Below, piece after piece: positions 1 through 64,000 of a stretch of 64,000 bases of DNA. Both the position numbers and the translations under genes were made by a program. Position 1 is the first letter of the stretch. Every line of letters starts with the position of its first letter. The stretch comes from Alphaproteobacteria bacterium. GTDB taxonomy: Bacteria > Pseudomonadota > Alphaproteobacteria > CACIAM-22H2. The stretch spans positions 623,724 through 687,723 of the forward strand of contig JAFKFM010000006.1 of assembly GCA_017308135.1 (NCBI GenBank), given 5' to 3'. The notes beneath the pieces were generated by a model. It did not search any database. It saw only the letters and a program-made list of their open reading frames with translations, and was not told the DNA's origin.

Positions 1-607
1 TATGGTCGGAGTAGCGCTTGACGATATCCTCGAGCGTATCGGCGTCGAGGAATTCCTTCGCGTCGTCTTTGAGATGCAGCACGATTTCCGTGCCCCGCGC
101 GTCGCGCGCGGCGGGCACGACCGTATAGCCGCTCTTGCCGTCGGATTCCCAATGCCAGGCTTCGGCGGCCCCCGCCTTGCGGGTGGTGACGCCGACTTTG
201 TCGGCGACCATGAAGGCCGAATAGAAGCCGACGCCGAACTGGCCGATCGCGCCGACGTCTTTGCGCTTGGATTCGTCCAGCGCCTTCATGAAGGCGGCCG
301 TGCCCGAACGCGCGATCGTGCCCAGATGCGAAATCAGATCGTCGCGATCCATCCCGATCCCGTTATCGGCGATGGTCAGCGTGCCGGCATCCTTGTCAGC
401 CTTCAATTCGATGGCGAAATCCGTCCCGCCCTCGGCGAGTTTCTCGTCTTGCGTCGCCAGGAAACGCAGCTTGTCGCAGGCGTCGGAGGCGTTGGAAATC
501 AGCTCGCGCAGGAAAACCTTGCGCTCGGAATAGAGCGAATGCGCGACGATCTCCAGCAGGCGGCTGACTTCGGCTTGGAATTCGTGGGTTTCGGCGGTCT
601 GGCTCAT
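1..607 (-). CDS. htpG: Chaperone HtpG (Hsp90), N-terminal part, cut by window edge
   Basis: Cytosolic Hsp90-family ATP-dependent chaperone. The 202 codons present cover the N-terminal GHKL ATPase domain: the helix with ELISNASDA (residues 36-43 region), the nucleotide-binding DNGIGM (81-86), the lid segment GTIARSGT (96-103) and GQFGVGFYSAF (122-132). The start ATG at 605-607 gives the usual MSQTAETHEFQAEVSRLL beginning. The middle and C-terminal domains lie outside the window to the left. It is divergent from the helicase gene and is preceded by a promoter matching the alphaproteobacterial heat-shock consensus. Identity is secure from these motifs. Confidence 0.97.
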   Translation of the reverse strand, partial: MSQTAETHEFQAEVSRLLEIVAHSLYSERKVFLRELISNASDACDKLRFLATQDEKLAEGGTDFAIELKADKDAGTLTIADNGIGMDRDDLISHLGTIARSGTAAFMKALDESKRKDVGAIGQFGVGFYSAFMVADKVGVTTRKAGAAEAWHWESDGKSGYTVVPAARDARGTEIVLHLKDDAKEFLDADTLEDIVKRYSDH

Positions 608-631
608 GGTTCGTCCCCGGATTTGCGGCCG

Positions 632-661
632 TATATAGGCGCCAATTCGGGGCCCCTCAAG
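632..661 (-). promoter_or_regulatory. Heat-shock sigma (RpoH-type) promoter of htpG
   Basis: Read on the minus strand, CTTG (658-661) is followed after 18 nt by CCTATATA (632-639), about 25 nt before the htpG ATG. This matches the alphaproteobacterial RpoH pattern CTTG-N17/18-CYTATNT. That an RpoH holoenzyme uses it is an inference; an rpoH gene lies at 7163-8056. Confidence 0.7.
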
Positions 662-701
662 ACCGCTTGAACCGGGGGCCTCGCCCGCCCAAACTCACCC
701 T

Positions 702-3131
702 ATGGCGAGTCCCAAGATCACCGCGGTTCTCGGGCCCACCAATACCGGCAAGACACACCTTGCCGTAACAAGAATGCTTGGCCATTCGTCGGGCATGATC
801 GGCTTTCCGCTGCGCCTGCTGGCGCGCGAGAATTACGAGCGCATCGTCGCCGCCAAGGGCAAGAACGCGGTCGCCTTGGTGACGGGCGAGGAACGGATCG
901 TCCCGCCTTACGCGCGCTGGTTCGTCTGCACCGTCGAGGCGATGCCGATGGACCGCGACGTGTCGTTCCTGGCGGTCGACGAAATCCAGATGATGGCCGA
1001 CCGCGAGCGCGGCCATGTGTTCACCGACCGGCTGCTGCACGCGCGCGGGCGCGATGAGACGATGTTCATGGGGGCGTCGTCCGCCAAGCGCCTGATCCGG
1101 TCGCTGGTGCCGGAAGCCGAATTCATCGAACGGCCGCGCTTTTCGACGTTGACCTATACGGGGCCGCGCAAGATCACGCGCCTGCCGCGTCGTTCGGCCG
1201 TGGTCGCGTTCTCGGCGGCCGAAGTCTATTCGATCGCCGAACTCGTGCGCCGCCAGCGCGGCGGCTGCGCGCTGGTCTTCGGCGGCCTAAGTCCCCGCAC
1301 GCGCAACGCGCAGGTGGCGCTCTATCAATCGGGCGACGTCGATTACCTCGTCGCGACCGATGCGATCGGCATGGGCCTCAACATGGATATCGACCATGTG
1401 GCCTTCGCGCAGCTGGCGAAATTCGACGGGCGGCATATGCGCCGCCTGACGGATCCGGAGCTGGGCCAGATCGCGGGGCGTGCGGGCCGGCATATGAACG
1501 ATGGCACGTTCGGCACGACGGCGGATATGGGTGCGCTCGATCCTGACACGATCCGTGCGATCGAGGATCACACCTATCCGCGACTGGAACACGCCTATTG
1601 GCGCAATGCCAATCTCGATTTCCGCAGCCTGGACGGGCTGCTGGCGACACTCGATGCGCGCAGTTCGCGCGCCGAACTCATCCGGGTGCGCGAATCCGAC
1701 GACACCAAGGCGCTGCAAGCCTTGGCACGCGACCCGGAGGTTATCGCGAAAGCGCAAGGCCGCGTGGCACTGCTGTGGGACGTCGCGCGTATTCCCGATT
1801 TCCGCAAGGCGATGTCGGATGCGCATACGCGGCTGCAAGCGCGCATCTTCGGGCATCTGGCGGAGAAGCCCGGCCGTTTGCCGCCCGATTGGGTCGCCAA
1901 GCGCATCGCCGATCTGGACGACGCCCAAGGCGATATCGAGAAGCTGCTGGAGCGCATCGCGGGCATCCGCATTTGGACCTATGTGTCACATCGCGAAGAT
2001 TGGCTGGCCGATGCCGCGACGTTCCAGGATCGCGCGCGCGAAGTCGAAGACCGGCTGTCCGATGCGCTGCACGAGCGTTTGACGCAGCGCTTCGTCGACC
2101 GGCGCAACGCCGTGCTGGTGCGCAAGCTGGAAGACGGCGACGAGCTTCTCGCCAGCGTGTCGGCGGCGGGCGAGGTGGCGGTCGAAGGCGTGCATGCGGG
2201 GCAGTTGCGCGGCTTCGAGTTCATCCCCGATCCCAGCCTTGCGGGCGGGGCGGAAAAGGTGCGCGCCGCCGCCAATCGCGCCTTGCGCCGCGACGCCGCC
2301 GCGCGCGTGGCGATGTTCGCCGACGACGCCGATGCGCAATTCGCGCTCGATCAACAGGCGCGCATCCTCTGGCGCGGGCAGTTGGTCGCGCGTCTTGCCC
2401 CCGGCCCGACGGCGCTGGAGCCGGAGATCGTGTTGGCGCGCGCCGATCTGTTGGAGCCCGCGCAACGACAGCTCGTCCAGCGCCGCTTGGCGAAATTCCT
2501 CGCCGATCATTTGCGCGCTCATGCCGCCCCCTTGTTCCGCTTGCGTGATGCGGCGTTGACCGGGGCGGCGCGCGGCCTTGCGTTCCAACTGGTCGCGGCT
2601 CTGGGTGCGGTCGCGGGCGAAACGGCGTTGGACAAGGCGGCGCTGGGTTCGCTGGTGCGCGAAGGCGTGAAATTCGCGAGCTTCGGCGCCTATGTGCCCG
2701 CGTTGAAGGATCAGGCGGGCACCAAGTTGCGCGCCTTGCTGTGGTCGGTCTGGCGCGGCCAGCCCGTGCCGCTCACGCAAGGCGGGCGGGCGAGCCTTCC
2801 GCGCGCGGCGGCGTCGGACGAAGCGATGGCCGCGTGTCTCTATTTCCCCGCCGGACCGCTTTGCGTGCGCGCCGACCGCTTGGACAAAATGTCGCAAGTG
2901 CTGGCCGCCCTTTCCAAACGCGGGGCCTTCGCGCTCGACCCGGCCTTGGCGAAGCTGGTCGATTGCGATGCCGTCGCCCTGCCGGCGGTGGTCGCCGCAC
3001 TCGGCTATCGCGCGGTGCGCGACGGCGACGCGGTCAAGTTCGTCGCCAAGCGGCCGCGTAAAGCGCGGCCCGAAAAGACGATCGACACGGATTCGCCTTT
3101 CGCCGCTTTGGGGAAATTGGTCGATCCATGA
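702..3131 (+). CDS. SUV3/MgpS-like superfamily 2 RNA helicase
   Basis: ATP-dependent helicase of 809 residues, probably acting on RNA. Seen: Walker A GPTNTGKT at 11-18, DEIQ box at 93-96, GASS at about 124-127, and motif VI QIAGRAGR at 256-263, so the motor domain fills roughly the first 300 residues. The remaining 500 residues are helix-rich, ending in a basic tail. The arrangement resembles the SUV3-like helicases of alphaproteobacteria, where the S4-domain gene typically follows. The TGA stop almost abuts the next gene. No signal peptide. The exact substrate is unknown; the family assignment is firm, the role in RNA turnover is inferred from SUV3. Confidence 0.85.
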   Translation: MASPKITAVLGPTNTGKTHLAVTRMLGHSSGMIGFPLRLLARENYERIVAAKGKNAVALVTGEERIVPPYARWFVCTVEAMPMDRDVSFLAVDEIQMMADRERGHVFTDRLLHARGRDETMFMGASSAKRLIRSLVPEAEFIERPRFSTLTYTGPRKITRLPRRSAVVAFSAAEVYSIAELVRRQRGGCALVFGGLSPRTRNAQVALYQSGDVDYLVATDAIGMGLNMDIDHVAFAQLAKFDGRHMRRLTDPELGQIAGRAGRHMNDGTFGTTADMGALDPDTIRAIEDHTYPRLEHAYWRNANLDFRSLDGLLATLDARSSRAELIRVRESDDTKALQALARDPEVIAKAQGRVALLWDVARIPDFRKAMSDAHTRLQARIFGHLAEKPGRLPPDWVAKRIADLDDAQGDIEKLLERIAGIRIWTYVSHREDWLADAATFQDRAREVEDRLSDALHERLTQRFVDRRNAVLVRKLEDGDELLASVSAAGEVAVEGVHAGQLRGFEFIPDPSLAGGAEKVRAAANRALRRDAAARVAMFADDADAQFALDQQARILWRGQLVARLAPGPTALEPEIVLARADLLEPAQRQLVQRRLAKFLADHLRAHAAPLFRLRDAALTGAARGLAFQLVAALGAVAGETALDKAALGSLVREGVKFASFGAYVPALKDQAGTKLRALLWSVWRGQPVPLTQGGRASLPRAAASDEAMAACLYFPAGPLCVRADRLDKMSQVLAALSKRGAFALDPALAKLVDCDAVALPAVVAALGYRAVRDGDAVKFVAKRPRKARPEKTIDTDSPFAALGKLVDP

Positions 3132-3141
3132 AGTGGGGCCC

Positions 3142-3417
3142 GTGACCGCGACGACGCCCCGGATTCGCCTGGATATCTGGCTGTGGCACGCGCGATTTTT
3201 CCGCACGCGCGCGCTCGCGCAGGAAGCCTGCGAGAAGGGCCGCGTGCGCGGCCACGGCCATCGCCTGGACAAAGGCCATCCGCTGAAGGTGGGCGACGTA
3301 TTGACCTTCAGCCAGGGATCGAAGCTGCGTACCGTGCGGGTCGAGGCGCTGGGCGAACGGCGCGGCGGGGCGGAAGAGGCGGCGCTGCTCTACACCGATC
3401 TATTCCCTTCAAATTGA
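3142..3417 (+). CDS. S4-domain RNA-binding protein (HslR-like)
   Basis: Small RNA-binding protein of 91 residues. Residues 7-55 form an S4 domain: RIRLDIWLWHARFFRTR, then EACEKGRVRGHGHRLDKG and VGDVLTF. The family includes Hsp15/HslR, which binds stalled 50S subunits carrying peptidyl-tRNA. The start is a GTG at 3142, 10 nt after the helicase stop; another in-frame GTG at 3133 would add three residues. An ATG overlapping the helicase stop is in a different frame. Probably cotranscribed with the helicase. Family confident, exact start less so. Confidence 0.85.
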   Translation: MTATTPRIRLDIWLWHARFFRTRALAQEACEKGRVRGHGHRLDKGHPLKVGDVLTFSQGSKLRTVRVEALGERRGGAEEAALLYTDLFPSN

Positions 3418-3496
3418 CCCGAGTTCGAGTGGGGTTGCCCGCCGCCGGGGTGCGTGCTAACCCGACGCCTCGTCCGGTTCGAAGAGAGCGATTGCG

Positions 3497-3829
3497 ATGA
3501 CCTATGTCGTCACCGATACCTGCATCAAGTGCAAGTACACCGACTGCGTTGAAGTGTGCCCCGTCGATTGCTTCTATGAAGGCGAGAACATGCTCGTCAT
3601 CAAGCCCGACGAGTGCATCGATTGCGGCGTCTGCGAGCCGGAATGCCCGCCCGAAGCGATCGTGCCGGATACCGATCCGCGCGCGTCCAAATGGCTGGCG
3701 CTGAACACCGAATATGCCGAGAAATGGCCGAACATCACCCGCAAGAAGGACGCCTTGCCGGGGGCCGACGATGTCCGGTCCGAAGAAGGCAAATTCGAAA
3801 AGTATTTTAGCGAAAAGCCCGGCGGTTAA
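3497..3829 (+). CDS. fdxA: Seven-iron ferredoxin (3Fe-4S/4Fe-4S)
   Basis: Soluble electron carrier of 110 residues. Cysteines at 9, 17 and 50 fit the 3Fe-4S ligands and those at 21, 40, 43 and 46 the 4Fe-4S ligands, with a free cysteine at 25, as in Azotobacter ferredoxin I; C12 is additional. The C-terminal extension after residue 60 ([16 protein letters not shown]) is typical of FdxA. It starts at ATG 3497 behind GAAGAGAG. It sits between the S4 protein and carD, the standard alphaproteobacterial order. Confidence 0.95.
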
Positions 3830-3858
3830 ACGGTAAAATTTTACCACACACACCGAGA

Positions 3859-4140
3859 GTCAAGCGAAGAATCCGTCTTCGCATAGCCGTCCCTTGCGAA
3901 AAACGCGGGTGTCGGGCGTGATTTTTCACCATTTTTGTGATAGCTTCTTTCCCATCGGGCTGCGGCATTTTTGCAGCACCCCTGGCCCCGGAAGGGGCGT
4001 TTCGGGCTTTAAGCCCGTCACATATCGCGGCGTCGCCTGAAATTCAGGCGACAGAGCCTCAACAGCTTGGAATGCCTTGGAAATAGGCATTCCCGGGTGT
4101 CGGGTTTTCTGTCCCCAGCGAGCCGGGGGCAGCGCGTCGG
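3859..4140 (+). other. Run of hairpins between fdxA and carD; candidate structured leader or small RNA
   Basis: The 351 nt between fdxA and carD hold at least seven stem-loops on the plus strand: 3864-3882 (7 bp), 3959-3977 (5 bp), 3985-3998 (5 bp closing a GGAA tetraloop), 4003-4017 (7 bp around one T), 4032-4052 (perfect 21-nt palindrome with 10-bp arms), 4069-4093 (9 bp, 7-nt loop) and 4109-4132 (8 bp with one G-T pair). A short CCCG/CGGG stem followed by TTTT (4092-4108) overlaps the 3 prime arm of the sixth. I recognise no known RNA family. It could be a carD leader, a separate small RNA or fdxA 3 prime structure. Confidence 0.5.
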
Positions 4141-4180
4141 GGGGTCAATGAATGGGTGCTTGGAAGGAGTTTCGGCTCAC

Positions 4181-4705
4181 ATGACGGTTGCGAAAAAAGT
4201 GGTACGCGAGACGGACGATCTGGGCTTCGCGGTTGGCGATCACGTGGTCTACCCGACGCATGGCGTGGGCAAGATCACCGGCCTGGAAACGCAGGAAATC
4301 GCGGGCCACAAGCTACGCCTGTTCGTGATCCAGTTCGACAAGGACCGGATGACGCTGCGCGTGCCGACGATGAAGGCCAAGACGTCGGGCCTGCGCCGCC
4401 TGTGCACCAAGAAGGAAATGACCAACGCGCTCGCCACGTTGAAGGCGCGCGCGCGCGTGCGCCGCACGATGTGGAGCCGCCGCGCCCAGGAATACGAAGC
4501 CAAGATCAATTCGGGCGATCCCAAGGCGATCGCGGAGGTCGTGCGCGACCTGTTCCGCAACGCCGGCCAGCCCGACCAGTCGTTCTCGGAACGCCAGATG
4601 TACCAGGCGGCCCTCGATCGTCTGGTGCGCGAATTCGCCGCCGTCGAGAAGATCTCGGAAGAGACGGCCGTGCAGCGCTTGGAAGCGATGCTCAAAGCCG
4701 CCTAA
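4181..4705 (+). CDS. carD: CarD/CdnL family transcription regulator
   Basis: RNA-polymerase-binding transcription factor of 174 residues that stabilises open promoter complexes, notably at rRNA promoters. The N-terminal Tudor-like interaction domain (about 14-70) includes FAVGDHVVYPTHGVGKI and LRVPTMKAKTSGLR; the rest is the helical DNA-contacting domain with MWSRRAQEYEAKINSGDP. The ATG at 4181 is chosen because GGAAGGAG (4162-4169) lies just upstream. It has its own strong terminator. The long, highly structured region upstream suggests regulation at the RNA level. Confidence 0.95.
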   Translation: MTVAKKVVRETDDLGFAVGDHVVYPTHGVGKITGLETQEIAGHKLRLFVIQFDKDRMTLRVPTMKAKTSGLRRLCTKKEMTNALATLKARARVRRTMWSRRAQEYEAKINSGDPKAIAEVVRDLFRNAGQPDQSFSERQMYQAALDRLVREFAAVEKISEETAVQRLEAMLKAA

Positions 4706-4730
4706 GGCTTAAGCCGCGCGTCGAATACGA

Positions 4731-4758
4731 AACCCCGCCGGGCGACCGGCGGGGTTTT
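4731..4758 (+). terminator. Intrinsic terminator of carD
   Basis: Ten-base arms AACCCCGCCG (4731-4740) and CGGCGGGGTT (4747-4756) with a 6-nt loop, then TTTT. A nearly identical stem follows the chemoreceptor gene at 33851. Confidence 0.9.
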
Positions 4759-4835
4759 CTTATGCCGATTGACTCTCTTATGACGTGTGTTATTCATAAA
4801 TAAATATCGAAAATCTTATGCGCGAGGGGGCGGGC

Positions 4836-5876
4836 ATGGGCGTTCGGCGTTCGATGTCGAAATTCGCGGCGTTATGTGCGGTCCTCGCGGCGCTCGCCGC
4901 CTGCACGCAAGTCGACAAAGCGGCCGCGATCAAACTCGCCGATGCGGGCAAGATCGCCGCGACGAACGGGGCCGCCGAAGCCGCCGCCGCGCGCATCGAC
5001 TTCGTCGCCGGGGGCGAGCGAAACGCGGCGGCCGAACTGCTTGCGAAAGCGGACACTGCCGGCATCAAGACGCAGAAAGCATTCGATCCGCCGAATCAGA
5101 CCGCCAATCGAAAGCGTCTTGAAATCGCGGTCATTCTCAAGCGGCGCGAAGACTCGTTATCGGCACTCGCGGCGACTTACGGTGAAATGGCGGCGCTCGC
5201 TGCGGGTGACCCCGGCGCCGATATACGCAAGGCCGTCGGCGATCTTGTCGGAAAGACGAATGGCCTGGTGGCCGCCGTCAACGCGGCCACTGGCGGCGCC
5301 GTACCGTTGATCGCGAACACCGTCGGCGCCGCGTTCGCCGAGGCGGCGACGCTTTATGCCGAAGAACGCCAGCGGCGCGAGATTCTCGCGGCGAATCGGA
5401 TTGTCGAAGAAGCGCTGACGACACTAAAGAAAGCGATCGAAAAGGAACGGCCGTATGTGACCGCGAATCGGAGCGCAAATGAATCCGATCGCGATGAACT
5501 CACCGATAACGCCGTGACTTTGGGCCTCGTCGATCAGACTGCGGCCCTCATCCGCGTGGCGGAACTGGCAGGGTTCGTGCCGGTGAAGGATTTGAATGGC
5601 CTGCTCGCGGGTGCTTCGATCCAAGGGACACCCGATCAACAACGCCGTCAGCGGATCGCTTGGGCATTGGCGGGATTCGAGAAATTCCGCGCGGCGGCGA
5701 AGGCCGACGCGATCGCGGATGCCAACGCCACGCTCGAAAAAGCGATCGAGAAACTCGCCGCTGCCCATGAAAGCCTTGGGAAGCGCCACGCATTCACCGT
5801 CGATGATGCGCTCGCCATGGCTCTGCGAATGAAAGAAGCGGTCGATCGTATTCGCGCTATCGAAAACGGAAAATAA
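4836..5876 (+). CDS. Unrecognised helical lipoprotein
   Basis: Predicted lipoprotein of 346 residues with no family I recognise. The signal peptide ends in the lipobox LAAC (Cys 23), so the mature protein should be lipidated and membrane-anchored. The rest is alanine-rich, alternates charged and hydrophobic residues, and looks almost wholly helical, with a TGGAVPLIANTVGAAFAEAA segment near residue 150. The ATG at 4836 is preferred to 4818 because GAGGGGG precedes it at good spacing; 4854 is also possible. A small helical protein follows 21 nt downstream and is probably cotranscribed. Confidence 0.6.
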   Translation: MGVRRSMSKFAALCAVLAALAACTQVDKAAAIKLADAGKIAATNGAAEAAAARIDFVAGGERNAAAELLAKADTAGIKTQKAFDPPNQTANRKRLEIAVILKRREDSLSALAATYGEMAALAAGDPGADIRKAVGDLVGKTNGLVAAVNAATGGAVPLIANTVGAAFAEAATLYAEERQRREILAANRIVEEALTTLKKAIEKERPYVTANRSANESDRDELTDNAVTLGLVDQTAALIRVAELAGFVPVKDLNGLLAGASIQGTPDQQRRQRIAWALAGFEKFRAAAKADAIADANATLEKAIEKLAAAHESLGKRHAFTVDDALAMALRMKEAVDRIRAIENGK

Positions 5877-5897
5877 CCACGCGACTCCGGAGGCCGG

Positions 5898-6236
5898 ATG
5901 ATGCCGACTCAAAGCAACGAAAACATTGCCGCCGTCACGGCGAACTGGATCTCTGTCAAAAAGAATTACAAGACCGATCTTGCGGCCGCGGAAGACGACG
6001 ACCAGCGCTCGGCAATCACGGAAAACCGGCGCGCGGCGGAATTGGCCTATCTCGACGCGGTTAGGAAAGGCTTGTCGGGGTCCGGTATGGCCGAGGCGCT
6101 CGCCGCGCTGAAAGCCGCCAACGCCGCCGTCAAAGACTCGCGCGAGAATGGCGAGTCGATCGGCAGACTGCTCGTCAAAGCCAAGGATGCGACCGAGAAG
6201 GCGACCAAGCTCGTCGCCAAGGCCGGCGGCGGGTAA
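5898..6236 (+). CDS. Small helical protein, unknown function
   Basis: Protein of 112 residues without signal peptide or membrane segment. It is rich in Ala, Lys, Glu and Asp and is probably helical or coiled-coil, ending in a glycine run. A good ribosome site (GGAGG) precedes the ATG, supporting translation. It lies 21 nt after the lipoprotein gene, with which it shares composition, suggesting a joint role. I do not recognise the family. Confidence 0.6.
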   Translation: MMPTQSNENIAAVTANWISVKKNYKTDLAAAEDDDQRSAITENRRAAELAYLDAVRKGLSGSGMAEALAALKAANAAVKDSRENGESIGRLLVKAKDATEKATKLVAKAGGG

Positions 6237-6283
6237 GCGATCCGCCCGATTCGCCGACCCCCGAATTGCGCTATCTTCGGGCG

Positions 6284-7117
6284 ATGGCGACTCGGGGGAC
6301 ATCCTCGCCGGCGACGCCGGCCAAAAGCGAACGCTTCGCGACGCTGAAGCGCGTGGGCCGCGTCTGGGCGATCGGCGCGGTGCGCGGCAATGCCGCCGCA
6401 CTGGCCGAGCTTTATGACGAGATCGCGCAGCGCGTCGAACCCGGCGACCGGATCGTCCATCTCGGCAATCTATTGGGGCCCGGTCCCGACGCCGCCGGCG
6501 TGCTCGACGCGCTGGTCGCTTTCCGGCGCGACTTCATCGCCATGCCCGGTTTCTTCGCCGCCGATTTCGTCATGCTGCGTGGCGCCCAGGAAGAGATGTG
6601 GCAGAAAACGCTGCAGCTCCATTTCGCCGTCAACCCGCGCGATATCCTGACCTGGATGCTGGCGCGCGGGCTGGAGGCGACGCTCACGTCCTACGGCGTC
6701 GACCCGCGCGAGGGGCTGCAGGCCTGCGGGGCGGGGGCGACCTCGATCGCGCGCTGGACCGCCAAATTGCGCGCGGCGATGGAAGCGCGCGGCGGCCATC
6801 GCGACGTGATGCTGGCCTTGCGCCGCGCCGCGCATGACGATCTGGGCCGTTTGCTGTTCGTGTCGGCGGGGTTGGATCTGGGCCGGCCGCTGGCCGCCCA
6901 GGGCGACGCGTTGTGGTGGGGCAGCGGCGACTTCGCCAAAATCGACGCGCCGTTCGAGGGGTTTCAGCGCATCGTACGCGGCCACGCCCCCGAAAAGACC
7001 CGGACCCCGGACGGCCCCTATACGCTAACCCTTTGTGGCGAAACGCCGGGCGCCATCGTCGCGGCCTGCGTGACGAACCGGGGCGAAATCGTCGAAATGC
7101 TGCAAACCGGGCAGTGA
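6284..7117 (+). CDS. Metallophosphatase-like protein with lost metal ligands
   Basis: Protein of 277 residues with the layout of PPP-type phosphatases (bacterial Ser/Thr or diadenosine tetraphosphatases), but the signature residues are replaced. Where the family has GDxHG there is GAVRG; where it has GDxxDRG there is GNLLGPG; where it has GNHE there is GAQE; and the VHAG motif before the C-terminal part reads VSAG. Only a late RGH resembling the family GH(T/A)P is kept. It is therefore likely a pseudo-enzyme, perhaps a binding or scaffold protein. The ATG at 6284 is preferred to a TTG at 6266. It is followed 45 nt later by rpoH and may be cotranscribed. Confidence 0.7.
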   Translation: MATRGTSSPATPAKSERFATLKRVGRVWAIGAVRGNAAALAELYDEIAQRVEPGDRIVHLGNLLGPGPDAAGVLDALVAFRRDFIAMPGFFAADFVMLRGAQEEMWQKTLQLHFAVNPRDILTWMLARGLEATLTSYGVDPREGLQACGAGATSIARWTAKLRAAMEARGGHRDVMLALRRAAHDDLGRLLFVSAGLDLGRPLAAQGDALWWGSGDFAKIDAPFEGFQRIVRGHAPEKTRTPDGPYTLTLCGETPGAIVAACVTNRGEIVEMLQTGQ

Positions 7118-7162
7118 TCCATCCTGGGGAACCCGGCGTATTTCTTCACGGAGATACGCATC

Positions 7163-8056
7163 ATGGCCCGTTTGGACGACACCGCCACGCAAGCCGCGAA
7201 TATCCGCTTCATCCGCAAGGCGATGAAGACCAAATTGCTCGCGCGCGAACGCGAGCTCGATCTCGCCAAACGTTGGCGCGAATCGGGCGATCAAGCCGCC
7301 CTCGACGAATTGATCGGCGCCTATAGCCGCATGGTCGTGTCGGCGGCACTCAAATTCCGCCATTACGGCCTGCCGGTCGGCGATCTGATCCAGGAAGGCC
7401 ATATCGGCCTGATGCAAGCGGCGGCGCGGTTCGAGCCGTCGCGCGACGTGCGCTTCGCGACCTATGCGCAATGGTGGATCCGCGCCGCGATCCAGGATTT
7501 CGTTTTGCGCAATTGGTCGATCGTGCGCACCGGCACGACGGCCGCGCATAAATCGCTGTTCTTCAATCTGCGCCGCGTGCGCGCGCGTTTGGGCGATCGC
7601 AACGGCGAGGCGATGACCGATGTGACGCGCGCCAAGGTCGCCCAGGAGTTGGGCGTGACGATCGGCGACGTGATCGAAATGGAAGGCCGCATGTCGGGTG
7701 GCGACCGTTCGCTTGATGCGCCCGTCGCGGGCGACGAGGGGTCGACGCGCAGCTGGGGCGAATCGCTCGCCGATGAACGCGCCGACCCCGAAGCCGACGC
7801 GATGTCGTGGCACGACCGCGACGCGCGCGTGCGCTTGCTGCACGAGGCGATGGGCGATCTGTCCCCGCGCGAACGCGCGGTGATCGCCGCGCGGCGCCTC
7901 GCTGACGAAGACGAAAGCGTGACGCTCGAAACGCTGGGCACGCGCCTGGGCGTGTCGAAGGAACGCGTGCGTCAGATCGAGGCGCGCGCCTTGGGCAAGC
8001 TCAAAGCCGCGCTTGAAAAGCGCGTCGCCAACCCGGCCGATCTTTACGCCGCGTAA
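7163..8056 (+). CDS. rpoH2: RNA polymerase sigma factor, RpoH-II type
   Basis: Alternative sigma-70-family factor of 297 residues. Region 2 carries DLIQEGHIGLMQAAARFEP and FATYAQWWIRAAIQDFVLRN; the RpoH box is visible as KSLFFNLRRVRARL; region 4.2 carries LSPRERAVIAARR and VSKERVRQIEARALGKL. The N-terminus with IRKAMKTKLLARERE resembles RpoH-II of alphaproteobacteria, linked to oxidative and singlet-oxygen stress, rather than the main heat-shock factor. Its last 13 nt overlap the 3 prime end of ftsK on the other strand. Confidence 0.9.
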   Translation: MARLDDTATQAANIRFIRKAMKTKLLARERELDLAKRWRESGDQAALDELIGAYSRMVVSAALKFRHYGLPVGDLIQEGHIGLMQAAARFEPSRDVRFATYAQWWIRAAIQDFVLRNWSIVRTGTTAAHKSLFFNLRRVRARLGDRNGEAMTDVTRAKVAQELGVTIGDVIEMEGRMSGGDRSLDAPVAGDEGSTRSWGESLADERADPEADAMSWHDRDARVRLLHEAMGDLSPRERAVIAARRLADEDESVTLETLGTRLGVSKERVRQIEARALGKLKAALEKRVANPADLYAA

Positions 8057-10473
8057 TCGCCCTTCGGGGCCAGCACTTCGCGCTTGCCGACATGGTTGGC
8101 CGAGCTGACCACGCCTTCGGCTTCCATCTTCTCGACGATGCGCGCCGCGCGGTTGTAGCCGATCTGCAAATGGCGCTGGATGAAGCTCGTCGAGCATTTG
8201 CGCTCGCGCGCGACCAGCGCCACGGCTTGATCGTAAAGATCGTCGCCCGAACCGCCGCCGCCACCGCCGCCCATCGCGTCGCCGCCGCCGTCCAGCGCCG
8301 CAAGCGCTTCCTCGTCCTCAGTGACTTCGTCGACGTAAGCCGGGGCGCCCTGCGCTTTCAAATGCTGGACGACATGCTCGACCTCGCGGTCGGACACGAA
8401 CGGGCCGTGGACGCGGGTGATGCGCCCGCCGCCGGCCATATACAGCATGTCGCCTTGGCCCAGCAGCTGTTCAGCACCTTGTTCGCCCAAGATCGTGCGG
8501 CTGTCGATCTTGCTGGTGACCTGGAACGAAATACGCGTCGGGAAGTTCGCCTTGATGGTGCCGGTGATGACGTCGACCGACGGGCGTTGCGTCGCCATCA
8601 ACAAATGGATGCCGGCCGCACGCGCCATCTGCGCGAGGCGCTGCACCGCCCATTCGACGTCCTTGCCCGCGACCAGCATCAAATCGGCCATTTCGTCGAC
8701 CACGACGACGATGAAGGGCAGCGGCGTCATGTCGAGGGGTTGATCCTCGAACACCGGCTTGCCCGCCTCGTCGAAGCCGGTCTGCACTTTGCGCGTCAAC
8801 GCTTCGCCGTTTTTGCGCGCATCTGCCAGGCGCTGGTTGTAGCCCGCGATATTGCGCACGCCGAGTTTCGACATCGCGCGATAGCGGCTTTCCATTTCCT
8901 TGACCGCCCATTTGAGGGCCACGACGGCCTTCTTGGGGTCGGTGACGACCGGCGACAGAAGATGGGGAATGCCGTCATAGACGGACAATTCGATCATCTT
9001 CGGATCGACCATGATGAAGCGGCATTCGCCCGGTGTGAGCTTGTAGAGCAGTGACAGGATCATCGTGTTGATCGCGACCGACTTGCCCGAGCCGGTCGTA
9101 CCGGCGATCAGCAAGTGGGGCATGCGGGCGAGATCGACGATGATCGGCTGGCCGCCGATATCGCGGCCGAGTACCAGATTGAGGATGCCGTTCTGCTTGT
9201 CCTCCAACGTTTGTTCGAGGAGATCGCGCAGATAGACGGTCTCGCGTTCGGCGTTGGGCAGTTCGATGCCGATGACGTTGCGCCCCGGCACGACCGCGAC
9301 GCGCACGGCGAGTGCGGACATCGATCGCGCGATATCGTCCGACAGACCCACCACGCGCGCGGCCTTGGTGCCGGGGGCGGGTTCGAGTTCGTAGAGCGTC
9401 ACGACCGGGCCGGGACGGACCTTCACGATCTGGCCCTTCACGCCGTAATCGTCGAGCACGCTTTCCAGCAAGCGCGCGTTCTGGGCCAAGGCGCCTTCGT
9501 CGACGCTGGCGATCTTCGCGACCTTGGGCTTGGCCAGCAGGTCGATCGACGGCGGCAGATACTCGCCCTGCACGGCCAGATCGAGGGCCGCTTGCTTGGG
9601 CTTCTTCTTGGGCTCGGCCTTCGGCTTTTCGACCGGGGCGCTGCGCTCGACCAACTGCGCCGGCGGGAGGCGCGGCTTCTCGATCTCGGGTTCTTCCTCG
9701 ATCTCCGGTTCGGGATCGGCCGACCCGTCGAAGGAAGGCTCGGCGCGGCTGCGCTTCATCTCGCGCTTTTCGCGCGCGCGCGCCTTGGCGGGATCGCCCA
9801 GGCGGATCTTCGCGACCAGCGCCGAGAAGAACGCGACGATCGTTGCCGTGCCTTGCCCGATCGCGCGGGCGGCCACGCCGCTGGCCCACGCCGCCGTGCG
9901 ATATTCGCCCCAGGTGATGGCAAGGCCGAAGACGAAGCCCAAGGTCGCGAGCAACGCGGCCCCCCAGGCGAGAACGTCCGCGCCGTGGCCCAGATCCGCA
10001 CCCAGCGCCAAGAACTGCGCCAGGAACAAGCGGCCCACAACGCCGCCCAAACCGCCGTCGAGCGGGCGCGGCCAGCCGGCGGGGGCGGCCCAGGTGGACA
10101 GCGCCATCGCGGCGAGCAGCACGGTCACGGGCAGCAGCGTCACGCGCAAACCCCACAAGGGCAGGCTGCGCGACCGGATCAAGCGCCAGCCCCAGCCGAG
10201 CAACGCGAGCGGAATCAACGCGGCGGCGAGGCCCAACGTCTGGAACAGGATGTCGGCGATCGACGCACCCGCATGGCCCAGGATGTTCGACGGCGCCTTG
10301 TCGGTCGCGTGGCTGAAGCTCGGGTCTTCGGGCGAATAGGTGGCGAGTGCCGCGACGATCAGCGCCGCGATCACGATCGCGGCCGTGCCCGCGATCTCCG
10401 CGATGCGCCGGCGCAGGAAAGCGCCCGCCCCTTCGGGAAGAAGTCCGCCGGAAATGCGCGTTGCGATGGCCAT
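8044..10473 (-). CDS. ftsK: DNA translocase FtsK
   Basis: Septum-located double-stranded DNA pump of 809 residues that clears chromosome ends and activates dimer resolution. Seen: four to five N-terminal membrane helices (about 25-190), a charged and proline-rich linker, then the RecA-like motor with Walker A GTTGSGKS (about residue 455-463) and a VVVVDEMADLM Walker B. The C-terminal gamma winged-helix domain reads CSTSFIQRHLQIGYNRAA, for KOPS recognition. Length is normal for alphaproteobacteria. It starts 14 nt after dapC. Confidence 0.97.
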   Translation of the reverse strand: MAIATRISGGLLPEGAGAFLRRRIAEIAGTAAIVIAALIVAALATYSPEDPSFSHATDKAPSNILGHAGASIADILFQTLGLAAALIPLALLGWGWRLIRSRSLPLWGLRVTLLPVTVLLAAMALSTWAAPAGWPRPLDGGLGGVVGRLFLAQFLALGADLGHGADVLAWGAALLATLGFVFGLAITWGEYRTAAWASGVAARAIGQGTATIVAFFSALVAKIRLGDPAKARAREKREMKRSRAEPSFDGSADPEPEIEEEPEIEKPRLPPAQLVERSAPVEKPKAEPKKKPKQAALDLAVQGEYLPPSIDLLAKPKVAKIASVDEGALAQNARLLESVLDDYGVKGQIVKVRPGPVVTLYELEPAPGTKAARVVGLSDDIARSMSALAVRVAVVPGRNVIGIELPNAERETVYLRDLLEQTLEDKQNGILNLVLGRDIGGQPIIVDLARMPHLLIAGTTGSGKSVAINTMILSLLYKLTPGECRFIMVDPKMIELSVYDGIPHLLSPVVTDPKKAVVALKWAVKEMESRYRAMSKLGVRNIAGYNQRLADARKNGEALTRKVQTGFDEAGKPVFEDQPLDMTPLPFIVVVVDEMADLMLVAGKDVEWAVQRLAQMARAAGIHLLMATQRPSVDVITGTIKANFPTRISFQVTSKIDSRTILGEQGAEQLLGQGDMLYMAGGGRITRVHGPFVSDREVEHVVQHLKAQGAPAYVDEVTEDEEALAALDGGGDAMGGGGGGGSGDDLYDQAVALVARERKCSTSFIQRHLQIGYNRAARIVEKMEAEGVVSSANHVGKREVLAPKGDYAA

Positions 10474-10487
10474 CTATCGCTCCAATG

Positions 10488-11699
10488 TCATCCAAGAACC
10501 TGCGCCATACGGGAGAGTGCCGCATCGCAGGTTTCGTAATCGTGAACGAGGGCGACGCGGATATAGGCGCGCCCCGTATTCGTGCCGTCTTTTTCCGGCT
10601 TGGTCAGATATTCGCCGGGCAGAACCTTGATCGCGGCGTCGCGCCATAGCTTGCGCGCGGCTTCTTCGCCGTTGCCGACTTCGATCCACAAGAACATGCC
10701 GCCCTTGGGCGCGTAGAAGCCGGGCAGCTTGCCCAGATGGCGCTGCGCCGATTCCATGCGCTGGGCATAGGCCGCTCGCGTCGCGATGGCGTGATCTTCC
10801 TCGGCCCACAACGCGGCCGACGCGGCCTGAATCGGGAAGGGCTGGGCGGCGCAGGAGAAGCTGCGCAGCCGGTTGAGCAGCTTGATCGTCGTGGGCGAGC
10901 CCACGCCGAAGCCCGATCGCATCCCGGCGGCGGAGCTGCGCTTGGACAACGTGTGGAAACACACGAGATTGTCGAGCGGATGGCCGTCTTTGCCCGGCCC
11001 CAGCGCCAACGCGGCCTGAAGCCCGCCTTGGGGGGCGGCCGGCGTGTAGTAGAGCTCGGCGTAGCACTCGTCCATCACGAGCAGGAAGTCGTATTTGCGC
11101 GCGAGGCCCAGCGCCTTCTTGATGTAGTCGATCGACGCGATGGCGCCTTGCGGATTGCCGGGGCTGCACAGATAGAACAGCGCCGTGCGCTTCAGCGTGT
11201 CTTCCGGGATCGCGTCGAGATCGGGCAGGAAGCCGGTCGCCTCGGTGGTGGTGAGGTAGACGGGCTCCGCCCCCGCCATCACCGCCGCGGCGTTGTAAAC
11301 TTGGTAGAACGGATTGGGCATCAACGCGACGGGCTTTTGGCCGTTCTTGGCGCCGTTCACGGCCAGCTGGGCGACGATGAACAGGCCTTCGCGGGTACCC
11401 GCCACGGGGGCGATCTGCGTTTCGATATCGATCAGGTCGCGCGGCAGCGCGTAACGCCGGTCGAGCCAGGTTTTGATCGCCGTGCGCAATTCGAACGTGC
11501 CGATCACCGGCGGGTAGCCGTTCCACTTGTCGGCATGGTCGGCGATGATTTTGATCGCGAAGTCGGGCGGCTGGCCTTGCGGATCGCCGATCGACATGGC
11601 GACGGGTGCGATATTGGCCTTGGGCGTGATGTCGGCGATCAGCGCGTTAAGCCGCGCGAAGGGGTAGTCCTGCAACTGGTCGAGACGTTCGTTCAGCAT
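10488..11699 (-). CDS. dapC: Aminotransferase, probable succinyldiaminopimelate aminotransferase
   Basis: PLP-dependent class I aminotransferase of 403 residues. Seen: the cofactor-binding lysine at 253 in TLSKRSSAAGMRSG, GNPQG (Asn 182), MDECYAELY (Asp 210), and the C-terminal arginine region around AYIRVALVHD. The start MLNERLDQLQDYPFARL is typical of alphaproteobacterial DapC-type enzymes, which act in lysine and peptidoglycan precursor synthesis. Substrate is inferred from that resemblance; other aminotransferases of this class could look similar. Upstream of ftsK in one operon. Confidence 0.8.
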   Translation of the reverse strand: MLNERLDQLQDYPFARLNALIADITPKANIAPVAMSIGDPQGQPPDFAIKIIADHADKWNGYPPVIGTFELRTAIKTWLDRRYALPRDLIDIETQIAPVAGTREGLFIVAQLAVNGAKNGQKPVALMPNPFYQVYNAAAVMAGAEPVYLTTTEATGFLPDLDAIPEDTLKRTALFYLCSPGNPQGAIASIDYIKKALGLARKYDFLLVMDECYAELYYTPAAPQGGLQAALALGPGKDGHPLDNLVCFHTLSKRSSAAGMRSGFGVGSPTTIKLLNRLRSFSCAAQPFPIQAASAALWAEEDHAIATRAAYAQRMESAQRHLGKLPGFYAPKGGMFLWIEVGNGEEAARKLWRDAAIKVLPGEYLTKPEKDGTNTGRAYIRVALVHDYETCDAALSRMAQVLG

Positions 11700-12057
11700 T
11701 GCCGTTTTTATCCACAGGCCCCAGATTTAGCGCGCCGGACCCCGCCCGGATCGGCGTTCCCGATCAGGTACAAAGGTGAAACAAGCATAACAAGGCGACT
11801 CTTAAAGTACAAGTTTAAGAGCCCACCCTATACCGAGTCTTGGGGTTGGCCCCGGACTCGAAATCTAAATACCCGATTCGCCCCGAGTCGTTCGCATCGG
11901 CCCGAACCGGACGCGAACAAAACGGGAGAATAGCCTTTTATTCCTATGCATTAAGCGGCGTTAACCATGTTTCGGCCCGGCACAATATACGGTCCGATGG
12001 GAGGTCACCGTTTATCGGTGGGATTTCGCCGCAATTCCGTGGGATAAGCCCGATCCC
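11700..12057. other. 358-nt intergenic region with an AT-rich inverted repeat
   Basis: Divergent region between dapC (minus) and the exporter gene (plus). No gene seen. It contains an 8-bp inverted repeat, CTCTTAAA (11799-11806) and TTTAAGAG (11814-11821), separated by 7 nt and lacking a T-run, so more operator-like than terminator-like. A shorter CACCG/CGGTG repeat lies at 12006-12020, just before the exporter start. I could not assign a promoter with confidence. Confidence 0.4.
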
Positions 12058-13845
12058 GTGAGTATCCCGATCCTTGCCGACCAGAGCACGCGCGGTCTGC
12101 TGACCCGCCTCATCGCCAACCATGTGCGCCCGCATTGGGGCCGGGTGGCGCTGTCGATCCTGTGCATGGCTTTGGCCGCCGCCGCGACCGCCGCGAATGC
12201 TTGGCTGATGGAGCCGGTGCTCGACAAGGTGTTCGTCGCCCGCGACACGGCCATGCTCTACCTCATCCCGCTGGCGGTGATCCTGGCGGCGCTGATCAAG
12301 GGTGTCGCGACCTATTTCCAGGGCGTGCTGCTCAACTATGTCGGGCAGCGCATCATCTCCGATTTGCAGATCAAACTATTCGCGCAAGCCGTGCGCGCCG
12401 ATCTCGCCTTCTTCAACGACAATCCCGCCGCGCGATTGGGCATCCGCCTGACGCACGACGTGGCGCTGATGCGCGCGGCGATCACCCAATCGCTGGTCGG
12501 TCTGTCGAAGGATTCGCTGACCGTCGTGTTCCTGGTCGCGTTGATGTTCTGGCAGGATTGGCGCATGGCGCTGATCGCCTTCGTGGTGTTCCCAATGGCG
12601 TTCCTGCCCGTACGCCGCATGGGCAAGCGCATGCGCAAAATCTCCAACAACACCCAGGTCGAAGTCGGCGCGCTGATGACGACGATCGACGAGGCCTTCC
12701 AGGGGATCCGCCATGTGAAGGCGTATCTCATGGAACACCAGGAGACGGCGAAGCTGCGCGCGATCGTCGAGCGCATCTTCGAATTGCTGCATAAAAACGC
12801 GCGCACGCGCTCCGCCGCCAATCCGATCATCGAAACGCTCGGCTCGATCGCCGTCGCCGCCGTGATCTTCTACGGCGGCTGGCAGGTGATCCAAGGCCAG
12901 ACCACGCCGGGCACGTTCTTCTCGTTCATCACGGCGCTGTTGATGGCCTATCAGCCGATCAAGAGCGTGGCCAACCTCAACAACACGCTGCAGGAAGGCC
13001 TCGCCGCCGCCGCGCGCGTCTTCGCGCTCGAGGATATGTCGCCCAAGATCGTCGATCGCAAAGGGGCGGCCACGCTCGGCAAGGTCGCGGGCGAAATCCG
13101 TTTCGAAGGCGTCACCTTCTCCTATCGCGAGGATCGCAAGGCGCTCGATGGTCTCACCTTGCGCATTCCGGCGGGCAAGACGGTGGCGCTGGTCGGCCCG
13201 TCAGGCGGCGGCAAAACGACGATCCTCAATCTTCTGCCGCGTTTCTACGACGTCGATCACGGCCGCGTGACGCTCGACGGTTACGATATCCGAGACCTGA
13301 CGCTGGATTCGTTGCGCGCCAACATGGCGCTGGTGACGCAGGAAACCAGCCTGTTCCACGATACGATCCGCGCCAATATTGGCTACGGCAAGCCGGGCGC
13401 CACCGACGCGGAAATCCGCGAGGCCGCGCGCATCGCCGGCGCGCTCGACTTCGTCGAAGCCTTGCCCGACGGTTTCATGACCGTGGTGGGCGAACGCGGC
13501 TCGAAGCTTTCCGGGGGCCAGCGCCAGCGCGTGGCGATCGCGCGCGCGTTCCTGAAGAACGCGCCGATCCTGCTGCTGGACGAAGCGACGTCGGCGCTCG
13601 ACAACGAATCGGAGCGCTTGATCCAGCAATCGCTCGCCACGCTGATGAAGGGGCGCACGACGATCGTCGTGGCCCATCGCCTGTCGACCATCGTGGACGC
13701 CGACATCATCTGCGCGATCGAAGACGGCCGTCTGATCGAATTCGGCAGCCATGCCGAATTGCTGAATCGCGGCGGGCTCTACGCCAAGCTCCACGCGCTG
13801 CAAAGCTCGGCGAAGGACAAGGACGCTAGCGCCGCGCCGGCGTAA
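12058..13845 (+). CDS. msbA: ABC transporter, fused membrane and ATPase domains (MsbA-like)
   Basis: Half-transporter exporter of 595 residues, likely a lipid A or lipid flippase working as a homodimer in the inner membrane. Six membrane helices lie in the first 320 residues. The ATPase domain has Walker A GPSGGGKTT (about 380), the signature LSGGQRQR (about 485), LLLDEATSALD (about 506) and the switch VAHRLST (about 540). The GTG start at 12058 follows GGGATAAG. It converges with the AAC(3)-like gene, overlapping by 20 nt. The family contains lipid, peptide and drug exporters, so the substrate is not certain. Confidence 0.75.
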   Translation: MSIPILADQSTRGLLTRLIANHVRPHWGRVALSILCMALAAAATAANAWLMEPVLDKVFVARDTAMLYLIPLAVILAALIKGVATYFQGVLLNYVGQRIISDLQIKLFAQAVRADLAFFNDNPAARLGIRLTHDVALMRAAITQSLVGLSKDSLTVVFLVALMFWQDWRMALIAFVVFPMAFLPVRRMGKRMRKISNNTQVEVGALMTTIDEAFQGIRHVKAYLMEHQETAKLRAIVERIFELLHKNARTRSAANPIIETLGSIAVAAVIFYGGWQVIQGQTTPGTFFSFITALLMAYQPIKSVANLNNTLQEGLAAAARVFALEDMSPKIVDRKGAATLGKVAGEIRFEGVTFSYREDRKALDGLTLRIPAGKTVALVGPSGGGKTTILNLLPRFYDVDHGRVTLDGYDIRDLTLDSLRANMALVTQETSLFHDTIRANIGYGKPGATDAEIREAARIAGALDFVEALPDGFMTVVGERGSKLSGGQRQRVAIARAFLKNAPILLLDEATSALDNESERLIQQSLATLMKGRTTIVVAHRLSTIVDADIICAIEDGRLIEFGSHAELLNRGGLYAKLHALQSSAKDKDASAAPA

Positions 13846-14659
13846 CCGGTTCGTAGACGCGCAACACGGTGCGGAAAAGATCCGGCCCGCCGAATTTGCG
13901 CGATAGATACCGCAGCAATGGTGCGGCCTCGTACAGCGTCGCTTGCGTGCGGCCCAGCTTGCCGGTCTTCGCGAAATTCTGACGCTTGGCGGCGTCGAAG
14001 CCTTCGTCGTAGCGATGCTCGTCCTTGTCGTCGAGCAGGCGCACGCTGCGCACGAAGCTTCTGCCGTTCTCGCGCGTCCGGTAATGGCGCAGGATTATCG
14101 CGCGGCTGCGGGGCACAGCGTAGTAATCGGCGAGCGATCCGATCGTCAGCGTCGCGGTATCGACACCGAAATCCAGCACCTTGCCTTGCAGCGCGCAAAG
14201 CCGGTCGAGCGGCGAGTCCGGCCCCAGCGGATCGTCCCACGGCATCGGCTCCAGCAGCTTCACGGCCTGTTTGCCGGTGGCGGCGAAACGCGCGGCCGGG
14301 TGCGCCGCGATCTTCATGTCCGCATCGGCAATCACCGCGCGCGCGAATTCGCCCAAGCGGCCGCGCGGCGGGCCCTTCAACGGATCGAAGCCGTCGCCGC
14401 CGGCCATCTGGCGGCCCACGGCGATGCGTTGATCGGCCTCGGCGACATTGCCCGAAGTTTCGCAAGGCACATGGAACAGCAGCGTGCCGTTGGCGCCGAC
14501 CGCGCGGCGCAACGCCGCGAGCACGCCTTTGGGGCCGTTCTCGACCGGAACCAAATCGCGCATCGCGACATGGGGAATAAGCACATCGCCCGGCCGCACG
14601 CCCAAGGCGCGCAGCTGTTCGGCAAGGGTCTCGATCCTCAGCGCGGGTTCTGCGCCCAT
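13826..14659 (-). CDS. AAC(3)-family acyltransferase-like protein
   Basis: Protein of 277 residues of the aminoglycoside 3-N-acetyltransferase fold family, acyl-CoA dependent in known members. Seen: LGVRPGDVLIPHVAMRDL and ANGTLLFHVPCET near the N-terminus, and AAHPAARFAATGKQA with SPLDRL further on. In the stretch where resistance enzymes have a conserved His and Glu (SLHLAE-like) this protein has IGSLAD, so activity on aminoglycosides should not be assumed. The start ATG at 14657-14659 overlaps the end of argE by 22 nt. It ends the operon apaG-folE-argE. Confidence 0.65.
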   Translation of the reverse strand: MGAEPALRIETLAEQLRALGVRPGDVLIPHVAMRDLVPVENGPKGVLAALRRAVGANGTLLFHVPCETSGNVAEADQRIAVGRQMAGGDGFDPLKGPPRGRLGEFARAVIADADMKIAAHPAARFAATGKQAVKLLEPMPWDDPLGPDSPLDRLCALQGKVLDFGVDTATLTIGSLADYYAVPRSRAIILRHYRTRENGRSFVRSVRLLDDKDEHRYDEGFDAAKRQNFAKTGKLGRTQATLYEAAPLLRYLSRKFGGPDLFRTVLRVYEPVTPARR

Positions 14660-15813
14660 CGCGCCAGTTTCTTCAGGAAGGCCTCGCACTGGGCGAGCTG
14701 GTCGCGCGTCGTGTATTCGTCGGTCTTGTGCGCGACGGCGATATCGCCGGGGCCGCAAATGACGGTGGAGATACCGGCTTCCTGGAATTGCCCCGCCTCG
14801 GTGCCGAAGGCGACGGCGGAAACGGTGTTCGCCCCGGTCATCTCGCAGGCGAGTTTCTGGGCCAGCCCGTCATGCTCCGGCTTGCAGGCGGGAATCCAGG
14901 CGTATTTCGAAACTTCGAAATGCGCCTCGCGCGATTCCTTCTTCATCGCCGCATCGATCTCGGCGGCTTTGGCGACGGCGCGCGCGTAAATCGCCTCGGC
15001 GTCGACGCCGGGCAGCGGACGCAACTCCCAATTCAGATGGCAATCGCGCGGCACGATATTGACCACGGTACCGCCGTCGATACGGCCGATGCCGACGGTC
15101 GTGTAGGGCGGATCGAAATCGATTCCCGGGATCGCGTGTTTCTGGCCGTCTTCGATCAATTCGCGCTGAAGTTCGTCGAGGAAAGCAAGAAAGCGCCCCA
15201 TATGGACGATCGCGTTGCTGCCCAGATGCGGGGCGCTGGAATGCGCTTCCAGCCCGCGCGCATGGGCGATGTTGGAGCATATGCCCTTATGCGCGACGAT
15301 CACGCGCATCATCGTGGGTTCGCCCACGAAACACACCGACGCGCGCGGCAATTCGCGCCCGAACAGCGCGATCGCATGGGGGGCGCCGAAGCAGCCGACT
15401 TCCTCGTCATACGAGAAGCAGAAATGGATCGGGCGTTCGAGCTTCAGCTTGGCGAATTCGGGGGCGAGGCCCAGCGCCACGGCGATGAAGCCCTTCATGT
15501 CCGACGCGCCGCGGCCGTAGAGCTTCCCGTCCTTCTCGGTCAGCTTGAAAGGATCGGTCGACCAGGGCTGGCCATCCACGGGCACCACGTCGGTATGGCC
15601 GGACAGGATCAAGCCGCCCTCGACCATCGGGCCGATCGTCGCGACCAGATTGGCTTTGGTGCCGTCTTCGTTGGGCACGACGCGCGCGGGAATGCCGAGT
15701 CCGGCGAGATAGCCGCGCACATCTTCGATCAGCCCGAGATTCGAATCCCGGCTGACCGTACGATGCGCGACAAGACGCTCCAGGAACGCGACCGAATTCT
15801 GCGCGGTGGTCAT
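14638..15813 (-). CDS. argE: Acetylornithine deacetylase (M20 family)
   Basis: Zinc-dependent amidohydrolase of 391 residues that releases acetate from N-acetylornithine in arginine synthesis. Metal and catalytic residues seen: GHTDVVP (His 73, Asp 75), GRGASDMKG (Asp 105), YDEEVG (Glu 137-138), GEPT, and the late AVAHKTDEY histidine. The dimerisation domain lies between. Related succinyl-diaminopimelate desuccinylases differ in local motifs; the overall match is to ArgE. It begins 7 nt after the folE stop. Confidence 0.88.
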   Translation of the reverse strand: MTTAQNSVAFLERLVAHRTVSRDSNLGLIEDVRGYLAGLGIPARVVPNEDGTKANLVATIGPMVEGGLILSGHTDVVPVDGQPWSTDPFKLTEKDGKLYGRGASDMKGFIAVALGLAPEFAKLKLERPIHFCFSYDEEVGCFGAPHAIALFGRELPRASVCFVGEPTMMRVIVAHKGICSNIAHARGLEAHSSAPHLGSNAIVHMGRFLAFLDELQRELIEDGQKHAIPGIDFDPPYTTVGIGRIDGGTVVNIVPRDCHLNWELRPLPGVDAEAIYARAVAKAAEIDAAMKKESREAHFEVSKYAWIPACKPEHDGLAQKLACEMTGANTVSAVAFGTEAGQFQEAGISTVICGPGDIAVAHKTDEYTTRDQLAQCEAFLKKLARWAQNPR

Positions 15814-15820
15814 CGTGCGG

Positions 15821-16447
15821 TCAGCCGTTCGCGCCGTTGTCGCGCGGCGCCCCGACGATCGCCAGGAATTCGCGGCGCGTGGATTCGTTGTCGCGGAAGG
15901 CGCCGAGCATGCGGCTCGTCACCATCGACACGCCGGTCTTGTGCACGCCGCGCGTGCTCATGCACTGGTGCTGCGCCTGGACGACGACGGCCACACCTTT
16001 GGGCTGGAGCACTTCTTCGATCGTGTTGGCGATCTGGGCGGTCATCTTTTCCTGGATCTGCATCCGCTTGGCGTAGACGTCGATGACGCGCGCGAGCTTG
16101 GAGATGCCGACCACGCGCTTGGCGGGCAGATAGGCGACATGCACCGTGCCCAGGATCGGGGCGAGGTGATGTTCGCACACGCTTTCGAAGCGCACGTCGC
16201 GCAGCACGACCATCTCGTCGTAGCCTTCGGTCTCCTCGAAGGTGCGCTTCAGCAGCTCGACCGGATCTTCGTTGTAGCCGGCGAACCATTCCTCGTAGGC
16301 GCGCACGACGCGTTCGGGTGTGCCCAGCAGGCCTTCGCGCATCGGATCATCGCCCGCCCATTCGATCAACGTGCGGACGGCTTCCTGGGCGGCTTCGCGC
16401 GTCGGGCGCGCGCGCTTGGTAACGACGGATTTAAGGGCGGATTTCAA
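15821..16447 (-). CDS. folE: GTP cyclohydrolase I
   Basis: First enzyme of tetrahydrofolate synthesis, converting GTP to dihydroneopterin triphosphate; 208 residues. The zinc ligands fit Cys 91 and His 94 in CEHHLAP and Cys 162 in QCMSTRGV. Also seen: GTPERV and [16 protein letters not shown]. The most plausible start is a TTG at 16445-16447, because GAAGGGA lies 9 nt upstream and no ATG or GTG is nearby; the open frame continues further into apaG without a start that fits. Located 14 nt after apaG. Confidence 0.93.
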
Positions 16448-16461
16448 GGGCGGGGGTCCCT

Positions 16462-16854
16462 TCAGTTCAGTTTCGCGGTGAAATGCGGCGAGTCGAGCGA
16501 GAAGGCCGGCACTTCGATATCGAAGCGATCGCCGTCCGGCGTTTCCATCAGATACGTGCCGGCCATGATGCCCGACGGCGTGCCCAACGGCGTGCCCGAC
16601 GTGTACTCGAAGCTTTGGCCCGGCTGCAAAATCGGCTGCTCGCCGACCACGCCAGCCCCCTTCACTTCCTGCAAGCGGCCCAGCGCATCGGTGATCTTCC
16701 AATGGCGCGCGCGCAATTGCACGGTCGCGGCCCCGAGATTCTCGATGCGGACGTGATAGGCCCAGACGTAATGGTTCTCGGACGGCGAAGATTGGTCGTC
16801 GAGAAACACCGGCTTGACGGTGACTTTGATGTCGCGGGTCGTGGCGCTGTACAT
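16462..16854 (-). CDS. apaG: ApaG domain protein
   Basis: Protein of 130 residues with the ApaG/DUF525 fibronectin-type-III-like fold: [42 protein letters not shown] and [10 protein letters not shown]. The molecular role is unclear; E. coli ApaG is linked to cobalt resistance and the fold also occurs in eukaryotic F-box and PDIP38 proteins. First gene of the apaG-folE-argE-AAC(3) operon. Confidence 0.93.
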
Positions 16855-16912
16855 GACCGGCGCACTATAGGCCGCGAAGGGGGGCCGGTGCCAGCCCCCC
16901 TCAAGCTTTGTG

Positions 16913-18139
16913 TTACCGCGCCTTACGGGCCGCCGCCAAAGCGCGTTCGATGTCTTCCAGCAAATCGGCCGGATCTTCGATCCCCACCGACAGGCGCAGG
17001 CTGCCGGGGCCGATGCCCAGGCGTGCCTTCTCCTCCGCCGGCAGACGTTGATGCGTCGTCGTCGCGGGGTGGGAGATCAGGCTTTTGACGTCGCCCAAAT
17101 TGTTGGAAATGTCGATCGTCTGCAGCGCGTCCTGGAAAGCAAAGGCCGCTTTCTTGCCGCCCTTCACGTCGAACGCGACCAGCGTCGAGCCCGACTTCAT
17201 CTGCTTGCGCGCGAGCGCGTATTGCGGATGCGATTTGAGGCCGGGGTAGTAGACGCGCTCGATCTCGCGCGCTTTCTCCAGCCGCTTGGCGACGATCAAC
17301 GCGTTGCGCGTTTGCGCTTCCACGCGCAACGGCAGCGTCTCGATGCCCTTCAGCAGCACCCAGGCGTTGAAGGCCGAGAGCGTCGGGCCCGTGTGGCGCA
17401 GGAATGGCACCAGCGTCTCGTCGATCCATTTCTGGCGGCCGAGCACCGCCCCGCCCAGCACGCGGCCCTGGCCGTCGATATGCTTGGTGGCGGAATAGAT
17501 CACCACGTCCGCCCCCAGCGCCAACGGCTTCTGATACATCGGCGTGGCGAACACGTTGTCGACGACGACGCAAGCACCGGCCTTATGCGCGAGCTTCGAT
17601 ACGGTTTTGATATCGACCAGATCGAGCATCGGGTTCGACGGCGTTTCCAGGAACACGGCCTTCGCGGGTTTGGACAGCGCCGTTTTCCATTGGTCGAGAT
17701 CCGCGCCGTCGACCAGCACCGACTCGATGCCCCAGCGCGGCAGCAGCTCGGTCACGATGTAATGGCACGAGCCGAACAGCGCACGCGCCGAAACGATGCG
17801 ATCGCCCGCCTTCAATTGGCAAGCGAGGGCGGCGAACACCGCCGCCATGCCCGATGCCGTGACCTTGCAGGCTTCGGCGCCTTCCAACGCGGCCAAGCGC
17901 TTTTCCAGCATCTGATTAGTCGGGTTGCCGAAGCGCGAATAGACGAAGCGCTGATCCTTCGGCGGCGTCTTCGACGAGAAGGCCGCTTCGGCGTCGAAGG
18001 CGCTGTCGTAGACGAAGCCCGAATTGAGATAGAGCGCCTCGCTCGTCTCGAACCATTCGGAACGGTGCGTGCCTTCGCGCACCACGCGCGTAGCGGCGCG
18101 CCAGGATTTGCGGATCGTATCGGACTTGTTGGCCGGCAT
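16913..18139 (-). CDS. metZ: O-succinylhomoserine sulfhydrylase
   Basis: PLP enzyme of the Cys/Met metabolism family, 408 residues, making homocysteine directly from O-succinylhomoserine and sulfide. Seen: YSRFGNPT (68-74), DNVFATP (194-200), the PLP lysine 219 in YSATKHIDGQGRVLGG, and SLRLSVGIEDP near the end. The ATG at 18137-18139 gives MPANKSDTIRKSW, a usual start; an open frame upstream runs through the riboswitch and is not coding. Expression is expected to fall when S-adenosylmethionine is high, through the SAM-II element upstream. Confidence 0.93.
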   Translation of the reverse strand: MPANKSDTIRKSWRAATRVVREGTHRSEWFETSEALYLNSGFVYDSAFDAEAAFSSKTPPKDQRFVYSRFGNPTNQMLEKRLAALEGAEACKVTASGMAAVFAALACQLKAGDRIVSARALFGSCHYIVTELLPRWGIESVLVDGADLDQWKTALSKPAKAVFLETPSNPMLDLVDIKTVSKLAHKAGACVVVDNVFATPMYQKPLALGADVVIYSATKHIDGQGRVLGGAVLGRQKWIDETLVPFLRHTGPTLSAFNAWVLLKGIETLPLRVEAQTRNALIVAKRLEKAREIERVYYPGLKSHPQYALARKQMKSGSTLVAFDVKGGKKAAFAFQDALQTIDISNNLGDVKSLISHPATTTHQRLPAEEKARLGIGPGSLRLSVGIEDPADLLEDIERALAAARKAR

Positions 18140-18153
18140 CGGAAGAAACCCCC

Positions 18154-18185
18154 AAAACGACAAAACCCCGACCGTGGGATCGGGG
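18154..18185 (-). terminator. Regulatory terminator between SAM-II element and metZ
   Basis: On the minus strand, CCCCGA and TCGGGG (18180-18185 and 18166-18171) form a stem followed by TTTTgtcgTTTT, 15 nt before metZ. Its place directly after the riboswitch suggests transcriptional attenuation. A second hairpin, GGAACC/GGTTCC, lies between riboswitch and terminator. Confidence 0.8.
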
Positions 18186-18227
18186 CTTTCGGGCGGAACC
18201 GCGAGGGGTTCCGGGACTTCCGGCACC

Positions 18228-18290
18228 GACCTTTTAGCGGGAGGATTAACGTGACCCCGCAAGCCGGCCGGCCCAAATCGTCACGTGAGG
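18228..18290 (-). promoter_or_regulatory. SAM-II riboswitch
   Basis: The minus strand shows the conserved SAM-II core: GATTTGG, CCGGCTTGC, CACGTTAA and CGCTAAAAGG in order, able to form the compact H-type pseudoknot that binds S-adenosylmethionine. It starts a few bases after the predicted transcription start and precedes a terminator and metZ. SAM-V shares part of this core, but the gene context and the CCGGCTTGC loop favour SAM-II. Confidence 0.88.
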
Positions 18291-18293
18291 GCG

Positions 18294-18322
18294 AAACTAT
18301 TCCCGCCCCCGATTTCTGTCAA
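18294..18322 (-). promoter_or_regulatory. Sigma-70 promoter of metZ
   Basis: TTGACA (18317-18322) and TAGTTT (18294-18299) on the minus strand with a 17-nt spacer. Transcription would begin at about 18287, at the 5 prime end of the SAM-II element. Confidence 0.75.
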
Positions 18323-18336
18323 GCCGGACCGGCTTG
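18320..18336. promoter_or_regulatory. Perfect palindrome joining two divergent promoters
   Basis: CAAGCCGG-A-CCGGCTTG is a perfect 17-nt inverted repeat. Its two GGCTTG ends are the start of the metZ -35 box on one strand and of the tRNA-Gly -35 box on the other. It may bind a regulator or simply reflect matching promoter upstream ends. Confidence 0.4.
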
Positions 18337-18362
18337 CGAAAAACCCGAGCGCCGCCTATCTT
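18334..18362 (+). promoter_or_regulatory. Sigma-70 promoter of tRNA-Gly
   Basis: TTGCGA (18334-18339) and TATCTT (18357-18362) with a 17-nt spacer, ending 12 nt before the mature tRNA. Confidence 0.7.
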
Positions 18363-18374
18363 CCCGGACGGTTC

Positions 18375-18448
18375 GCGGGTGTAGCTCAATGGTAGAGCAG
18401 AAGCTTCCCAAGCTTACGACGAGGGTTCGATTCCCTTCACCCGCTCCA
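18375..18448 (+). tRNA. tRNA-Gly (anticodon CCC)
   Basis: A 74-nt cloverleaf with encoded CCA. Acceptor arms GCGGGTG and CACCCGC pair; D arm GCTC/GAGC encloses AATGGTA; the anticodon loop is TTCCCAA, giving anticodon CCC for GGG codons; the T arm carries GGTTCGATTCC. Its 3 prime half is overlapped on the other strand by the last codons of the peptide transporter ATPase. Confidence 0.96.
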
Positions 18449-20039
18449 CTTTCCCCGTAAAAGCCGCCGCCAGCAGCCGTCGCGTGTAATCCGCGCGCGG
18501 GTTGGCGAGCAGCGTTTCGGTCGCCCCTTCCTCGACGATTTTGCCGTCCTTCATCACGGCGATCCGGTCGGCCATCGCGCGCACGGTGGCAAGGTCGTGG
18601 CTGACGAACAGATAAGCCAGGCCATGCCGCGCCTGTAGGTCGCGCAGCAACTCGACGATCGCCTTTTGGATCGTGCGGTCGAGCGCCGAGGTCGGTTCGT
18701 CCAGGATCACGAGCTTGGGCCGCAGCACGATGGCGCGCGCGATGGCGATGCGTTGGCGCTGGCCGCCGGAAAATTCGTGCGGAAAGCGGCGGCGCATTTC
18801 CGGGTCGAGGCGCACTTCTTCGAGGGCTGCGGCCGCGCGCGAATCGCGTTGCGCGGCGGTGAGCGCGGGTTCGTGGACGCGCAAGCCCTCGCTCACGATC
18901 TCGCCCACGCTCATGCGCGGCGACAGCGAGCCGTAGGGGTCTTGAAAGACCATCTGTAAGGTTTTGCGGATCGGGCGCATCTCGGGCTTGGTCAGCGCCA
19001 GCAAGGCGCGATCCTCGAAGCGCACCAATCCGGTCGCGGGGGCGAGGCGCACGATACTGCGCGCCAGCGTCGATTTGCCCGAACCGGATTCACCGACGAG
19101 GCCGAGCGTCTCGCCCGCGCGCAAGGCGATCGATACGCCGTCGACCGCCTTCACCGTCAGCGTTCTGCGGCCGAACATCCCGCGTAGGATTTCGTATTCG
19201 ACGCGGATATCGTCGGCGGTCAGCACGATCGGCGCATCCGCCGCGATCGGCGCTTTCCGGCCCGCGGGCTCGGCGTCGAGCAATGCCTTCGTATAGTCGT
19301 GCTTGGGCGCCGCGAAAATTTCGGCGACGTTGCCGTGTTCGACGATCTCGCCGTTGCGCATCACGATCACGCGCTTGGCGAATCGGCGCACGAGACCCAG
19401 ATCGTGGGTGATGAACGCGATCGCCATGCCAAGCTCGCGTTGCAGGGCGCCGAGCAGTTCCAGAATTTCGGCCTGGATCGTCACGTCCAGCGCCGTGGTC
19501 GGTTCGTCGGCGACCAGCAGATCGGGCCCGTGCGCTAGCGCCATCGCGATCATCACGCGCTGGCGCTGCCCGCCCGACATTTCATGCGGATAGGAATCGA
19601 GCCTTGCGGCCGCATCGGGGATGCTCACGCGGTCGAGCAACGCGGCCGCGTCCTCGCGCGCCGCGACGCGGCTGATCGGCTTGTGCCGGCGCAGCACTTT
19701 CACGAGCTGCGCGCCGATCGTGTAGAGCGGATCGAGCGAGGTCATCGGCTCCTGGAAGATCATCGCGACCTTGCGGCCGCGAAACTCGTCAAGCTGCTTC
19801 TGCGTGGCGCCGATCAGTTCGACGTCGTTGAGTTTGGCTGAGCCCGTCCCCGTTCCGTTGGCGGCGAGCAAACCCAACGCGGCCAGCATCGTCTGGCTTT
19901 TGCCCGAGCCGGATTCGCCGACGATGGCCAGCGTCTCGCCCTTGTCGATCGCGAAGGAGACGCGCTTGACCGCGTGCAACTCGCCCGCCCCCGTGCGGAA
20001 GCGGATATCGAGATCGCGAATGGCGAGGACCGGCGCCAT
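18414..20039 (-). CDS. Peptide-type ABC transporter, two fused ATPase domains
   Basis: Protein of 541 residues with two OppD/OppF-like ATPases in tandem, as in YejF. First domain: [24 protein letters not shown] and [11 protein letters not shown]; second: [27 protein letters not shown] and [11 protein letters not shown]. It powers import through the two permeases encoded directly upstream (gap of 1 nt). The last residues ([11 protein letters not shown]) are read from DNA antisense to the tRNA-Gly gene; a stop is reached only inside the tRNA. Substrate is unknown: peptides, or another family 5 ligand. Confidence 0.88.
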
Positions 20040-20040
20040 G

Positions 20041-21138
20041 TCAGCGATCGCGTGGGTCGAGCGCGTCGCGCAACCCGTCGCCCAGGAAGTTGAGGCAGAA
20101 CAGCGTCGTCGTCAGGAAGATCGCCGGGAACACCAGCAGATGCGTGTTGCCCTGGATGTTGCGCGCCCCGTCGGCGATCAACACGCCCCAGCTCGTCATC
20201 GGCTCCTGCACGCCCAGGCCCAGGAACGACAGGAAGCTTTCCAGCAGAATGACCTTCGGCACCAGCAGGGTCGTGTAGACGACGACGGGGCCAAGGGTGT
20301 TCGGGACAATATGCCGCGTGAGAATGCCCGTGGCGCTCACGCCGAGCGTTTCGGCGGCCGCGACGAACTCGCGGCGCTTCAAGCTCAGCGTCTGGCCGCG
20401 CACGATGCGCGCCATGTCGAGCCATTCGACCGCCCCGACCGCGATGAACATCAGCACGAAATTGCGGCCGAAAAACACGACCAGCATGATCACGAAGAAG
20501 ATGAAGGGCAGGGAATAGAGCACGTCGACCGCGCGCATCATCAGCGCGTCGATGCGCCCGCCCGCGAAACCGGCGACGGCGCCGTAAACGACGCCGATGG
20601 AAATGGCGACGAAGGTCGCGAGCAAGCCGATGGCGAGACTGACGCGCCCGGCGATCAATGTGCGCGCCAGAAGATCGCGCCCGTTGCCGTCGGTACCGAA
20701 GAAGAAGTAATTCCGTTCCAACTTCACGTCGACGATCAGGCGCTTGCCGTCGTCTTCGCGCGCCGTTACGCGCGCCGCTTCGAACAGATCGGAGCGTTCG
20801 AAAAACGCGAGCGAACGTTCGTCGATGGCGCGGGGCGCTTCTAGTACGATCTTCAGCGTCTCGCCGTCGCGCGCGATATCCGTGGCGCGGGCGCGCAAGC
20901 GCGACGCGATGCGCTCGATTGCGGGCGCGATCAGATCTTCCGTGGGCTGGGCTTGCAGCGACGGCCGCACGCGCACGTAATCGGGATAGACGCGGTCATA
21001 GGCGTTGCCGCTCAGCATCGGGCCGAAGACGCAGGCGAGCGCCAGCAGAATCAGCATGGCAAGGCTCGCCGTCGCCGCCCGGTTGCGCCGCAGTCGCCGC
21101 GCCGCGTCGGCCCACAGCGCGTTTCCGGCGGCGCTCAT
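20041..21138 (-). CDS. Peptide-type ABC transporter permease (OppC/YejE-like)
   Basis: Inner-membrane permease of 365 residues. A first helix near 20-45 is followed by a large periplasmic loop (to about 150), then GTDGNGRDLLARTLIAGRVSL and five further helices with the ATPase-contact segment EFVAAAETLGVSATGILTRH. Large loops of this kind mark the YejE branch. Its ATG overlaps the stop of the partner permease by 4 nt. Confidence 0.88.
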   Translation of the reverse strand: MSAAGNALWADAARRLRRNRAATASLAMLILLALACVFGPMLSGNAYDRVYPDYVRVRPSLQAQPTEDLIAPAIERIASRLRARATDIARDGETLKIVLEAPRAIDERSLAFFERSDLFEAARVTAREDDGKRLIVDVKLERNYFFFGTDGNGRDLLARTLIAGRVSLAIGLLATFVAISIGVVYGAVAGFAGGRIDALMMRAVDVLYSLPFIFFVIMLVVFFGRNFVLMFIAVGAVEWLDMARIVRGQTLSLKRREFVAAAETLGVSATGILTRHIVPNTLGPVVVYTTLLVPKVILLESFLSFLGLGVQEPMTSWGVLIADGARNIQGNTHLLVFPAIFLTTTLFCLNFLGDGLRDALDPRDR

Positions 21139-22055
21139 TCGTAGCGCACGCGCGGATCGAGCAGCGCGTAAAGGATATCGACGATCAGATTGAAGACCAG
21201 CACGAACACCGCGACGACGACGACGGTACCCATCACCAGCGTGTAGTCGCGGTTCAAAGCGCCTTCGACGAAATAGCGCCCGATGCCGGGCAGGCCGAAA
21301 ATCGTTTCGACCACGACCGATCCGGTCAGCAGCGCCGCCGCTGTGGGACCGAGATAGGACACGACCGGCAGCAGGGCGGCGCGCAACCCATGCTCGGCGA
21401 CGTGGCGGGACCCGAGCCCCAGCGAGCGCAGCGTGCGGATATGGTCGGCGCGCAAGGTTTCGATCATCGCGGCGCGGGTCATGCGCGCGACCACGGCGAT
21501 CTGCGGCAAGGCCAGCACGATCACCGGCAGGATCACATTTCGCAGCGCCCCGTTATTCCAACCGCCGACCGGCAGCCAGGCGAGCGTCAGTCCGAATATG
21601 ATCTGCAGCACGGGGGCGACGACGAAATTGGGGATCGTCACGCCGGCGGTCGCGAAGCCGACGACCGCGTGATCGGCACCAGTGTTCTGGCGCATCGCGG
21701 CGAAGGCGCCGAGGCCGGCCCCAAGGACCAGCGCCAGAAGAATGGCGCCGCCGCCCAGCGCCATCGAGACGGGCAGCCCTTGCATCAGAATCTGCGCGAC
21801 CGAGAAGTCGCGCATGAAGAAGGACGGGCCCAGATCGCCGCGCGCGAGATTGCCGAGATAACGCAGATATTGCTCGTGCAGCGGCAGGTCGAGACCGTAG
21901 GCGCGCTGCAAATTCTCCATGATCTTCGCCTCCAGCGGCCGTTCCAGATCGAACGGGCCGCCGGGGGCGAGGCGCATCAAGAAGAACGAGAGCGTGACGA
22001 CGACGAACAAAGTCGGGATCGCGCTCAAGAAGCGTCGAAGAACGAAGCCGAGCAT
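21135..22055 (-). CDS. Peptide-type ABC transporter permease (OppB-like)
   Basis: Permease of 306 residues with about six membrane helices. Seen: the N-terminal LRRFLSAIPTLFVVVTLSFF helix, RLAPGGPFD, the EAA-type loop SRHVAEHGLRAALLPVVSY, and the C-terminal LLDPRVRYE that is standard in the family. It pairs with the adjoining OppC-like permease. Starts 27 nt after the binding-protein gene. Confidence 0.9.
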   Translation of the reverse strand: MLGFVLRRFLSAIPTLFVVVTLSFFLMRLAPGGPFDLERPLEAKIMENLQRAYGLDLPLHEQYLRYLGNLARGDLGPSFFMRDFSVAQILMQGLPVSMALGGGAILLALVLGAGLGAFAAMRQNTGADHAVVGFATAGVTIPNFVVAPVLQIIFGLTLAWLPVGGWNNGALRNVILPVIVLALPQIAVVARMTRAAMIETLRADHIRTLRSLGLGSRHVAEHGLRAALLPVVSYLGPTAAALLTGSVVVETIFGLPGIGRYFVEGALNRDYTLVMGTVVVVAVFVLVFNLIVDILYALLDPRVRYE

Positions 22056-22082
22056 GCGGTCGTTTCCGGCCGCTTTGTCCGA

Positions 22083-23675
22083 TCAGTTCTTGATCGAGAC
22101 GTAACGCGACGCGTTGGCGCCGCGCAGATTGGGGATATAGCCCTCGACCTTGTTCGAAAGCAGGTTGCGGTTCGAATAGAACAGCAGGCCGACATAGGGA
22201 TTCTCGCGCACGACGATCGCTTCGGCGCGGGCCAGGATCTGCGCGCGTTTGCCGAGATCGATTTCCTCGCTTGCCTGTTTCATCAAGCCGTCGAATTCCG
22301 GATTCGACCAGCGCGCGTAGTTGAAGCCCTTGTTGTCGCTTTGCAGCAGGAACAGGAAGTTCTGCGGATCGGAGTAATCGCCGATCCAGCCCGCGCGTGC
22401 CACGTCGAAATCGCCGCCGTCGCGCAGATGCGCGAAATGGGTGCGCGTATCGGTGTTGACGAAGGTGGTTTCGACGCCGATCTGCTTCCACATATCGGCG
22501 ATCGCGACGGCCGAGGCGCGGTTGTTGTCGGTCGTGTTGTAACGGATTTGCACGCTCAGCTTCTTGGCCCCGGGCCCGAAACCCGCGGCGGCGAGCAGTT
22601 TCTTGGCCTCGTCCTCGCGGTCGATCGGCGACATCGCCTTGTAGTCGACCTCGACCGGAGTGGGCACGTAATTGCCGATGCCGGGCGGAATCCAGCCGAA
22701 AGCCGGCACCATCGTTTCCTGCCAAACCTGTTCGGCCAGGAACTCGCGATCGATCACCATCGACAGCGCGCGGCGCACGCGCACGTCGTCGAACGGCGCC
22801 TTCGCGGTGTTGAAGGCGAAATACCATGTGCCGAGATAGGGCGTGATCTTGACCTGATCGCCCAGACGCTGGCGCAGGAACTTGATCTGGTCGGCGGGAA
22901 TGTCGGTCGTGACGTGCAACTCGCCCGCCAGGAAGCGGCGCGCACCCGCCGCCAGATCGGGATGCGGGATGAAGTTGACGATATCGACCTTCACCGCGCC
23001 CGCGTCATGGAAGGTCGGGTTCTTGGCGAGGCGGATATGCGAATTGGGCACGTTCTCGACCAGACGGAACGCGCCGTTGGATACGAGATTGCCGGGCTTC
23101 ACGAAATCGGCACCGAAACGCTCGACCGTCGGGCGATGCACCGGGGCGCCGGTCTGATGCGTCAGCAATTCCAGGAAATACGGCGTGGGCCGCTCCAGAT
23201 CGATGCGCAACGTGCGCGTATCGACCGCCTTCACGCCCATATCGTCGGCGGTTTTGCCCTGGCCCTTGTTGAAGGCTTCGGCGTTCAGGATGGGGTAAAG
23301 GATGTTCGCGTATTTGGCGCCGGTCGCGGGGGTCATGATCCGCTTCAGCGAATATTCGAAATCGCCCGCGACGACCGGATCGCCGTTCGACCAGCGCGCA
23401 TTGGCGCGCAAGGCGAAAGTGTAGCTTTTGCCGTCGGGCGAGACCGTCCAGCTTTCGGCGACACCCGGCGCCACGCGGCCGCGCGCATCGTGGATGACCA
23501 GATTTTCGAACAGGTCGCGGATCAGATGCGCTTCGGCGACCGTCGAGGTTTTATGCGGATCGAGGGTCTCGGGATCGGCGTCGTAACCGCGATTGAAGGT
23601 CACCTGCGCCGACGCGGCGGAAGCCGCGAAGATCAGCGCAAAACCGCATGCGCGCAACGCCGTTCGAATGCCCAT
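22083..23675 (-). CDS. Periplasmic substrate-binding protein, family 5 (OppA-like)
   Basis: Secreted receptor of 530 residues for the adjoining importer. A signal peptide covers about residues 1-23, ending ASA before QVTFNRGY. Seen: DPETLDPHKT, the family block around VAPGVAESWTVSPDGKSYTFALR, FNTAKAPFDDVRVRRALSMVIDRE, and a late SNPEFDGLMKQA. Length and motifs fit oligopeptide-binding proteins; the ligand cannot be told from sequence. First gene of its operon. Confidence 0.9.
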   Translation of the reverse strand: MGIRTALRACGFALIFAASAASAQVTFNRGYDADPETLDPHKTSTVAEAHLIRDLFENLVIHDARGRVAPGVAESWTVSPDGKSYTFALRANARWSNGDPVVAGDFEYSLKRIMTPATGAKYANILYPILNAEAFNKGQGKTADDMGVKAVDTRTLRIDLERPTPYFLELLTHQTGAPVHRPTVERFGADFVKPGNLVSNGAFRLVENVPNSHIRLAKNPTFHDAGAVKVDIVNFIPHPDLAAGARRFLAGELHVTTDIPADQIKFLRQRLGDQVKITPYLGTWYFAFNTAKAPFDDVRVRRALSMVIDREFLAEQVWQETMVPAFGWIPPGIGNYVPTPVEVDYKAMSPIDREDEAKKLLAAAGFGPGAKKLSVQIRYNTTDNNRASAVAIADMWKQIGVETTFVNTDTRTHFAHLRDGGDFDVARAGWIGDYSDPQNFLFLLQSDNKGFNYARWSNPEFDGLMKQASEEIDLGKRAQILARAEAIVVRENPYVGLLFYSNRNLLSNKVEGYIPNLRGANASRYVSIKN

Positions 23676-23738
23676 GGATCGCCCCTGTCCGTTGTTTATG
23701 ACGGTCAGTTTGCCATTTCCCGGCGTTACGGAAAAGCG

Positions 23739-24566
23739 TCAGCGGATGCCCGCGCGCATAAAACTCTGGATGAACTGGCGCTGGAACAGCAGGAAGGCGA
23801 TCAGCAGGGGCCCGCAGCTCATCAGTGTCGCCGCCGTGATGACCGACCAGTCGACACCCTGTTCGATCGCCGTGAACACCCGCAAGCCCACGGTCAGCGG
23901 GCGCGTCTCGACCGAGTTGGTGACGATCAGCGGCCACAGGAAATTGTTCCAGTGATAGCTGACCGAGACGAGCCCGAAGGCGATATAGGTCGGCCGCGCC
24001 AGCGGCACGTAAACGCGCCACAGCGTGACCAGCACGCCGGCCCCTTCCACGCGCGCCGCGTCGTCCAATTCCTTGGGCAGGCTTTTGAAGGTCTGGCGCA
24101 GCAGGAAAATCCCGAACGCCGAGGCGAAATAGGGCAGGCCGATGCCCAAAATCGTATCGACGAGGCCCAGCTGCGCCATGATCAGGTAATTCTCGACCAG
24201 CAGCACGTCGGGCATGATCATCAGCTGCACGAGGACGAGCGCGAAGGCGATGTCGCGCCCGATGAACTCGAACCGCGCGAAGGCATAGGCGGCGAGGGTG
24301 ACGAGCACGAGCTGCCCCGCCAGCACCATCGTCACCAGCGCGAAGGTGTTGAGGAAGTAGCGCGCGAACGGGGCGGCGTTCCACGCCTTGACGAAATTCT
24401 CGACCGACAGCGGCGCCCACAATACGAACTTGGTCGCGTATTCCGGCGGGTGGAACGCGGTCCACACGCAATAGAGCAGCGGGGCGATCCAGAAGATCGC
24501 CAGCGCCCAGGCGCCGAAAGTTTCGAGCGCGCGGCCGAGCCCGCGCGGCGCCAGCGCGTCGCTCAT
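23739..24566 (-). CDS. ugpE: Sugar/glycerol-phosphate ABC permease (UgpE-like)
   Basis: Inner-membrane permease of 275 residues with six helices. Seen: AFHPPEY after the first helix, NFVKAWNAAPFARYFLNT, and the ATPase-contact loop ELDDAARVEGAGVLVTLWRVYVPLARP. The end RQFIQSFMRAGIR resembles UgpE (KGA/RAGIR-like). The ATG at 24564-24566 overlaps the ugpA stop by 4 nt. Last gene of the ugpCBAE-like operon. Confidence 0.8.
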   Translation of the reverse strand: MSDALAPRGLGRALETFGAWALAIFWIAPLLYCVWTAFHPPEYATKFVLWAPLSVENFVKAWNAAPFARYFLNTFALVTMVLAGQLVLVTLAAYAFARFEFIGRDIAFALVLVQLMIMPDVLLVENYLIMAQLGLVDTILGIGLPYFASAFGIFLLRQTFKSLPKELDDAARVEGAGVLVTLWRVYVPLARPTYIAFGLVSVSYHWNNFLWPLIVTNSVETRPLTVGLRVFTAIEQGVDWSVITAATLMSCGPLLIAFLLFQRQFIQSFMRAGIR

Positions 24567-25438
24567 CGGTAATGGATCCGCTTTTCGAGCACGACGAACT
24601 GGATCAGCGCGACGGTGCCGAGGATCGCGAGCAGCACGACCGTCAATGTCGCGGCATAGGCGACGTCCCAATAGCGGAAGGCGACGTCGTAGATCATCAC
24701 CAGCAGCAGCATGCTCGCGTTGTTGGGGCCGCCGGCGGTCAAGGCCACGACGTGGTCGACCATGCGGAACGCGCCGATGATGGCGTTGATCAGCACGAAC
24801 AACGTGGTCGGCATCAGCAACGGGAAGGTCACGCGGCGGAAAAAGGTCCAGCGCCCGCAGCCTTCGATCGCCGCCGCTTCGGCAAGGTTGGGCGGCATCG
24901 ATTGCAACGCGGCCAGATAGAAGATCATGAAGAATCCGGCTTCCTTCCAGATCGTCATCACGATCAGGCAGCCGAGAACGGTGCCGGGTTCGCCCAGCCA
25001 ATTCGTCGCGCGCAGGCCGAACAACCCGCGGATCTGATCGAACAGCCCGTAATCGGGTGTGTAGAAGAACAGCCAGATATTCGCGACCGCGATCATCGGC
25101 AGCACGGTCGGCGTGAAATAGGCGAGGCGCAGCCAGGTGCGCCCGGCGAGTTTCTCGTTGACCCACAGCGCCATCAGCATGGCCAGCGCGACGGAAACGG
25201 GAATCGTGCCGACCGCGTACCAGAAATTATTGATCAACGCCTGCCAGAAGACAGGGTCGTCGATCATGCCCTGGTAATTGTCGACGCCGACATAAACCGA
25301 CGGGCGGTTGCGACGTGCTGTCGAATGGAACGAGTGATAGAGCGTGGCGATCGCCGGCCAATGCGTGAACGCGGCCAGCAGCACGAAGGCGGGACCCAGA
25401 AGCAGCCAGCCGTAGATCGTCGCTCTTGCTTTGCTCAT
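24563..25438 (-). CDS. ugpA: Sugar/glycerol-phosphate ABC permease (UgpA-like)
   Basis: Permease of 291 residues with six helices, partner of the UgpE-like protein. Seen: LLGPAFVLLAAFTHWPAI, ALWVNEKLAGRTWLRLAYF, and the contact loop MPPNLAEAAAIEGCGRWTFFRRVTFPLL. It begins 48 nt after the binding-protein gene. Members of this family import glycerol-3-phosphate, its diesters, or sugars. Confidence 0.82.
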   Translation of the reverse strand: MSKARATIYGWLLLGPAFVLLAAFTHWPAIATLYHSFHSTARRNRPSVYVGVDNYQGMIDDPVFWQALINNFWYAVGTIPVSVALAMLMALWVNEKLAGRTWLRLAYFTPTVLPMIAVANIWLFFYTPDYGLFDQIRGLFGLRATNWLGEPGTVLGCLIVMTIWKEAGFFMIFYLAALQSMPPNLAEAAAIEGCGRWTFFRRVTFPLLMPTTLFVLINAIIGAFRMVDHVVALTAGGPNNASMLLLVMIYDVAFRYWDVAYAATLTVVLLAILGTVALIQFVVLEKRIHYR

Positions 25439-25486
25439 GCGCGGGAAAACCGGGGCGGCGGCATCGATCCGCCGCCCCGTCGCTCC

Positions 25487-26782
25487 TTATCGCTGGAAGG
25501 GGCGCAGCAAGCGCTGGGCTTCGCGTTGCGCCTCGGCCATCGCGACCTGGGCGGGTTTGGTCCCCGTCAGGCCGGCTTGCAGACCGTCGTTCAACGCTTT
25601 GGTCACGCGCTGATTGTCGTGCGTCGACAATTCCGCCCAGGCGAGCGGCAATTGATCGCGCGCGACCGCCGCCGCCGGGAAGCCGGCGACATAGTCCTTC
25701 ATGCGCTGGGTTTCGAACGCCGCCGGCGTCACGGCGACATAGCCCGTGTCGATGCCCCATTGCGCGGCGCGGTCGGGCTGCGTGACGAATTTCGCGAAGG
25801 CCGTTGCCGCCGCGCGTTCGGCCGCACTCGCCTTTTTGAAGACATAGAAATTGCCGCCGCCGGTGGGCGAACCGCCGCGCCGGCCGAACGGCATCATGCC
25901 CACGCCGAAATCGAATTTCGCGTTCGTGCGCACGTTGGTCAGGTTGCCCGTCGTCGTCCACATGATGGCGACCTTGCGCTCGAAGAAGTCGCGCGGCGTG
26001 GTGCCCCATTCGACGATGCCGGTCGGATGCACCTTGTGCTTCATCGACAGGTCCATCCAGTATTGCAGCGCCTCGACGACCTTGGGATCGTCGAAGAAGG
26101 TGCGCGTGCCTTCCGGGTTCATCAGGCGCACGTCGTTCTGCGTGGTCAGCGCCTGGAACAGCCAATACGGGAAGCCGGAGCTGGGGATCTGCATGCCCCA
26201 TTGCGAGGTATTGCCCGACGCATCGCGCTTGGTCAGCTTCGTCGCGATCTCGATCTGGTCGGCCCAGGTCTTCGGCGGCACGTCCGGGTTCAGGCCCGCT
26301 TCCTTGAACAATTCCTTGTTCCAGTACTGCACGATGGTGGAGCGCTGGAAGGGAATGCCCCAGGTCTTGCCCTCGGCCTGGCTGTTTTCCATGAACGCGG
26401 GATAGAAGCTCTTGATCCACGCCTGATCCGAATCGTCGAACGGCACGATCACGTCTTCGTCGATCAGCGTGAACATGTCGGTCGACAGCAGGATCGCGAA
26501 ATGCGGGAAGTCGTTCGACTTCAGCGCCGTCAGCGTCTTGGCGATCGTGTCCTGGTACGAGCCCGTATAGATCGGTTGCACCTTGATCGACGGATTCTCG
26601 CGCTCGAAATCGGCGCACATCGTGTCGATCAGCTTGGTGATCGGGCCGCCGACGGCGACGGGATAGTAGAAGTTGAGGCGCGTCTGGCCTTGCGCCAATG
26701 CCGGGGCCGCCAGCTTGGCCGTACCCGCCAATGCCAATCCGCCGGCGACGAAGCCGCGACGGCCGAATTTCGAAACGGTCAT
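25487..26782 (-). CDS. ugpB: Periplasmic binding protein, UgpB-like
   Basis: Family 1 extracellular solute-binding protein of 431 residues. The N-terminus has a twin-arginine-type signal (GRRGFVAGGLALAG, then PALAQ), so it may be exported folded. Seen: FYYPVAVGGPITKLIDTMCADFE, an N-terminal block like UgpB and relatives, and VKVQPIYTGSYQDTIAK-like docking sequence. Ligand inferred as glycerol-3-phosphate or a related compound, because all four genes lie in ugp-like order; sugars remain possible. 15 nt after the ATPase gene. Confidence 0.8.
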   Translation of the reverse strand: MTVSKFGRRGFVAGGLALAGTAKLAAPALAQGQTRLNFYYPVAVGGPITKLIDTMCADFERENPSIKVQPIYTGSYQDTIAKTLTALKSNDFPHFAILLSTDMFTLIDEDVIVPFDDSDQAWIKSFYPAFMENSQAEGKTWGIPFQRSTIVQYWNKELFKEAGLNPDVPPKTWADQIEIATKLTKRDASGNTSQWGMQIPSSGFPYWLFQALTTQNDVRLMNPEGTRTFFDDPKVVEALQYWMDLSMKHKVHPTGIVEWGTTPRDFFERKVAIMWTTTGNLTNVRTNAKFDFGVGMMPFGRRGGSPTGGGNFYVFKKASAAERAAATAFAKFVTQPDRAAQWGIDTGYVAVTPAAFETQRMKDYVAGFPAAAVARDQLPLAWAELSTHDNQRVTKALNDGLQAGLTGTKPAQVAMAEAQREAQRLLRPFQR

Positions 26783-26797
26783 TTGACTCTCCCTTGT

Positions 26798-27832
26798 CTA
26801 TGCCGGCGGGTCGGCGACCCGCCGCCCCGTCCGATTATCGAAGATATGTTGCGCTTCTTGTGTCCAGGCGAGGCCGATGGCCGCACCCGCTTCGATTCTG
26901 GCTTTGCCGGGAACGCGCGCGACCAAGCGGCCCGCGCCCTTGCGCGCGGCGACCAGCGTGTCGGCCCCCAGATATTCGATCGATTCGACCCGCGCTCGCA
27001 CGGCACCCGGCGTTTCGGCCGGCACAACGATGATATCTTCGGGCCGCACGCCCAAGGCGCCCGCCCCGCCTTGCGCGTCGGCGATGCGCCCGTCGTCGTC
27101 GAGATCGACGACGTTCATCGGCGGCGTGCCGATGAAGCGCGCGGCGAAGATCGTCGCGGGATTGGCGTAAAGTTCGTCGGGGGCCGCGTCCTGTTCGATT
27201 TTGCCGTCGCGCAGCAGAACGACCTGATCGGCCATGGTCATCGCTTCGACCTGATCGTGGGTGACGTAGATCATGGTCATCGACAGGCGGCGTTGAAGTT
27301 CGCGGATTTCGAGCCGCATTTCGTGGCGCAATTGCGCGTCGAGATTCGATAGCGGCTCGTCCATCAAACACACCGGCGCCTGCGCGACGATCGCGCGGCC
27401 CAGCGCCACGCGCTGCTGCTGGCCGCCGGAAAGCTGGCTCGGTTTGCGGTCGAGAAGTTTGGCAAGACCCAGCAATTCGGCCGCGCGCTCCAGCCGGCGC
27501 TTGCGCTCGGCCGCGTCCACGTGGCGCACTTCAAGACCGAAGCAGATGTTCTGCGCGACGCTGAGATGCGGGAACAGCGCGTAGCTTTGGAACACCATCG
27601 CGATGCCGCGCTTGGCGGGCGGCAAACCGGTCACGTCCTTGCCGGCGATGCGGATGCTGCCGCCGGTCGGCGTTTCCAGCCCCGCGATCAGACGCAGCAA
27701 GGTGGATTTGCCGCAACCCGACGGGCCCAGCAGAACCGCGAAACTGCCCGCTTCGACTTTGAACGACACGCCGTCCAGGGCTTTGGTCGTACCCCAATGA
27801 CGCGCAAGATTCTCGACGACGACGTCCGACAT
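26798..27832 (-). CDS. ugpC: ABC transporter ATPase, UgpC/MalK type
   Basis: ATPase of 344 residues for the UgpA/E permease pair. Seen: GPSGCGKSTLLRLIAGLE (about 33-50), LSGGQQQRVALGRA, CLMDEPLSNLDAQLR, and THDQVEAMTMAD. The C-terminal 110 residues form the regulatory TOBE-type domain (GVRPEDIIV). First gene of a four-gene operon, separated from amtB upstream by a strong terminator. Confidence 0.9.
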   Translation of the reverse strand: MSDVVVENLARHWGTTKALDGVSFKVEAGSFAVLLGPSGCGKSTLLRLIAGLETPTGGSIRIAGKDVTGLPPAKRGIAMVFQSYALFPHLSVAQNICFGLEVRHVDAAERKRRLERAAELLGLAKLLDRKPSQLSGGQQQRVALGRAIVAQAPVCLMDEPLSNLDAQLRHEMRLEIRELQRRLSMTMIYVTHDQVEAMTMADQVVLLRDGKIEQDAAPDELYANPATIFAARFIGTPPMNVVDLDDDGRIADAQGGAGALGVRPEDIIVVPAETPGAVRARVESIEYLGADTLVAARKGAGRLVARVPGKARIEAGAAIGLAWTQEAQHIFDNRTGRRVADPPA

Positions 27833-27911
27833 GAACTCTCCCCGCGTCGGACGTTAGCGAACCCCGATTGCGGTTTGGAGTCATATTTGTGACAGCCGGG
27901 CCCCGCTCCAA

Positions 27912-27946
27912 ACGAAACGGGCCGGTCTTGCGACCGGCCCGTTCGT
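27912..27946 (-). terminator. Terminator of amtB
   Basis: A 15-bp stem with one bulged A (ACGAAACGGGCCGGTC and GACCGGCCCGTTCGT) and a TTGC loop, followed on the minus strand by TTTcgTTT-like sequence. It lies 27 nt after the amtB stop and insulates the ugp operon. Confidence 0.85.
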
Positions 27947-27972
27947 AACGTCCGTCCCTTGCGGGAAGGGTG

Positions 27973-29319
27973 TTACTGCACGCTTTCGCCGTGCAGCGAC
28001 AGGTCGAGACCGTCGCGCTCGGCTTCTTCCGAGACGCGCAGGCCCACGATCGCGTCGACGATCTTGAGCAGGATCAGCGAAGCCACGCCCGAGTAGATCA
28101 TCGTGGCGACAGTCGCGTAGACCTGGATCATCAACTGGCCGGGGTTGCCTTCCAGCAGGCCGGTCAGGCCTTCCGGCAGGGCTTCCGTCGCCGACAAGGC
28201 ACCGGCGGCGAGAACGCCCGTCAGCAGCGCGCCGACGATGCCGCCCACGCCGTGCACACCGAACACGTCCAGCGAGTCGTCGTAGCCGAGCGACTTCTTG
28301 AGCGAGGTCGAGGCCCAGAAGCAGATCACGCCCGCGACCACGCCGATGACCAGCGAACCGCCGGGCGTCACGAAGCCCGCGGCCGGGGTGATCGCGACGA
28401 GGCCGGCGACGGCGCCCGAGATCACGCCCAGGACCGACGGCTTGCCGCGCGTCGCCCATTCGGCGAACATCCACGCCAATGCGGCGGCACCCGTGGCGAC
28501 TTGCGTGGCCAGCATGGCCATGCCCGCACGGCCACCGGCGGCGGCGGCGGAACCCGCGTTGAAGCCGAACCAGCCCACCCACAGCAGCGAAGCGCCGATC
28601 ACGGCCAGCACCAGGTTGAACGGCGAGAAGTTCTCCGTGCCGTAGCCCTTGCGCTTGCCGATGACGATCGCGGCCACCAGGCCCGCGATGCCGGCGTTGA
28701 TGTGCACGACCGTGCCGCCCGCGAAGTCGAGCGCGCCCAGCGCGAACAGCCAGCCATTCGGATGCCAGACCCAGTGCGCGACCGGCGCGTAGACCAGGAT
28801 CGACCACAGGCCGATGAACCACAGCAGCGCCGAGAACTTGAAGCGGTCGGCGAAGGCGCCGCAGATCAGGGCCGGCGTGATGATCGCGAAGGTCATCTGG
28901 AACATGACGAACACGACTTCCGGGATCGTGAAGGCGACCGCACCGTCGCCCGAACCCAGCGTGAAAGGCTTGTCCCAGGTCATGCCCGACAGGAAGACGC
29001 GCGAGAAATCGCCGATGAAGGCGCCGCCTTCACCGAAGGCGAGCGAGTAGCCGACGACCATCCACAACACCGAAATCAGCGCCGTGATCGCGAAAGACTG
29101 CATCAGCGTGGCGAGCACGTTCTTCTTGCGCACCATGCCGGCGTAGAACAGCGCGACGCCGGGAATGGTCATCATCAGAACGATGGCGGTGGAGGTGAGC
29201 ATCCACGCCGTGTCGCCCGTATCGATCTTCGCGTCGTCCGCGAAGGCCGGTCCGGCGAAGCCCATGAACGCCGCCGCCGCAAGGGCGCCGAGCGTCGCAA
29301 GGCGGTTGGTGTTGGTCAT
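27973..29319 (-). CDS. amtB: Ammonium transporter
   Basis: Trimeric ammonium channel of 448 residues in the inner membrane. An N-terminal signal peptide (ending AFADD) precedes eleven helices, as in other AmtB proteins. The pore histidines are in APVAHWVW and GVHGVGGI; also seen are the Amt signature DFAGGTVVHINAG and NVLATLMQS. The ATG at 29317-29319 has AGGAGA before it; an in-frame upstream start is less likely. It follows glnK and has its own sigma-54-like promoter. PII binding blocks the channel in known systems. Confidence 0.96.
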   Translation of the reverse strand: MTNTNRLATLGALAAAAFMGFAGPAFADDAKIDTGDTAWMLTSTAIVLMMTIPGVALFYAGMVRKKNVLATLMQSFAITALISVLWMVVGYSLAFGEGGAFIGDFSRVFLSGMTWDKPFTLGSGDGAVAFTIPEVVFVMFQMTFAIITPALICGAFADRFKFSALLWFIGLWSILVYAPVAHWVWHPNGWLFALGALDFAGGTVVHINAGIAGLVAAIVIGKRKGYGTENFSPFNLVLAVIGASLLWVGWFGFNAGSAAAAGGRAGMAMLATQVATGAAALAWMFAEWATRGKPSVLGVISGAVAGLVAITPAAGFVTPGGSLVIGVVAGVICFWASTSLKKSLGYDDSLDVFGVHGVGGIVGALLTGVLAAGALSATEALPEGLTGLLEGNPGQLMIQVYATVATMIYSGVASLILLKIVDAIVGLRVSEEAERDGLDLSLHGESVQ

Positions 29320-29402
29320 TGTCGTCTCCTGGCTTGCCCGGACTCGACCGGGACGTTTGAAGCTTTCTTGCGGCACCCGTTGGCCGGGCGGCGACTCATA
29401 GA

Positions 29403-29418
29403 GTCAAGAATCGTGCCA
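29403..29418 (-). promoter_or_regulatory. Sigma-54-like promoter of amtB
   Basis: Minus strand TGGCACG-ATTC-TTGAC. The GG of the -24 element and a GA at the -12 position are 10 nt apart, matching the RpoN layout TGGCAC-N5-TTGCW except that the last invariant C is A. Confidence 0.65.
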
Positions 29419-29432
29419 GGGAGAAAGCGGCC

Positions 29433-29447
29433 TTGTGCGACGCACAA
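29433..29447. promoter_or_regulatory. Palindrome upstream of amtB sigma-54-like promoter
   Basis: TTGTGCG-A-CGCACAA, perfect 7-bp arms, centred about 23 nt upstream of the -24 GG. It could be an activator site, but it differs from the NtrC consensus (GCAC-N7-GTGC type). Confidence 0.4.
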
Positions 29448-29530
29448 ATCGCGGATTTTTTCGATAATTCAAAGGCCTGAGTCTATGCCGCGAAAATAGG
29501 CCGGACTCGATCCCAAATCCCTAAAATGAC

Positions 29531-29553
29531 GACGGCCCGCGATGCGGGCCGTC
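29531..29553 (-). terminator. Terminator between glnK and amtB
   Basis: Perfect 10-bp stem GACGGCCCGC/GCGGGCCGTC with a GAT loop, followed on the minus strand by ATTTT. It ends the glnK transcript before the amtB promoter. Confidence 0.8.
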
Positions 29554-29586
29554 GAAATGCCTATTTTTTAGACGAAGTGCGGAAGA

Positions 29587-30023
<437 letters not shown>

Positions 30024-30120
30024 CATTGCGAATTGCCGTGGCAAATGAAATCGCCCCGCGACGTGGCGCCGCGCCCGGAATCGCTGATACGGGCCCGCCG
30101 GTTCTGCTAGAAAACACGCC

Positions 30121-31353
30121 ATGTCGAACGTGATCGAAACCGATGTCGCGATCGTCGGCGGGGGCTTGGTCGGCCTGACGCTGGCTTTGGCCTTGGCGCG
30201 CGGCGGGATCGCCAGTGTCGTCGTCGATCCCGAAGCGCCGGCGATGCGCGCGGCCGACGCGTTCGACGGCCGCGCCTCGGCGATCGCGCTTGGCTCCATG
30301 CGCGTGCTGCAAGGCATCGGCTTGTGGCCTTCGATCGCGCAAGACGCGTCGCCCATCCGCGACATTCGCGTGTCCGACGGCGATTCCTCGCTGTTCCTGC
30401 ATTACGACCATCGCGAAATCGGCGACGAGCCCTTCGGCTATATCGTCGAAAACCGCTTCACGCGCCGCGCGCTTTACGCGGCGTTGGCGATGGAGCCGCG
30501 CGTCAAGCTGATGGCGCCGGAAAAAGCGCTCGACGTCGTTTCGCACGCGACGCATGCGGATGTGGCGCTCGCCTCGGGACAAATTTTGCGCGCGCGCTTG
30601 GTCGTCGCCTGCGACGGCCGCCCGTCGCCGTTGCGCAAGGCCGCGGGCATCGGCGCCGTGCGCTGGGATTACGCGCAATCGGGCATTGTCTGTTCGATCC
30701 GTCACGAAAAGCCGCATGACGGAATCGCGCATGAGCGTTTCCTGCCGGCGGGACCTTTTGCGGTGCTGCCGCTCAACGACGCGGCCGACGGCACGCATCG
30801 TTCGTCGATCGTGTGGACGGAAAAATCCGAGCTCGCGAAACTATTCGCGGCTCTGCCCGAAGACGAATTCTGCGACGAGATCCACGAGCGTTTCGGCTGG
30901 GGTCTCGGCAAAATCGAACTCGCCGGGCCGCGCTGGGTCTATCCGCTCGTCTTCGTGCAGGCGAAGAAATTCTTCGAAGGCCGCGTGGCGCTGGCGGGCG
31001 ATGCGGCGCACGGGATTCACCCGATCGCGGGCCAAGGTTTCAATCTGGGCTTACGCGACGTGGCCGCCTTGGCCGAAGTGCTGGTCGAAGGCCAACGCTT
31101 GGGGCTCGATCCCGGTTCGGCCGAACGCTTGGACGCCTATGCGCGCTGGCGCGGCCTCGATACGGTCAGCATGTCCGCCGTTACCGACGGCTTGCTGCGC
31201 CTATTCTCCAACGATATCGCGCCGATCAAACTCGCGCGCGATCTGGGCCTTGCCGCCGTCCAAGCCGTGCCGCCGTTGAAGCGGCTGTTCATGCGCCACG
31301 CGATGGGCACGGTCGGCAGTCTGCCGCGGCTGATGCGCGGCGAACCGCTTTAG
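30121..31353 (+). CDS. UbiH/UbiF/COQ6-family FAD monooxygenase
   Basis: Flavin hydroxylase of 410 residues, probably adding a ring hydroxyl in ubiquinone synthesis. Seen: dinucleotide fold VAIVGGGLVGLTLA (9-22), the second FAD motif ALAGDAAHGIHPIAGQGFN (about 296-314) and NLGLRD. The family has several branches with different ring positions (UbiH, UbiF, UbiI, UbiL), which cannot be separated here. Starts at ATG 30121, divergent from glnK. Confidence 0.85.
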   Translation: MSNVIETDVAIVGGGLVGLTLALALARGGIASVVVDPEAPAMRAADAFDGRASAIALGSMRVLQGIGLWPSIAQDASPIRDIRVSDGDSSLFLHYDHREIGDEPFGYIVENRFTRRALYAALAMEPRVKLMAPEKALDVVSHATHADVALASGQILRARLVVACDGRPSPLRKAAGIGAVRWDYAQSGIVCSIRHEKPHDGIAHERFLPAGPFAVLPLNDAADGTHRSSIVWTEKSELAKLFAALPEDEFCDEIHERFGWGLGKIELAGPRWVYPLVFVQAKKFFEGRVALAGDAAHGIHPIAGQGFNLGLRDVAALAEVLVEGQRLGLDPGSAERLDAYARWRGLDTVSMSAVTDGLLRLFSNDIAPIKLARDLGLAAVQAVPPLKRLFMRHAMGTVGSLPRLMRGEPL

Positions 31354-31356
31354 CGA

Positions 31357-31755
31357 TCAACGCGGCGGCAATCTTTTCTGATCGAGGTCGATTTCGGGCG
31401 CGTCGCTTTTGGGCGGCGTCACGTCTTTCATTTCGCGCGGGCCCCAATCGCCGCGCTCCCCGAATTGGACCGTCTGCACGCGGATCGTCGTGGCGTTGCG
31501 CGCCGCTTGGCGCAGCATGAAGCCGGCGAACACGATCAACGCGGCACCCGCGAACCACACCCACGCCAAAAGAAATGTGCCGAACGCTTCCAAAAAACCG
31601 AGCACGGATCGGGCGATGGCATCGCCGCCCAAAACGCCGGCGAACCAGCGCAGCAAATCGCCGCCCAGCGCGATAACCCCCCAGAAACCAAGGCAAAGCA
31701 GGGTCCACAGCGCGAAGGCGGTGACGGCGAAGCTGGAAACGAAACGCGTGAGCAT
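31357..31755 (-). CDS. Small two-helix membrane protein, unknown
   Basis: Protein of 132 residues with two or three hydrophobic segments (about 6-32 and 55-82) and a hydrophilic C-terminal tail rich in Pro, Asp and Lys. I do not recognise a family. A TATATT -10 box lies only 6 nt before the ATG, and no ribosome site is visible, so the mRNA may be leaderless. Convergent with the UbiH-like gene. Confidence 0.6.
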   Translation of the reverse strand: MLTRFVSSFAVTAFALWTLLCLGFWGVIALGGDLLRWFAGVLGGDAIARSVLGFLEAFGTFLLAWVWFAGAALIVFAGFMLRQAARNATTIRVQTVQFGERGDWGPREMKDVTPPKSDAPEIDLDQKRLPPR

Positions 31756-31761
31756 GGCGGC

Positions 31762-31790
31762 AATATAGGTGCGCCGAAGCCGTCATGAAA
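31762..31790 (-). promoter_or_regulatory. Promoter placing transcription start at the ATG
   Basis: Minus strand TTTCAT, 17 nt, TATATT, then GCCGCC and ATG. The same bases can be read as CTTT-N18-CCTATATT, one base off the RpoH-type pattern seen before htpG. Confidence 0.45.
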
Positions 31791-31861
31791 GCGGGTGCGT
31801 TAGCGTCCCTTTAACCCGGCGGATGGAATCCTCCGTGCGACAACTTCAGGAGACTTCGTAC

Positions 31862-33838
31862 ATGTCGATCGGGAAGAAACTCGGCTCGCTCGCCGCGCGG
31901 CTGATTCTGGCGTTCGTCGCCGTCGCGCTGCTGTCGTCGGCCACGCTGTTCGCGATTTCGTTCTACGATCGCAAACAGGCGGACGAAACATCCGAATTGC
32001 GCGCCATCGACCAGGCGCAGATCGACGTGATGGAGGAGCTGGAATCGCAAGTCGCGGTCGTCCGCGGGGTCGTTTCGGCGCTCGCTGCCAATCCGATTCT
32101 CCGCGATGCGCTGTTGCGCAAGGACCGCGACGCGGCCGCGGCCCTCTCGAGCGAAGCCTTCGCCCTGACGCGCGAAGGCGCGGGCATTTCGACCATCACG
32201 TTGATGACGGCCCCGGGTATCGCTTTCTATCGCGCGCACGCCCCCCAGAACTTCGGCGACGACGTGACAAGCCGCCGCCGCACGGTCACGGAGGCCGTCC
32301 GTGACGGCCGCTTATCCTCCGGTCTCGAGGCCGGCCGCGACAATATGAGCGTCTTCGCCACCGCACCGGTCAAGGACGGCGACAAAACGATGGCCCTCAT
32401 CGATTCGGGCATTTCGCTGGCCCAGCCTTTTGCCGAGCGGATCAAGCGCAAGCTGGGCGTCGATGTCGCCTTCCACATCGCCGAGGGCGATAAGTTCGCC
32501 CCGCTGGCGGCGACGCGCGCGGGCGGCTCGGTCCTGACGCCCGAGGAGTTGAAGCGCGCCATCGGCGGGCAGAACGTCCTTCGCGAGATCACCGCCGGCG
32601 ATCGCACGCTGCTGGTCCGCGCCGAGAAGCTCGTCAACAAGGCGGGCACGAATTTCGGCGTGACCGAAATCGTCAGCGACATCACGGATCGCCGTGCCGC
32701 CGCCGCCGCCGCGCGCCTGCAGCAGATTCTGGGCGCGCTGGCGGTCATGGCGGTGGCGATCGTGCTGGGCGTATTCATCGCGCGGCGCATTTCCAAGCCG
32801 ATCCTGTCGCTGACCGTGGCGCTCGACACGATCAAAGACGGCAAAACCGATCTCGACGTGCCCGGCACCGCCCGCGGCGACGAAATCGGCCGCATGGCAA
32901 AATCGGTCGACGTGCTGCGCCAAGCGCTGGTCGAGGTCGAGCGCTTGCGCGCCGAAGCCGAAGCACATGAACGGCAAGCCGAACGCAAACGCCGCGAAGA
33001 AGCTTTGGCGTTGGCCGATTCCTTCGAACGTTCCGTCGGCAGCGTGGTCAGCGCCTTGTCGCAAGCTGCGTCCGTGCTCGACGATTCCTCGAAGGGCATG
33101 AGCGACACCGCCGCCGCCACGGCGCGCGAGGCGGAAGCGCTCAGCGGCTCGACCGAACAAGCGGCGACCGGCGTGCAGACCGTGGCGGCCTCGGCCGAGG
33201 AACTCTCCGCCTCGGTACGCGAGATCGCGGGCCGCGCGTCGAGCTCGGCCGCCAAAAGCGGCGAAGCCGTCGAACAGGCGCGCACCGCGACCAAGACGGT
33301 CGAAAGCCTGGTCGAAGTCGCCGCGCGCATCGGCGACGTCACCAAGCTCATCAACGATATCGCGTCGCAAACCAATCTTTTGGCGCTCAACGCCACGATC
33401 GAAGCCGCGCGCGCGGGCGAGGCGGGCAAGGGCTTCGCGGTCGTCGCGTCGGAGGTCAAAAACCTCGCCGGGCAAACCGCCAAGGCGACCGAGGAAATCG
33501 CGCGCCAAATCGCCGAGATCCAGGGCGCGTCGGACGGCGCCGTCGTCGCAATCCGCGGCATCGCGGGCACGATCGACGAAATCTCGTCCATCGCGGCGGC
33601 GATCGCCGCGGCCGTCGAAGAACAAGGGGCCGCGACCGGCGAAATTGCGCAGACCGTGCAGCGCGTGGCGAGCGACACGGCCGAAGTCTCGCGCGGCGTG
33701 ACGGGCTTCAGCCAGTCGGCGGCGCATACCGGCGACGTCGCGTCGGGCGTGCGCAAAAGTGCCGGCGACGTCGCCGCACAGACCGAACGTCTGCGCGACG
33801 ACGTGAAACGCTTCCTCGACGGCGTGCGCGCCGCCTAA
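31862..33838 (+). CDS. Methyl-accepting chemotaxis protein with periplasmic sensor
   Basis: Transmembrane chemoreceptor of 658 residues. A first helix (about 10-34), a periplasmic sensing domain of the double-Cache type (to about 290) and a second helix are followed by a HAMP domain ([18 protein letters not shown]) and a coiled-coil signalling domain. The kinase-contact tip reads [21 protein letters not shown]. No CheR/CheB-binding pentapeptide is seen at the C-terminus. The ATG at 31862 follows AGGAGA. Ligand unknown; no other chemotaxis genes are in the window. Confidence 0.93.
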
Positions 33839-33850
33839 GCCCCAACGAAA

Positions 33851-33877
33851 AACCCCGCCGGTCGCCCGGCGGGGTTT
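33851..33877. terminator. Bidirectional terminator between chemoreceptor and acs
   Basis: Arms AACCCCGCCG and CGGCGGGGTT with a 6-nt loop. It is flanked by A on the left and T on the right, so it can stop both convergent transcripts. Confidence 0.85.
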
Positions 33878-33904
33878 AACGTTCTAGCGGAATGAAGCGG
33901 GCGC

Positions 33905-35842
<1,938 letters not shown>

Positions 35843-35906
35843 CGGCGGCTCTCCCTGGGCGCGAATTCTGGCGGGGCCGGTTAATCGCAACCCCGTCGCC
35901 CGATGG

Positions 35907-35935
35907 TTTTATCCGGTCATGGCGGGGTTCGACAA
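35907..35935 (-). promoter_or_regulatory. Candidate sigma-70 promoter of acs
   Basis: Minus strand TTGTCG (35930-35935), 17 nt, ATAAAA (35907-35912), about 65 nt before the acs ATG. Confidence 0.55.
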
Positions 35936-35988
35936 GCCGAACCGGTTGCGCTTTACCGCGTTCCGCGGCGTGACAAGGGGACGCAGCC

Positions 35989-36345
35989 TTATTCTTCCCC
36001 GTCGTTCCAGACGATCGCCGGGCATTCCAGATCGCCGGTCACGATCCGGATATCGAGTTTGGTCAGCGACCGGCCCCGGCACGGGCCCGCGACGCATGCA
36101 CCATTCTCGATCGCGAACAACGCGCCATGCAGCCCGCACTGGATATAGTCGCCCGACGGCGCCAGGAAATTATTGGCCCCGCCCGCCAGCGCCACGCCCG
36201 CATGCGGGCAGATATTCGTGTAGCCGTAAACGTGGCCGTTCTTGCGCACGACGAAAATTTCGCGCGGATCCTTGCCGTCCTGCTCGATCAGGAACCCCGC
36301 ACTGCCGGGATCCGAAATCTCGTCGAGGCGGCAAAGAACGGTCAC
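35989..36345 (-). CDS. Rieske-type [2Fe-2S] protein
   Basis: Small Rieske protein of 118 residues, soluble. The cluster ligands are in CPHAG (first Cys-His pair) and CGLHGALF (second pair), the pattern of NirD-like and dioxygenase ferredoxins. The start is a GTG at 36343-36345 that overlaps the EVE gene stop (GTGA); the protein begins MTVLCRLDEI. Function unknown; it closes a tightly overlapping gene row tsaD-gpsA-EVE-Rieske. Confidence 0.82.
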   Translation of the reverse strand: MTVLCRLDEISDPGSAGFLIEQDGKDPREIFVVRKNGHVYGYTNICPHAGVALAGGANNFLAPSGDYIQCGLHGALFAIENGACVAGPCRGRSLTKLDIRIVTGDLECPAIVWNDGEE

Positions 36346-36755
36346 GCTTTGACGCCCAGCTTCTTGGCGATGAATTTCCATTCCGCCGGCGTCACCGGCT
36401 GGACCGACAGGCGCGACTGTTTCAGCAGCGCCATTTGGGCGAGTTCGGGTGTCGCTTTGATATCGGCGAGGGTCAGCGGCGTTTTGGCCGCTTCCACGGG
36501 CTTCACCGTGACCTGCACCCACGGACCTTCGTCGGCGGTCGGGTCGGGATGCGCCGTCTTGGCGATTTCCATCACGCCGACGATCTCCTTGCCGATATTG
36601 GAGTGATAGAAGAAGGCGCGGTCGCCGACCTGCATCGCCATCAGGTTCAGCTTGGCGGTGTGATTGCGCACGCCGTCCCAATTGCCCGTGCCGTCCTTGA
36701 CCAGCTTCGACCAGGGATAGACGTCGGGCTCCGATTTCATCAGCCAGTATTTCAT
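36342..36755 (-). CDS. EVE domain protein
   Basis: Protein of 137 residues with the EVE (PUA-like) fold: MKYWLMKSEPDVYPWSKL, GNWDGVRNH, and GDRAFFYHSN. Relatives bind modified bases in nucleic acids, such as methylated or hydroxymethylated cytosine. Its ATG overlaps the gpsA stop by 4 nt. Confidence 0.93.
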   Translation of the reverse strand: MKYWLMKSEPDVYPWSKLVKDGTGNWDGVRNHTAKLNLMAMQVGDRAFFYHSNIGKEIVGVMEIAKTAHPDPTADEGPWVQVTVKPVEAAKTPLTLADIKATPELAQMALLKQSRLSVQPVTPAEWKFIAKKLGVKA

Positions 36756-37762
36756 GCGCGCTCTTCCTTCAAGGGGCGGGCCAGCAGGCTTCGCATCGCC
36801 GCGTCGGGGTCCGCCCCGCGATGCACGATATCGTAAACGGCGGCGCAAATCGGCATCTCGACGCCGCGCAATTTCGCAAGCTCGTTGACCGAGATGGCGC
36901 CGTCGATGCCTTCGACCGCCGCGTGGACAAGGCCGAGCTTGGGATCGCTCAAGGCTTGATCCTTGGTGAAGCCGCGCCCCAGCGCGATGCCGAAACGCAT
37001 ATTGCGCGATTGGTCGTTGTTGCAGGTCAGCGAAAGATCGCCGAGGCCGGAAAGCCCCATCAGCGTTTCAGGTTGGCCGCCGATGGCGACACCCAGGCGC
37101 ACCATTTCGGCAAGGCCGCGCGTCATCAACGCCGCGCGCGCGTTGTCGCCAAGGCCCTTGCCCGCGACGATGCCGCAGGCGACCGCCAGCACGTTCTTGA
37201 CCGCCCCGCCCACTTGCGTGCCCGGCACGTCGGTCGAGGAATAGACGCGGAAAGCCGGCGTGGCGCAAATCGACGCGAGCTTCGCGGCGAGCACGCCGTC
37301 GCTCGCCGCGATCGTCACGGCGGTCGGCTTGCCCAGTGCGACTTCGCGCGCGAAGCTGGGCCCCGACAGCACGGCGATGGCGCGACCCGGCGCCAATTCG
37401 GCGGCGATATCGCTCATCAACTTGCCGGTCCCGGTCTCCACGCCCTTGGTCGCCAGGATCAACGGGGCACCGGGCGGCAAATGCGGCGCGGCCTTCGTCA
37501 GCGTGGCGCGCAGATGCTGGGCGGGTGTCACCCACACCAGCAGATCGGCGCTTTTCACCGCATCGCCAAGATCGGTCGTCGCGCGAATATTTTTCTCCAG
37601 CGCGACGTCTTTCAGAAAGATCGGATTCGCGTGCGTCGTGTTGATCGCATCGACCGTCGCGGCTTCATGCGCCCATAGCGTGGCGTCGAGCCCCGCGCGC
37701 GACAGCGTCTGCGCGATGGCCGTGCCCCAAGCGCCAGCGCCGATGATGGATGCTTTCTTCAT
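36752..37762 (-). CDS. gpsA: Glycerol-3-phosphate dehydrogenase [NAD(P)+]
   Basis: Makes sn-glycerol-3-phosphate from dihydroxyacetone phosphate for phospholipid synthesis; 336 residues, cytosolic. Seen: nucleotide fold IIGAGAWGTAIAQ (5-17), LSGPSFAREVA, the catalytic lysine region GGAVKNVLAVACGI, and LGLSGLGDLSLTC. The ATG at 37760-37762 overlaps the tsaD stop by 4 nt. Confidence 0.96.
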   Translation of the reverse strand: MKKASIIGAGAWGTAIAQTLSRAGLDATLWAHEAATVDAINTTHANPIFLKDVALEKNIRATTDLGDAVKSADLLVWVTPAQHLRATLTKAAPHLPPGAPLILATKGVETGTGKLMSDIAAELAPGRAIAVLSGPSFAREVALGKPTAVTIAASDGVLAAKLASICATPAFRVYSSTDVPGTQVGGAVKNVLAVACGIVAGKGLGDNARAALMTRGLAEMVRLGVAIGGQPETLMGLSGLGDLSLTCNNDQSRNMRFGIALGRGFTKDQALSDPKLGLVHAAVEGIDGAISVNELAKLRGVEMPICAAVYDIVHRGADPDAAMRSLLARPLKEERA

Positions 37763-38778
37763 GTGGCTTTCGGATCCAAAGGCCAGCGCGGCCGGCAGGG
37801 AAAATCGAGCGGGTCGTTGGCGCCGAGCGCAAAACGCTCCAGCCCCGCCCAGGCGATCATCGCCGCGTTGTCGGTGCAAAGCGACACGGGCGGCGCGATG
37901 AGGTCGAGCCCCGCCTTGTTGGCGACGCGCGCGAGGCGTTCTTTCAGCGCGGTATTGGCGGCCACTCCGCCCGCGACGACGAGATGCTTGCCGTGCGGGT
38001 ATTTGTTCAAGAACGCGTCGATTGCGTTACCCGTGCGATCGGCCAGCGTGTCGGCGACCGCCATCTGGAACGCGGCGGCAAGATCGGCGGCGTTCGCGTC
38101 GGGGGTTTTGTCGAGCACGTTGCGCACGGCGGTCTTCAAACCGGCGAAGGAAAAGTCGCAGCCTTTGCGGCCCTTCAACGGGCGCGGCAGATCGAAGGCT
38201 TTGGCATCGCCCTCGCGCGCCAGCTTCTCGATCGCCGGGCCGCCGGGATAGGGCAGGCCCAGCAGCTTCGCGACCTTGTCGAAGGCTTCACCCACCGCGT
38301 CGTCCAGCGTGGTGCCCAGGCGCGTGTACTGGCCCACACCTTCGACGATCAGCAACTGGCAATGCCCGCCGGAAACGAGCAGCAGCAAATAGGGGAAGGG
38401 CACGTCGGCGATCAAACGCGGCGACAGCGCATGGCCCTCGAGATGGTTCACAGCCACGAAGGGCAAGCCGCGCGCCATCGCGGCGGCTTTGGCGAAGGTG
38501 GCGCCGACGATCACGCCGCCGATCAGGCCGGGGCCGGTGGTCGCGGCGATGGCGTCGATATCGGTCCATTCGGCCTTCGCCTCGGCCAGCGCATCGCGCA
38601 CCAGGTCTTCGAGGACGGCCAAATGCGCGCGCGCGGCCACTTCCGGCACGATCCCGCCATAGGGCGCGTGGGCGCGGATCTGGCTCGCCAATTTCTGCGC
38701 GCGCAGCTTCTTGTTCGAATCGACCAAGGCGGCGGCCGTTTCGTCGCAGCTTGTCTCGATACCCAGGACCAAAGTCAT
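37759..38778 (-). CDS. tsaD: tRNA threonylcarbamoyladenosine transferase TsaD
   Basis: Transfers the threonylcarbamoyl group to A37 of ANN-decoding tRNAs, with TsaB and TsaE; 339 residues. Seen: VLGIETSCDETAAALVD at the N-terminus, PEVAARAHL, the metal-binding HLEGH within AVNHLEGHALS, and LVSGGHCQL. First gene of its operon, divergent from hemC (59 nt apart). Confidence 0.97.
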   Translation of the reverse strand: MTLVLGIETSCDETAAALVDSNKKLRAQKLASQIRAHAPYGGIVPEVAARAHLAVLEDLVRDALAEAKAEWTDIDAIAATTGPGLIGGVIVGATFAKAAAMARGLPFVAVNHLEGHALSPRLIADVPFPYLLLLVSGGHCQLLIVEGVGQYTRLGTTLDDAVGEAFDKVAKLLGLPYPGGPAIEKLAREGDAKAFDLPRPLKGRKGCDFSFAGLKTAVRNVLDKTPDANAADLAAAFQMAVADTLADRTGNAIDAFLNKYPHGKHLVVAGGVAANTALKERLARVANKAGLDLIAPPVSLCTDNAAMIAWAGLERFALGANDPLDFPCRPRWPLDPKAT

Positions 38779-38837
38779 GGCGCTTGTGTAGCCGACCGGT
38801 CCCTTGCGATAAAGAATGAAAGCAAGGCTGGGAACGT

Positions 38838-39758
38838 ATGACGGAAACTTTGCGAATCGGCACGCGCGGCTCGCCGTTGGCCCTGTGGCAAGCGCACGAG
38901 ACCAAGCGCCTTCTGACGGCGGCGTTTCCCGGCGTGGCGGTCGAAATCCGCATCTATAAAACGACCGGCGACCGTATTCAGGACCGCAATCTTTCGGAAG
39001 CGGGCGGCAAGGGCCTGTTCACGAAGGAAATCGAGGAAGGGCTGCTCGCGCGCGAAATCGATCTTGCCGTCCATTCGATGAAGGACGTACCGACCTATTT
39101 GCCCGACGGGCTCGGCATCGTCGCGATTTTGAAGCGCGAAGATCCGCGCGACGCGCTGATCGCGCGCGAAAGCGCCAAGACGCTCGCGACCTTGCCGCAA
39201 GGTTGCGTCGTCGGCACGTCGTCGTTGCGCCGTGCCGCGCAATTGCGTGCCAAGCGGCCGGATATCCGCATCGTCGAGTTCCGCGGCAATGTCGACACGC
39301 GGCTCGAAAAGCTCAACAACGGTGTCGCGGACGCGACGTTCCTGGCGTTGGCGGGTTTGAAGCGTTTGGGCAAGGCCAGCGTCGTTTCCGCGATCCTGGA
39401 ACCGTCGGAAATGCTGCCCGCCGTCGCGCAAGGGGCGGTCGGCATCGAATGCCGTTTGGACGATACGCGCACGCGCGAATGCCTCGCCGCGATCGACCAT
39501 GCCGACACGCGTGTCGCCGTGCGCGCGGAACGCGGGCTGCTGGAACGCCTGGACGGGTCGTGCCGCACGCCGATCGGCGCGCTGGCGATCCTCGACGGCA
39601 AAGGCGGTTTGCGGCTCGACGGGCTGGTCGTGCGCCCCGACGGCACGGGTTTGCTGACCACGTTCCGCGAAGGAAAAATCGCCGACGCCGAAAAGCTGGG
39701 CCAAGATGCGGGCGAGGAATTGAAGCGCCGCGCCGGGCCGGGATATTTCGCGCCATGA
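38838..39758 (+). CDS. hemC: Hydroxymethylbilane synthase (porphobilinogen deaminase)
   Basis: Joins four porphobilinogens in heme synthesis; 306 residues. Seen: RIGTRGSPLALWQA, VHSMKDVPT, GTSSLRRAAQL, RGNVDTRL, and the dipyrromethane cofactor cysteine in LDGSCRTPIGA. Its TGA overlaps the ATG of the next gene (ATGA). Confidence 0.97.
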   Translation: MTETLRIGTRGSPLALWQAHETKRLLTAAFPGVAVEIRIYKTTGDRIQDRNLSEAGGKGLFTKEIEEGLLAREIDLAVHSMKDVPTYLPDGLGIVAILKREDPRDALIARESAKTLATLPQGCVVGTSSLRRAAQLRAKRPDIRIVEFRGNVDTRLEKLNNGVADATFLALAGLKRLGKASVVSAILEPSEMLPAVAQGAVGIECRLDDTRTRECLAAIDHADTRVAVRAERGLLERLDGSCRTPIGALAILDGKGGLRLDGLVVRPDGTGLLTTFREGKIADAEKLGQDAGEELKRRAGPGYFAP

Positions 39759-41482
39759 CCGAAAAGCGCCGCCTTACCATCCTGGTCACGCGCCCGCGCA
39801 GCGAAAGCGAAGTCTTCGCGCTGACGCTGGCCATGCGCGGCCACGATGCGGTTCAAGCACCGCTGCTCGATATCGTGCCGGACGAAACGGCGAGCGTCGA
39901 TCTCGACGGCGTGCAGGCGCTGCTCTTCACCTCGATCAACGGCGTGCGCAGCTTCGCGCGCGTCTCGACCGCGCGGCACGTGCCCGCCTATTGCGTGGGC
40001 GATGCGACCGCGCAGGCGGCGCGCGATATGGGATTCCGCGACGTGCATTCGGCGGGCGGCGATGTGGTGGCACTCGCCAATCTCGTGCGGATGGATTTGG
40101 CGCCCAGCGAGGGCGCTTTGCTGCATGTCAGCGGGTCGGCCGTCGCGGGCGATCTCGCCGGCGATTTAGGGGTCGACCGTTACGACGTGCGGCGCGTGCA
40201 GCTCTATCGTCAGGACACCGCGCGCGATCTGCCCGACGCGGCGGCCCAGGCGCTGAAAGCCGGTACGCTCGACGCCATCGCGTTTTTCAGTCCGCGCACC
40301 GCCGCGACCTTCGTGCAACTCGTCCGCAAGGCGGATTTGCTCGATACGTTGAAGACCGTCTCGGCTTTGGGGTTGTCGCAAGCGGCCCTCGACGCCGCCC
40401 GGGTCGAAGGGGCACACTGGAAATCCGAACGCGCGGCTGCGCAACCGACCGAGGCGGCGCTGCTGGAAGCGATCGACGCGTTGGCGGCGGAAGCGCCGCC
40501 GCAAGAAGCGCCCAAGCCCGAAGCTTTCAAGATCGAGACGGACATGCCCGAGCCCAAGCCCGCGACCAAACGCCCCGCCCTCGGCGCCATCGCCGTGGCG
40601 CTGGTCGTGGGCGTGGCCGGCGCGTTCGCCTTCACCTATTGGCAGACGCATATGATGCCGTCGGAATCCGCGACGGCGCTGCGCGCGATCGATCTGCGCT
40701 TGGCGGCAATCGACCGGCGTTTGACCGCGCTCGAAAACAAACCGGCGCCCGAGCCCGTCGTGACGGCGGCACCCGCACCCGCACCGGTGGCGGCGCCGGT
40801 CGATCTTTCGCCGCTCGAACAACGCCTTGCGACGCTCGAACAGCGCCCCGCCGCCGATCCCGCTTTGGCGGAAACCATCGCGCGATTGACTCAGGAGAAT
40901 CGCGAACTCGCGCAAACGCTGGCGACGATCCGTTCGGAAGCGCAGACGATCCGCGAAGGCGGCGAACGCGATCGCGCCGATGTGAAGCGCGCGGAATTCC
41001 TGCTCGCGGTCGGGCAGTTGCGCGACGCCGCACTCGCCGGGCGCGGCTTCGCGCCGGAATTGACGGTCGTGCGCGGTTTGGCACCGGACAATGCCGCATC
41101 TTTGCTGCAGCAATTGGATGCGCGCAGCGGGGGCGTGGAGACGCGCGCCGCCTTGGCGCGCCGCTTCCCCGCGATCGCCAATGCCGTGGTCGCCGCCGCG
41201 CGCGTCGAGGCCGCGTCGGATACGCCGGTTTTGGCCGAAGCGTTGGAACGCGTGCAGAAATTCCTGTCCATTCGCCGCGTGGGCGAGGTCGATGGCGACA
41301 GCGCCACGGCGCGCGTGGCGCGCGCCGAAGCCCGTTTGGCGGTCGAAGATTTGCCGGGCGCGTTGGCTTCCCTCGATCCGCCGGGCCCGGCTTGGCTGGC
41401 CCCGGCGGCGGAATGGATGGAAGCCGCGCGCGCGCGCCTCGCGGTCGAAGCGGCACTGCAACGCCTCGCGTCGGGCGGGTAA
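39755..41482 (+). CDS. hemD: Uroporphyrinogen-III synthase fused to Mic60/mitofilin-like protein
   Basis: One reading frame of 575 residues joins two functions. Residues 8-244 are a uroporphyrinogen-III synthase domain (ILVTRPRSESEVFALTL, FTSINGVRSFA, YCVGDATAQAA, FFSPRTAATF). A proline-rich linker, a membrane helix (about 275-296), a coiled coil (about 305-400) and a C-terminal mitofilin-like domain (RVARAEARLAVEDLPGAL, AEWMEAARARLAVE) follow. In alphaproteobacteria Mic60 shapes intracytoplasmic membranes and is encoded in the heme operon, usually as a separate gene beside hemD. No stop or frameshift separates the parts here. Confidence 0.85.
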   Translation: MTEKRRLTILVTRPRSESEVFALTLAMRGHDAVQAPLLDIVPDETASVDLDGVQALLFTSINGVRSFARVSTARHVPAYCVGDATAQAARDMGFRDVHSAGGDVVALANLVRMDLAPSEGALLHVSGSAVAGDLAGDLGVDRYDVRRVQLYRQDTARDLPDAAAQALKAGTLDAIAFFSPRTAATFVQLVRKADLLDTLKTVSALGLSQAALDAARVEGAHWKSERAAAQPTEAALLEAIDALAAEAPPQEAPKPEAFKIETDMPEPKPATKRPALGAIAVALVVGVAGAFAFTYWQTHMMPSESATALRAIDLRLAAIDRRLTALENKPAPEPVVTAAPAPAPVAAPVDLSPLEQRLATLEQRPAADPALAETIARLTQENRELAQTLATIRSEAQTIREGGERDRADVKRAEFLLAVGQLRDAALAGRGFAPELTVVRGLAPDNAASLLQQLDARSGGVETRAALARRFPAIANAVVAAARVEAASDTPVLAEALERVQKFLSIRRVGEVDGDSATARVARAEARLAVEDLPGALASLDPPGPAWLAPAAEWMEAARARLAVEAALQRLASGG

Positions 41483-41489
41483 GGTCCGG

Positions 41490-42833
41490 ATGCGCCGCGT
41501 CCTAATTATTCTGGTTCTCGCCCTTGGCGCGATGCTTGCCGCCGTGTGGCTGGGGGCGACACCCGGCCGCGCCACGCTGGAATTCGCGGGCTGGCGTTTC
41601 GATTCCTCGTTCGGCGCGCTCGCCATTCTCGCGGCGATTGCCGGTTTCGCGCTGATCGTCGTCGATCGCCTCTGGCGCTGGATCGCGGGCACGCCGACCC
41701 GCATCAAATTGTGGCGCCAAGCCCGTCGTGAGCGTCATGGCTACGCGGCGTTGACGCGCGGTCTGGTCGCGGTCGCGGCGGGCGATCCGCGTTCGGCCTT
41801 GCGCGAAGCGGCTTTGGCCGATCGCTTGCTGGGGGCACCACCCGCATCGCTATTGCTGTCCGCGCAAGCCGCGCAATTGGCGGGCGATGAAACGGCCGCG
41901 CGCAAACATCTGGAAGCGATGCGCGCCGCTCCGGAAACCGAATTCGCGGCGTTGCGCGGTCTCGTCGCCATTGCGATGAGAGAGGGCCGCGACGACGAAG
42001 CGCTGGGTTTGGCCCGCCGCGCGCGCGAATTACGCCCCGATGCGACCTGGGTTTCGGGCGCGTTGATCGACCTCGAAACCAAAGCCGCGCGCTGGGACGA
42101 TGCGGCTTTGACGATCGACGCCGCGCGCCGCCAGCAAATGCTGCCCGCACCGGACGCCGACAAAAAGCGCGCCGCCGCACTGCACGAAGCCGCGCGCGGG
42201 CACGAAGCCAAGGGTGATCGCCGCGAAGCGATCCGTGCCGCCGAACGCGCGTTCAAGCTCGCCCCCGACCGGCCGGAAATCGCGGCGACGCTGGCGACGC
42301 TTTACGCCAAGGATGCGCGCGCGCGCGCCGCATCGTCGCTGGTCGAAAAGGAATGGATTCGGGCCCCCCATCCCGAATTGCTCGACGCATATCGCAAGGC
42401 GCGCGCCGTCCCCGACGCGCTGCAATGGATCAAGCAGGTGGAGCGTCTGGCGAAGCTCAACCCCACGCATGCCTATTCGCATGCGGCGTTGGCCGAAGCG
42501 TCGCTCGCCGCCGAATTGTGGGGCGAGGCCAAGCGCCACGCCCAAGCCGCGATCGACGCCGAAGGCGGCGAGCCGCGTGCCAGCCTGTGCCGCTTGATGG
42601 CGCGCATCGAAGAGGAATCCGGCGGCGACATGGCGCAAGCGAAATCCTGGCTCGCGCGCGCTTCCGATGCGCCCGGCGATCCGGCGTGGACGTGCGATTC
42701 CTGCGGCCACCCGCATGCCGAGTGGCACGCGATCTGCCGGCGCTGCGGCGCCTTCGACAAGCTGGCCTGGAGCGCACCGGCGCGCTTGGCGCCCGCTTTC
42801 GTCGCGATCGATACGACGAAAGATCAACGATAA
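41490..42833 (+). CDS. hemY: HemY-like membrane protein with TPR repeats and zinc ribbon
   Basis: Protein of 447 residues. Two N-terminal helices (about 3-22 and 43-62) anchor it in the inner membrane; a series of TPR-like helical pairs follows. The C-terminus has a zinc-ribbon pattern, CDSCG and CRRCG separated by 11 residues. It sits directly after the HemD-Mic60 gene. HemY (the TPR family, not protoporphyrinogen oxidase) is thought to help late heme steps; the exact role is unsettled. Confidence 0.88.
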   Translation: MRRVLIILVLALGAMLAAVWLGATPGRATLEFAGWRFDSSFGALAILAAIAGFALIVVDRLWRWIAGTPTRIKLWRQARRERHGYAALTRGLVAVAAGDPRSALREAALADRLLGAPPASLLLSAQAAQLAGDETAARKHLEAMRAAPETEFAALRGLVAIAMREGRDDEALGLARRARELRPDATWVSGALIDLETKAARWDDAALTIDAARRQQMLPAPDADKKRAAALHEAARGHEAKGDRREAIRAAERAFKLAPDRPEIAATLATLYAKDARARAASSLVEKEWIRAPHPELLDAYRKARAVPDALQWIKQVERLAKLNPTHAYSHAALAEASLAAELWGEAKRHAQAAIDAEGGEPRASLCRLMARIEEESGGDMAQAKSWLARASDAPGDPAWTCDSCGHPHAEWHAICRRCGAFDKLAWSAPARLAPAFVAIDTTKDQR

Positions 42834-42872
42834 AAGCGACTTATCTTCGTATTGCGGTGCGGTCGTGCTCCG

Positions 42873-42901
42873 TTGACCCCCGCGCGTCGGGGGTCTAGTG
42901 T
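42873..42901 (+). promoter_or_regulatory. etfB promoter with palindrome in its spacer
   Basis: TTGACC (42873-42878), 17 nt, TAGTGT (42896-42901). A perfect inverted repeat GACCCCCG/CGGGGGTC (42875-42895, 5-nt centre) fills the spacer and overlaps the -35 box. No T-run follows, so a terminator for hemY is less likely. Confidence 0.55.
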
Positions 42902-42938
42902 CGCGCACCCTCTCGCAATATCCGGGGAAATCGCTGGA

Positions 42939-43688
42939 ATGAAAGTGCTGGTCGCGGTCAAGCGGGTCGTCGATTACAACGTCAAGATCCGCGTGAAGGC
43001 CGACAAGACGGGCGTCGAGCTCGCCAACGTCAAAATGTCGATGAACCCGTTCGATGAGATCGGGGTCGAAGAAGCGGTCCGCCTCAAGGAAAAAGGCGTG
43101 GCGACGGAGATCGTCGCCGTGTCGATGGGGCCCACGCAAGCCCAGGAAACGCTGCGCACGGCGCTGGCGATGGGGGCCGATCGCGGCGTGCTGGTGCAGT
43201 CCGACGCGGAATTGCAGCCGCTGGCCGTCGCCAAGCTGATGAAGGCCGTGGTCGACAAGGAAGCGCCCAAGCTCGTCATCCTCGGCAAGCAGGCGATCGA
43301 CGACGACAGCAACCAGACCGGCCAGATGCTGGCGGCGTTGCTGGGCTGGCCGCAGGCGACCTTCGCGTCGAAGCTGACCATCGACGGCGACAACATGACC
43401 GTGACGCGCGAAGTGGATGGCGGTCTCGAGACCATTGCCGTCAAGCTGCCCGCGATCGTCACGACCGATTTGCGCTTGAACGAGCCGCGCTACGCTTCGC
43501 TGCCGAACATCATGAAGGCGAAGAAGAAGCCGATCGATACGCTGACGCCCGATGCGCTGGGCGTGGACGTCGCGCCGCGCTTGGAAACGCTGTCGGTGGA
43601 AGAGCCGCCGAAGCGAACGGCAGGCATCAAGGTGCCGGACGTCGCGACCCTCGTCGCGAAGCTGCAGTCGGAAGCGAAGGTGATCTGA
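42939..43688 (+). CDS. etfB: Electron transfer flavoprotein beta subunit
   Basis: Small subunit (249 residues) of the FAD- and AMP-containing carrier that takes electrons from acyl-CoA dehydrogenases. Seen: [38 protein letters not shown], and [16 protein letters not shown], all typical. The ATG at 42939 follows GGGGAA. One nucleotide separates it from etfA. Confidence 0.96.
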
Positions 43689-43689
43689 T

Positions 43690-44634
43690 ATGTCGATTCT
43701 CGTTCTCGCCGATCACGACGCTGCGGGCCTGAAGCCCGCCACGCTGCATGCCGTCTCGGCCGCCGCCAAGCTGGGCGGCCCGGTCGACATCCTCGTCGCC
43801 GGCGCGGGCACGGCGGCGATCGCCGCTGCCGCCGCGAAGATCGCCGGTGTCGCCAAGGTGCTGCACGCGGACGATGCGTCGCTCGCCAATTTCCTCGCGG
43901 AAAACCTCGCCCCGCTGATCGTCAAGCTCGCCGCCGGGCGCACCCATGTGGTCTCGGCCGCGACCGCGCAGGGCAAAAACACGCTGCCGCGCGTCGCCGC
44001 GTTGCTGGACGTGGCGCAGATTTCCGACATCGTCGGCGTGGTCGATGCGAACACCTTCGTACGCCCGATCTATGCGGGCAACGCGCTGGCGACCGTGCGT
44101 TCGAAAGACGCGGTGAAGGTCATCACCGTGCGCACTACGGCGTTCCCGCCGGCCGCCGCCGAAGGCGGTTCGGCCGCGATCGAGGCCGTGTCGGGTGCGG
44201 GCGATTCGGGCTTGTCGAAATTCGTCGGCCAGGAGCTGACGAAATCCGAACGCCCGGAACTCACCGCCGCGCGCATCGTCGTGTCGGGCGGGCGCGGTCT
44301 CGCCTCGGGCGACAACTTCAAAACCTATATCGAGCCTTTGGCCGACAAGCTCGGCGCGGCCGTCGGCGCTTCGCGCGCGGCCGTCGATGCGGGCTACGCG
44401 CCCAACGACTACCAAGTCGGCCAGACCGGCAAGGTCGTGGCGCCGGATCTTTATGTCGCCGTCGGTATCTCGGGCGCCATCCAGCATCTGGCGGGCATGT
44501 CCGCGTCCAAGACGATCGTCGCGATCAACAAGGACGAGGAAGCGCCGATCTTCCAGGTCGCCGATTACGGCTTGGTCGGCGATCTGTTCAAGCTCGCCCC
44601 CGAACTCACCGCCGCTTTGCCGGCGAAGAAGTAA
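43690..44634 (+). CDS. etfA: Electron transfer flavoprotein alpha subunit
   Basis: Large ETF subunit of 314 residues. The C-terminal FAD-binding domain carries [33 protein letters not shown] and [21 protein letters not shown] precedes the end. It passes electrons on to ETF-ubiquinone oxidoreductase, not seen in the window. Followed 18 nt later by the hydroxybutyryl-CoA dehydrogenase gene. Confidence 0.96.
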
Positions 44635-44652
44635 CCCCAGGAAGGATCGATC

Positions 44653-45528
44653 ATGGGCATCCAGATCATCGGCGTCGTCGGTGCGGGCCAGATGGGCAAC
44701 GGTATTGCGCATGTCGCGGCGCAAGCCGGCTTCGACATCCGCATGCTCGACGCCAACCCGGACTCGCTGAGCAAGGCCATCGCCACGATCACGGCCAATA
44801 TGGACCGGCAGATCAAGAAGGGCGCGCTGACCGAGGAAGCCAAGGCGACGGCGATCGGCCGGATCAAGACCGGCACCGATTACGCGATTTTCGGCGATGC
44901 CGATCTCGTCATCGAAGCCGCGACCGAGAACGAGGCGATCAAGCGCGAGATCTTCAAGAAGCTCTGCCCCGCGCTGAGCAAGGACGCGCTGGTCGCGTCG
45001 AACACCTCGTCGATTTCGATCACGCGCCTGGGCGCTTCGACCGACCGGCCCGAGAAATTCATCGGGATGCATTTCATGAACCCGGTGCCGGTGATGCAGC
45101 TGGTGGAGATCATCCGCGGCATCGCCACGTCGAACGAAACCTACGAAGCGATCCGCGACCTCACCGCCAAGCTCGGCAAGACGTCGGCGACGGCCGAGGA
45201 TTTCCCGGCCTTCATCGTCAACCGCATTCTGCTGCCGATGATCAACGAAGCCGTCTACACGCTGTATGAAGGTGTCGGCTCCGTCGAATCGATCGACACG
45301 GCGATGAAGCTGGGCACCAACCATCCGATGGGCCCGCTGGAACTGGCGGATTTCATCGGTCTCGACACCTGCCTTGCCGTCATGCACGTGCTCTACGACG
45401 GGCTGTCGGATTCGAAATACCGCCCGTGCCCGCTGCTGGTGAAATACGTCGAAGCCGGCTGGCTCGGCCGCAAGACCAAGCGCGGCTTCTACGATTATTC
45501 GGGTCCCAAGCCGGTCCCGACGCGCTGA
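44653..45528 (+). CDS. hbd: 3-hydroxybutyryl-CoA dehydrogenase
   Basis: NAD-linked dehydrogenase of 291 residues interconverting 3-hydroxybutyryl-CoA and acetoacetyl-CoA. Seen: VGAGQMGNGIAHVAAQAG (9-26), ASNTSSISIT, the catalytic GMHFMNPVPVMQLVEII, and GPLELADFIGLD. It ends the etfBA-hbd operon, consistent with fatty acid or polyhydroxybutyrate metabolism. Confidence 0.95.
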   Translation: MGIQIIGVVGAGQMGNGIAHVAAQAGFDIRMLDANPDSLSKAIATITANMDRQIKKGALTEEAKATAIGRIKTGTDYAIFGDADLVIEAATENEAIKREIFKKLCPALSKDALVASNTSSISITRLGASTDRPEKFIGMHFMNPVPVMQLVEIIRGIATSNETYEAIRDLTAKLGKTSATAEDFPAFIVNRILLPMINEAVYTLYEGVGSVESIDTAMKLGTNHPMGPLELADFIGLDTCLAVMHVLYDGLSDSKYRPCPLLVKYVEAGWLGRKTKRGFYDYSGPKPVPTR

Positions 45529-45552
45529 ATTTCGCCGCTTCGCGCGACGACG

Positions 45553-45580
45553 AAACCCGGGCCATCGCGCCCGGGTTTTT
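45553..45580 (+). terminator. Terminator of etfBA-hbd
   Basis: Ten-base arms AAACCCGGGC and GCCCGGGTTT with a 6-nt loop and five T. Confidence 0.92.
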
Positions 45581-45622
45581 CGTTTGCGGGGGCGCGGGCC
45601 GAAGCGTCATAGTGCGCCCGTC

Positions 45623-46402
45623 ATGATCGATTCCGCCGATATCGAATTCGCCCATCGTCTCGCCGAAACGGCCGCGAAGGTCTCGCTCTCGTATTTCCGC
45701 ACCGCCGTCCAGGTGGACGACAAGGACGACGCCTCGCCCGTCACCATCGCCGACCGTACGGCGGAAAAAGTGATGCGCGAATTGATCGCCAAGGAACGTC
45801 CGAATGACGGGATTCTGGGCGAGGAATTCGGGCGCGAGCGGACGGATGCCAAGCGCGTCTGGGTGCTCGATCCCATCGACGGCACCAAGGCCTTCATCAG
45901 CGGCAATCCATTGTTCGGCACGTTGATCGGCCTTGCCATCGACGGCAAGCCCGCGCTGGGCGTGATCGATTGCCCGGCTTTGGGCGAACGCTGGATCGGC
46001 GCCACGGGCCAAGCCACGCGCTTCACCGACGCCAAGGGCACGCGCGAAGTCAAAACCCGCGCCTGTCCCGATCTCAAACTCGCTTCGCTCTATTCGGCCG
46101 TGCCGGTGTCGGGCGACACGAATTTCCCGGCCTTCGATCGGCTGCGCCAGCGCGTGAAGCGGCCGTTGCCGGTTTGCGATTGCTACGCCTATGGTTTGCT
46201 GGCGCGCGGCGGCGTGGATCTCGTCGTCGAAGCGGGGCTCGGCATCTACGATTTCACGGCTTTGGTGCCGGTGGTCGAAGGGGCGGGCGGGGTGATCCAC
46301 GATTGGCAGGGCAAGGCTTTGACGACCGACTCGCCCGGCTATGTGATCGCGGCCGGCGATGCGCGCATGGCGGCGGCGGCCGTGGGCGCGCTCAAAGCCT
46401 GA
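45623..46402 (+). CDS. hisN: Inositol-monophosphatase-family phosphatase, probable histidinol-phosphatase
   Basis: Mg-dependent phosphatase of 259 residues. Metal-site motifs: GEEFG (Glu), DPIDGTKAF and late ALVPVVEGAGG with a preceding Asp. The IMPase family covers inositol, fructose-bisphosphate and PAP phosphatases; local sequence (DPIDGTKAFISGNPLFGTLI) best fits the HisN histidinol-phosphatases. Start ATG 45623. Not in a histidine operon here. Confidence 0.78.
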   Translation: MIDSADIEFAHRLAETAAKVSLSYFRTAVQVDDKDDASPVTIADRTAEKVMRELIAKERPNDGILGEEFGRERTDAKRVWVLDPIDGTKAFISGNPLFGTLIGLAIDGKPALGVIDCPALGERWIGATGQATRFTDAKGTREVKTRACPDLKLASLYSAVPVSGDTNFPAFDRLRQRVKRPLPVCDCYAYGLLARGGVDLVVEAGLGIYDFTALVPVVEGAGGVIHDWQGKALTTDSPGYVIAAGDARMAAAAVGALKA

Positions 46403-46446
46403 AATACGCGAAAGAAAAGGCTTTTTTTCCGCTTCTCGTGACGCAT

Positions 46447-46469
46447 ACTCCCTCGATCTTCGAGGGAGT
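46447..46469 (+). promoter_or_regulatory. Hairpin hiding the yejA ribosome-binding site
   Basis: Perfect 10-bp stem ACTCCCTCGA/TCGAGGGAGT with a TCT loop. The 3 prime arm contains GAGGGAG (46462-46468), the Shine-Dalgarno sequence 10 nt before the yejA ATG. No T-run follows. Confidence 0.6.
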
Positions 46470-46478
46470 AGACCCGCG

Positions 46479-48317
46479 ATGCGCCACCTTGCCGCCGCCG
46501 CCTTTCTGACGACGACGCTGCTCAGCGCCCCGCTCGCCGCCCAGGAACTGAGTCCGGGTACGGGCCCGCGCCACGCGATCGCCATGCATGGCGACATCAA
46601 GTACCCGGCCGATTTCCGGAATTTCCAGCATGTGAATTCCGACGCGCCCAAGGGCGGCGAGGTGAAGTTCCACACGCTGGGCACGTTCGACAGCTTCAAC
46701 CCCTGGATCATAAGGGGCACGGCGACGGGCCTTGTCGCGTTGACGGTCGAAACGCTGATGGTCGCGTCCGACGACGAGCCGTTCACCGAATACTGCCTGG
46801 TCTGCCGCACGGTCGAAACGCCCGCGGACCGGTCCTGGGTCGAGTTCGAATTGCGCGAAGAAGCGAAATTCCACGACGGCTCGCCGATCGAGCCCGAGGA
46901 CGTGATCTGGTCGTTCCAGACCTTGCGCGACAAAGGCCGGCCGTTCTTCCGCGCCTATTACGGCGATGTGGCGAAGGTCGAGAAAACCGGCCCACGCAAA
47001 GTGCGCTTCGTGTTCCGCAACGCGCAGAACCGCGAATTGGCGTTGATCGTCGGGCAGATTCCCGTGCTGTCGCGCAAATGGTGGGAAGGCCGCGAATTCG
47101 ATCGCCCGCTGACCGAAGCGCCGCTGGGCTCGGGCCCCTATCGCATCGACAATTTCGAGATGGGGCGCCAGGTCACTTTGCGCCGGGTCGAGAATCATTG
47201 GGCGCGCGACGTCGCGGTCAATCGCGGCCGCTATAATTTCGGCACGATCCGCTACGACTGGTATCGCGACGCGCAAGTGGCGCTCGAAGCGTTCCTCGCC
47301 GGCGGTTACGATCTTCGCCAGGAGAACACCGCGCGCTTCTGGGCCCAGGCCTACGAAACCGACGCGCTGCGCGCCGGTCTGATCCGCAAGCACGAAATCG
47401 CCGAAACGCGCGTGTCGGGCATGCAAGGCTTCGTGTTCAACACGCGCCGCGCGCCCTTCAACGACCGGCGCGTGCGCCAAGCGCTCGCCTACGCGTTCGA
47501 TTTCGAATGGTCGAACAAGAACCTGTTCTTCGACGCCTATACGCGCACGCGCTCCTATTTCGACAATTCGGAACTCGCGGCGAAGGGCCTGCCGCAGGGC
47601 GAGGAATTGGCGATCCTGACGCGCTTCAAGGACAAGCTGCCGCCGGAAGTCTTCACGACCGAATACAACCCGCCCAAATCCGACGGCACGCCGGAAAACC
47701 GCGGCGGCCTGCGCGAGGCCGCGCGGATTTTGCGCGAAGCGGGTTGGCGCGTGCAGGGCGGCAAGCTCGTCAACGCGCAAGGCCAGCCGATGAGCTTCGA
47801 ATTCCTGCTGCCGCAAGGCCAGGCGGCGTTCGAACGCATCATCGCGCCCTTCATCCAGAATCTGGAGAAGCTCGGCATTTCCGCGCGCATCCGCCCGGTC
47901 GATGTCGCGCAATATCAAAACCGCGTCGACGATTTCGATTTCGACATGATGCTGTCGACCTTCGGCCAGTCGGAATCGCCGGGCAACGAGCAGCGCGATT
48001 ATTGGAATTCGGCCAAGGCCGACGAAAAAGCGTCGCGCAACATCATCGGCATCAAGGATCCGGTGATCGACGAATTGGTCGAGCTGGTGATTTCGGCCCC
48101 CGATCGCGATGCGCTGGTCCAGCGCGTGCGCGCGCTCGATCGCGTTTTGCAGTGGGGCTATTGGATGGTGCCCAACTGGTATTCGAACGTCGATCGCGTC
48201 GCCGCGTGGGACAAGTTCGGCTGGCCCGCGACGACCGCGCGCGCCGGGTTCGATTGGACCAGCTGGTGGGTCGATCCGCAGCGCGAAGCGGCGTTGCGCG
48301 CCAAGCGCGGGCGATAA
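46479..48317 (+). CDS. yejA: Periplasmic binding protein YejA-like
   Basis: Family 5 solute-binding protein of 612 residues with a signal peptide (about 1-21, ending LAAQ). Seen: HGDIKYPADFRNFQHVN and PKGGEVKFHTLGTFDSFNPW, marks of the YejA branch, and FNTRRAPFNDRRVRQALAYAFDFEW. Likely receptor for short peptides; relatives take up microcin C and antimicrobial peptides. First gene of yejABEF. The ATG lies 10 nt after a Shine-Dalgarno that can be locked in a hairpin. Confidence 0.9.
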   Translation: MRHLAAAAFLTTTLLSAPLAAQELSPGTGPRHAIAMHGDIKYPADFRNFQHVNSDAPKGGEVKFHTLGTFDSFNPWIIRGTATGLVALTVETLMVASDDEPFTEYCLVCRTVETPADRSWVEFELREEAKFHDGSPIEPEDVIWSFQTLRDKGRPFFRAYYGDVAKVEKTGPRKVRFVFRNAQNRELALIVGQIPVLSRKWWEGREFDRPLTEAPLGSGPYRIDNFEMGRQVTLRRVENHWARDVAVNRGRYNFGTIRYDWYRDAQVALEAFLAGGYDLRQENTARFWAQAYETDALRAGLIRKHEIAETRVSGMQGFVFNTRRAPFNDRRVRQALAYAFDFEWSNKNLFFDAYTRTRSYFDNSELAAKGLPQGEELAILTRFKDKLPPEVFTTEYNPPKSDGTPENRGGLREAARILREAGWRVQGGKLVNAQGQPMSFEFLLPQGQAAFERIIAPFIQNLEKLGISARIRPVDVAQYQNRVDDFDFDMMLSTFGQSESPGNEQRDYWNSAKADEKASRNIIGIKDPVIDELVELVISAPDRDALVQRVRALDRVLQWGYWMVPNWYSNVDRVAAWDKFGWPATTARAGFDWTSWWVDPQREAALRAKRGR

Positions 48318-48326
48318 ACCACCGAC

Positions 48327-49421
48327 ATGGCCGCGTATCTGATCCGCCGCTTGCTGCTGATCGTGCCCACGCTGCTGGGTATCATGATCGTCAATTTCGC
48401 GATCATTCAAGCGGCCCCCGGCGGACCGATCGACGTGATCATCGCCGAGATGCGCGGCCTGTCGACCGACGCCACGCAGCGCATTTCGGGCACGGGCGGC
48501 ACGGAAGCGCAGCGCCAAACGCGCTCGAGCGGCTCGACGAGCCAGTATCGCGGCGCGCAAGGCATCGATCCCGCCTTGATCGCGCAGCTCGAACGCGAAT
48601 TCGGCTTCGACAAGCCGCCGCTCGAGCGCTTCGTCACGATGATGACGAAATTCCTGACCTTCGATTTCGGCCGATCTTTCTTCAAAGACAGACCGGTCAT
48701 CGATCTGGTCTTGGAGAAAATGCCGGTGTCGATCTCGCTGGGCCTGTGGACCACGTTGATCGTCTATCTCGTGTCGATTCCGCTGGGCATACGCAAAGCG
48801 GTGAAGGACGGCTCGCGCTTCGACATCTGGACGTCGGGCGTCGTCATCGTCGGCTATGCGATCCCCAGCTTCCTGTTCGCGGTGCTGCTGATCGTGCTGT
48901 TCTCCGGTGGGCGGTTCTTCGACTGGTTTCCGCTGCGCGGCATCCTGTCGGATAATTGGCGCACGCTGTCCTGGCCCGCCCTCGCGCTCGACTATATCTG
49001 GCACATGACGCTGCCGGTGCTCGCCATGGTGATCGGCGGCTTCGCCGGCCTGACCATGCTCACCAAGAATTCGTTCCTCGACGAAATCGGCAAGCAATAT
49101 GTCGTGACCGCGCGCGCCAAGGGCTTGACCGAGCATCGCGTGCTTTACGGCCATGTGTTCCGCAACGCGATGCTGATCGTCATCGCCGGGTTCCCCGGCG
49201 CGTTCGTCTCGATCTTTTTCACGGGCTCGCTGCTGATCGAGATCATCTTCAGCCTCGACGGTTTGGGCCTGCTCGGCTTCGAAGCGGCGGTCAATCGCGA
49301 CTATCCGCTGATGTTCGCGACGCTCTATTTCTTCACCCTGCTCGGATTGCTGATGAAGATCGTGTCGGATATCGCCTACACGCTCGTCGATCCGCGCATC
49401 GATTTCGACCGGCGCGGCTAA
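48327..49421 (+). CDS. yejB: YejB-like ABC permease
   Basis: Permease of 364 residues. After the first helix ([20 protein letters not shown]) comes an extended, Thr/Ser/Gly-rich stretch (about 50-80), then [20 protein letters not shown] and the remaining helices. ATPase-contact loop: [26 protein letters not shown]. Ends in [12 protein letters not shown]. Stop and next start share one base (TAATG). Confidence 0.92.
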
Positions 49422-50461
49422 TGGCTTTCCAAGATCGCCTGTCGCCGCTCAATCGCCGCCGCTTCGCCAATTTCAAGGCGAACCGGCGGGGCTGGTGGTC
49501 GTTCTGGATCTTCGCGGCGTTGTTCGTCGTAACGCTGTTCGCCGAAGTGATCGCGAACGATAAGCCGATCTTCGTGATGTATGACGGCAAGCCGCATATG
49601 CCGATTTTCGTCGCCTATCCCGAAACCGAATTCGGCGGCGATTTCGAAACCGAAGCCGATTATCGTGATCCCGAAGTCGTGCGCCTGATCGCGGAGAAGG
49701 GCGGCTTTATGATTTGGCCGCCGGTGCGGTTTTCGTATCAGACGATCAACCGCAATCTGCCGGTCCCCGCGCCGGCACCGCCTTCGGCGGAAAATTGGCT
49801 GGGTACCGACGATCAGGGCCGCGACGTGGTCGCGCGCCTGATCTACGGCTTCCGCATTTCGGTGCTGTTCGGTTTGACGCTGACGATCCTGTCGTCGATC
49901 GTCGGCGTCGCGGCTGGGGCCGTGCAAGGCTATTACGGCGGCTGGGTCGATCTCCTGTTCCAGCGTTTCATCGAAATCTGGGACGGCCTGCCGCAGCTTT
50001 ATATGCTGATCATCCTGGCCGCCTTCGTGGAGCCGAATTTCTGGTGGCTGCTGGGCCTGCTGCTGCTGTTCCAATGGATGGGCTTGGTCGGCGTGGTACG
50101 CGCGGAATTCCTGCGCGCGCGGAATTTCGATTACGTCCGCGCGGCCAAGGCGCTGGGCGCGTCGGACGCGAGCGTGATGTTCCGCCACGTTCTGCCCAAC
50201 GCGATGGTGGCCACGCTGACCTTCATGCCCTTCATTCTGTCGGGCTCGGTCGTGGCGCTGACCTCGCTCGATTTCCTCGGCTTCGGCCTGCCGCCCGGCT
50301 CGCCGTCGCTGGGCGAATTGCTGGCCCAGGGCAAGGCGAATCTCAATGCCCCTTGGCTCGGCCTCACCGCGTTCTTTACACTAGGCATCATGCTGTCGCT
50401 GCTGATCTTCATCGGCGAAGCGGTGCGCGACGCCTTCGACCCGCGAAAGACATTTCGATGA
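49421..50461 (+). CDS. yejE: YejE-like ABC permease
   Basis: Permease of 346 residues with the long periplasmic loop typical of YejE (about 45-135; IFVMYDGKPHMPIFVAYPETEFGG). Then GTDDQGRDVVARLIYGFRISVL and the contact loop DYVRAAKALGASDASVMFRH. Its TGA overlaps the yejF ATG. Confidence 0.93.
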   Translation: MAFQDRLSPLNRRRFANFKANRRGWWSFWIFAALFVVTLFAEVIANDKPIFVMYDGKPHMPIFVAYPETEFGGDFETEADYRDPEVVRLIAEKGGFMIWPPVRFSYQTINRNLPVPAPAPPSAENWLGTDDQGRDVVARLIYGFRISVLFGLTLTILSSIVGVAAGAVQGYYGGWVDLLFQRFIEIWDGLPQLYMLIILAAFVEPNFWWLLGLLLLFQWMGLVGVVRAEFLRARNFDYVRAAKALGASDASVMFRHVLPNAMVATLTFMPFILSGSVVALTSLDFLGFGLPPGSPSLGELLAQGKANLNAPWLGLTAFFTLGIMLSLLIFIGEAVRDAFDPRKTFR

Positions 50462-52098
50462 GCATCGGCGAAACCTTGCTGCGCGTCAGCGATCTATCGG
50501 TCCAGTTCGAGATGGGCCGGTCGGCGAAATTCACCGCCGTCGATCGCGTGTCGTTCGATCTGCATCGCGGCGAAACGCTCGCACTTGTGGGCGAGTCGGG
50601 CTCGGGCAAGTCGGTCACCGCCTTGTCGGTGCTGCAATTGCTGCCCTATCCGCTCGCCTCGCATCCGTCGGGCAAGATCGAATATCGCGGCGAGGAATTG
50701 CTGGGGGCGGGCGAAGGGCGCTTGCGCGAAGTGCGCGGCAATCGCATCGCGATGATCTTCCAGGAGCCGATGACCTCGCTCAATCCGCTCCACACGATCG
50801 AGAAGCAGATCGGCGAAGCGCTGACGATCCATAAGGGTTTGAGCCGCGAGGCGGCGCGCGCGCGCATCGTCGAGTTGCTGGAACTCGTCGGCTTGGGCGC
50901 GCAAGCCAAACAGCGCCTCGACGCCTATCCGCATCAATTGTCGGGCGGGCAGCGCCAGCGCGTGATGATCGCGATGGCGCTCGCCAACGAACCCGACATT
51001 CTGATCGCGGACGAGCCGACGACCGCCGTCGACGTGACGATCCAGGCGCAGTTGCTGAAACTCCTCAAGGAGCTTCAGGAAAAACTCGGCATGGCGATCC
51101 TGTTCATCACCCATGATCTGGGCGTGGTGCGCCGCTTGGCGCATCGCGTAGCGGTGATGAACAAGGGCCGCATCGTCGAAGCGGGCCCGGTGGCCGAGGT
51201 GTTCGGGCAGCCGCAGCACGACTATACGCGCCATCTTTTGGCCGCCGAGCCCAAGGGCAAGGCGGGGCCGCGCGACGCCAAAGCGCGCACGGTCCTGCGC
51301 GGCGGCGACATCAAGGTGTGGTTCCCGATCAAAGCGGGCGTGTTCCGCCGCACGATCGGCCATGTGAAGGCGGTCGACGGGATCGACGTGAATTTGAAGG
51401 CGGGGCATACGCTGGGCGTGGTTGGCGAGTCCGGCTCGGGCAAGACGACGCTGGGCCTGGCATTGCTGCGGTTGGAACGTGCCGAAGGCGCCATCGAATT
51501 CGACGGACGCGATATCGTGGCCTTGCGCGGGGGCGATCTGCGGCCCTTGCGCAAGGAAATGCAGATCGTTTTCCAAGACCCTTACGGGTCGCTATCCCCG
51601 CGCATGTCGGTGGCGGAGATCGTCGCCGAAGGCTTGGCGATTCACGAGCCGGGTTTGAGCGACGCCGAGCGCGATGCGCGCGTCGTCGCGGCACTCACCG
51701 AAGTCCGCCTCGATCCCACGACGCGCCATCGTTATCCGCACGAGTTCTCGGGCGGGCAGCGTCAGCGCATCGCGATCGCGCGCGCCTTGGTGCTGAAGCC
51801 CAAGCTCGTCGTGCTCGACGAGCCGACCTCGGCGCTGGATATGTCGGTGCAGGCACAGATCGTCGATCTGCTGCGTGAACTTCAGGCCAAGCATGGCCTC
51901 GCTTACGTGTTCATCAGCCACGATCTGAAGGTCGTGCGCGCCTTGGCGGACGACGTGCTGGTGATGAAGGACGGCAAGGCGGTCGAACACGGGCCCGCCG
52001 CGCAGATCTTCGATTCACCCCAAGCGCCCTATACCAAGGCGCTGATGGCGGCCGCGTTCGAACACAAGGTCGTCGAGGGTGCTGGGATGCGCACGTGA
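50458..52098 (+). CDS. yejF: YejF-like ABC ATPase, two fused domains
   Basis: Protein of 546 residues with two ATPase domains. First: [39 protein letters not shown]; second: [40 protein letters not shown]. The first Walker B ends TAVD where TALD is usual. It energises YejBE. The next gene starts within its stop (GTGA). Confidence 0.93.
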
Positions 52099-53024
52099 AG
52101 CTGCTGTTCCTGTCGGAATCCGACCGCGCGGAAATCTGGCGGCCGGTGCTGAAGCGTTTGGCGCCCGAGCTTGAGTTCGTGCGATGGCCCGACGTGCCCG
52201 ATCCCGAAGCGATCGAATTCGCCGCCGTGTGGAAATATCCGCCGGGCGAATTGAAGCGCTATCCGAATTTGAAGCTCGTCGCGTCGCTGGGGGCCGGTAT
52301 CGACCATTTGGTCGGCGATCCGGAATTCCCGGCGCATATCCCGTTCGTGCGCTTGACCGATCCCACGCTGACCGCGGGCATGATCGAATACGCGCTGTAT
52401 GGCGTGCTGCGCCATCACCGGCAAATGCGCGCTTATGCCGCATACCAGCGCGAAGGGCGGTGGAAGCCGCTGCCCGCGCCGGTCACATCGGCCTGCCGCG
52501 TGGGCGTGGCGGGGACGGGCGAGATCGGCGGTGCCGTCGCGCAGGCGGTCAAAGGCTTGGGCTTCGACGTCGCCGGCTGGTCGCGCACGGGACGCGGCCC
52601 CGAAGGTTTACGCATGTATGCCGGGGAAGCGGGCTGGATCCCGTTCCTGCAGCGCTGCGACATTCTGATCTGCGTTCTGCCGCTGACGGCGGCGACGCGC
52701 GGATTGCTGAATGCGCGGGCATTCGCGGCGATGCCCAAAGGAAGTGCGGTCATCAATATCGCGCGTGGCGGTCATGTCGTGGACGCGGATTTGGTCGCAG
52801 CGCTCGATTCCGGGCACCTGAATTACGCGCTGCTCGACGTGACCAGCCCGGAGCCGCTGCCGCCCGGCCATGCGTTTTGGACGCATGAAAAGGTCGAAAT
52901 AACGCCCCATATCGCCAGCCTGACCAACGCCGAAACGGCCGCCCCGCAGATCGTGGACAATATCCGGTCCTATTTGGCGGGTAAGCCGCTCCGGAATCTG
53001 GTCGATCGAACCCAGGGCTATTGA
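52095..53024 (+). CDS. ghrA: D-isomer 2-hydroxyacid dehydrogenase (GhrA-like)
   Basis: NAD(P)H-dependent reductase of 309 residues, probably for glyoxylate or hydroxypyruvate. Seen: SLGAGIDHLVGDP, nucleotide fold GVAGTGEIGGAVAQAVKGLG, VINIARGGHVVDADLVAALD with the substrate Arg, and the catalytic Glu and His around DVTSPEPLP and ITPHIAS. GTG start at 52095 overlaps the yejF stop, so it rides on that operon; the functional link to peptide uptake is unclear. Confidence 0.85.
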   Translation: MKLLFLSESDRAEIWRPVLKRLAPELEFVRWPDVPDPEAIEFAAVWKYPPGELKRYPNLKLVASLGAGIDHLVGDPEFPAHIPFVRLTDPTLTAGMIEYALYGVLRHHRQMRAYAAYQREGRWKPLPAPVTSACRVGVAGTGEIGGAVAQAVKGLGFDVAGWSRTGRGPEGLRMYAGEAGWIPFLQRCDILICVLPLTAATRGLLNARAFAAMPKGSAVINIARGGHVVDADLVAALDSGHLNYALLDVTSPEPLPPGHAFWTHEKVEITPHIASLTNAETAAPQIVDNIRSYLAGKPLRNLVDRTQGY

Positions 53025-53125
53025 CTACCCGAATGAGTCCTGCGAGTTAACGCCATCGGCCCGAAGCCCCCCGTTCCGGCCCGGGAAACCTGATTCGCGA
53101 AGCGCACGGCAACCAGCCGAACCGA

Positions 53126-54115
53126 ATGTCCGACGCCGCCACCAAGAACGAACCGCCTGCCGAACTTCCGCCACCGAAAAAAGCGGATAAGAGCAAGCAA
53201 TTCGCCTTCGATCATGCCGTCTTCCAGGTGAAGGGGGCGTATTTCGGATTCGGCAAGGATGGCGACACGGTGTGCCTGCATGTGCCGCTGGGCGACATCA
53301 TGGCCGCGTTGCCGCTCGACGCGGTGCTGATCCAGTTCAAGATCGACAAGGACAGCGAGGACGCCAAGCTCCTCGAGGTCGTCCAGAAGTCGATGAAGTA
53401 CGTGCGCCGGATCGAGCCGGGCGATTCGATCCCCGCCGAAATTCTCGACGGCACGGCGTCGTGGCGCGTGGAGCCGCATCACGTCGCGCGCGCCAATGCG
53501 CGCATCTCGGTCTCGATCCTTTCGTGGATCAACGGCAAGCCGGTCGAATTCGGCGACGCGCACCAGCTCGAATCCATCGCGAACAACCCGGAGACCAAGA
53601 AGAAGGTCCAGGAAGCGTTCGAGCTGCTGGCCGAGAAATTGGGCTTGGGCCGCGCCAACAAGAATCAGGTTGTCGACAAGATCGAACAGCTCGCCAAGGA
53701 AAGCGCCTATATCGAAGCGCTGCGCGAGCGTTTCACCGATATTCAAAAGGTCTATACGGGCTTCAACATCCTGCACAACATCTACAAGCGCGAGCGCGGC
53801 GTGCAGGAAGAAATCGGCCGTATCCGTATTCTGATGAAGAAGCCGGTCGACGATATCTCCGGCATTCTGCTGCAGGTCGACGCGAACACGGGCGAAGTCT
53901 TCAACGTGCTGAAGCGCTTGCCCGAAGTGATCTCCTATATCCGCGAAAAGCGCGACGAGCTGCATCAGCGTTTCATGCTGTGGGACGATATTTTGCCGGC
54001 GTGGAAAAGCATGCCGATGGAACGCGACGGGCGCATCGACAAGCTGGTCCGCACGACCTATCGTTTCGTCGCGCGCCATTTCCCGCAGGATTCCGAGTGG
54101 AGCCTGATGCGCTGA
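53126..54115 (+). CDS. Cytosolic protein of unknown function before sppA-ihfB
   Basis: Protein of 329 residues with no signal peptide or membrane helix and no motif I recognise. The proline-rich start (EPPAELPPPKKADKSK) is followed by a mixed alpha/beta region with GKDGDTVCLHVPLGDIMAALP, and a long helical C-terminal half with LRERFTDIQKVYTGFNILHN. It lies 22 nt before sppA on the same strand and may be part of that operon. Sequence looks well conserved in character (few low-complexity tracts), so likely a real, lineage-specific gene. Confidence 0.65.
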   Translation: MSDAATKNEPPAELPPPKKADKSKQFAFDHAVFQVKGAYFGFGKDGDTVCLHVPLGDIMAALPLDAVLIQFKIDKDSEDAKLLEVVQKSMKYVRRIEPGDSIPAEILDGTASWRVEPHHVARANARISVSILSWINGKPVEFGDAHQLESIANNPETKKKVQEAFELLAEKLGLGRANKNQVVDKIEQLAKESAYIEALRERFTDIQKVYTGFNILHNIYKRERGVQEEIGRIRILMKKPVDDISGILLQVDANTGEVFNVLKRLPEVISYIREKRDELHQRFMLWDDILPAWKSMPMERDGRIDKLVRTTYRFVARHFPQDSEWSLMR

Positions 54116-54137
54116 GTTTGGGCGCGTAGAGGATTCG

Positions 54138-55064
54138 ATGACCGACCCCGAATTGATCGTCGATCGCCGGCGTTTGCGCCGCTCGCGTTCGTTGTGGCGC
54201 GCGGCCGCCGTCGTTTTCGGCCTCGGCGTCGTCGGCGTCGCGGTCGGGCGCAGCGATCTGGTGCGCGAGTTCAGCCCCTATGTCGCCGAGTTGCGCGTCG
54301 CGGGCATGATCGTGCAGGACCAGGATCTGCTCGACGCGGTCGAGGATGTGATGGCGCGCGACCAGGCCAAGGCGCTGGTGTTGCGGATCGACAGCCCCGG
54401 CGGCACGGTCGTGGGCGGCGAAAGCCTCTATCACGCGATCCGCAAAGTCGCGGCCGATAAGCCGGTCGTCGCCGTGATGGGCGAGATGGCGGCGTCGGGC
54501 GGCTATATGGTCGCGATCGCCGCCGATCGGATTTACGCGCGCGAAGGCACGATCACCGGCTCGATCGGTGTGATTTTGCAAACGACCGACGTGACGGGGC
54601 TCCTCGACAAGCTGGGCGTATCGGCCGAGGCGATCAAATCCGCCCCCTTGAAGGCCGTGCCGTCGCCCTTCGAGAAATTGACCGACGACGGCCGCCGCGC
54701 GACCCAAGGTCTGGTCGACGACATGTACGCGATGTTCGTCGGCATGGTCGCCGAACGGCGCGGTTTCGACGCCGAAAAGGCCAAGGAACTGGCCGATGGA
54801 CGGGTTTTCACCGGCCGGCAGGCCGCCGCCAACGGCTTGATCGACGGGATCGGGGGCCTGGCCGAGGCCCGCGCCTGGCTCGACGAAAAAGGCGTTTCGG
54901 CCGATCTGCCGTCCCGGGAAATCCGGGTTTCGCGCGAGGATGAATGGTTCGGCGGGGCCGCCAAGGGGGCGATTCGGGCCATTTTCGGAAAAACCTATCT
55001 TCCCGAACGGCTTACGCTTGACGGGCTGGTGGCGGTCTGGCACCCTGAATTACGTATTCGTTAG
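54138..55064 (+). CDS. sppA: Signal peptide peptidase SppA (short form)
   Basis: Membrane-anchored serine protease of 308 residues degrading cleaved signal peptides. One N-terminal helix (about 21-40), then RIDSPGGTVVGGESLYHAIR, the nucleophile serine in MAASGGYMVAIAAD and ITGSIGVILQ. The short single-domain form is usual in alphaproteobacteria. Followed 24 nt later by ihfB. Confidence 0.93.
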   Translation: MTDPELIVDRRRLRRSRSLWRAAAVVFGLGVVGVAVGRSDLVREFSPYVAELRVAGMIVQDQDLLDAVEDVMARDQAKALVLRIDSPGGTVVGGESLYHAIRKVAADKPVVAVMGEMAASGGYMVAIAADRIYAREGTITGSIGVILQTTDVTGLLDKLGVSAEAIKSAPLKAVPSPFEKLTDDGRRATQGLVDDMYAMFVGMVAERRGFDAEKAKELADGRVFTGRQAAANGLIDGIGGLAEARAWLDEKGVSADLPSREIRVSREDEWFGGAAKGAIRAIFGKTYLPERLTLDGLVAVWHPELRIR

Positions 55065-55088
55065 CGATTTCAACAGGGTGTTGGGGCG

Positions 55089-55385
55089 ATGACCAAATCC
55101 GAGCTGATTTTGCGCCTGGCCGAGCTCAACCCGCACCTTTATCAGCGCGATGTCGAGCGTATCGTCTCGACCGTGTTCGATGAAGTCGCCGCCGCTTTGG
55201 CCCGCGGCCATCGCGTGGAACTACGCGGTTTCGGCGCGTTCTCGGTCAAGCGTCGCGGCTCGCGCACCGGCCGCAATCCGCGCACCGGCACCTCGGTCGA
55301 GGTTTCGGAAAAGCATATCCCGTTCTTCAAGACGGGTAAGGAATTGCGCGAAAAGCTGAACGAACAGCCCAAGCCGGCCGCCTGA
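55089..55385 (+). CDS. ihfB: Integration host factor beta subunit
   Basis: DNA-bending architectural protein of 98 residues acting as a heterodimer with IHF alpha. Seen: [26 protein letters not shown], the beta arm [12 protein letters not shown] with the intercalating proline, and [13 protein letters not shown]. It can assist sigma-54 promoters such as those proposed for glnK and amtB. Confidence 0.96.
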
Positions 55386-55404
55386 TCGGGCGGGGCGGCA
55401 CCCC

Positions 55405-55746
55405 TTGCGCACGCTCTATTGGATTTTGGCGGGAACGCTCGCGGCGCTCGCGGGGTTATTCGCGCTCAATAATCGCGGCGAGTTGACCGTCGATCTGTGG
55501 CCGCTCGGGCCGCAAACGCAAATGCCGGTCTTCGTGGCGCTGGTGGGCGCCCTCTATATCGGTTTCCTGTTCGGGGCGGTTGTCGCGTGGCTGGCGGGCG
55601 GGGCGTCCCGCAAGCGTGCGCGCGAAATGGCGCGCAAAGCCGCCACGCTCGACATCGAGCTTCGGGAATTGAAGGCACGGCAAGCCGGTGTGACGAGCGA
55701 AACGCCGCAACCGCCGATTCCCCTGCCGCCCGGCTCGCCCTTCTAA
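55405..55746 (+). CDS. LapA/DUF1049-like membrane protein
   Basis: Protein of 113 residues with two N-terminal helices (about 3-22 and 42-65), then a charged helix and a proline-rich tail. The NNRGELTVDLWPLG stretch between the helices fits the LapA (YciS) family, which helps control lipopolysaccharide synthesis in enterobacteria. A TTG at 55405 is the best start, behind GGCGGGGCGG. Converges with the deacetylase gene, overlapping by 4 nt. Confidence 0.75.
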   Translation: MRTLYWILAGTLAALAGLFALNNRGELTVDLWPLGPQTQMPVFVALVGALYIGFLFGAVVAWLAGGASRKRAREMARKAATLDIELRELKARQAGVTSETPQPPIPLPPGSPF

Positions 55747-56636
55747 ACGATCGTTCCATCCGGCAGCGACAGCGCGTGGCGCGCGATCTCGCCGGTACGC
55801 GCCAGCCAAATCGCGTCGCGATGCTGGGCGATATGCGCCAGCACGCGGCGCAAATGCAGCAAGCGAAACGGCACGCCCACCAGATAAGGGTGGAGCGACA
55901 AATTGAACACCAGCGGGCGCTGGGCCGACAGACGTCGCATTTCGTCGAACATATCGATCACCGCATCGGCCCACACGGCGGGCGGCCATTTCGCCCCCAT
56001 CAGGCACGGCAGATCGTTGGTGTGGCGCGCATAGGGGATCGACAGCAGTTTTTTGCCGCTGCGCGTGGCGAGGAAATGCGGCTGGTCGTCGGCGGGCCAA
56101 TCCATCGTGTAGCGATAGCCCGCTTCGGCCAGTAGGTCGGGTGTGACGCGCGTTTCCGAAACCCACGGCCCCATCCAGCCTTGCGGCGGCGCGCCTTCCT
56201 CGGCGGCGATGCGTTCGCGGCATGCGGCGAGCAACGCGGCTTCGCCCGCTTCGTCCATCGACGATTGGCGCTCCGCATTCGTGCGGCCATGGCCGACGAT
56301 CTCCGCCTTGCAGGCGCGCAAGGCTTTCGGAATCGCGGGCGCTTCGTCGTAAGTGGCGGTGTTCATCAACGCGCTGATCGGAAATCCGTCGAGCGCGTCG
56401 AGCACGTTCCAGATGCCCACGCGATTGCCATAATCGCGCCAGGCGAAGTTCTGCACGTCCGGCTCGGGCTGCTTGGGGGCCAACTCCGGCCCCATGCCCT
56501 CGCCGAACGGAAAGACTTCGACATTGAGTGCCACATAGACCGCCAAACGCTTGCCACCGGGCCACGACCAATCGGGCCGGTCGACCAAGGCGGAGTAGGG
56601 ATAGCGGCCGTGGCTCGTCAGTTTTTCAAACGCCAT
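55743..56636 (-). CDS. Polysaccharide deacetylase-family (PuuE-like) hydrolase
   Basis: Protein of 297 residues with a NodB-like deacetylase barrel: VALNVEVFPFGEG, GIWNVLDAL, EIVGHGRTNAERQSSM, and HPYLVGVPFRLLHLRR. This branch includes metal-poor allantoinases (PuuE) acting on small cyclic amides rather than sugars. Starts inside the end of the flavoprotein gene (11-nt overlap), so the two are cotranscribed. Confidence 0.8.
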   Translation of the reverse strand: MAFEKLTSHGRYPYSALVDRPDWSWPGGKRLAVYVALNVEVFPFGEGMGPELAPKQPEPDVQNFAWRDYGNRVGIWNVLDALDGFPISALMNTATYDEAPAIPKALRACKAEIVGHGRTNAERQSSMDEAGEAALLAACRERIAAEEGAPPQGWMGPWVSETRVTPDLLAEAGYRYTMDWPADDQPHFLATRSGKKLLSIPYARHTNDLPCLMGAKWPPAVWADAVIDMFDEMRRLSAQRPLVFNLSLHPYLVGVPFRLLHLRRVLAHIAQHRDAIWLARTGEIARHALSLPDGTIV

Positions 56637-58056
56637 TCGGAATCTCGTCGTGATCGCCGTTCAGGAACTGACGATACGCCGCTTCCGCTTGGTCGAGGAA
56701 CAAGGTTCGCGTGACACCCGCCACGATGCGCGGCGCGATGTATTTCATTCCGCTGTTCGATGCCGAGACGGGGCCGAGGCTCATCACCGACGCGCGGGTG
56801 ATGTTGAAGATGCGCTTGAGATAGGGGGCGGCCCCAGGCGTTTTCTCCAGCATCTCGCCGTTCGGGCCGAGATATAGGAAGTTCCCGAGGCGCGCATCCG
56901 CCATATCGGGCGGCGGGGCGTAGCGATCCTTCCACAACGCCGCGTGTTCGCGGAGCGCGGCGTATTCGGGCCGCTGGGCGATATCGACGTAAAGCCCCGT
57001 CGCGACGATCGCGAAATCGTATTCGCGTTTTTGCGCGCCGCTCGTCACCACGATCGTCTTGCCGTCGGGGCTTTCGACCTTGTCCCACGGTGTGGACGGG
57101 CACAGCTTGAAACCGGCCTGCGCCATCGCGCGATCATAGGTCGGCTTGGGCGGCGGCTGGCCGATGGCGTAAAGCCTTCGCATATAGGCCCAGCGTTGCG
57201 CGTCGGGCAGGGCCGCGAAATGGGATAGGAAGCCCGGATACTCCATCCAGCGGCGCGGATTCTGCCGGGGCAATTGCGCGCGTCGGAAACACAGATCCGC
57301 ACTCGCCGCCCCCGCTTCGAGTGCGGCGGTGGCGTTGTCGAAAGCGGACGCGCCGGCCCCCAGAATACCGATGCGTTTGCCCTTCAACGTCGCGAAGTCG
57401 ATCGCATCGTTGGTGTGGGCGTAAAGCGACGCGGGCAATGCGGTGCGGATGAAATCGGGGATCGTGCGCCCGCCCGAACCTTCGGCGCCCATCGCCATCA
57501 CGACGGTCGAGGCATAGAACACCTTGTCGCCGTCGGGCGTGGCGAAGGTCAGCTTGAACAGCGTGTCGCCCAGTGGCTCGATGCGCGTGCAGTCGTGGCG
57601 GTTATGGACGACCGCGCCGGTCACGTGGCGATACCAGCGCAAATATTCCATCCAGGTCGGGCGCGGGATGCGGAACAGCGCGTCCCATGCCGCTGCGCCG
57701 TATTTCGCCTCGTACCAGGACCGCACGCCCAGCGATGGAATGCCGAACTCGGGCCCGGTCAGATCCTTGGGCGTGCGCAGCATCGACATGCGCGCGAAGC
57801 TCATCCACGGGCCTTCGAAGCCTTCCTCGGCGCGATCGAAGCAGGCGATGCGCGCGACCCCTTCGCGCTTCAAGCCGAAGGCGAGGGCGAGTCCGTATTG
57901 CCCCGCGCCGACGATGGCGCAATCCAACGCGACCTTGCCGTCGGGGGCGAGAACGGGCGCGACCCAATCGCGCTTGGGATAGGCGACGATGTCGAGATCG
58001 CGCGCGATTCGCGCTTCGAGGGCGGGAAGTCCTTCGATATCGGTCTGGGCGGGCAT
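56626..58056 (-). CDS. NAD(P)/FAD-dependent monooxygenase-like protein
   Basis: Flavoprotein of 476 residues. The FAD fold is at about 46-60 (CAIVGAGQYGLALAF) and the NADP fold further on (IGILGAGASAFDNATAA); ATG-like FAIVATGLYVD supports a class B flavin monooxygenase or N-hydroxylase relation. Substrate unknown. The ATG at 58054-58056 follows GGAGTGACCG. Paired with the deacetylase gene, divergent from the ornithine-cyclodeaminase-like gene. Confidence 0.75.
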   Translation of the reverse strand: MPAQTDIEGLPALEARIARDLDIVAYPKRDWVAPVLAPDGKVALDCAIVGAGQYGLALAFGLKREGVARIACFDRAEEGFEGPWMSFARMSMLRTPKDLTGPEFGIPSLGVRSWYEAKYGAAAWDALFRIPRPTWMEYLRWYRHVTGAVVHNRHDCTRIEPLGDTLFKLTFATPDGDKVFYASTVVMAMGAEGSGGRTIPDFIRTALPASLYAHTNDAIDFATLKGKRIGILGAGASAFDNATAALEAGAASADLCFRRAQLPRQNPRRWMEYPGFLSHFAALPDAQRWAYMRRLYAIGQPPPKPTYDRAMAQAGFKLCPSTPWDKVESPDGKTIVVTSGAQKREYDFAIVATGLYVDIAQRPEYAALREHAALWKDRYAPPPDMADARLGNFLYLGPNGEMLEKTPGAAPYLKRIFNITRASVMSLGPVSASNSGMKYIAPRIVAGVTRTLFLDQAEAAYRQFLNGDHDEIPNGV

Positions 58057-58168
58057 TCGGTCACTCCGTTGGACCGCACTTGCCAGCAAGCGACATGCCA
58101 TCCGTGCATGCGGCGCGGAGATTGCTATATTTCGGCCTGAGCGGATTCAATCGCAGCGGAGCAATCGG

Positions 58169-59131
58169 ATGCGGGACGGGACGGGCGGTCCCTTGATCGT
58201 CGGGGCGAGCCAGGTCGAGAACATCCTGGAAGTCGCGCCGTTGGTCGAAGCGTTGCGCAACGCGTTCCGGCGCGGCGCGGTCGTACCCGTGCGCCATCAC
58301 CACGCGATGGAAGTGCCGGGTGCCGCCGATGCGACGCTGCTGCTGATGCCCGCTTGGCAGCCGGGGCGCTATGCCGGCATCAAGATCGTCACCGTGTTCC
58401 CGTCGAACGGCGAGCGCGGCTTGCCCTCGGTCATGGGGAGTTATGTGCTGATCTCGGCGCGCGATGGGCGCCCACTCGCGGTCATCGACGGTTCGATGCT
58501 GACGCTGAAGCGCACCGCCGCCGCCTCGGCGCTCGCGGCCAAATATCTCTCGCGTCCCGACGCGTCGAAATTGCTGATGGTGGGCACGGGCGCGCTCGCC
58601 CCGCATTTGATCCTCGCCCATGCCAGCGTGCGGCCGATCACCGAGCTTGTCGTCTGGGGCCGCGACTTCGCCAAGGCCGAACGCCTGGCCAAGAATTTCG
58701 ACGGCCGCCGGTTGAAAGCGCGCGCGGTGCGTTCGCTGGAAGACGGCGTTGCTTGGGCCGACACGATCTCCTGCGCCACGCTGGCGAAGGAACCGCTGGT
58801 GCGCGGCGCATGGCTGCGGCAAGGCCAGCATCTCGATCTCGTCGGCGGCTTCACGCCGCAAATGCGCGAGGCCGACGACGAAGCCGTGACGCGCGCGCGC
58901 GTCTATGTCGATACCTATGCCGGGGCGATGAAAGAGGCGGGCGATATCGTCCAGCCTTTGGCGAACGGCGCGCTCGACGAAAAACAGATCGCCGGCGAAT
59001 TGGCCGAGTTGGCGCAAGGCCGTGCGGCGGGGCGATCCTTCCATAACCAGATCACGCTGTTCAAATCGGTCGGCACCGCGCTCGAAGATCTCGCGGCGGC
59101 CGAACTCGTCTACGAAACGATCCGCAAATAA
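58169..59131 (+). CDS. Ornithine cyclodeaminase / mu-crystallin family protein
   Basis: NAD(P)-binding protein of 320 residues. Seen: MPAWQPGRYAGIKIVTVFPSN, DGSMLTLKRTAAASALAAKYL, the nucleotide fold LLMVGTGALAPHLILAH, and the catalytic-region Asp in VGGFTPQMREADDEAV. Family members convert ornithine to proline, or reduce ketimines and cyclic imino acids; which one applies is unknown. Start ATG 58169 with GGAG upstream. Confidence 0.85.
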   Translation: MRDGTGGPLIVGASQVENILEVAPLVEALRNAFRRGAVVPVRHHHAMEVPGAADATLLLMPAWQPGRYAGIKIVTVFPSNGERGLPSVMGSYVLISARDGRPLAVIDGSMLTLKRTAAASALAAKYLSRPDASKLLMVGTGALAPHLILAHASVRPITELVVWGRDFAKAERLAKNFDGRRLKARAVRSLEDGVAWADTISCATLAKEPLVRGAWLRQGQHLDLVGGFTPQMREADDEAVTRARVYVDTYAGAMKEAGDIVQPLANGALDEKQIAGELAELAQGRAAGRSFHNQITLFKSVGTALEDLAAAELVYETIRK

Positions 59132-59563
59132 ATCCGCCGTCCGGCGGCCGATCGGGGGCGCCGGGCGCGTGATGCCGGCTGCTCAAACATGCGGCAAGCC
59201 GGTTCTTGCGACGGTCCCGCACCCGGCGCCGACACATTCCCTGGTGTTCGTCCGGCCCGGCGACACCGCGATATATGATATCCCCACGGCGTCTTGTGAA
59301 TCCCGCGACGGCGCCGGCAACCATGTCCAATTTAGCTTCGCTACAAGCCAAGGCGGTTTTTCCCCCCTTTGCGGTTTTCCCGGGCGCTGCTAAATTCAAC
59401 GATGGCGGAACAGGATCGTCTTCGAAAAGAAAGACACTGATACGTCGCAAACGCGCACGTGATTGCGAAGGGCGCACGGGAACAGCAATCGCAGCGCGCG
59501 GACAGGGAAACGAAGACGTCGTGCCGGTCAACGCCCGACGACGCAACACTGAGGACGATGGAT
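59132..59563 (+). other. 432-nt region upstream of the cold-shock gene
   Basis: No convincing gene: an open frame at 59206-59577 has poor composition and runs into the next gene. A CCGCC/GGCGG hairpin follows the upstream stop without a T-run. GATAT-ATG-ATATC (59270-59282) is a short inverted repeat. A long leader would suit a cold-shock mRNA, but I cannot place a promoter with confidence. Confidence 0.4.
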
Positions 59564-60247
59564 ATGCCTTCGGGTGACGGGACGATGCGGGCCACGGTGA
59601 AGTGGTTCAACACCGCCAAGGGTTTCGGGTTCGTGACGCCCGGCGACGGTTCGCCGGAAGCCTTCCTCCATCTCTCCGCATTGAAGCAGGCCGGTTACGA
59701 ATCGGTCGGCGAAGGTGCGGCTGTGACGGTGGAGATCGGTCAGAGCCCCAAGGGCCGTCAGGTCCTTCGCGTGCTGGAAGTCGATAATTCGACGTCGCGG
59801 GCACCCGCGCCGCGTCCGCGTCAGGGCGGCTTCGGCGATCGTGGCGACCGCGGTGGCTATGGCGGCGGCGGCGGTTACGGCGGTGATCGCGGCGGCTACG
59901 GTGGCGGCGGCGGTTACGGCGGCGATCGTGGTGATCGCGGCGGTTACGGCGGTGGCGGCGGTGGCTTTGGCGGCGCGCCCGCTTATCAGCCGCCCGTGAA
60001 TCTCGAAAACGCCGAAGACATGGACGGCGTGGTGAAGTGGTTCTCCGGCCTCAAGGGCTATGGCTTCGTCCAGCCCAATGGCGGCGGCAAGGACGTGTTC
60101 GTCCACATCACCGTGCTGCGCAACGCCGGTCTTCAGAATCTGGCGCCCGGTCAGCCGGTGCGTATGAAGGTCGTGACCGCCCGCAAGGGCCCCGAAGCCG
60201 TGACGGTGGAACTCACCGGCCCGGTCGGCCCCGCGCCGGGCGAATAA
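59564..60247 (+). CDS. Two cold-shock domains joined by a Gly/Arg-rich linker
   Basis: Nucleic-acid-binding protein of 227 residues. Cold-shock domain 1 (8-73) has KWFNTAKGFGFVTP and AFLHLSAL; domain 2 (153-218) has KWFSGLKGYGFVQP and VFVHITVL. Between them residues 88-137 repeat GGYGGGGGYGGDRG-type units, a disordered RGG-like tract. Two-domain cold-shock proteins are known in alphaproteobacteria; a glycine/arginine linker of this kind is unusual there and recalls eukaryotic RNA-binding proteins. The ATG at 59564 is 9 nt after GAGG; 59558 and 59585 are alternatives. Confidence 0.88.
   Translation: MPSGDGTMRATVKWFNTAKGFGFVTPGDGSPEAFLHLSALKQAGYESVGEGAAVTVEIGQSPKGRQVLRVLEVDNSTSRAPAPRPRQGGFGDRGDRGGYGGGGGYGGDRGGYGGGGGYGGDRGDRGGYGGGGGGFGGAPAYQPPVNLENAEDMDGVVKWFSGLKGYGFVQPNGGGKDVFVHITVLRNAGLQNLAPGQPVRMKVVTARKGPEAVTVELTGPVGPAPGE
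59825..59974 (+). repeat. GGC-rich tandem repeats coding the cold-shock linker
   Basis: Imperfect repeats of GGCGGTTACGGCGGTGATCG-type units code for residues 88-137. Such repeats can change length by slippage. Confidence 0.8.
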
Positions 60248-60271
60248 GTTCCGTACCCGCGGAGAAAGAAG

Positions 60272-60308
60272 GGGCGCGACGGCGAAGGCCGTCGCGCCCT
60301 TTTCGTTT
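60272..60308 (+). terminator. Terminator of the cold-shock gene
   Basis: Perfect 12-bp stem GGGCGCGACGGC/GCCGTCGCGCCC with a GAAG loop, then TTTTcgTTTTT. Confidence 0.93.
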
Positions 60309-60312
60309 TTGA

Positions 60313-61101
60313 TTAAAGCGCGACCGCTTCGAACGGCCCGACGGCGCGGGTCGAGGTGATCAGCTTCGCGCCGTCCCATAGATGCAGCTGGAAGCCGGGC
60401 GCCTCGTCGGTCCACATCGCGGGCGCTTTCTTCCGCCAATCCAGCGCGAATTGATGCGCGGTCGACGGGCACACGCTGGCGATCGTGCCGCCGAACGGGG
60501 CGATCATCTGGCGATGCAGATGGCCCGACACGATGCGCACGATCTGCTTGTTCTTCGCGACGATCTTCTCGAACGCCGCCGCACCCGCGAAGGGCCATGC
60601 TTCGACATGGCCGATCGCGGTGTCGAAGGGCGGGTGATGCGTGGCGATCAGCGTGGGCCGATCGGGTACCGCCGCCAGGGTGGCTTCCAGCCAGGCGAGA
60701 CGCTTTTCGCACAACTCGCCGTTCACCTTGCCGGGCACATGCGTGTCCAGGCCAATGATCCGCAAGGGCCCAAGATCGTCGCGCACCCAATGCAGGAACT
60801 CGCCTTCGCCCATGATCGTGGTCTTGCCGAAGGCGGCGTGCAGCGTGTCGCGCGCATCGTGATTGCCGGGGATGATCGCCAGCGGCATATCGAGCCGGTC
60901 GAGCAACGGTTTGATGCGCGCATACTCCTCGGCCGAGCCGCGATCGACCATGTCGCCGGTCAGCAAGGCGAGATCGGGTTTGGGCTCCAGCGCCAGGATC
61001 GCGTCGATCGCGCGCGCCAGCATCGCGTGGCTGTCGAAGCGGCCATAGACGCGCTTGCCGTCCTCCAGCACATGGGTGTCGGTGAATTGGACGATCAGCA
61101 T
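60313..61101 (-). CDS. CpdA-like cyclic nucleotide phosphodiesterase
   Basis: Metallophosphoesterase of 262 residues with intact sites: FTDTHV (Asp-x-His), LTGDMVDRG, PGNHDARD, ATHHPPF and SGHLHRQ. This is the class III phosphodiesterase layout; relatives cleave cAMP (CpdA), glycerophosphodiesters or other phosphodiesters. The ATG at 61099-61101 is one base after the rlmJ stop. Confidence 0.82.
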   Translation of the reverse strand: MLIVQFTDTHVLEDGKRVYGRFDSHAMLARAIDAILALEPKPDLALLTGDMVDRGSAEEYARIKPLLDRLDMPLAIIPGNHDARDTLHAAFGKTTIMGEGEFLHWVRDDLGPLRIIGLDTHVPGKVNGELCEKRLAWLEATLAAVPDRPTLIATHHPPFDTAIGHVEAWPFAGAAAFEKIVAKNKQIVRIVSGHLHRQMIAPFGGTIASVCPSTAHQFALDWRKKAPAMWTDEAPGFQLHLWDGAKLITSTRAVGPFEAVAL

Positions 61102-61102
61102 G

Positions 61103-61927
61103 TCACTCCCCCGCCAAAACGCGGATCTCGACCTTGGCGCCCGGCTTGAACCGCGCCGCACACCAATCCCAAGCCTCGCGCATCGCTTCTTCGTAGCGCC
61201 ACGGCGCGTTGATCGCCAGGATTCCGCAGCCGCGCAAGCCTTTCGCGTCGGGCGTGGCCGGCCACTCGATTTCCGCGAGCGTCACGCGGCGCGTCTCGCC
61301 CGTCGCATAGGCCGCGATCAGCGCGTCGGGCCCTTCCCGATCCTTGATCGGATACCAGGCGAGAAACACGCCGGTCGCGAAACGCTTCAAGCCATGGCGC
61401 AGGCCGCGCGCGAGTTTGTCGAACTCGTCTGTCGATTCGAACGGCGGATCGATCAGCACCACGCCGCGCCGTTCGCGCGGCGGTAATTTGGATTTGATGG
61501 CGGCGTAGCCGTCGTCGGCGACGATTTCGATTCCGCTTTCGCCGGCAAAGGTCCGCTGCAACGTCGCGGCGTCGACTTGATGCAGTTCGCACAGCATCGC
61601 GCGATCGCCGTCGCGCAGGAAATGGCGCGCCACGCGCGGACTGCCCGGATACCAGCGCGCCGGCAGATCGGCGAGGACGGCGGCGTAGGGGGCGAGCGAT
61701 TCGGGTGCGGCCGCCAGATCGTCGCGCAGTTTGGCGATGCCGTCGCGCCATTCGCCGGTGCGCGTCGCCTGATCGGCTTCGAGATCGTATTCGCCCAGCC
61801 CCGCATGGGTGTCGAGCACGGCGAAGGGCTTGGGCTTTTCAGTCATGCGCGCGAGCACCCAGGCATAGGTCGCATGCTTGACGACATCGGCGAAATTGCC
61901 GGCGTGGAAGGCGTGTCGGTAGTTCAT
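61103..61927 (-). CDS. rlmJ: 23S rRNA (adenine-N6) methyltransferase RlmJ
   Basis: Methylates A2030 of 23S rRNA; 274 residues. Seen: MNYRHAFHAGNFADVVKHA, DTHAGLGEYDL, and the catalytic DPPFE (DPPYE-type) in VVLIDPPFESTDEF. Followed immediately by the CpdA-like gene. Confidence 0.93.
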   Translation of the reverse strand: MNYRHAFHAGNFADVVKHATYAWVLARMTEKPKPFAVLDTHAGLGEYDLEADQATRTGEWRDGIAKLRDDLAAAPESLAPYAAVLADLPARWYPGSPRVARHFLRDGDRAMLCELHQVDAATLQRTFAGESGIEIVADDGYAAIKSKLPPRERRGVVLIDPPFESTDEFDKLARGLRHGLKRFATGVFLAWYPIKDREGPDALIAAYATGETRRVTLAEIEWPATPDAKGLRGCGILAINAPWRYEEAMREAWDWCAARFKPGAKVEIRVLAGE

Positions 61928-61967
61928 GGTGGCGCGCAATCTAGCGCGCGATCGAGGCCAGCGCCCC

Positions 61968-62022
61968 AAAAAGTAATCGGGCCGCCGTCCATTCCCGGGA
62001 GCGGGGGGAGGACGGCGGCCCG
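61968..62022 (-). terminator. Terminator of the iron-binding protein gene
   Basis: Perfect 13-bp stem CGGGCCGCCGTCC/GGACGGCGGCCCG (61978-62022), with a TCCCGGGA palindrome in the loop, followed on the minus strand by TTACTTTTT. Confidence 0.9.
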
Positions 62023-62055
62023 ACGCCGCGAGCGGGAAGTAAGGGGCTCGAAACC

Positions 62056-63111
62056 TTACTTCCAGCCGGCGCGGTCCGTCAGCCGCAGGGCGGCTTCGTT
62101 GTTCTGGCCGAACGTGGCCGCGGAAAGCGTATCCTCGCGGAACTCGCCGAATTGCTGGAGGGCGGCCACCAGCTTCGTGCCGCGCACGACCGGATATTCG
62201 CTGTTGCCTTCGGCGAAGATCGTCTGCGCGTCGGGCGAGGCGAGATATTCGAGGAAGCGGATCGCGTTCGCCTTGTTCGGCGCGGTCTTGACCACACCCG
62301 CACCCGAGATGTTCACGTGCGTGCCGCGATCGCGCTGGTTCGGGAAGATGATGCCGGTCTTGGCCAGCACATCCTTGTCCTTCGCGTCGTTCGAACGGAA
62401 CAGGTTGGCGTAGTAGTAGGTGTTGACCACCGCGATTTCGCCTTCGCCGGCCGCAACCGCGTAGAACTGGTCGCGATCGCCGCCGCGCGGCGGGCGGGCG
62501 AGATTGGCGGCCAGGCCGCGCGCCCATTCCTCGGTCTTCGCCTCGCCGTGGACGGCGATCATCGCGCCGGTTAGCGACTGGTTATAGACGTTGGTCGACG
62601 AGCGGATGACGACCTTGCCCTTGAGCTTCGGGTCGGCGAGCGATTCGTAGGTCGGCGCGTCGGCCGGGTTGAACTTCGCCTTGTCGTAGATGAACACGCG
62701 CGCGCGCTTCGACAGGCCGAACCAATGGCCTTCCGGCTCGCGGAAATGGGCGGGAATCGCGGCTTCCAAAGCGGCCGACTTCACCGGCTGCAGAACGCCG
62801 GCCGCGTGGGCGCGCCACAGGCGGCCCGCATCGACCGTGACGAACACGTCGGCCGGGGAATTGGCGCCTTCGGTGCGGATGCGCTGGAGCAGCGCGTCGG
62901 CCTCGCCCTCGATCCGGTTGACCTTGATGCCCGTCGCCTTGGTGAAATTCGTGTAGATCGCTTCGTCGGTGTCGTAGTGACGGCCGGTGTAGAGATTCAC
63001 CACGCCGCCCGCGGCACCCTGCGCCCAGGCCGGCACCGAAGCGGTGGCGGCCAGGCCGGCGGCGGTGCCAAGCAGGGCGCGGCGCGAAATCTGGGGGGGC
63101 ATCAGCGTCAT
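62056..63111 (-). CDS. Periplasmic ferric-iron-binding protein (FutA/FbpA-like)
   Basis: ABC-type iron receptor of 351 residues. A twin-arginine-type signal (SRRALLGTAAGLAATA, cleaved near AWAQ) is followed by VNLYTGRHYDTDEAIYTNF and paired tyrosines in VVNTYYYANL, ligands of iron in FutA/FbpA. No permease or ATPase gene is adjacent. The start ATG at 63109-63111 follows AAGGAA. A Fur box overlaps the predicted transcription start. Confidence 0.9.
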   Translation of the reverse strand: MTLMPPQISRRALLGTAAGLAATASVPAWAQGAAGGVVNLYTGRHYDTDEAIYTNFTKATGIKVNRIEGEADALLQRIRTEGANSPADVFVTVDAGRLWRAHAAGVLQPVKSAALEAAIPAHFREPEGHWFGLSKRARVFIYDKAKFNPADAPTYESLADPKLKGKVVIRSSTNVYNQSLTGAMIAVHGEAKTEEWARGLAANLARPPRGGDRDQFYAVAAGEGEIAVVNTYYYANLFRSNDAKDKDVLAKTGIIFPNQRDRGTHVNISGAGVVKTAPNKANAIRFLEYLASPDAQTIFAEGNSEYPVVRGTKLVAALQQFGEFREDTLSAATFGQNNEAALRLTDRAGWK

Positions 63112-63129
63112 TTCCTTCGAGCCTCGTTG

Positions 63130-63148
63130 ATTGCGAATGATTTGCAAT
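63130..63148. promoter_or_regulatory. Fur box before the iron-binding protein gene
   Basis: A 9-1-9 inverted repeat, ATTGCGAAT-G-ATTTGCAAT, with one mismatch, matching the Fur pattern. A weaker copy (TGCAAAT-T-ACTCGCA) is at 63188-63202. Confidence 0.72.
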
Positions 63149-63157
63149 TGCGCGGGC

Positions 63158-63186
63158 AAGATACAATCGCCGTTTTGGAACTGCAA
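63158..63186 (-). promoter_or_regulatory. Sigma-70 promoter of the iron-binding protein gene
   Basis: Minus strand TTGCAG (63181-63186), 17 nt, TATCTT (63158-63163). The Fur box covers the predicted start site just downstream. Confidence 0.7.
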
Positions 63187-63322
63187 GTGCAAATTACTCG
63201 CAAACTTCGAATTCGCTAGTGACCTCTTCGCGTAGGAGATTCGTTTTATCTGACAATGTCTTGCGGCTGATCTCTATCCCTTGCCCTCGACTCGCGGTTG
63301 GGCGTAGGGTTCGCAAATCGGC

Positions 63323-64000
63323 ATGGACGACCTGATTCAAAGCAAGATCCACGACCTGCTGCGCGTGGCCCAAACGGGCCAGCGGGCGGCTCGTGCGACC
63401 GTGGGCAACGAGCTCGGCGAAATTCTCGCCGACGTGCCGATGGCGCTCGACCGCGCGGAATATGAAATCGCCGCCGATATCGTGCGCCATTTGGTGCGCG
63501 ACATCGAAGTCGATATCAAGCTGCGCTTGGCCGAACGCCTCGCGGAAACGGCCGACGCGCCCAAGGAATTGGTCGTCGCGTTGGCGAACGACGAAATCAC
63601 CGTCGCCAAGCCGCTGCTGACGATGAGTGCGGCATTGGCCGACGAAGATTTGATCGAGATCGTGCGCCAGCGCGGGGCCGCCCATCGCCTGGCGATCGCC
63701 AGCCGCGACGGCGTGTCCGAAGCGGTCGCGGCGGCGTTGGTCGACAGCGGCGACAGCGACGTGATGAAGGAGCTGCTCGACAACCGCTCCTCGCGCATCG
63801 CGGAAGCGACCTACGCCTATCTCGCCGAATTCGCGCGCGAGCGCGACGGGCTGCAACGCCCGCTCGTTTCGCGCGAAGACCTGCCGGGCGACGTGGCGGC
63901 GCGCCTCTATGGCTGGGTCGCCGCCGATTTGAAGCGTCAGATTCGCGAACGCCATCCCTTCGACGCCTGGGCCGTGGAATGGGCCGGCGAGATGGAATGG
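63323..64000 (+). CDS. DUF2336-family protein, 5 prime part, cut by window edge
   Basis: The first 226 codons are present from ATG 63323. The sequence is helical, beginning MDDLIQSKIHDLLRVAQ, with LIEIVRQRGAAHRLAIASR and LLDNRSSRIAEATY segments that fit the DUF2336 family of alphaproteobacteria, which resembles HEAT-like repeats. Function unknown. No stop before the window end. It is divergent from the iron-binding protein gene. Confidence 0.78.
   Translation, partial: MDDLIQSKIHDLLRVAQTGQRAARATVGNELGEILADVPMALDRAEYEIAADIVRHLVRDIEVDIKLRLAERLAETADAPKELVVALANDEITVAKPLLTMSAALADEDLIEIVRQRGAAHRLAIASRDGVSEAVAAALVDSGDSDVMKELLDNRSSRIAEATYAYLAEFARERDGLQRPLVSREDLPGDVAARLYGWVAADLKRQIRERHPFDAWAVEWAGEMEW

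Follow-up and report, generated by a model that had tools for sequence, protein, structure and literature searches.

What lies between fdxA and carD in this alphaproteobacterium, and does it belong to carD? In Alphaproteobacteria, CarD activates rRNA and housekeeping promoters globally, and in R. sphaeroides it reportedly represses its own promoter. The window (the whole 64,000-nt stretch of DNA analysed here) carries a chain of hairpins ahead of the carD gene, which an initial annotation had read as seven consecutive stem-loops possibly forming one RNA. The reading that we favour, with a probability of roughly 0.6, is that of a promoter followed by a cis-acting structured 5′ leader of ~228 nt which tunes the stability or translation of the carD mRNA.

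The fdxA–carD gap and its hairpins

The upstream gene (3497–3829, + strand) encodes the 7Fe-type ferredoxin FdxA (NCBIfam NF045490, FdxA_Protbact, 166.3 bits, above cut-off), and the downstream gene (4181–4705, + strand) a CarD protein of the CdnL family (Pfam CarD_C, 88.5 bits, and CarD_TRCF_RID, 56.5 bits, both above cut-off). Of 80 further loci, nearly all retain this order of fdxA and carD. The gap between the two genes measures 351 nt and carries the hairpin chain; in the crude gene calls it ended at 4066 owing to a false upstream start of carD. A ribosome-binding sequence, GGAAGGAG, can be read directly at 4162–4169 (+ strand), ~55 nt downstream of the hairpin core.

The core, as delimited by the match to covariance model R1 (see below), spans 3951–4109 on the + strand and comprises five hairpins, all on that strand. 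Hairpin 1 (3957–3982) starts a few nucleotides after the inferred transcription start. Hairpin 2 (GCCCC-GGAA-GGGGC; 3985–3998) is paired in 98% of the alignment cells in 10 genomes, among which its outer pair changes from G-C to U-A, while hairpin 3 (CGGGCTT/AAGCCCG; 4003–4017) has a CGGGC/GCCCG core that is invariant in the 10 genomes. Hairpin 4, by direct reading, is a perfect palindrome of 21 nt, GTCGCCTGAA-A-TTCAGGCGAC (4032–4052); in relatives a hairpin is found at the same position with a diverged sequence and with double changes in four inner pairs. Hairpin 5 (4053–4108) consists of a core at 4069–4093, i.e. a 9-bp stem GGAATGCCT/AGGCATTCC (4069–4077/4085–4093), and a longer basal stem, and shows double changes in five pairs in relatives; adjoining the 9-bp stem is CCCGGGTGTCGGG-TTTT (4092–4108). 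The palindrome, a GGAA tetraloop stem (CCCC-GGAA-GGGG, 3986–3997) and the 9-bp stem beside a CCCG/CGGG-TTTT element had all been named in the initial annotation and are indeed present. A sixth hairpin, CUGUCCCC/CGGGGGCAG (4109–4132, + strand), appears in the fold after the core and outside model R1; it also occurs in the nearest sister, and some relatives have other hairpins at that position.

The stretch 3859–4140 folds at −126.5 kcal/mol (z −4.32; 0 of 200 shuffles equal), and its core portion, 3953–4109, reaches z −5.24 against shuffled sequence. The gap as bounded by the crude calls (z −5.42) ranked second among the 44 gap/strand combinations of the window. Strong folding was also seen in two other gaps, 27833–27972 (z −5.5) and 61807–62055 (z −4.7), which by eye are each dominated by a single long terminator-like hairpin or a few of them (e.g. 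ACGGGCCGGTCTTGCGACCGGCCCGT; TCGGGCCGCCGTCC...GGACGGCGGCCCGA) and hold no five-hairpin chain. In the minimum-energy fold of the whole window leader, the 5′ arm of hairpin 1 is paired with the ribosome-binding region instead.

Conservation of the fold

Alignment A3 was made with MAFFT from seven genus members, with the window left out and structure ignored; in it, hairpin 4 forms a 38-nt block and hairpin 5 a 25-nt block, both gap-free in all seven sequences. A covariance model (R1) built from A3, and so with the window held out, retrieved the three held-out leaders including that of the window (44.3 bits, E 1.5e-11), and against the whole genome of the window 3951–4109 was the sole match (E 4.7e-10). 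The corresponding sequence-only model scored 28.5 bits on the window and covered hairpins 1–3 only. R1 gave one significant match per genome, each directly 5′ of carD, in 10 out of 10 readable genus members (L039, also matched, belongs to the genus).

When the ten sequences were aligned by fitting to R1, 17 of the 38 pairs showed double changes (43 cells), and 89.8% of cells were paired, as against 37–45% with slid arms. Such a fitted alignment is biased toward the model, and the test was therefore repeated on the structure-free A3, using a tree-aware null in which substitutions were reshuffled along the tree of fdxA and carD in 2000 simulations. In A3, 91.2% of cells were paired and double changes occupied 24 cells, where the null averaged 62% and 6.6; none of the 2000 simulations was as high. 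By double-change cells hairpins 4 and 5 were each significant under this null, whereas hairpins 1–3 vary too little for strong covariation and are supported by conserved pairing. Compensatory changes among relatives, whose lack the initial annotation had named as refuting its reading, exist and go beyond the tree-aware null. In the window itself the alignment of hairpins 4–5 to R1 is uncertain, with a posterior of ~0.6 in places. In a MAFFT alignment of ten sequences, hairpins 2 and 4 of the window's lineage were out of register; the consensus that RNAalifold derived from it was weaker for that reason and was set aside.

Read on the + strand, G-U cells outnumber A-C cells 29 to 6, an excess which implies that selection acted on RNA of the carD strand. 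An antisense RNA was considered, as the minus strand folds as strongly, but the G-U bias argues against it as the conserved strand. On these comparative grounds the gap almost certainly encodes a conserved structured RNA on the strand of carD.

Predicted promoter and extent of the leader

Over the 5′ third of the gap the ten genus members cannot be aligned. It is followed by a conserved block of ~60 nt that ends in TTTTTGTGATAGCTT, and in the 10-genome alignment this genus-wide promoter block corresponds to 3887–3950 (+ strand) of the window. Within it, the extended −10 TGATAGCTT (TG-A-TAGCTT) at 3938–3946 is invariant in 10 of the 10 genus members with a readable fdxA–carD gap, and its spacing to hairpin 1 is constant in all 10; the −35 at the carD promoter of the window is weak. 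Similar extended −10 sites occur in most relatives, with TGATATAAT, TGCTATATT and the like at the −10 position. A placement of the −10 as GATAGC, without the −7T, was dropped, since relatives (TGATATAAT and similar) point to TAGCTT with the −7T.

From this conserved motif we predict that carD transcription starts near 3953, which would give carD a 5′ UTR of ~228 nt in the window and leaders of 227–304 nt across the genus. A start downstream of 4135 had been named as an observation that would speak against a leader; the conservation-inferred promoter lies far upstream of it. A hairpin at 3864–3882 and looser ones up to ~3945 are situated 5′ of this promoter and hence outside the predicted transcript. 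The former is conserved no further than the nearest sister genome, and the fdxA 3′ end may include the hairpins before 3945. That all seven hairpins belong to one RNA is not supported, since those before ~3945 precede the inferred start. The broader suggestion of a structured RNA leading into carD is supported by the covariation and the inferred promoter, and the element is probably the leader of the carD mRNA.

A further conserved element, TGCGAAAAACGCG..CGTG-TTTTT (3889–3920), occurs genus-wide just 5′ of the promoter and could be an UP element, an operator or the fdxA terminator.

Distribution among relatives

R1 was run on 61 genomes, 23 genomes of the family and 80 named loci and returned nothing significant outside the genus, and MAFFT alignment of gaps from the whole family gave no alignability beyond the genus. 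The five-hairpin architecture was detected only in this one genus of uncultured alphaproteobacteria. A weak R1 match at the correct place in locus L024 (E 0.05) and the by-eye similarity of hairpins 1–3 in L019, L020 and L024 give a hint of family-level ancestry. In a wider set, the 66 relatives with a called promoter had a median leader of ~200 nt, only mildly structured, for the most part over its first 50 nt (median z −0.8 versus ~0 further on), both medians being rough since the caller scored the genus's own sites too low and may be wrong at a few loci. A long carD leader looks to be class-wide; the five-hairpin fold was seen in the one genus.

Several relatives differ in other ways. The element is absent from G009 (L139, G009:C37), which is filed in the genus and whose carD, 62% identical, lies at a contig end; this contig is possibly contamination. 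In L019 and L020, both of one sister genus, an inverted repeat (GTTGTAA...TTACAAC) encloses the −10 of carD and looks like an operator over the promoter. L028, L029 and L030 belong to a different genus of the family; their carD apparently encodes a long N-terminal extension rich in Lys, Pro and Ala, with a start ~200 nt past the promoter. Searching for the Caulobacter leader by promoter pattern yielded a single match, which was not carD.

Alternative explanations

Ordinary GC-rich intergenic DNA, in which chance hairpins would accompany a promoter and the terminator of fdxA, would be in keeping with the similar folding z of two other gaps in the window and with the possible assignment of the hairpins before 3945 to the fdxA 3′ end. 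We consider it extremely improbable in the face of the tree-aware covariation, the detection of held-out leaders by R1 and the one-strand G-U bias; an alignment artefact would be needed in hairpins 4 and 5, which show no gaps across the seven genomes and keep lengths of 38 and 25 nt. A feedback leader, whose hairpins would be recognised by CarD or an RNA-binding protein, is very improbable as well. Hairpins arrayed in line are a common protein-binding form, which is the form seen here. CarD levels are also tightly controlled in other bacteria (PMC11034885; PMC8820732). The loop of hairpin 2, however, is GGA, which could suit CsrA, in some genomes and GGCA in four, and a CsrA-type GGA hairpin was rejected for this reason. 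A separate or leader-derived small RNA resembling UpsM, in which a stop or cut near 4109 would yield an RNA of ~155 nt from the same promoter, is an unlikely reading, if the foremost of the alternatives. The core closes on a U-rich run, UUUUC or UUUC, whose position is constant in 10 of 10 genomes, the window has the terminator-like CCCGGGTGTCGGG-TTTT at that end, and UpsM, a 268-nt leader with a terminator, sets a precedent (PMC5089854). Yet a stem with an immediate U run is missing at the core end in most other genomes, no Rho-independent terminator common to the genus was found in the 10 genomes, the U tract is just 3–5 nt long and in the window is paired into the base of hairpin 5, and the element always lies immediately 5′ of carD. 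Of the original pair of options, leader or small RNA, the leader is supported, and the small RNA is left without a genus-common terminator.

A regulatory switch (an attenuator or translational sensor), in which two mutually exclusive pairings would swap on a signal and alter carD expression, ranks next and is likewise improbable. CCGUUU, which forms the 5′ arm of hairpin 4, has two possible partners that are conserved: the 3′ arm of that hairpin (36 of 42 cells) and GAACGG, which follows hairpin 5 (39 of 42); the next best partner site scores 31. Hairpin 1 can pair by its 5′ arm with the ribosome-binding region, both in the window and in its sister. GAACGG is the main conserved unpaired motif, but it is nearly invariant, leaving little covariation for the second pairing; a chance match to CCGUUU among ~70 places is not unlikely, the motif is not clear in the window, and the second pairing is not clear in the window's own lineage. 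The element further has no conserved junction, unpaired core, Rfam match or conserved terminator. The more specific idea of a new sensing leader, in which the CCGUUU switch would adjust CarD levels to a signal of growth or starvation, is more doubtful again; if true, hairpin 4 would link growth or starvation to rRNA promoter activity via CarD. The sensing leader suggested by the initial annotation thus found no backing in a multi-helix junction, a conserved unpaired core or an Rfam match, while its remark that no known riboswitch core is visible proved right: Rfam 15, searched at gathering level and at E 10, gave no credible match in the gap.

The same search found a SAM_alpha riboswitch (RF00521, 52.8 bits) elsewhere in the window, at 18214–18294 (− strand), before an O-succinylhomoserine sulfhydrylase gene (16913–18262, − strand). 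The called TTG start of this gene overlaps the riboswitch, and its true start is therefore probably further downstream. A tRNA (18375–18445) lies nearby.

Proposed role of the carD leader

For the preferred reading, a structured leader of carD acting in cis, we propose the following course. RNA polymerase would initiate near 3953, directed by the extended −10 promoter. Five consecutive hairpins joined by short linkers would form in the first ~155 nt of the leader, and transcription would read on into carD. The 5′ hairpin and the chain behind it may shield the message from 5′-end-dependent and RNase E decay and keep the leader off the start codon, and would in this way set the amount of CarD. 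A linear array without a junction, unpaired core or Rfam match fits such protection and insulation better than a ligand pocket. We would give even odds that the leader acts mainly in cis on how stable the carD mRNA is or how well it is translated. The covariation-supported helices offer concrete targets in the carD leader and make RNA-level control of CarD testable, with a reach limited by the narrow range of the element, i.e. one genus of uncultured Rhodospirillales-type bacteria.

Comparison with known systems

Structured leaders are a known kind of element and a long carD leader has already been mapped, but this hairpin structure is apparently undescribed; a literature search in which subscription journals were thinly covered returned no paper on carD leader structure or function. 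Stem-loops of the ompA type at the 5′ end stabilise bacterial mRNAs, and like them the window has a stable hairpin a few nucleotides from its (inferred) 5′ end; they consist of one or two hairpins, whereas the window has five or six, with a predicted effect on half-life. In mycobacteria an antisense RNA acts on carD, according to PMC8820732, which is likewise control at the RNA level in the same gene family (here predicted), but in the window it is the sense strand that carries the structure, within the probable 5′ leader.

Closer in kind are the carD/cdnL leaders of Caulobacter crescentus (233 nt) and Sinorhizobium meliloti (266 nt), which precede the same gene and have their promoter in the gap before it; the predicted ~228 nt of the window is near both mapped lengths (PMC5324124). 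These leaders are known from start-site mapping, with no structure described in the passage on them, whereas the start in the window is predicted. UpsM, the leader of mraZ/dcw in Rhodobacteraceae (268 nt), carries a Rho-independent terminator and is proven to exist as a small RNA (PMC5089854), in contrast to the element in the window, which lacks a conserved terminator and whose transcript is predicted. UpsM is nonetheless the closest alphaproteobacterial parallel: like the predicted leader in the window, it is an uncommonly long structured 5′ leader that precedes a core growth gene and occurs in one taxon.
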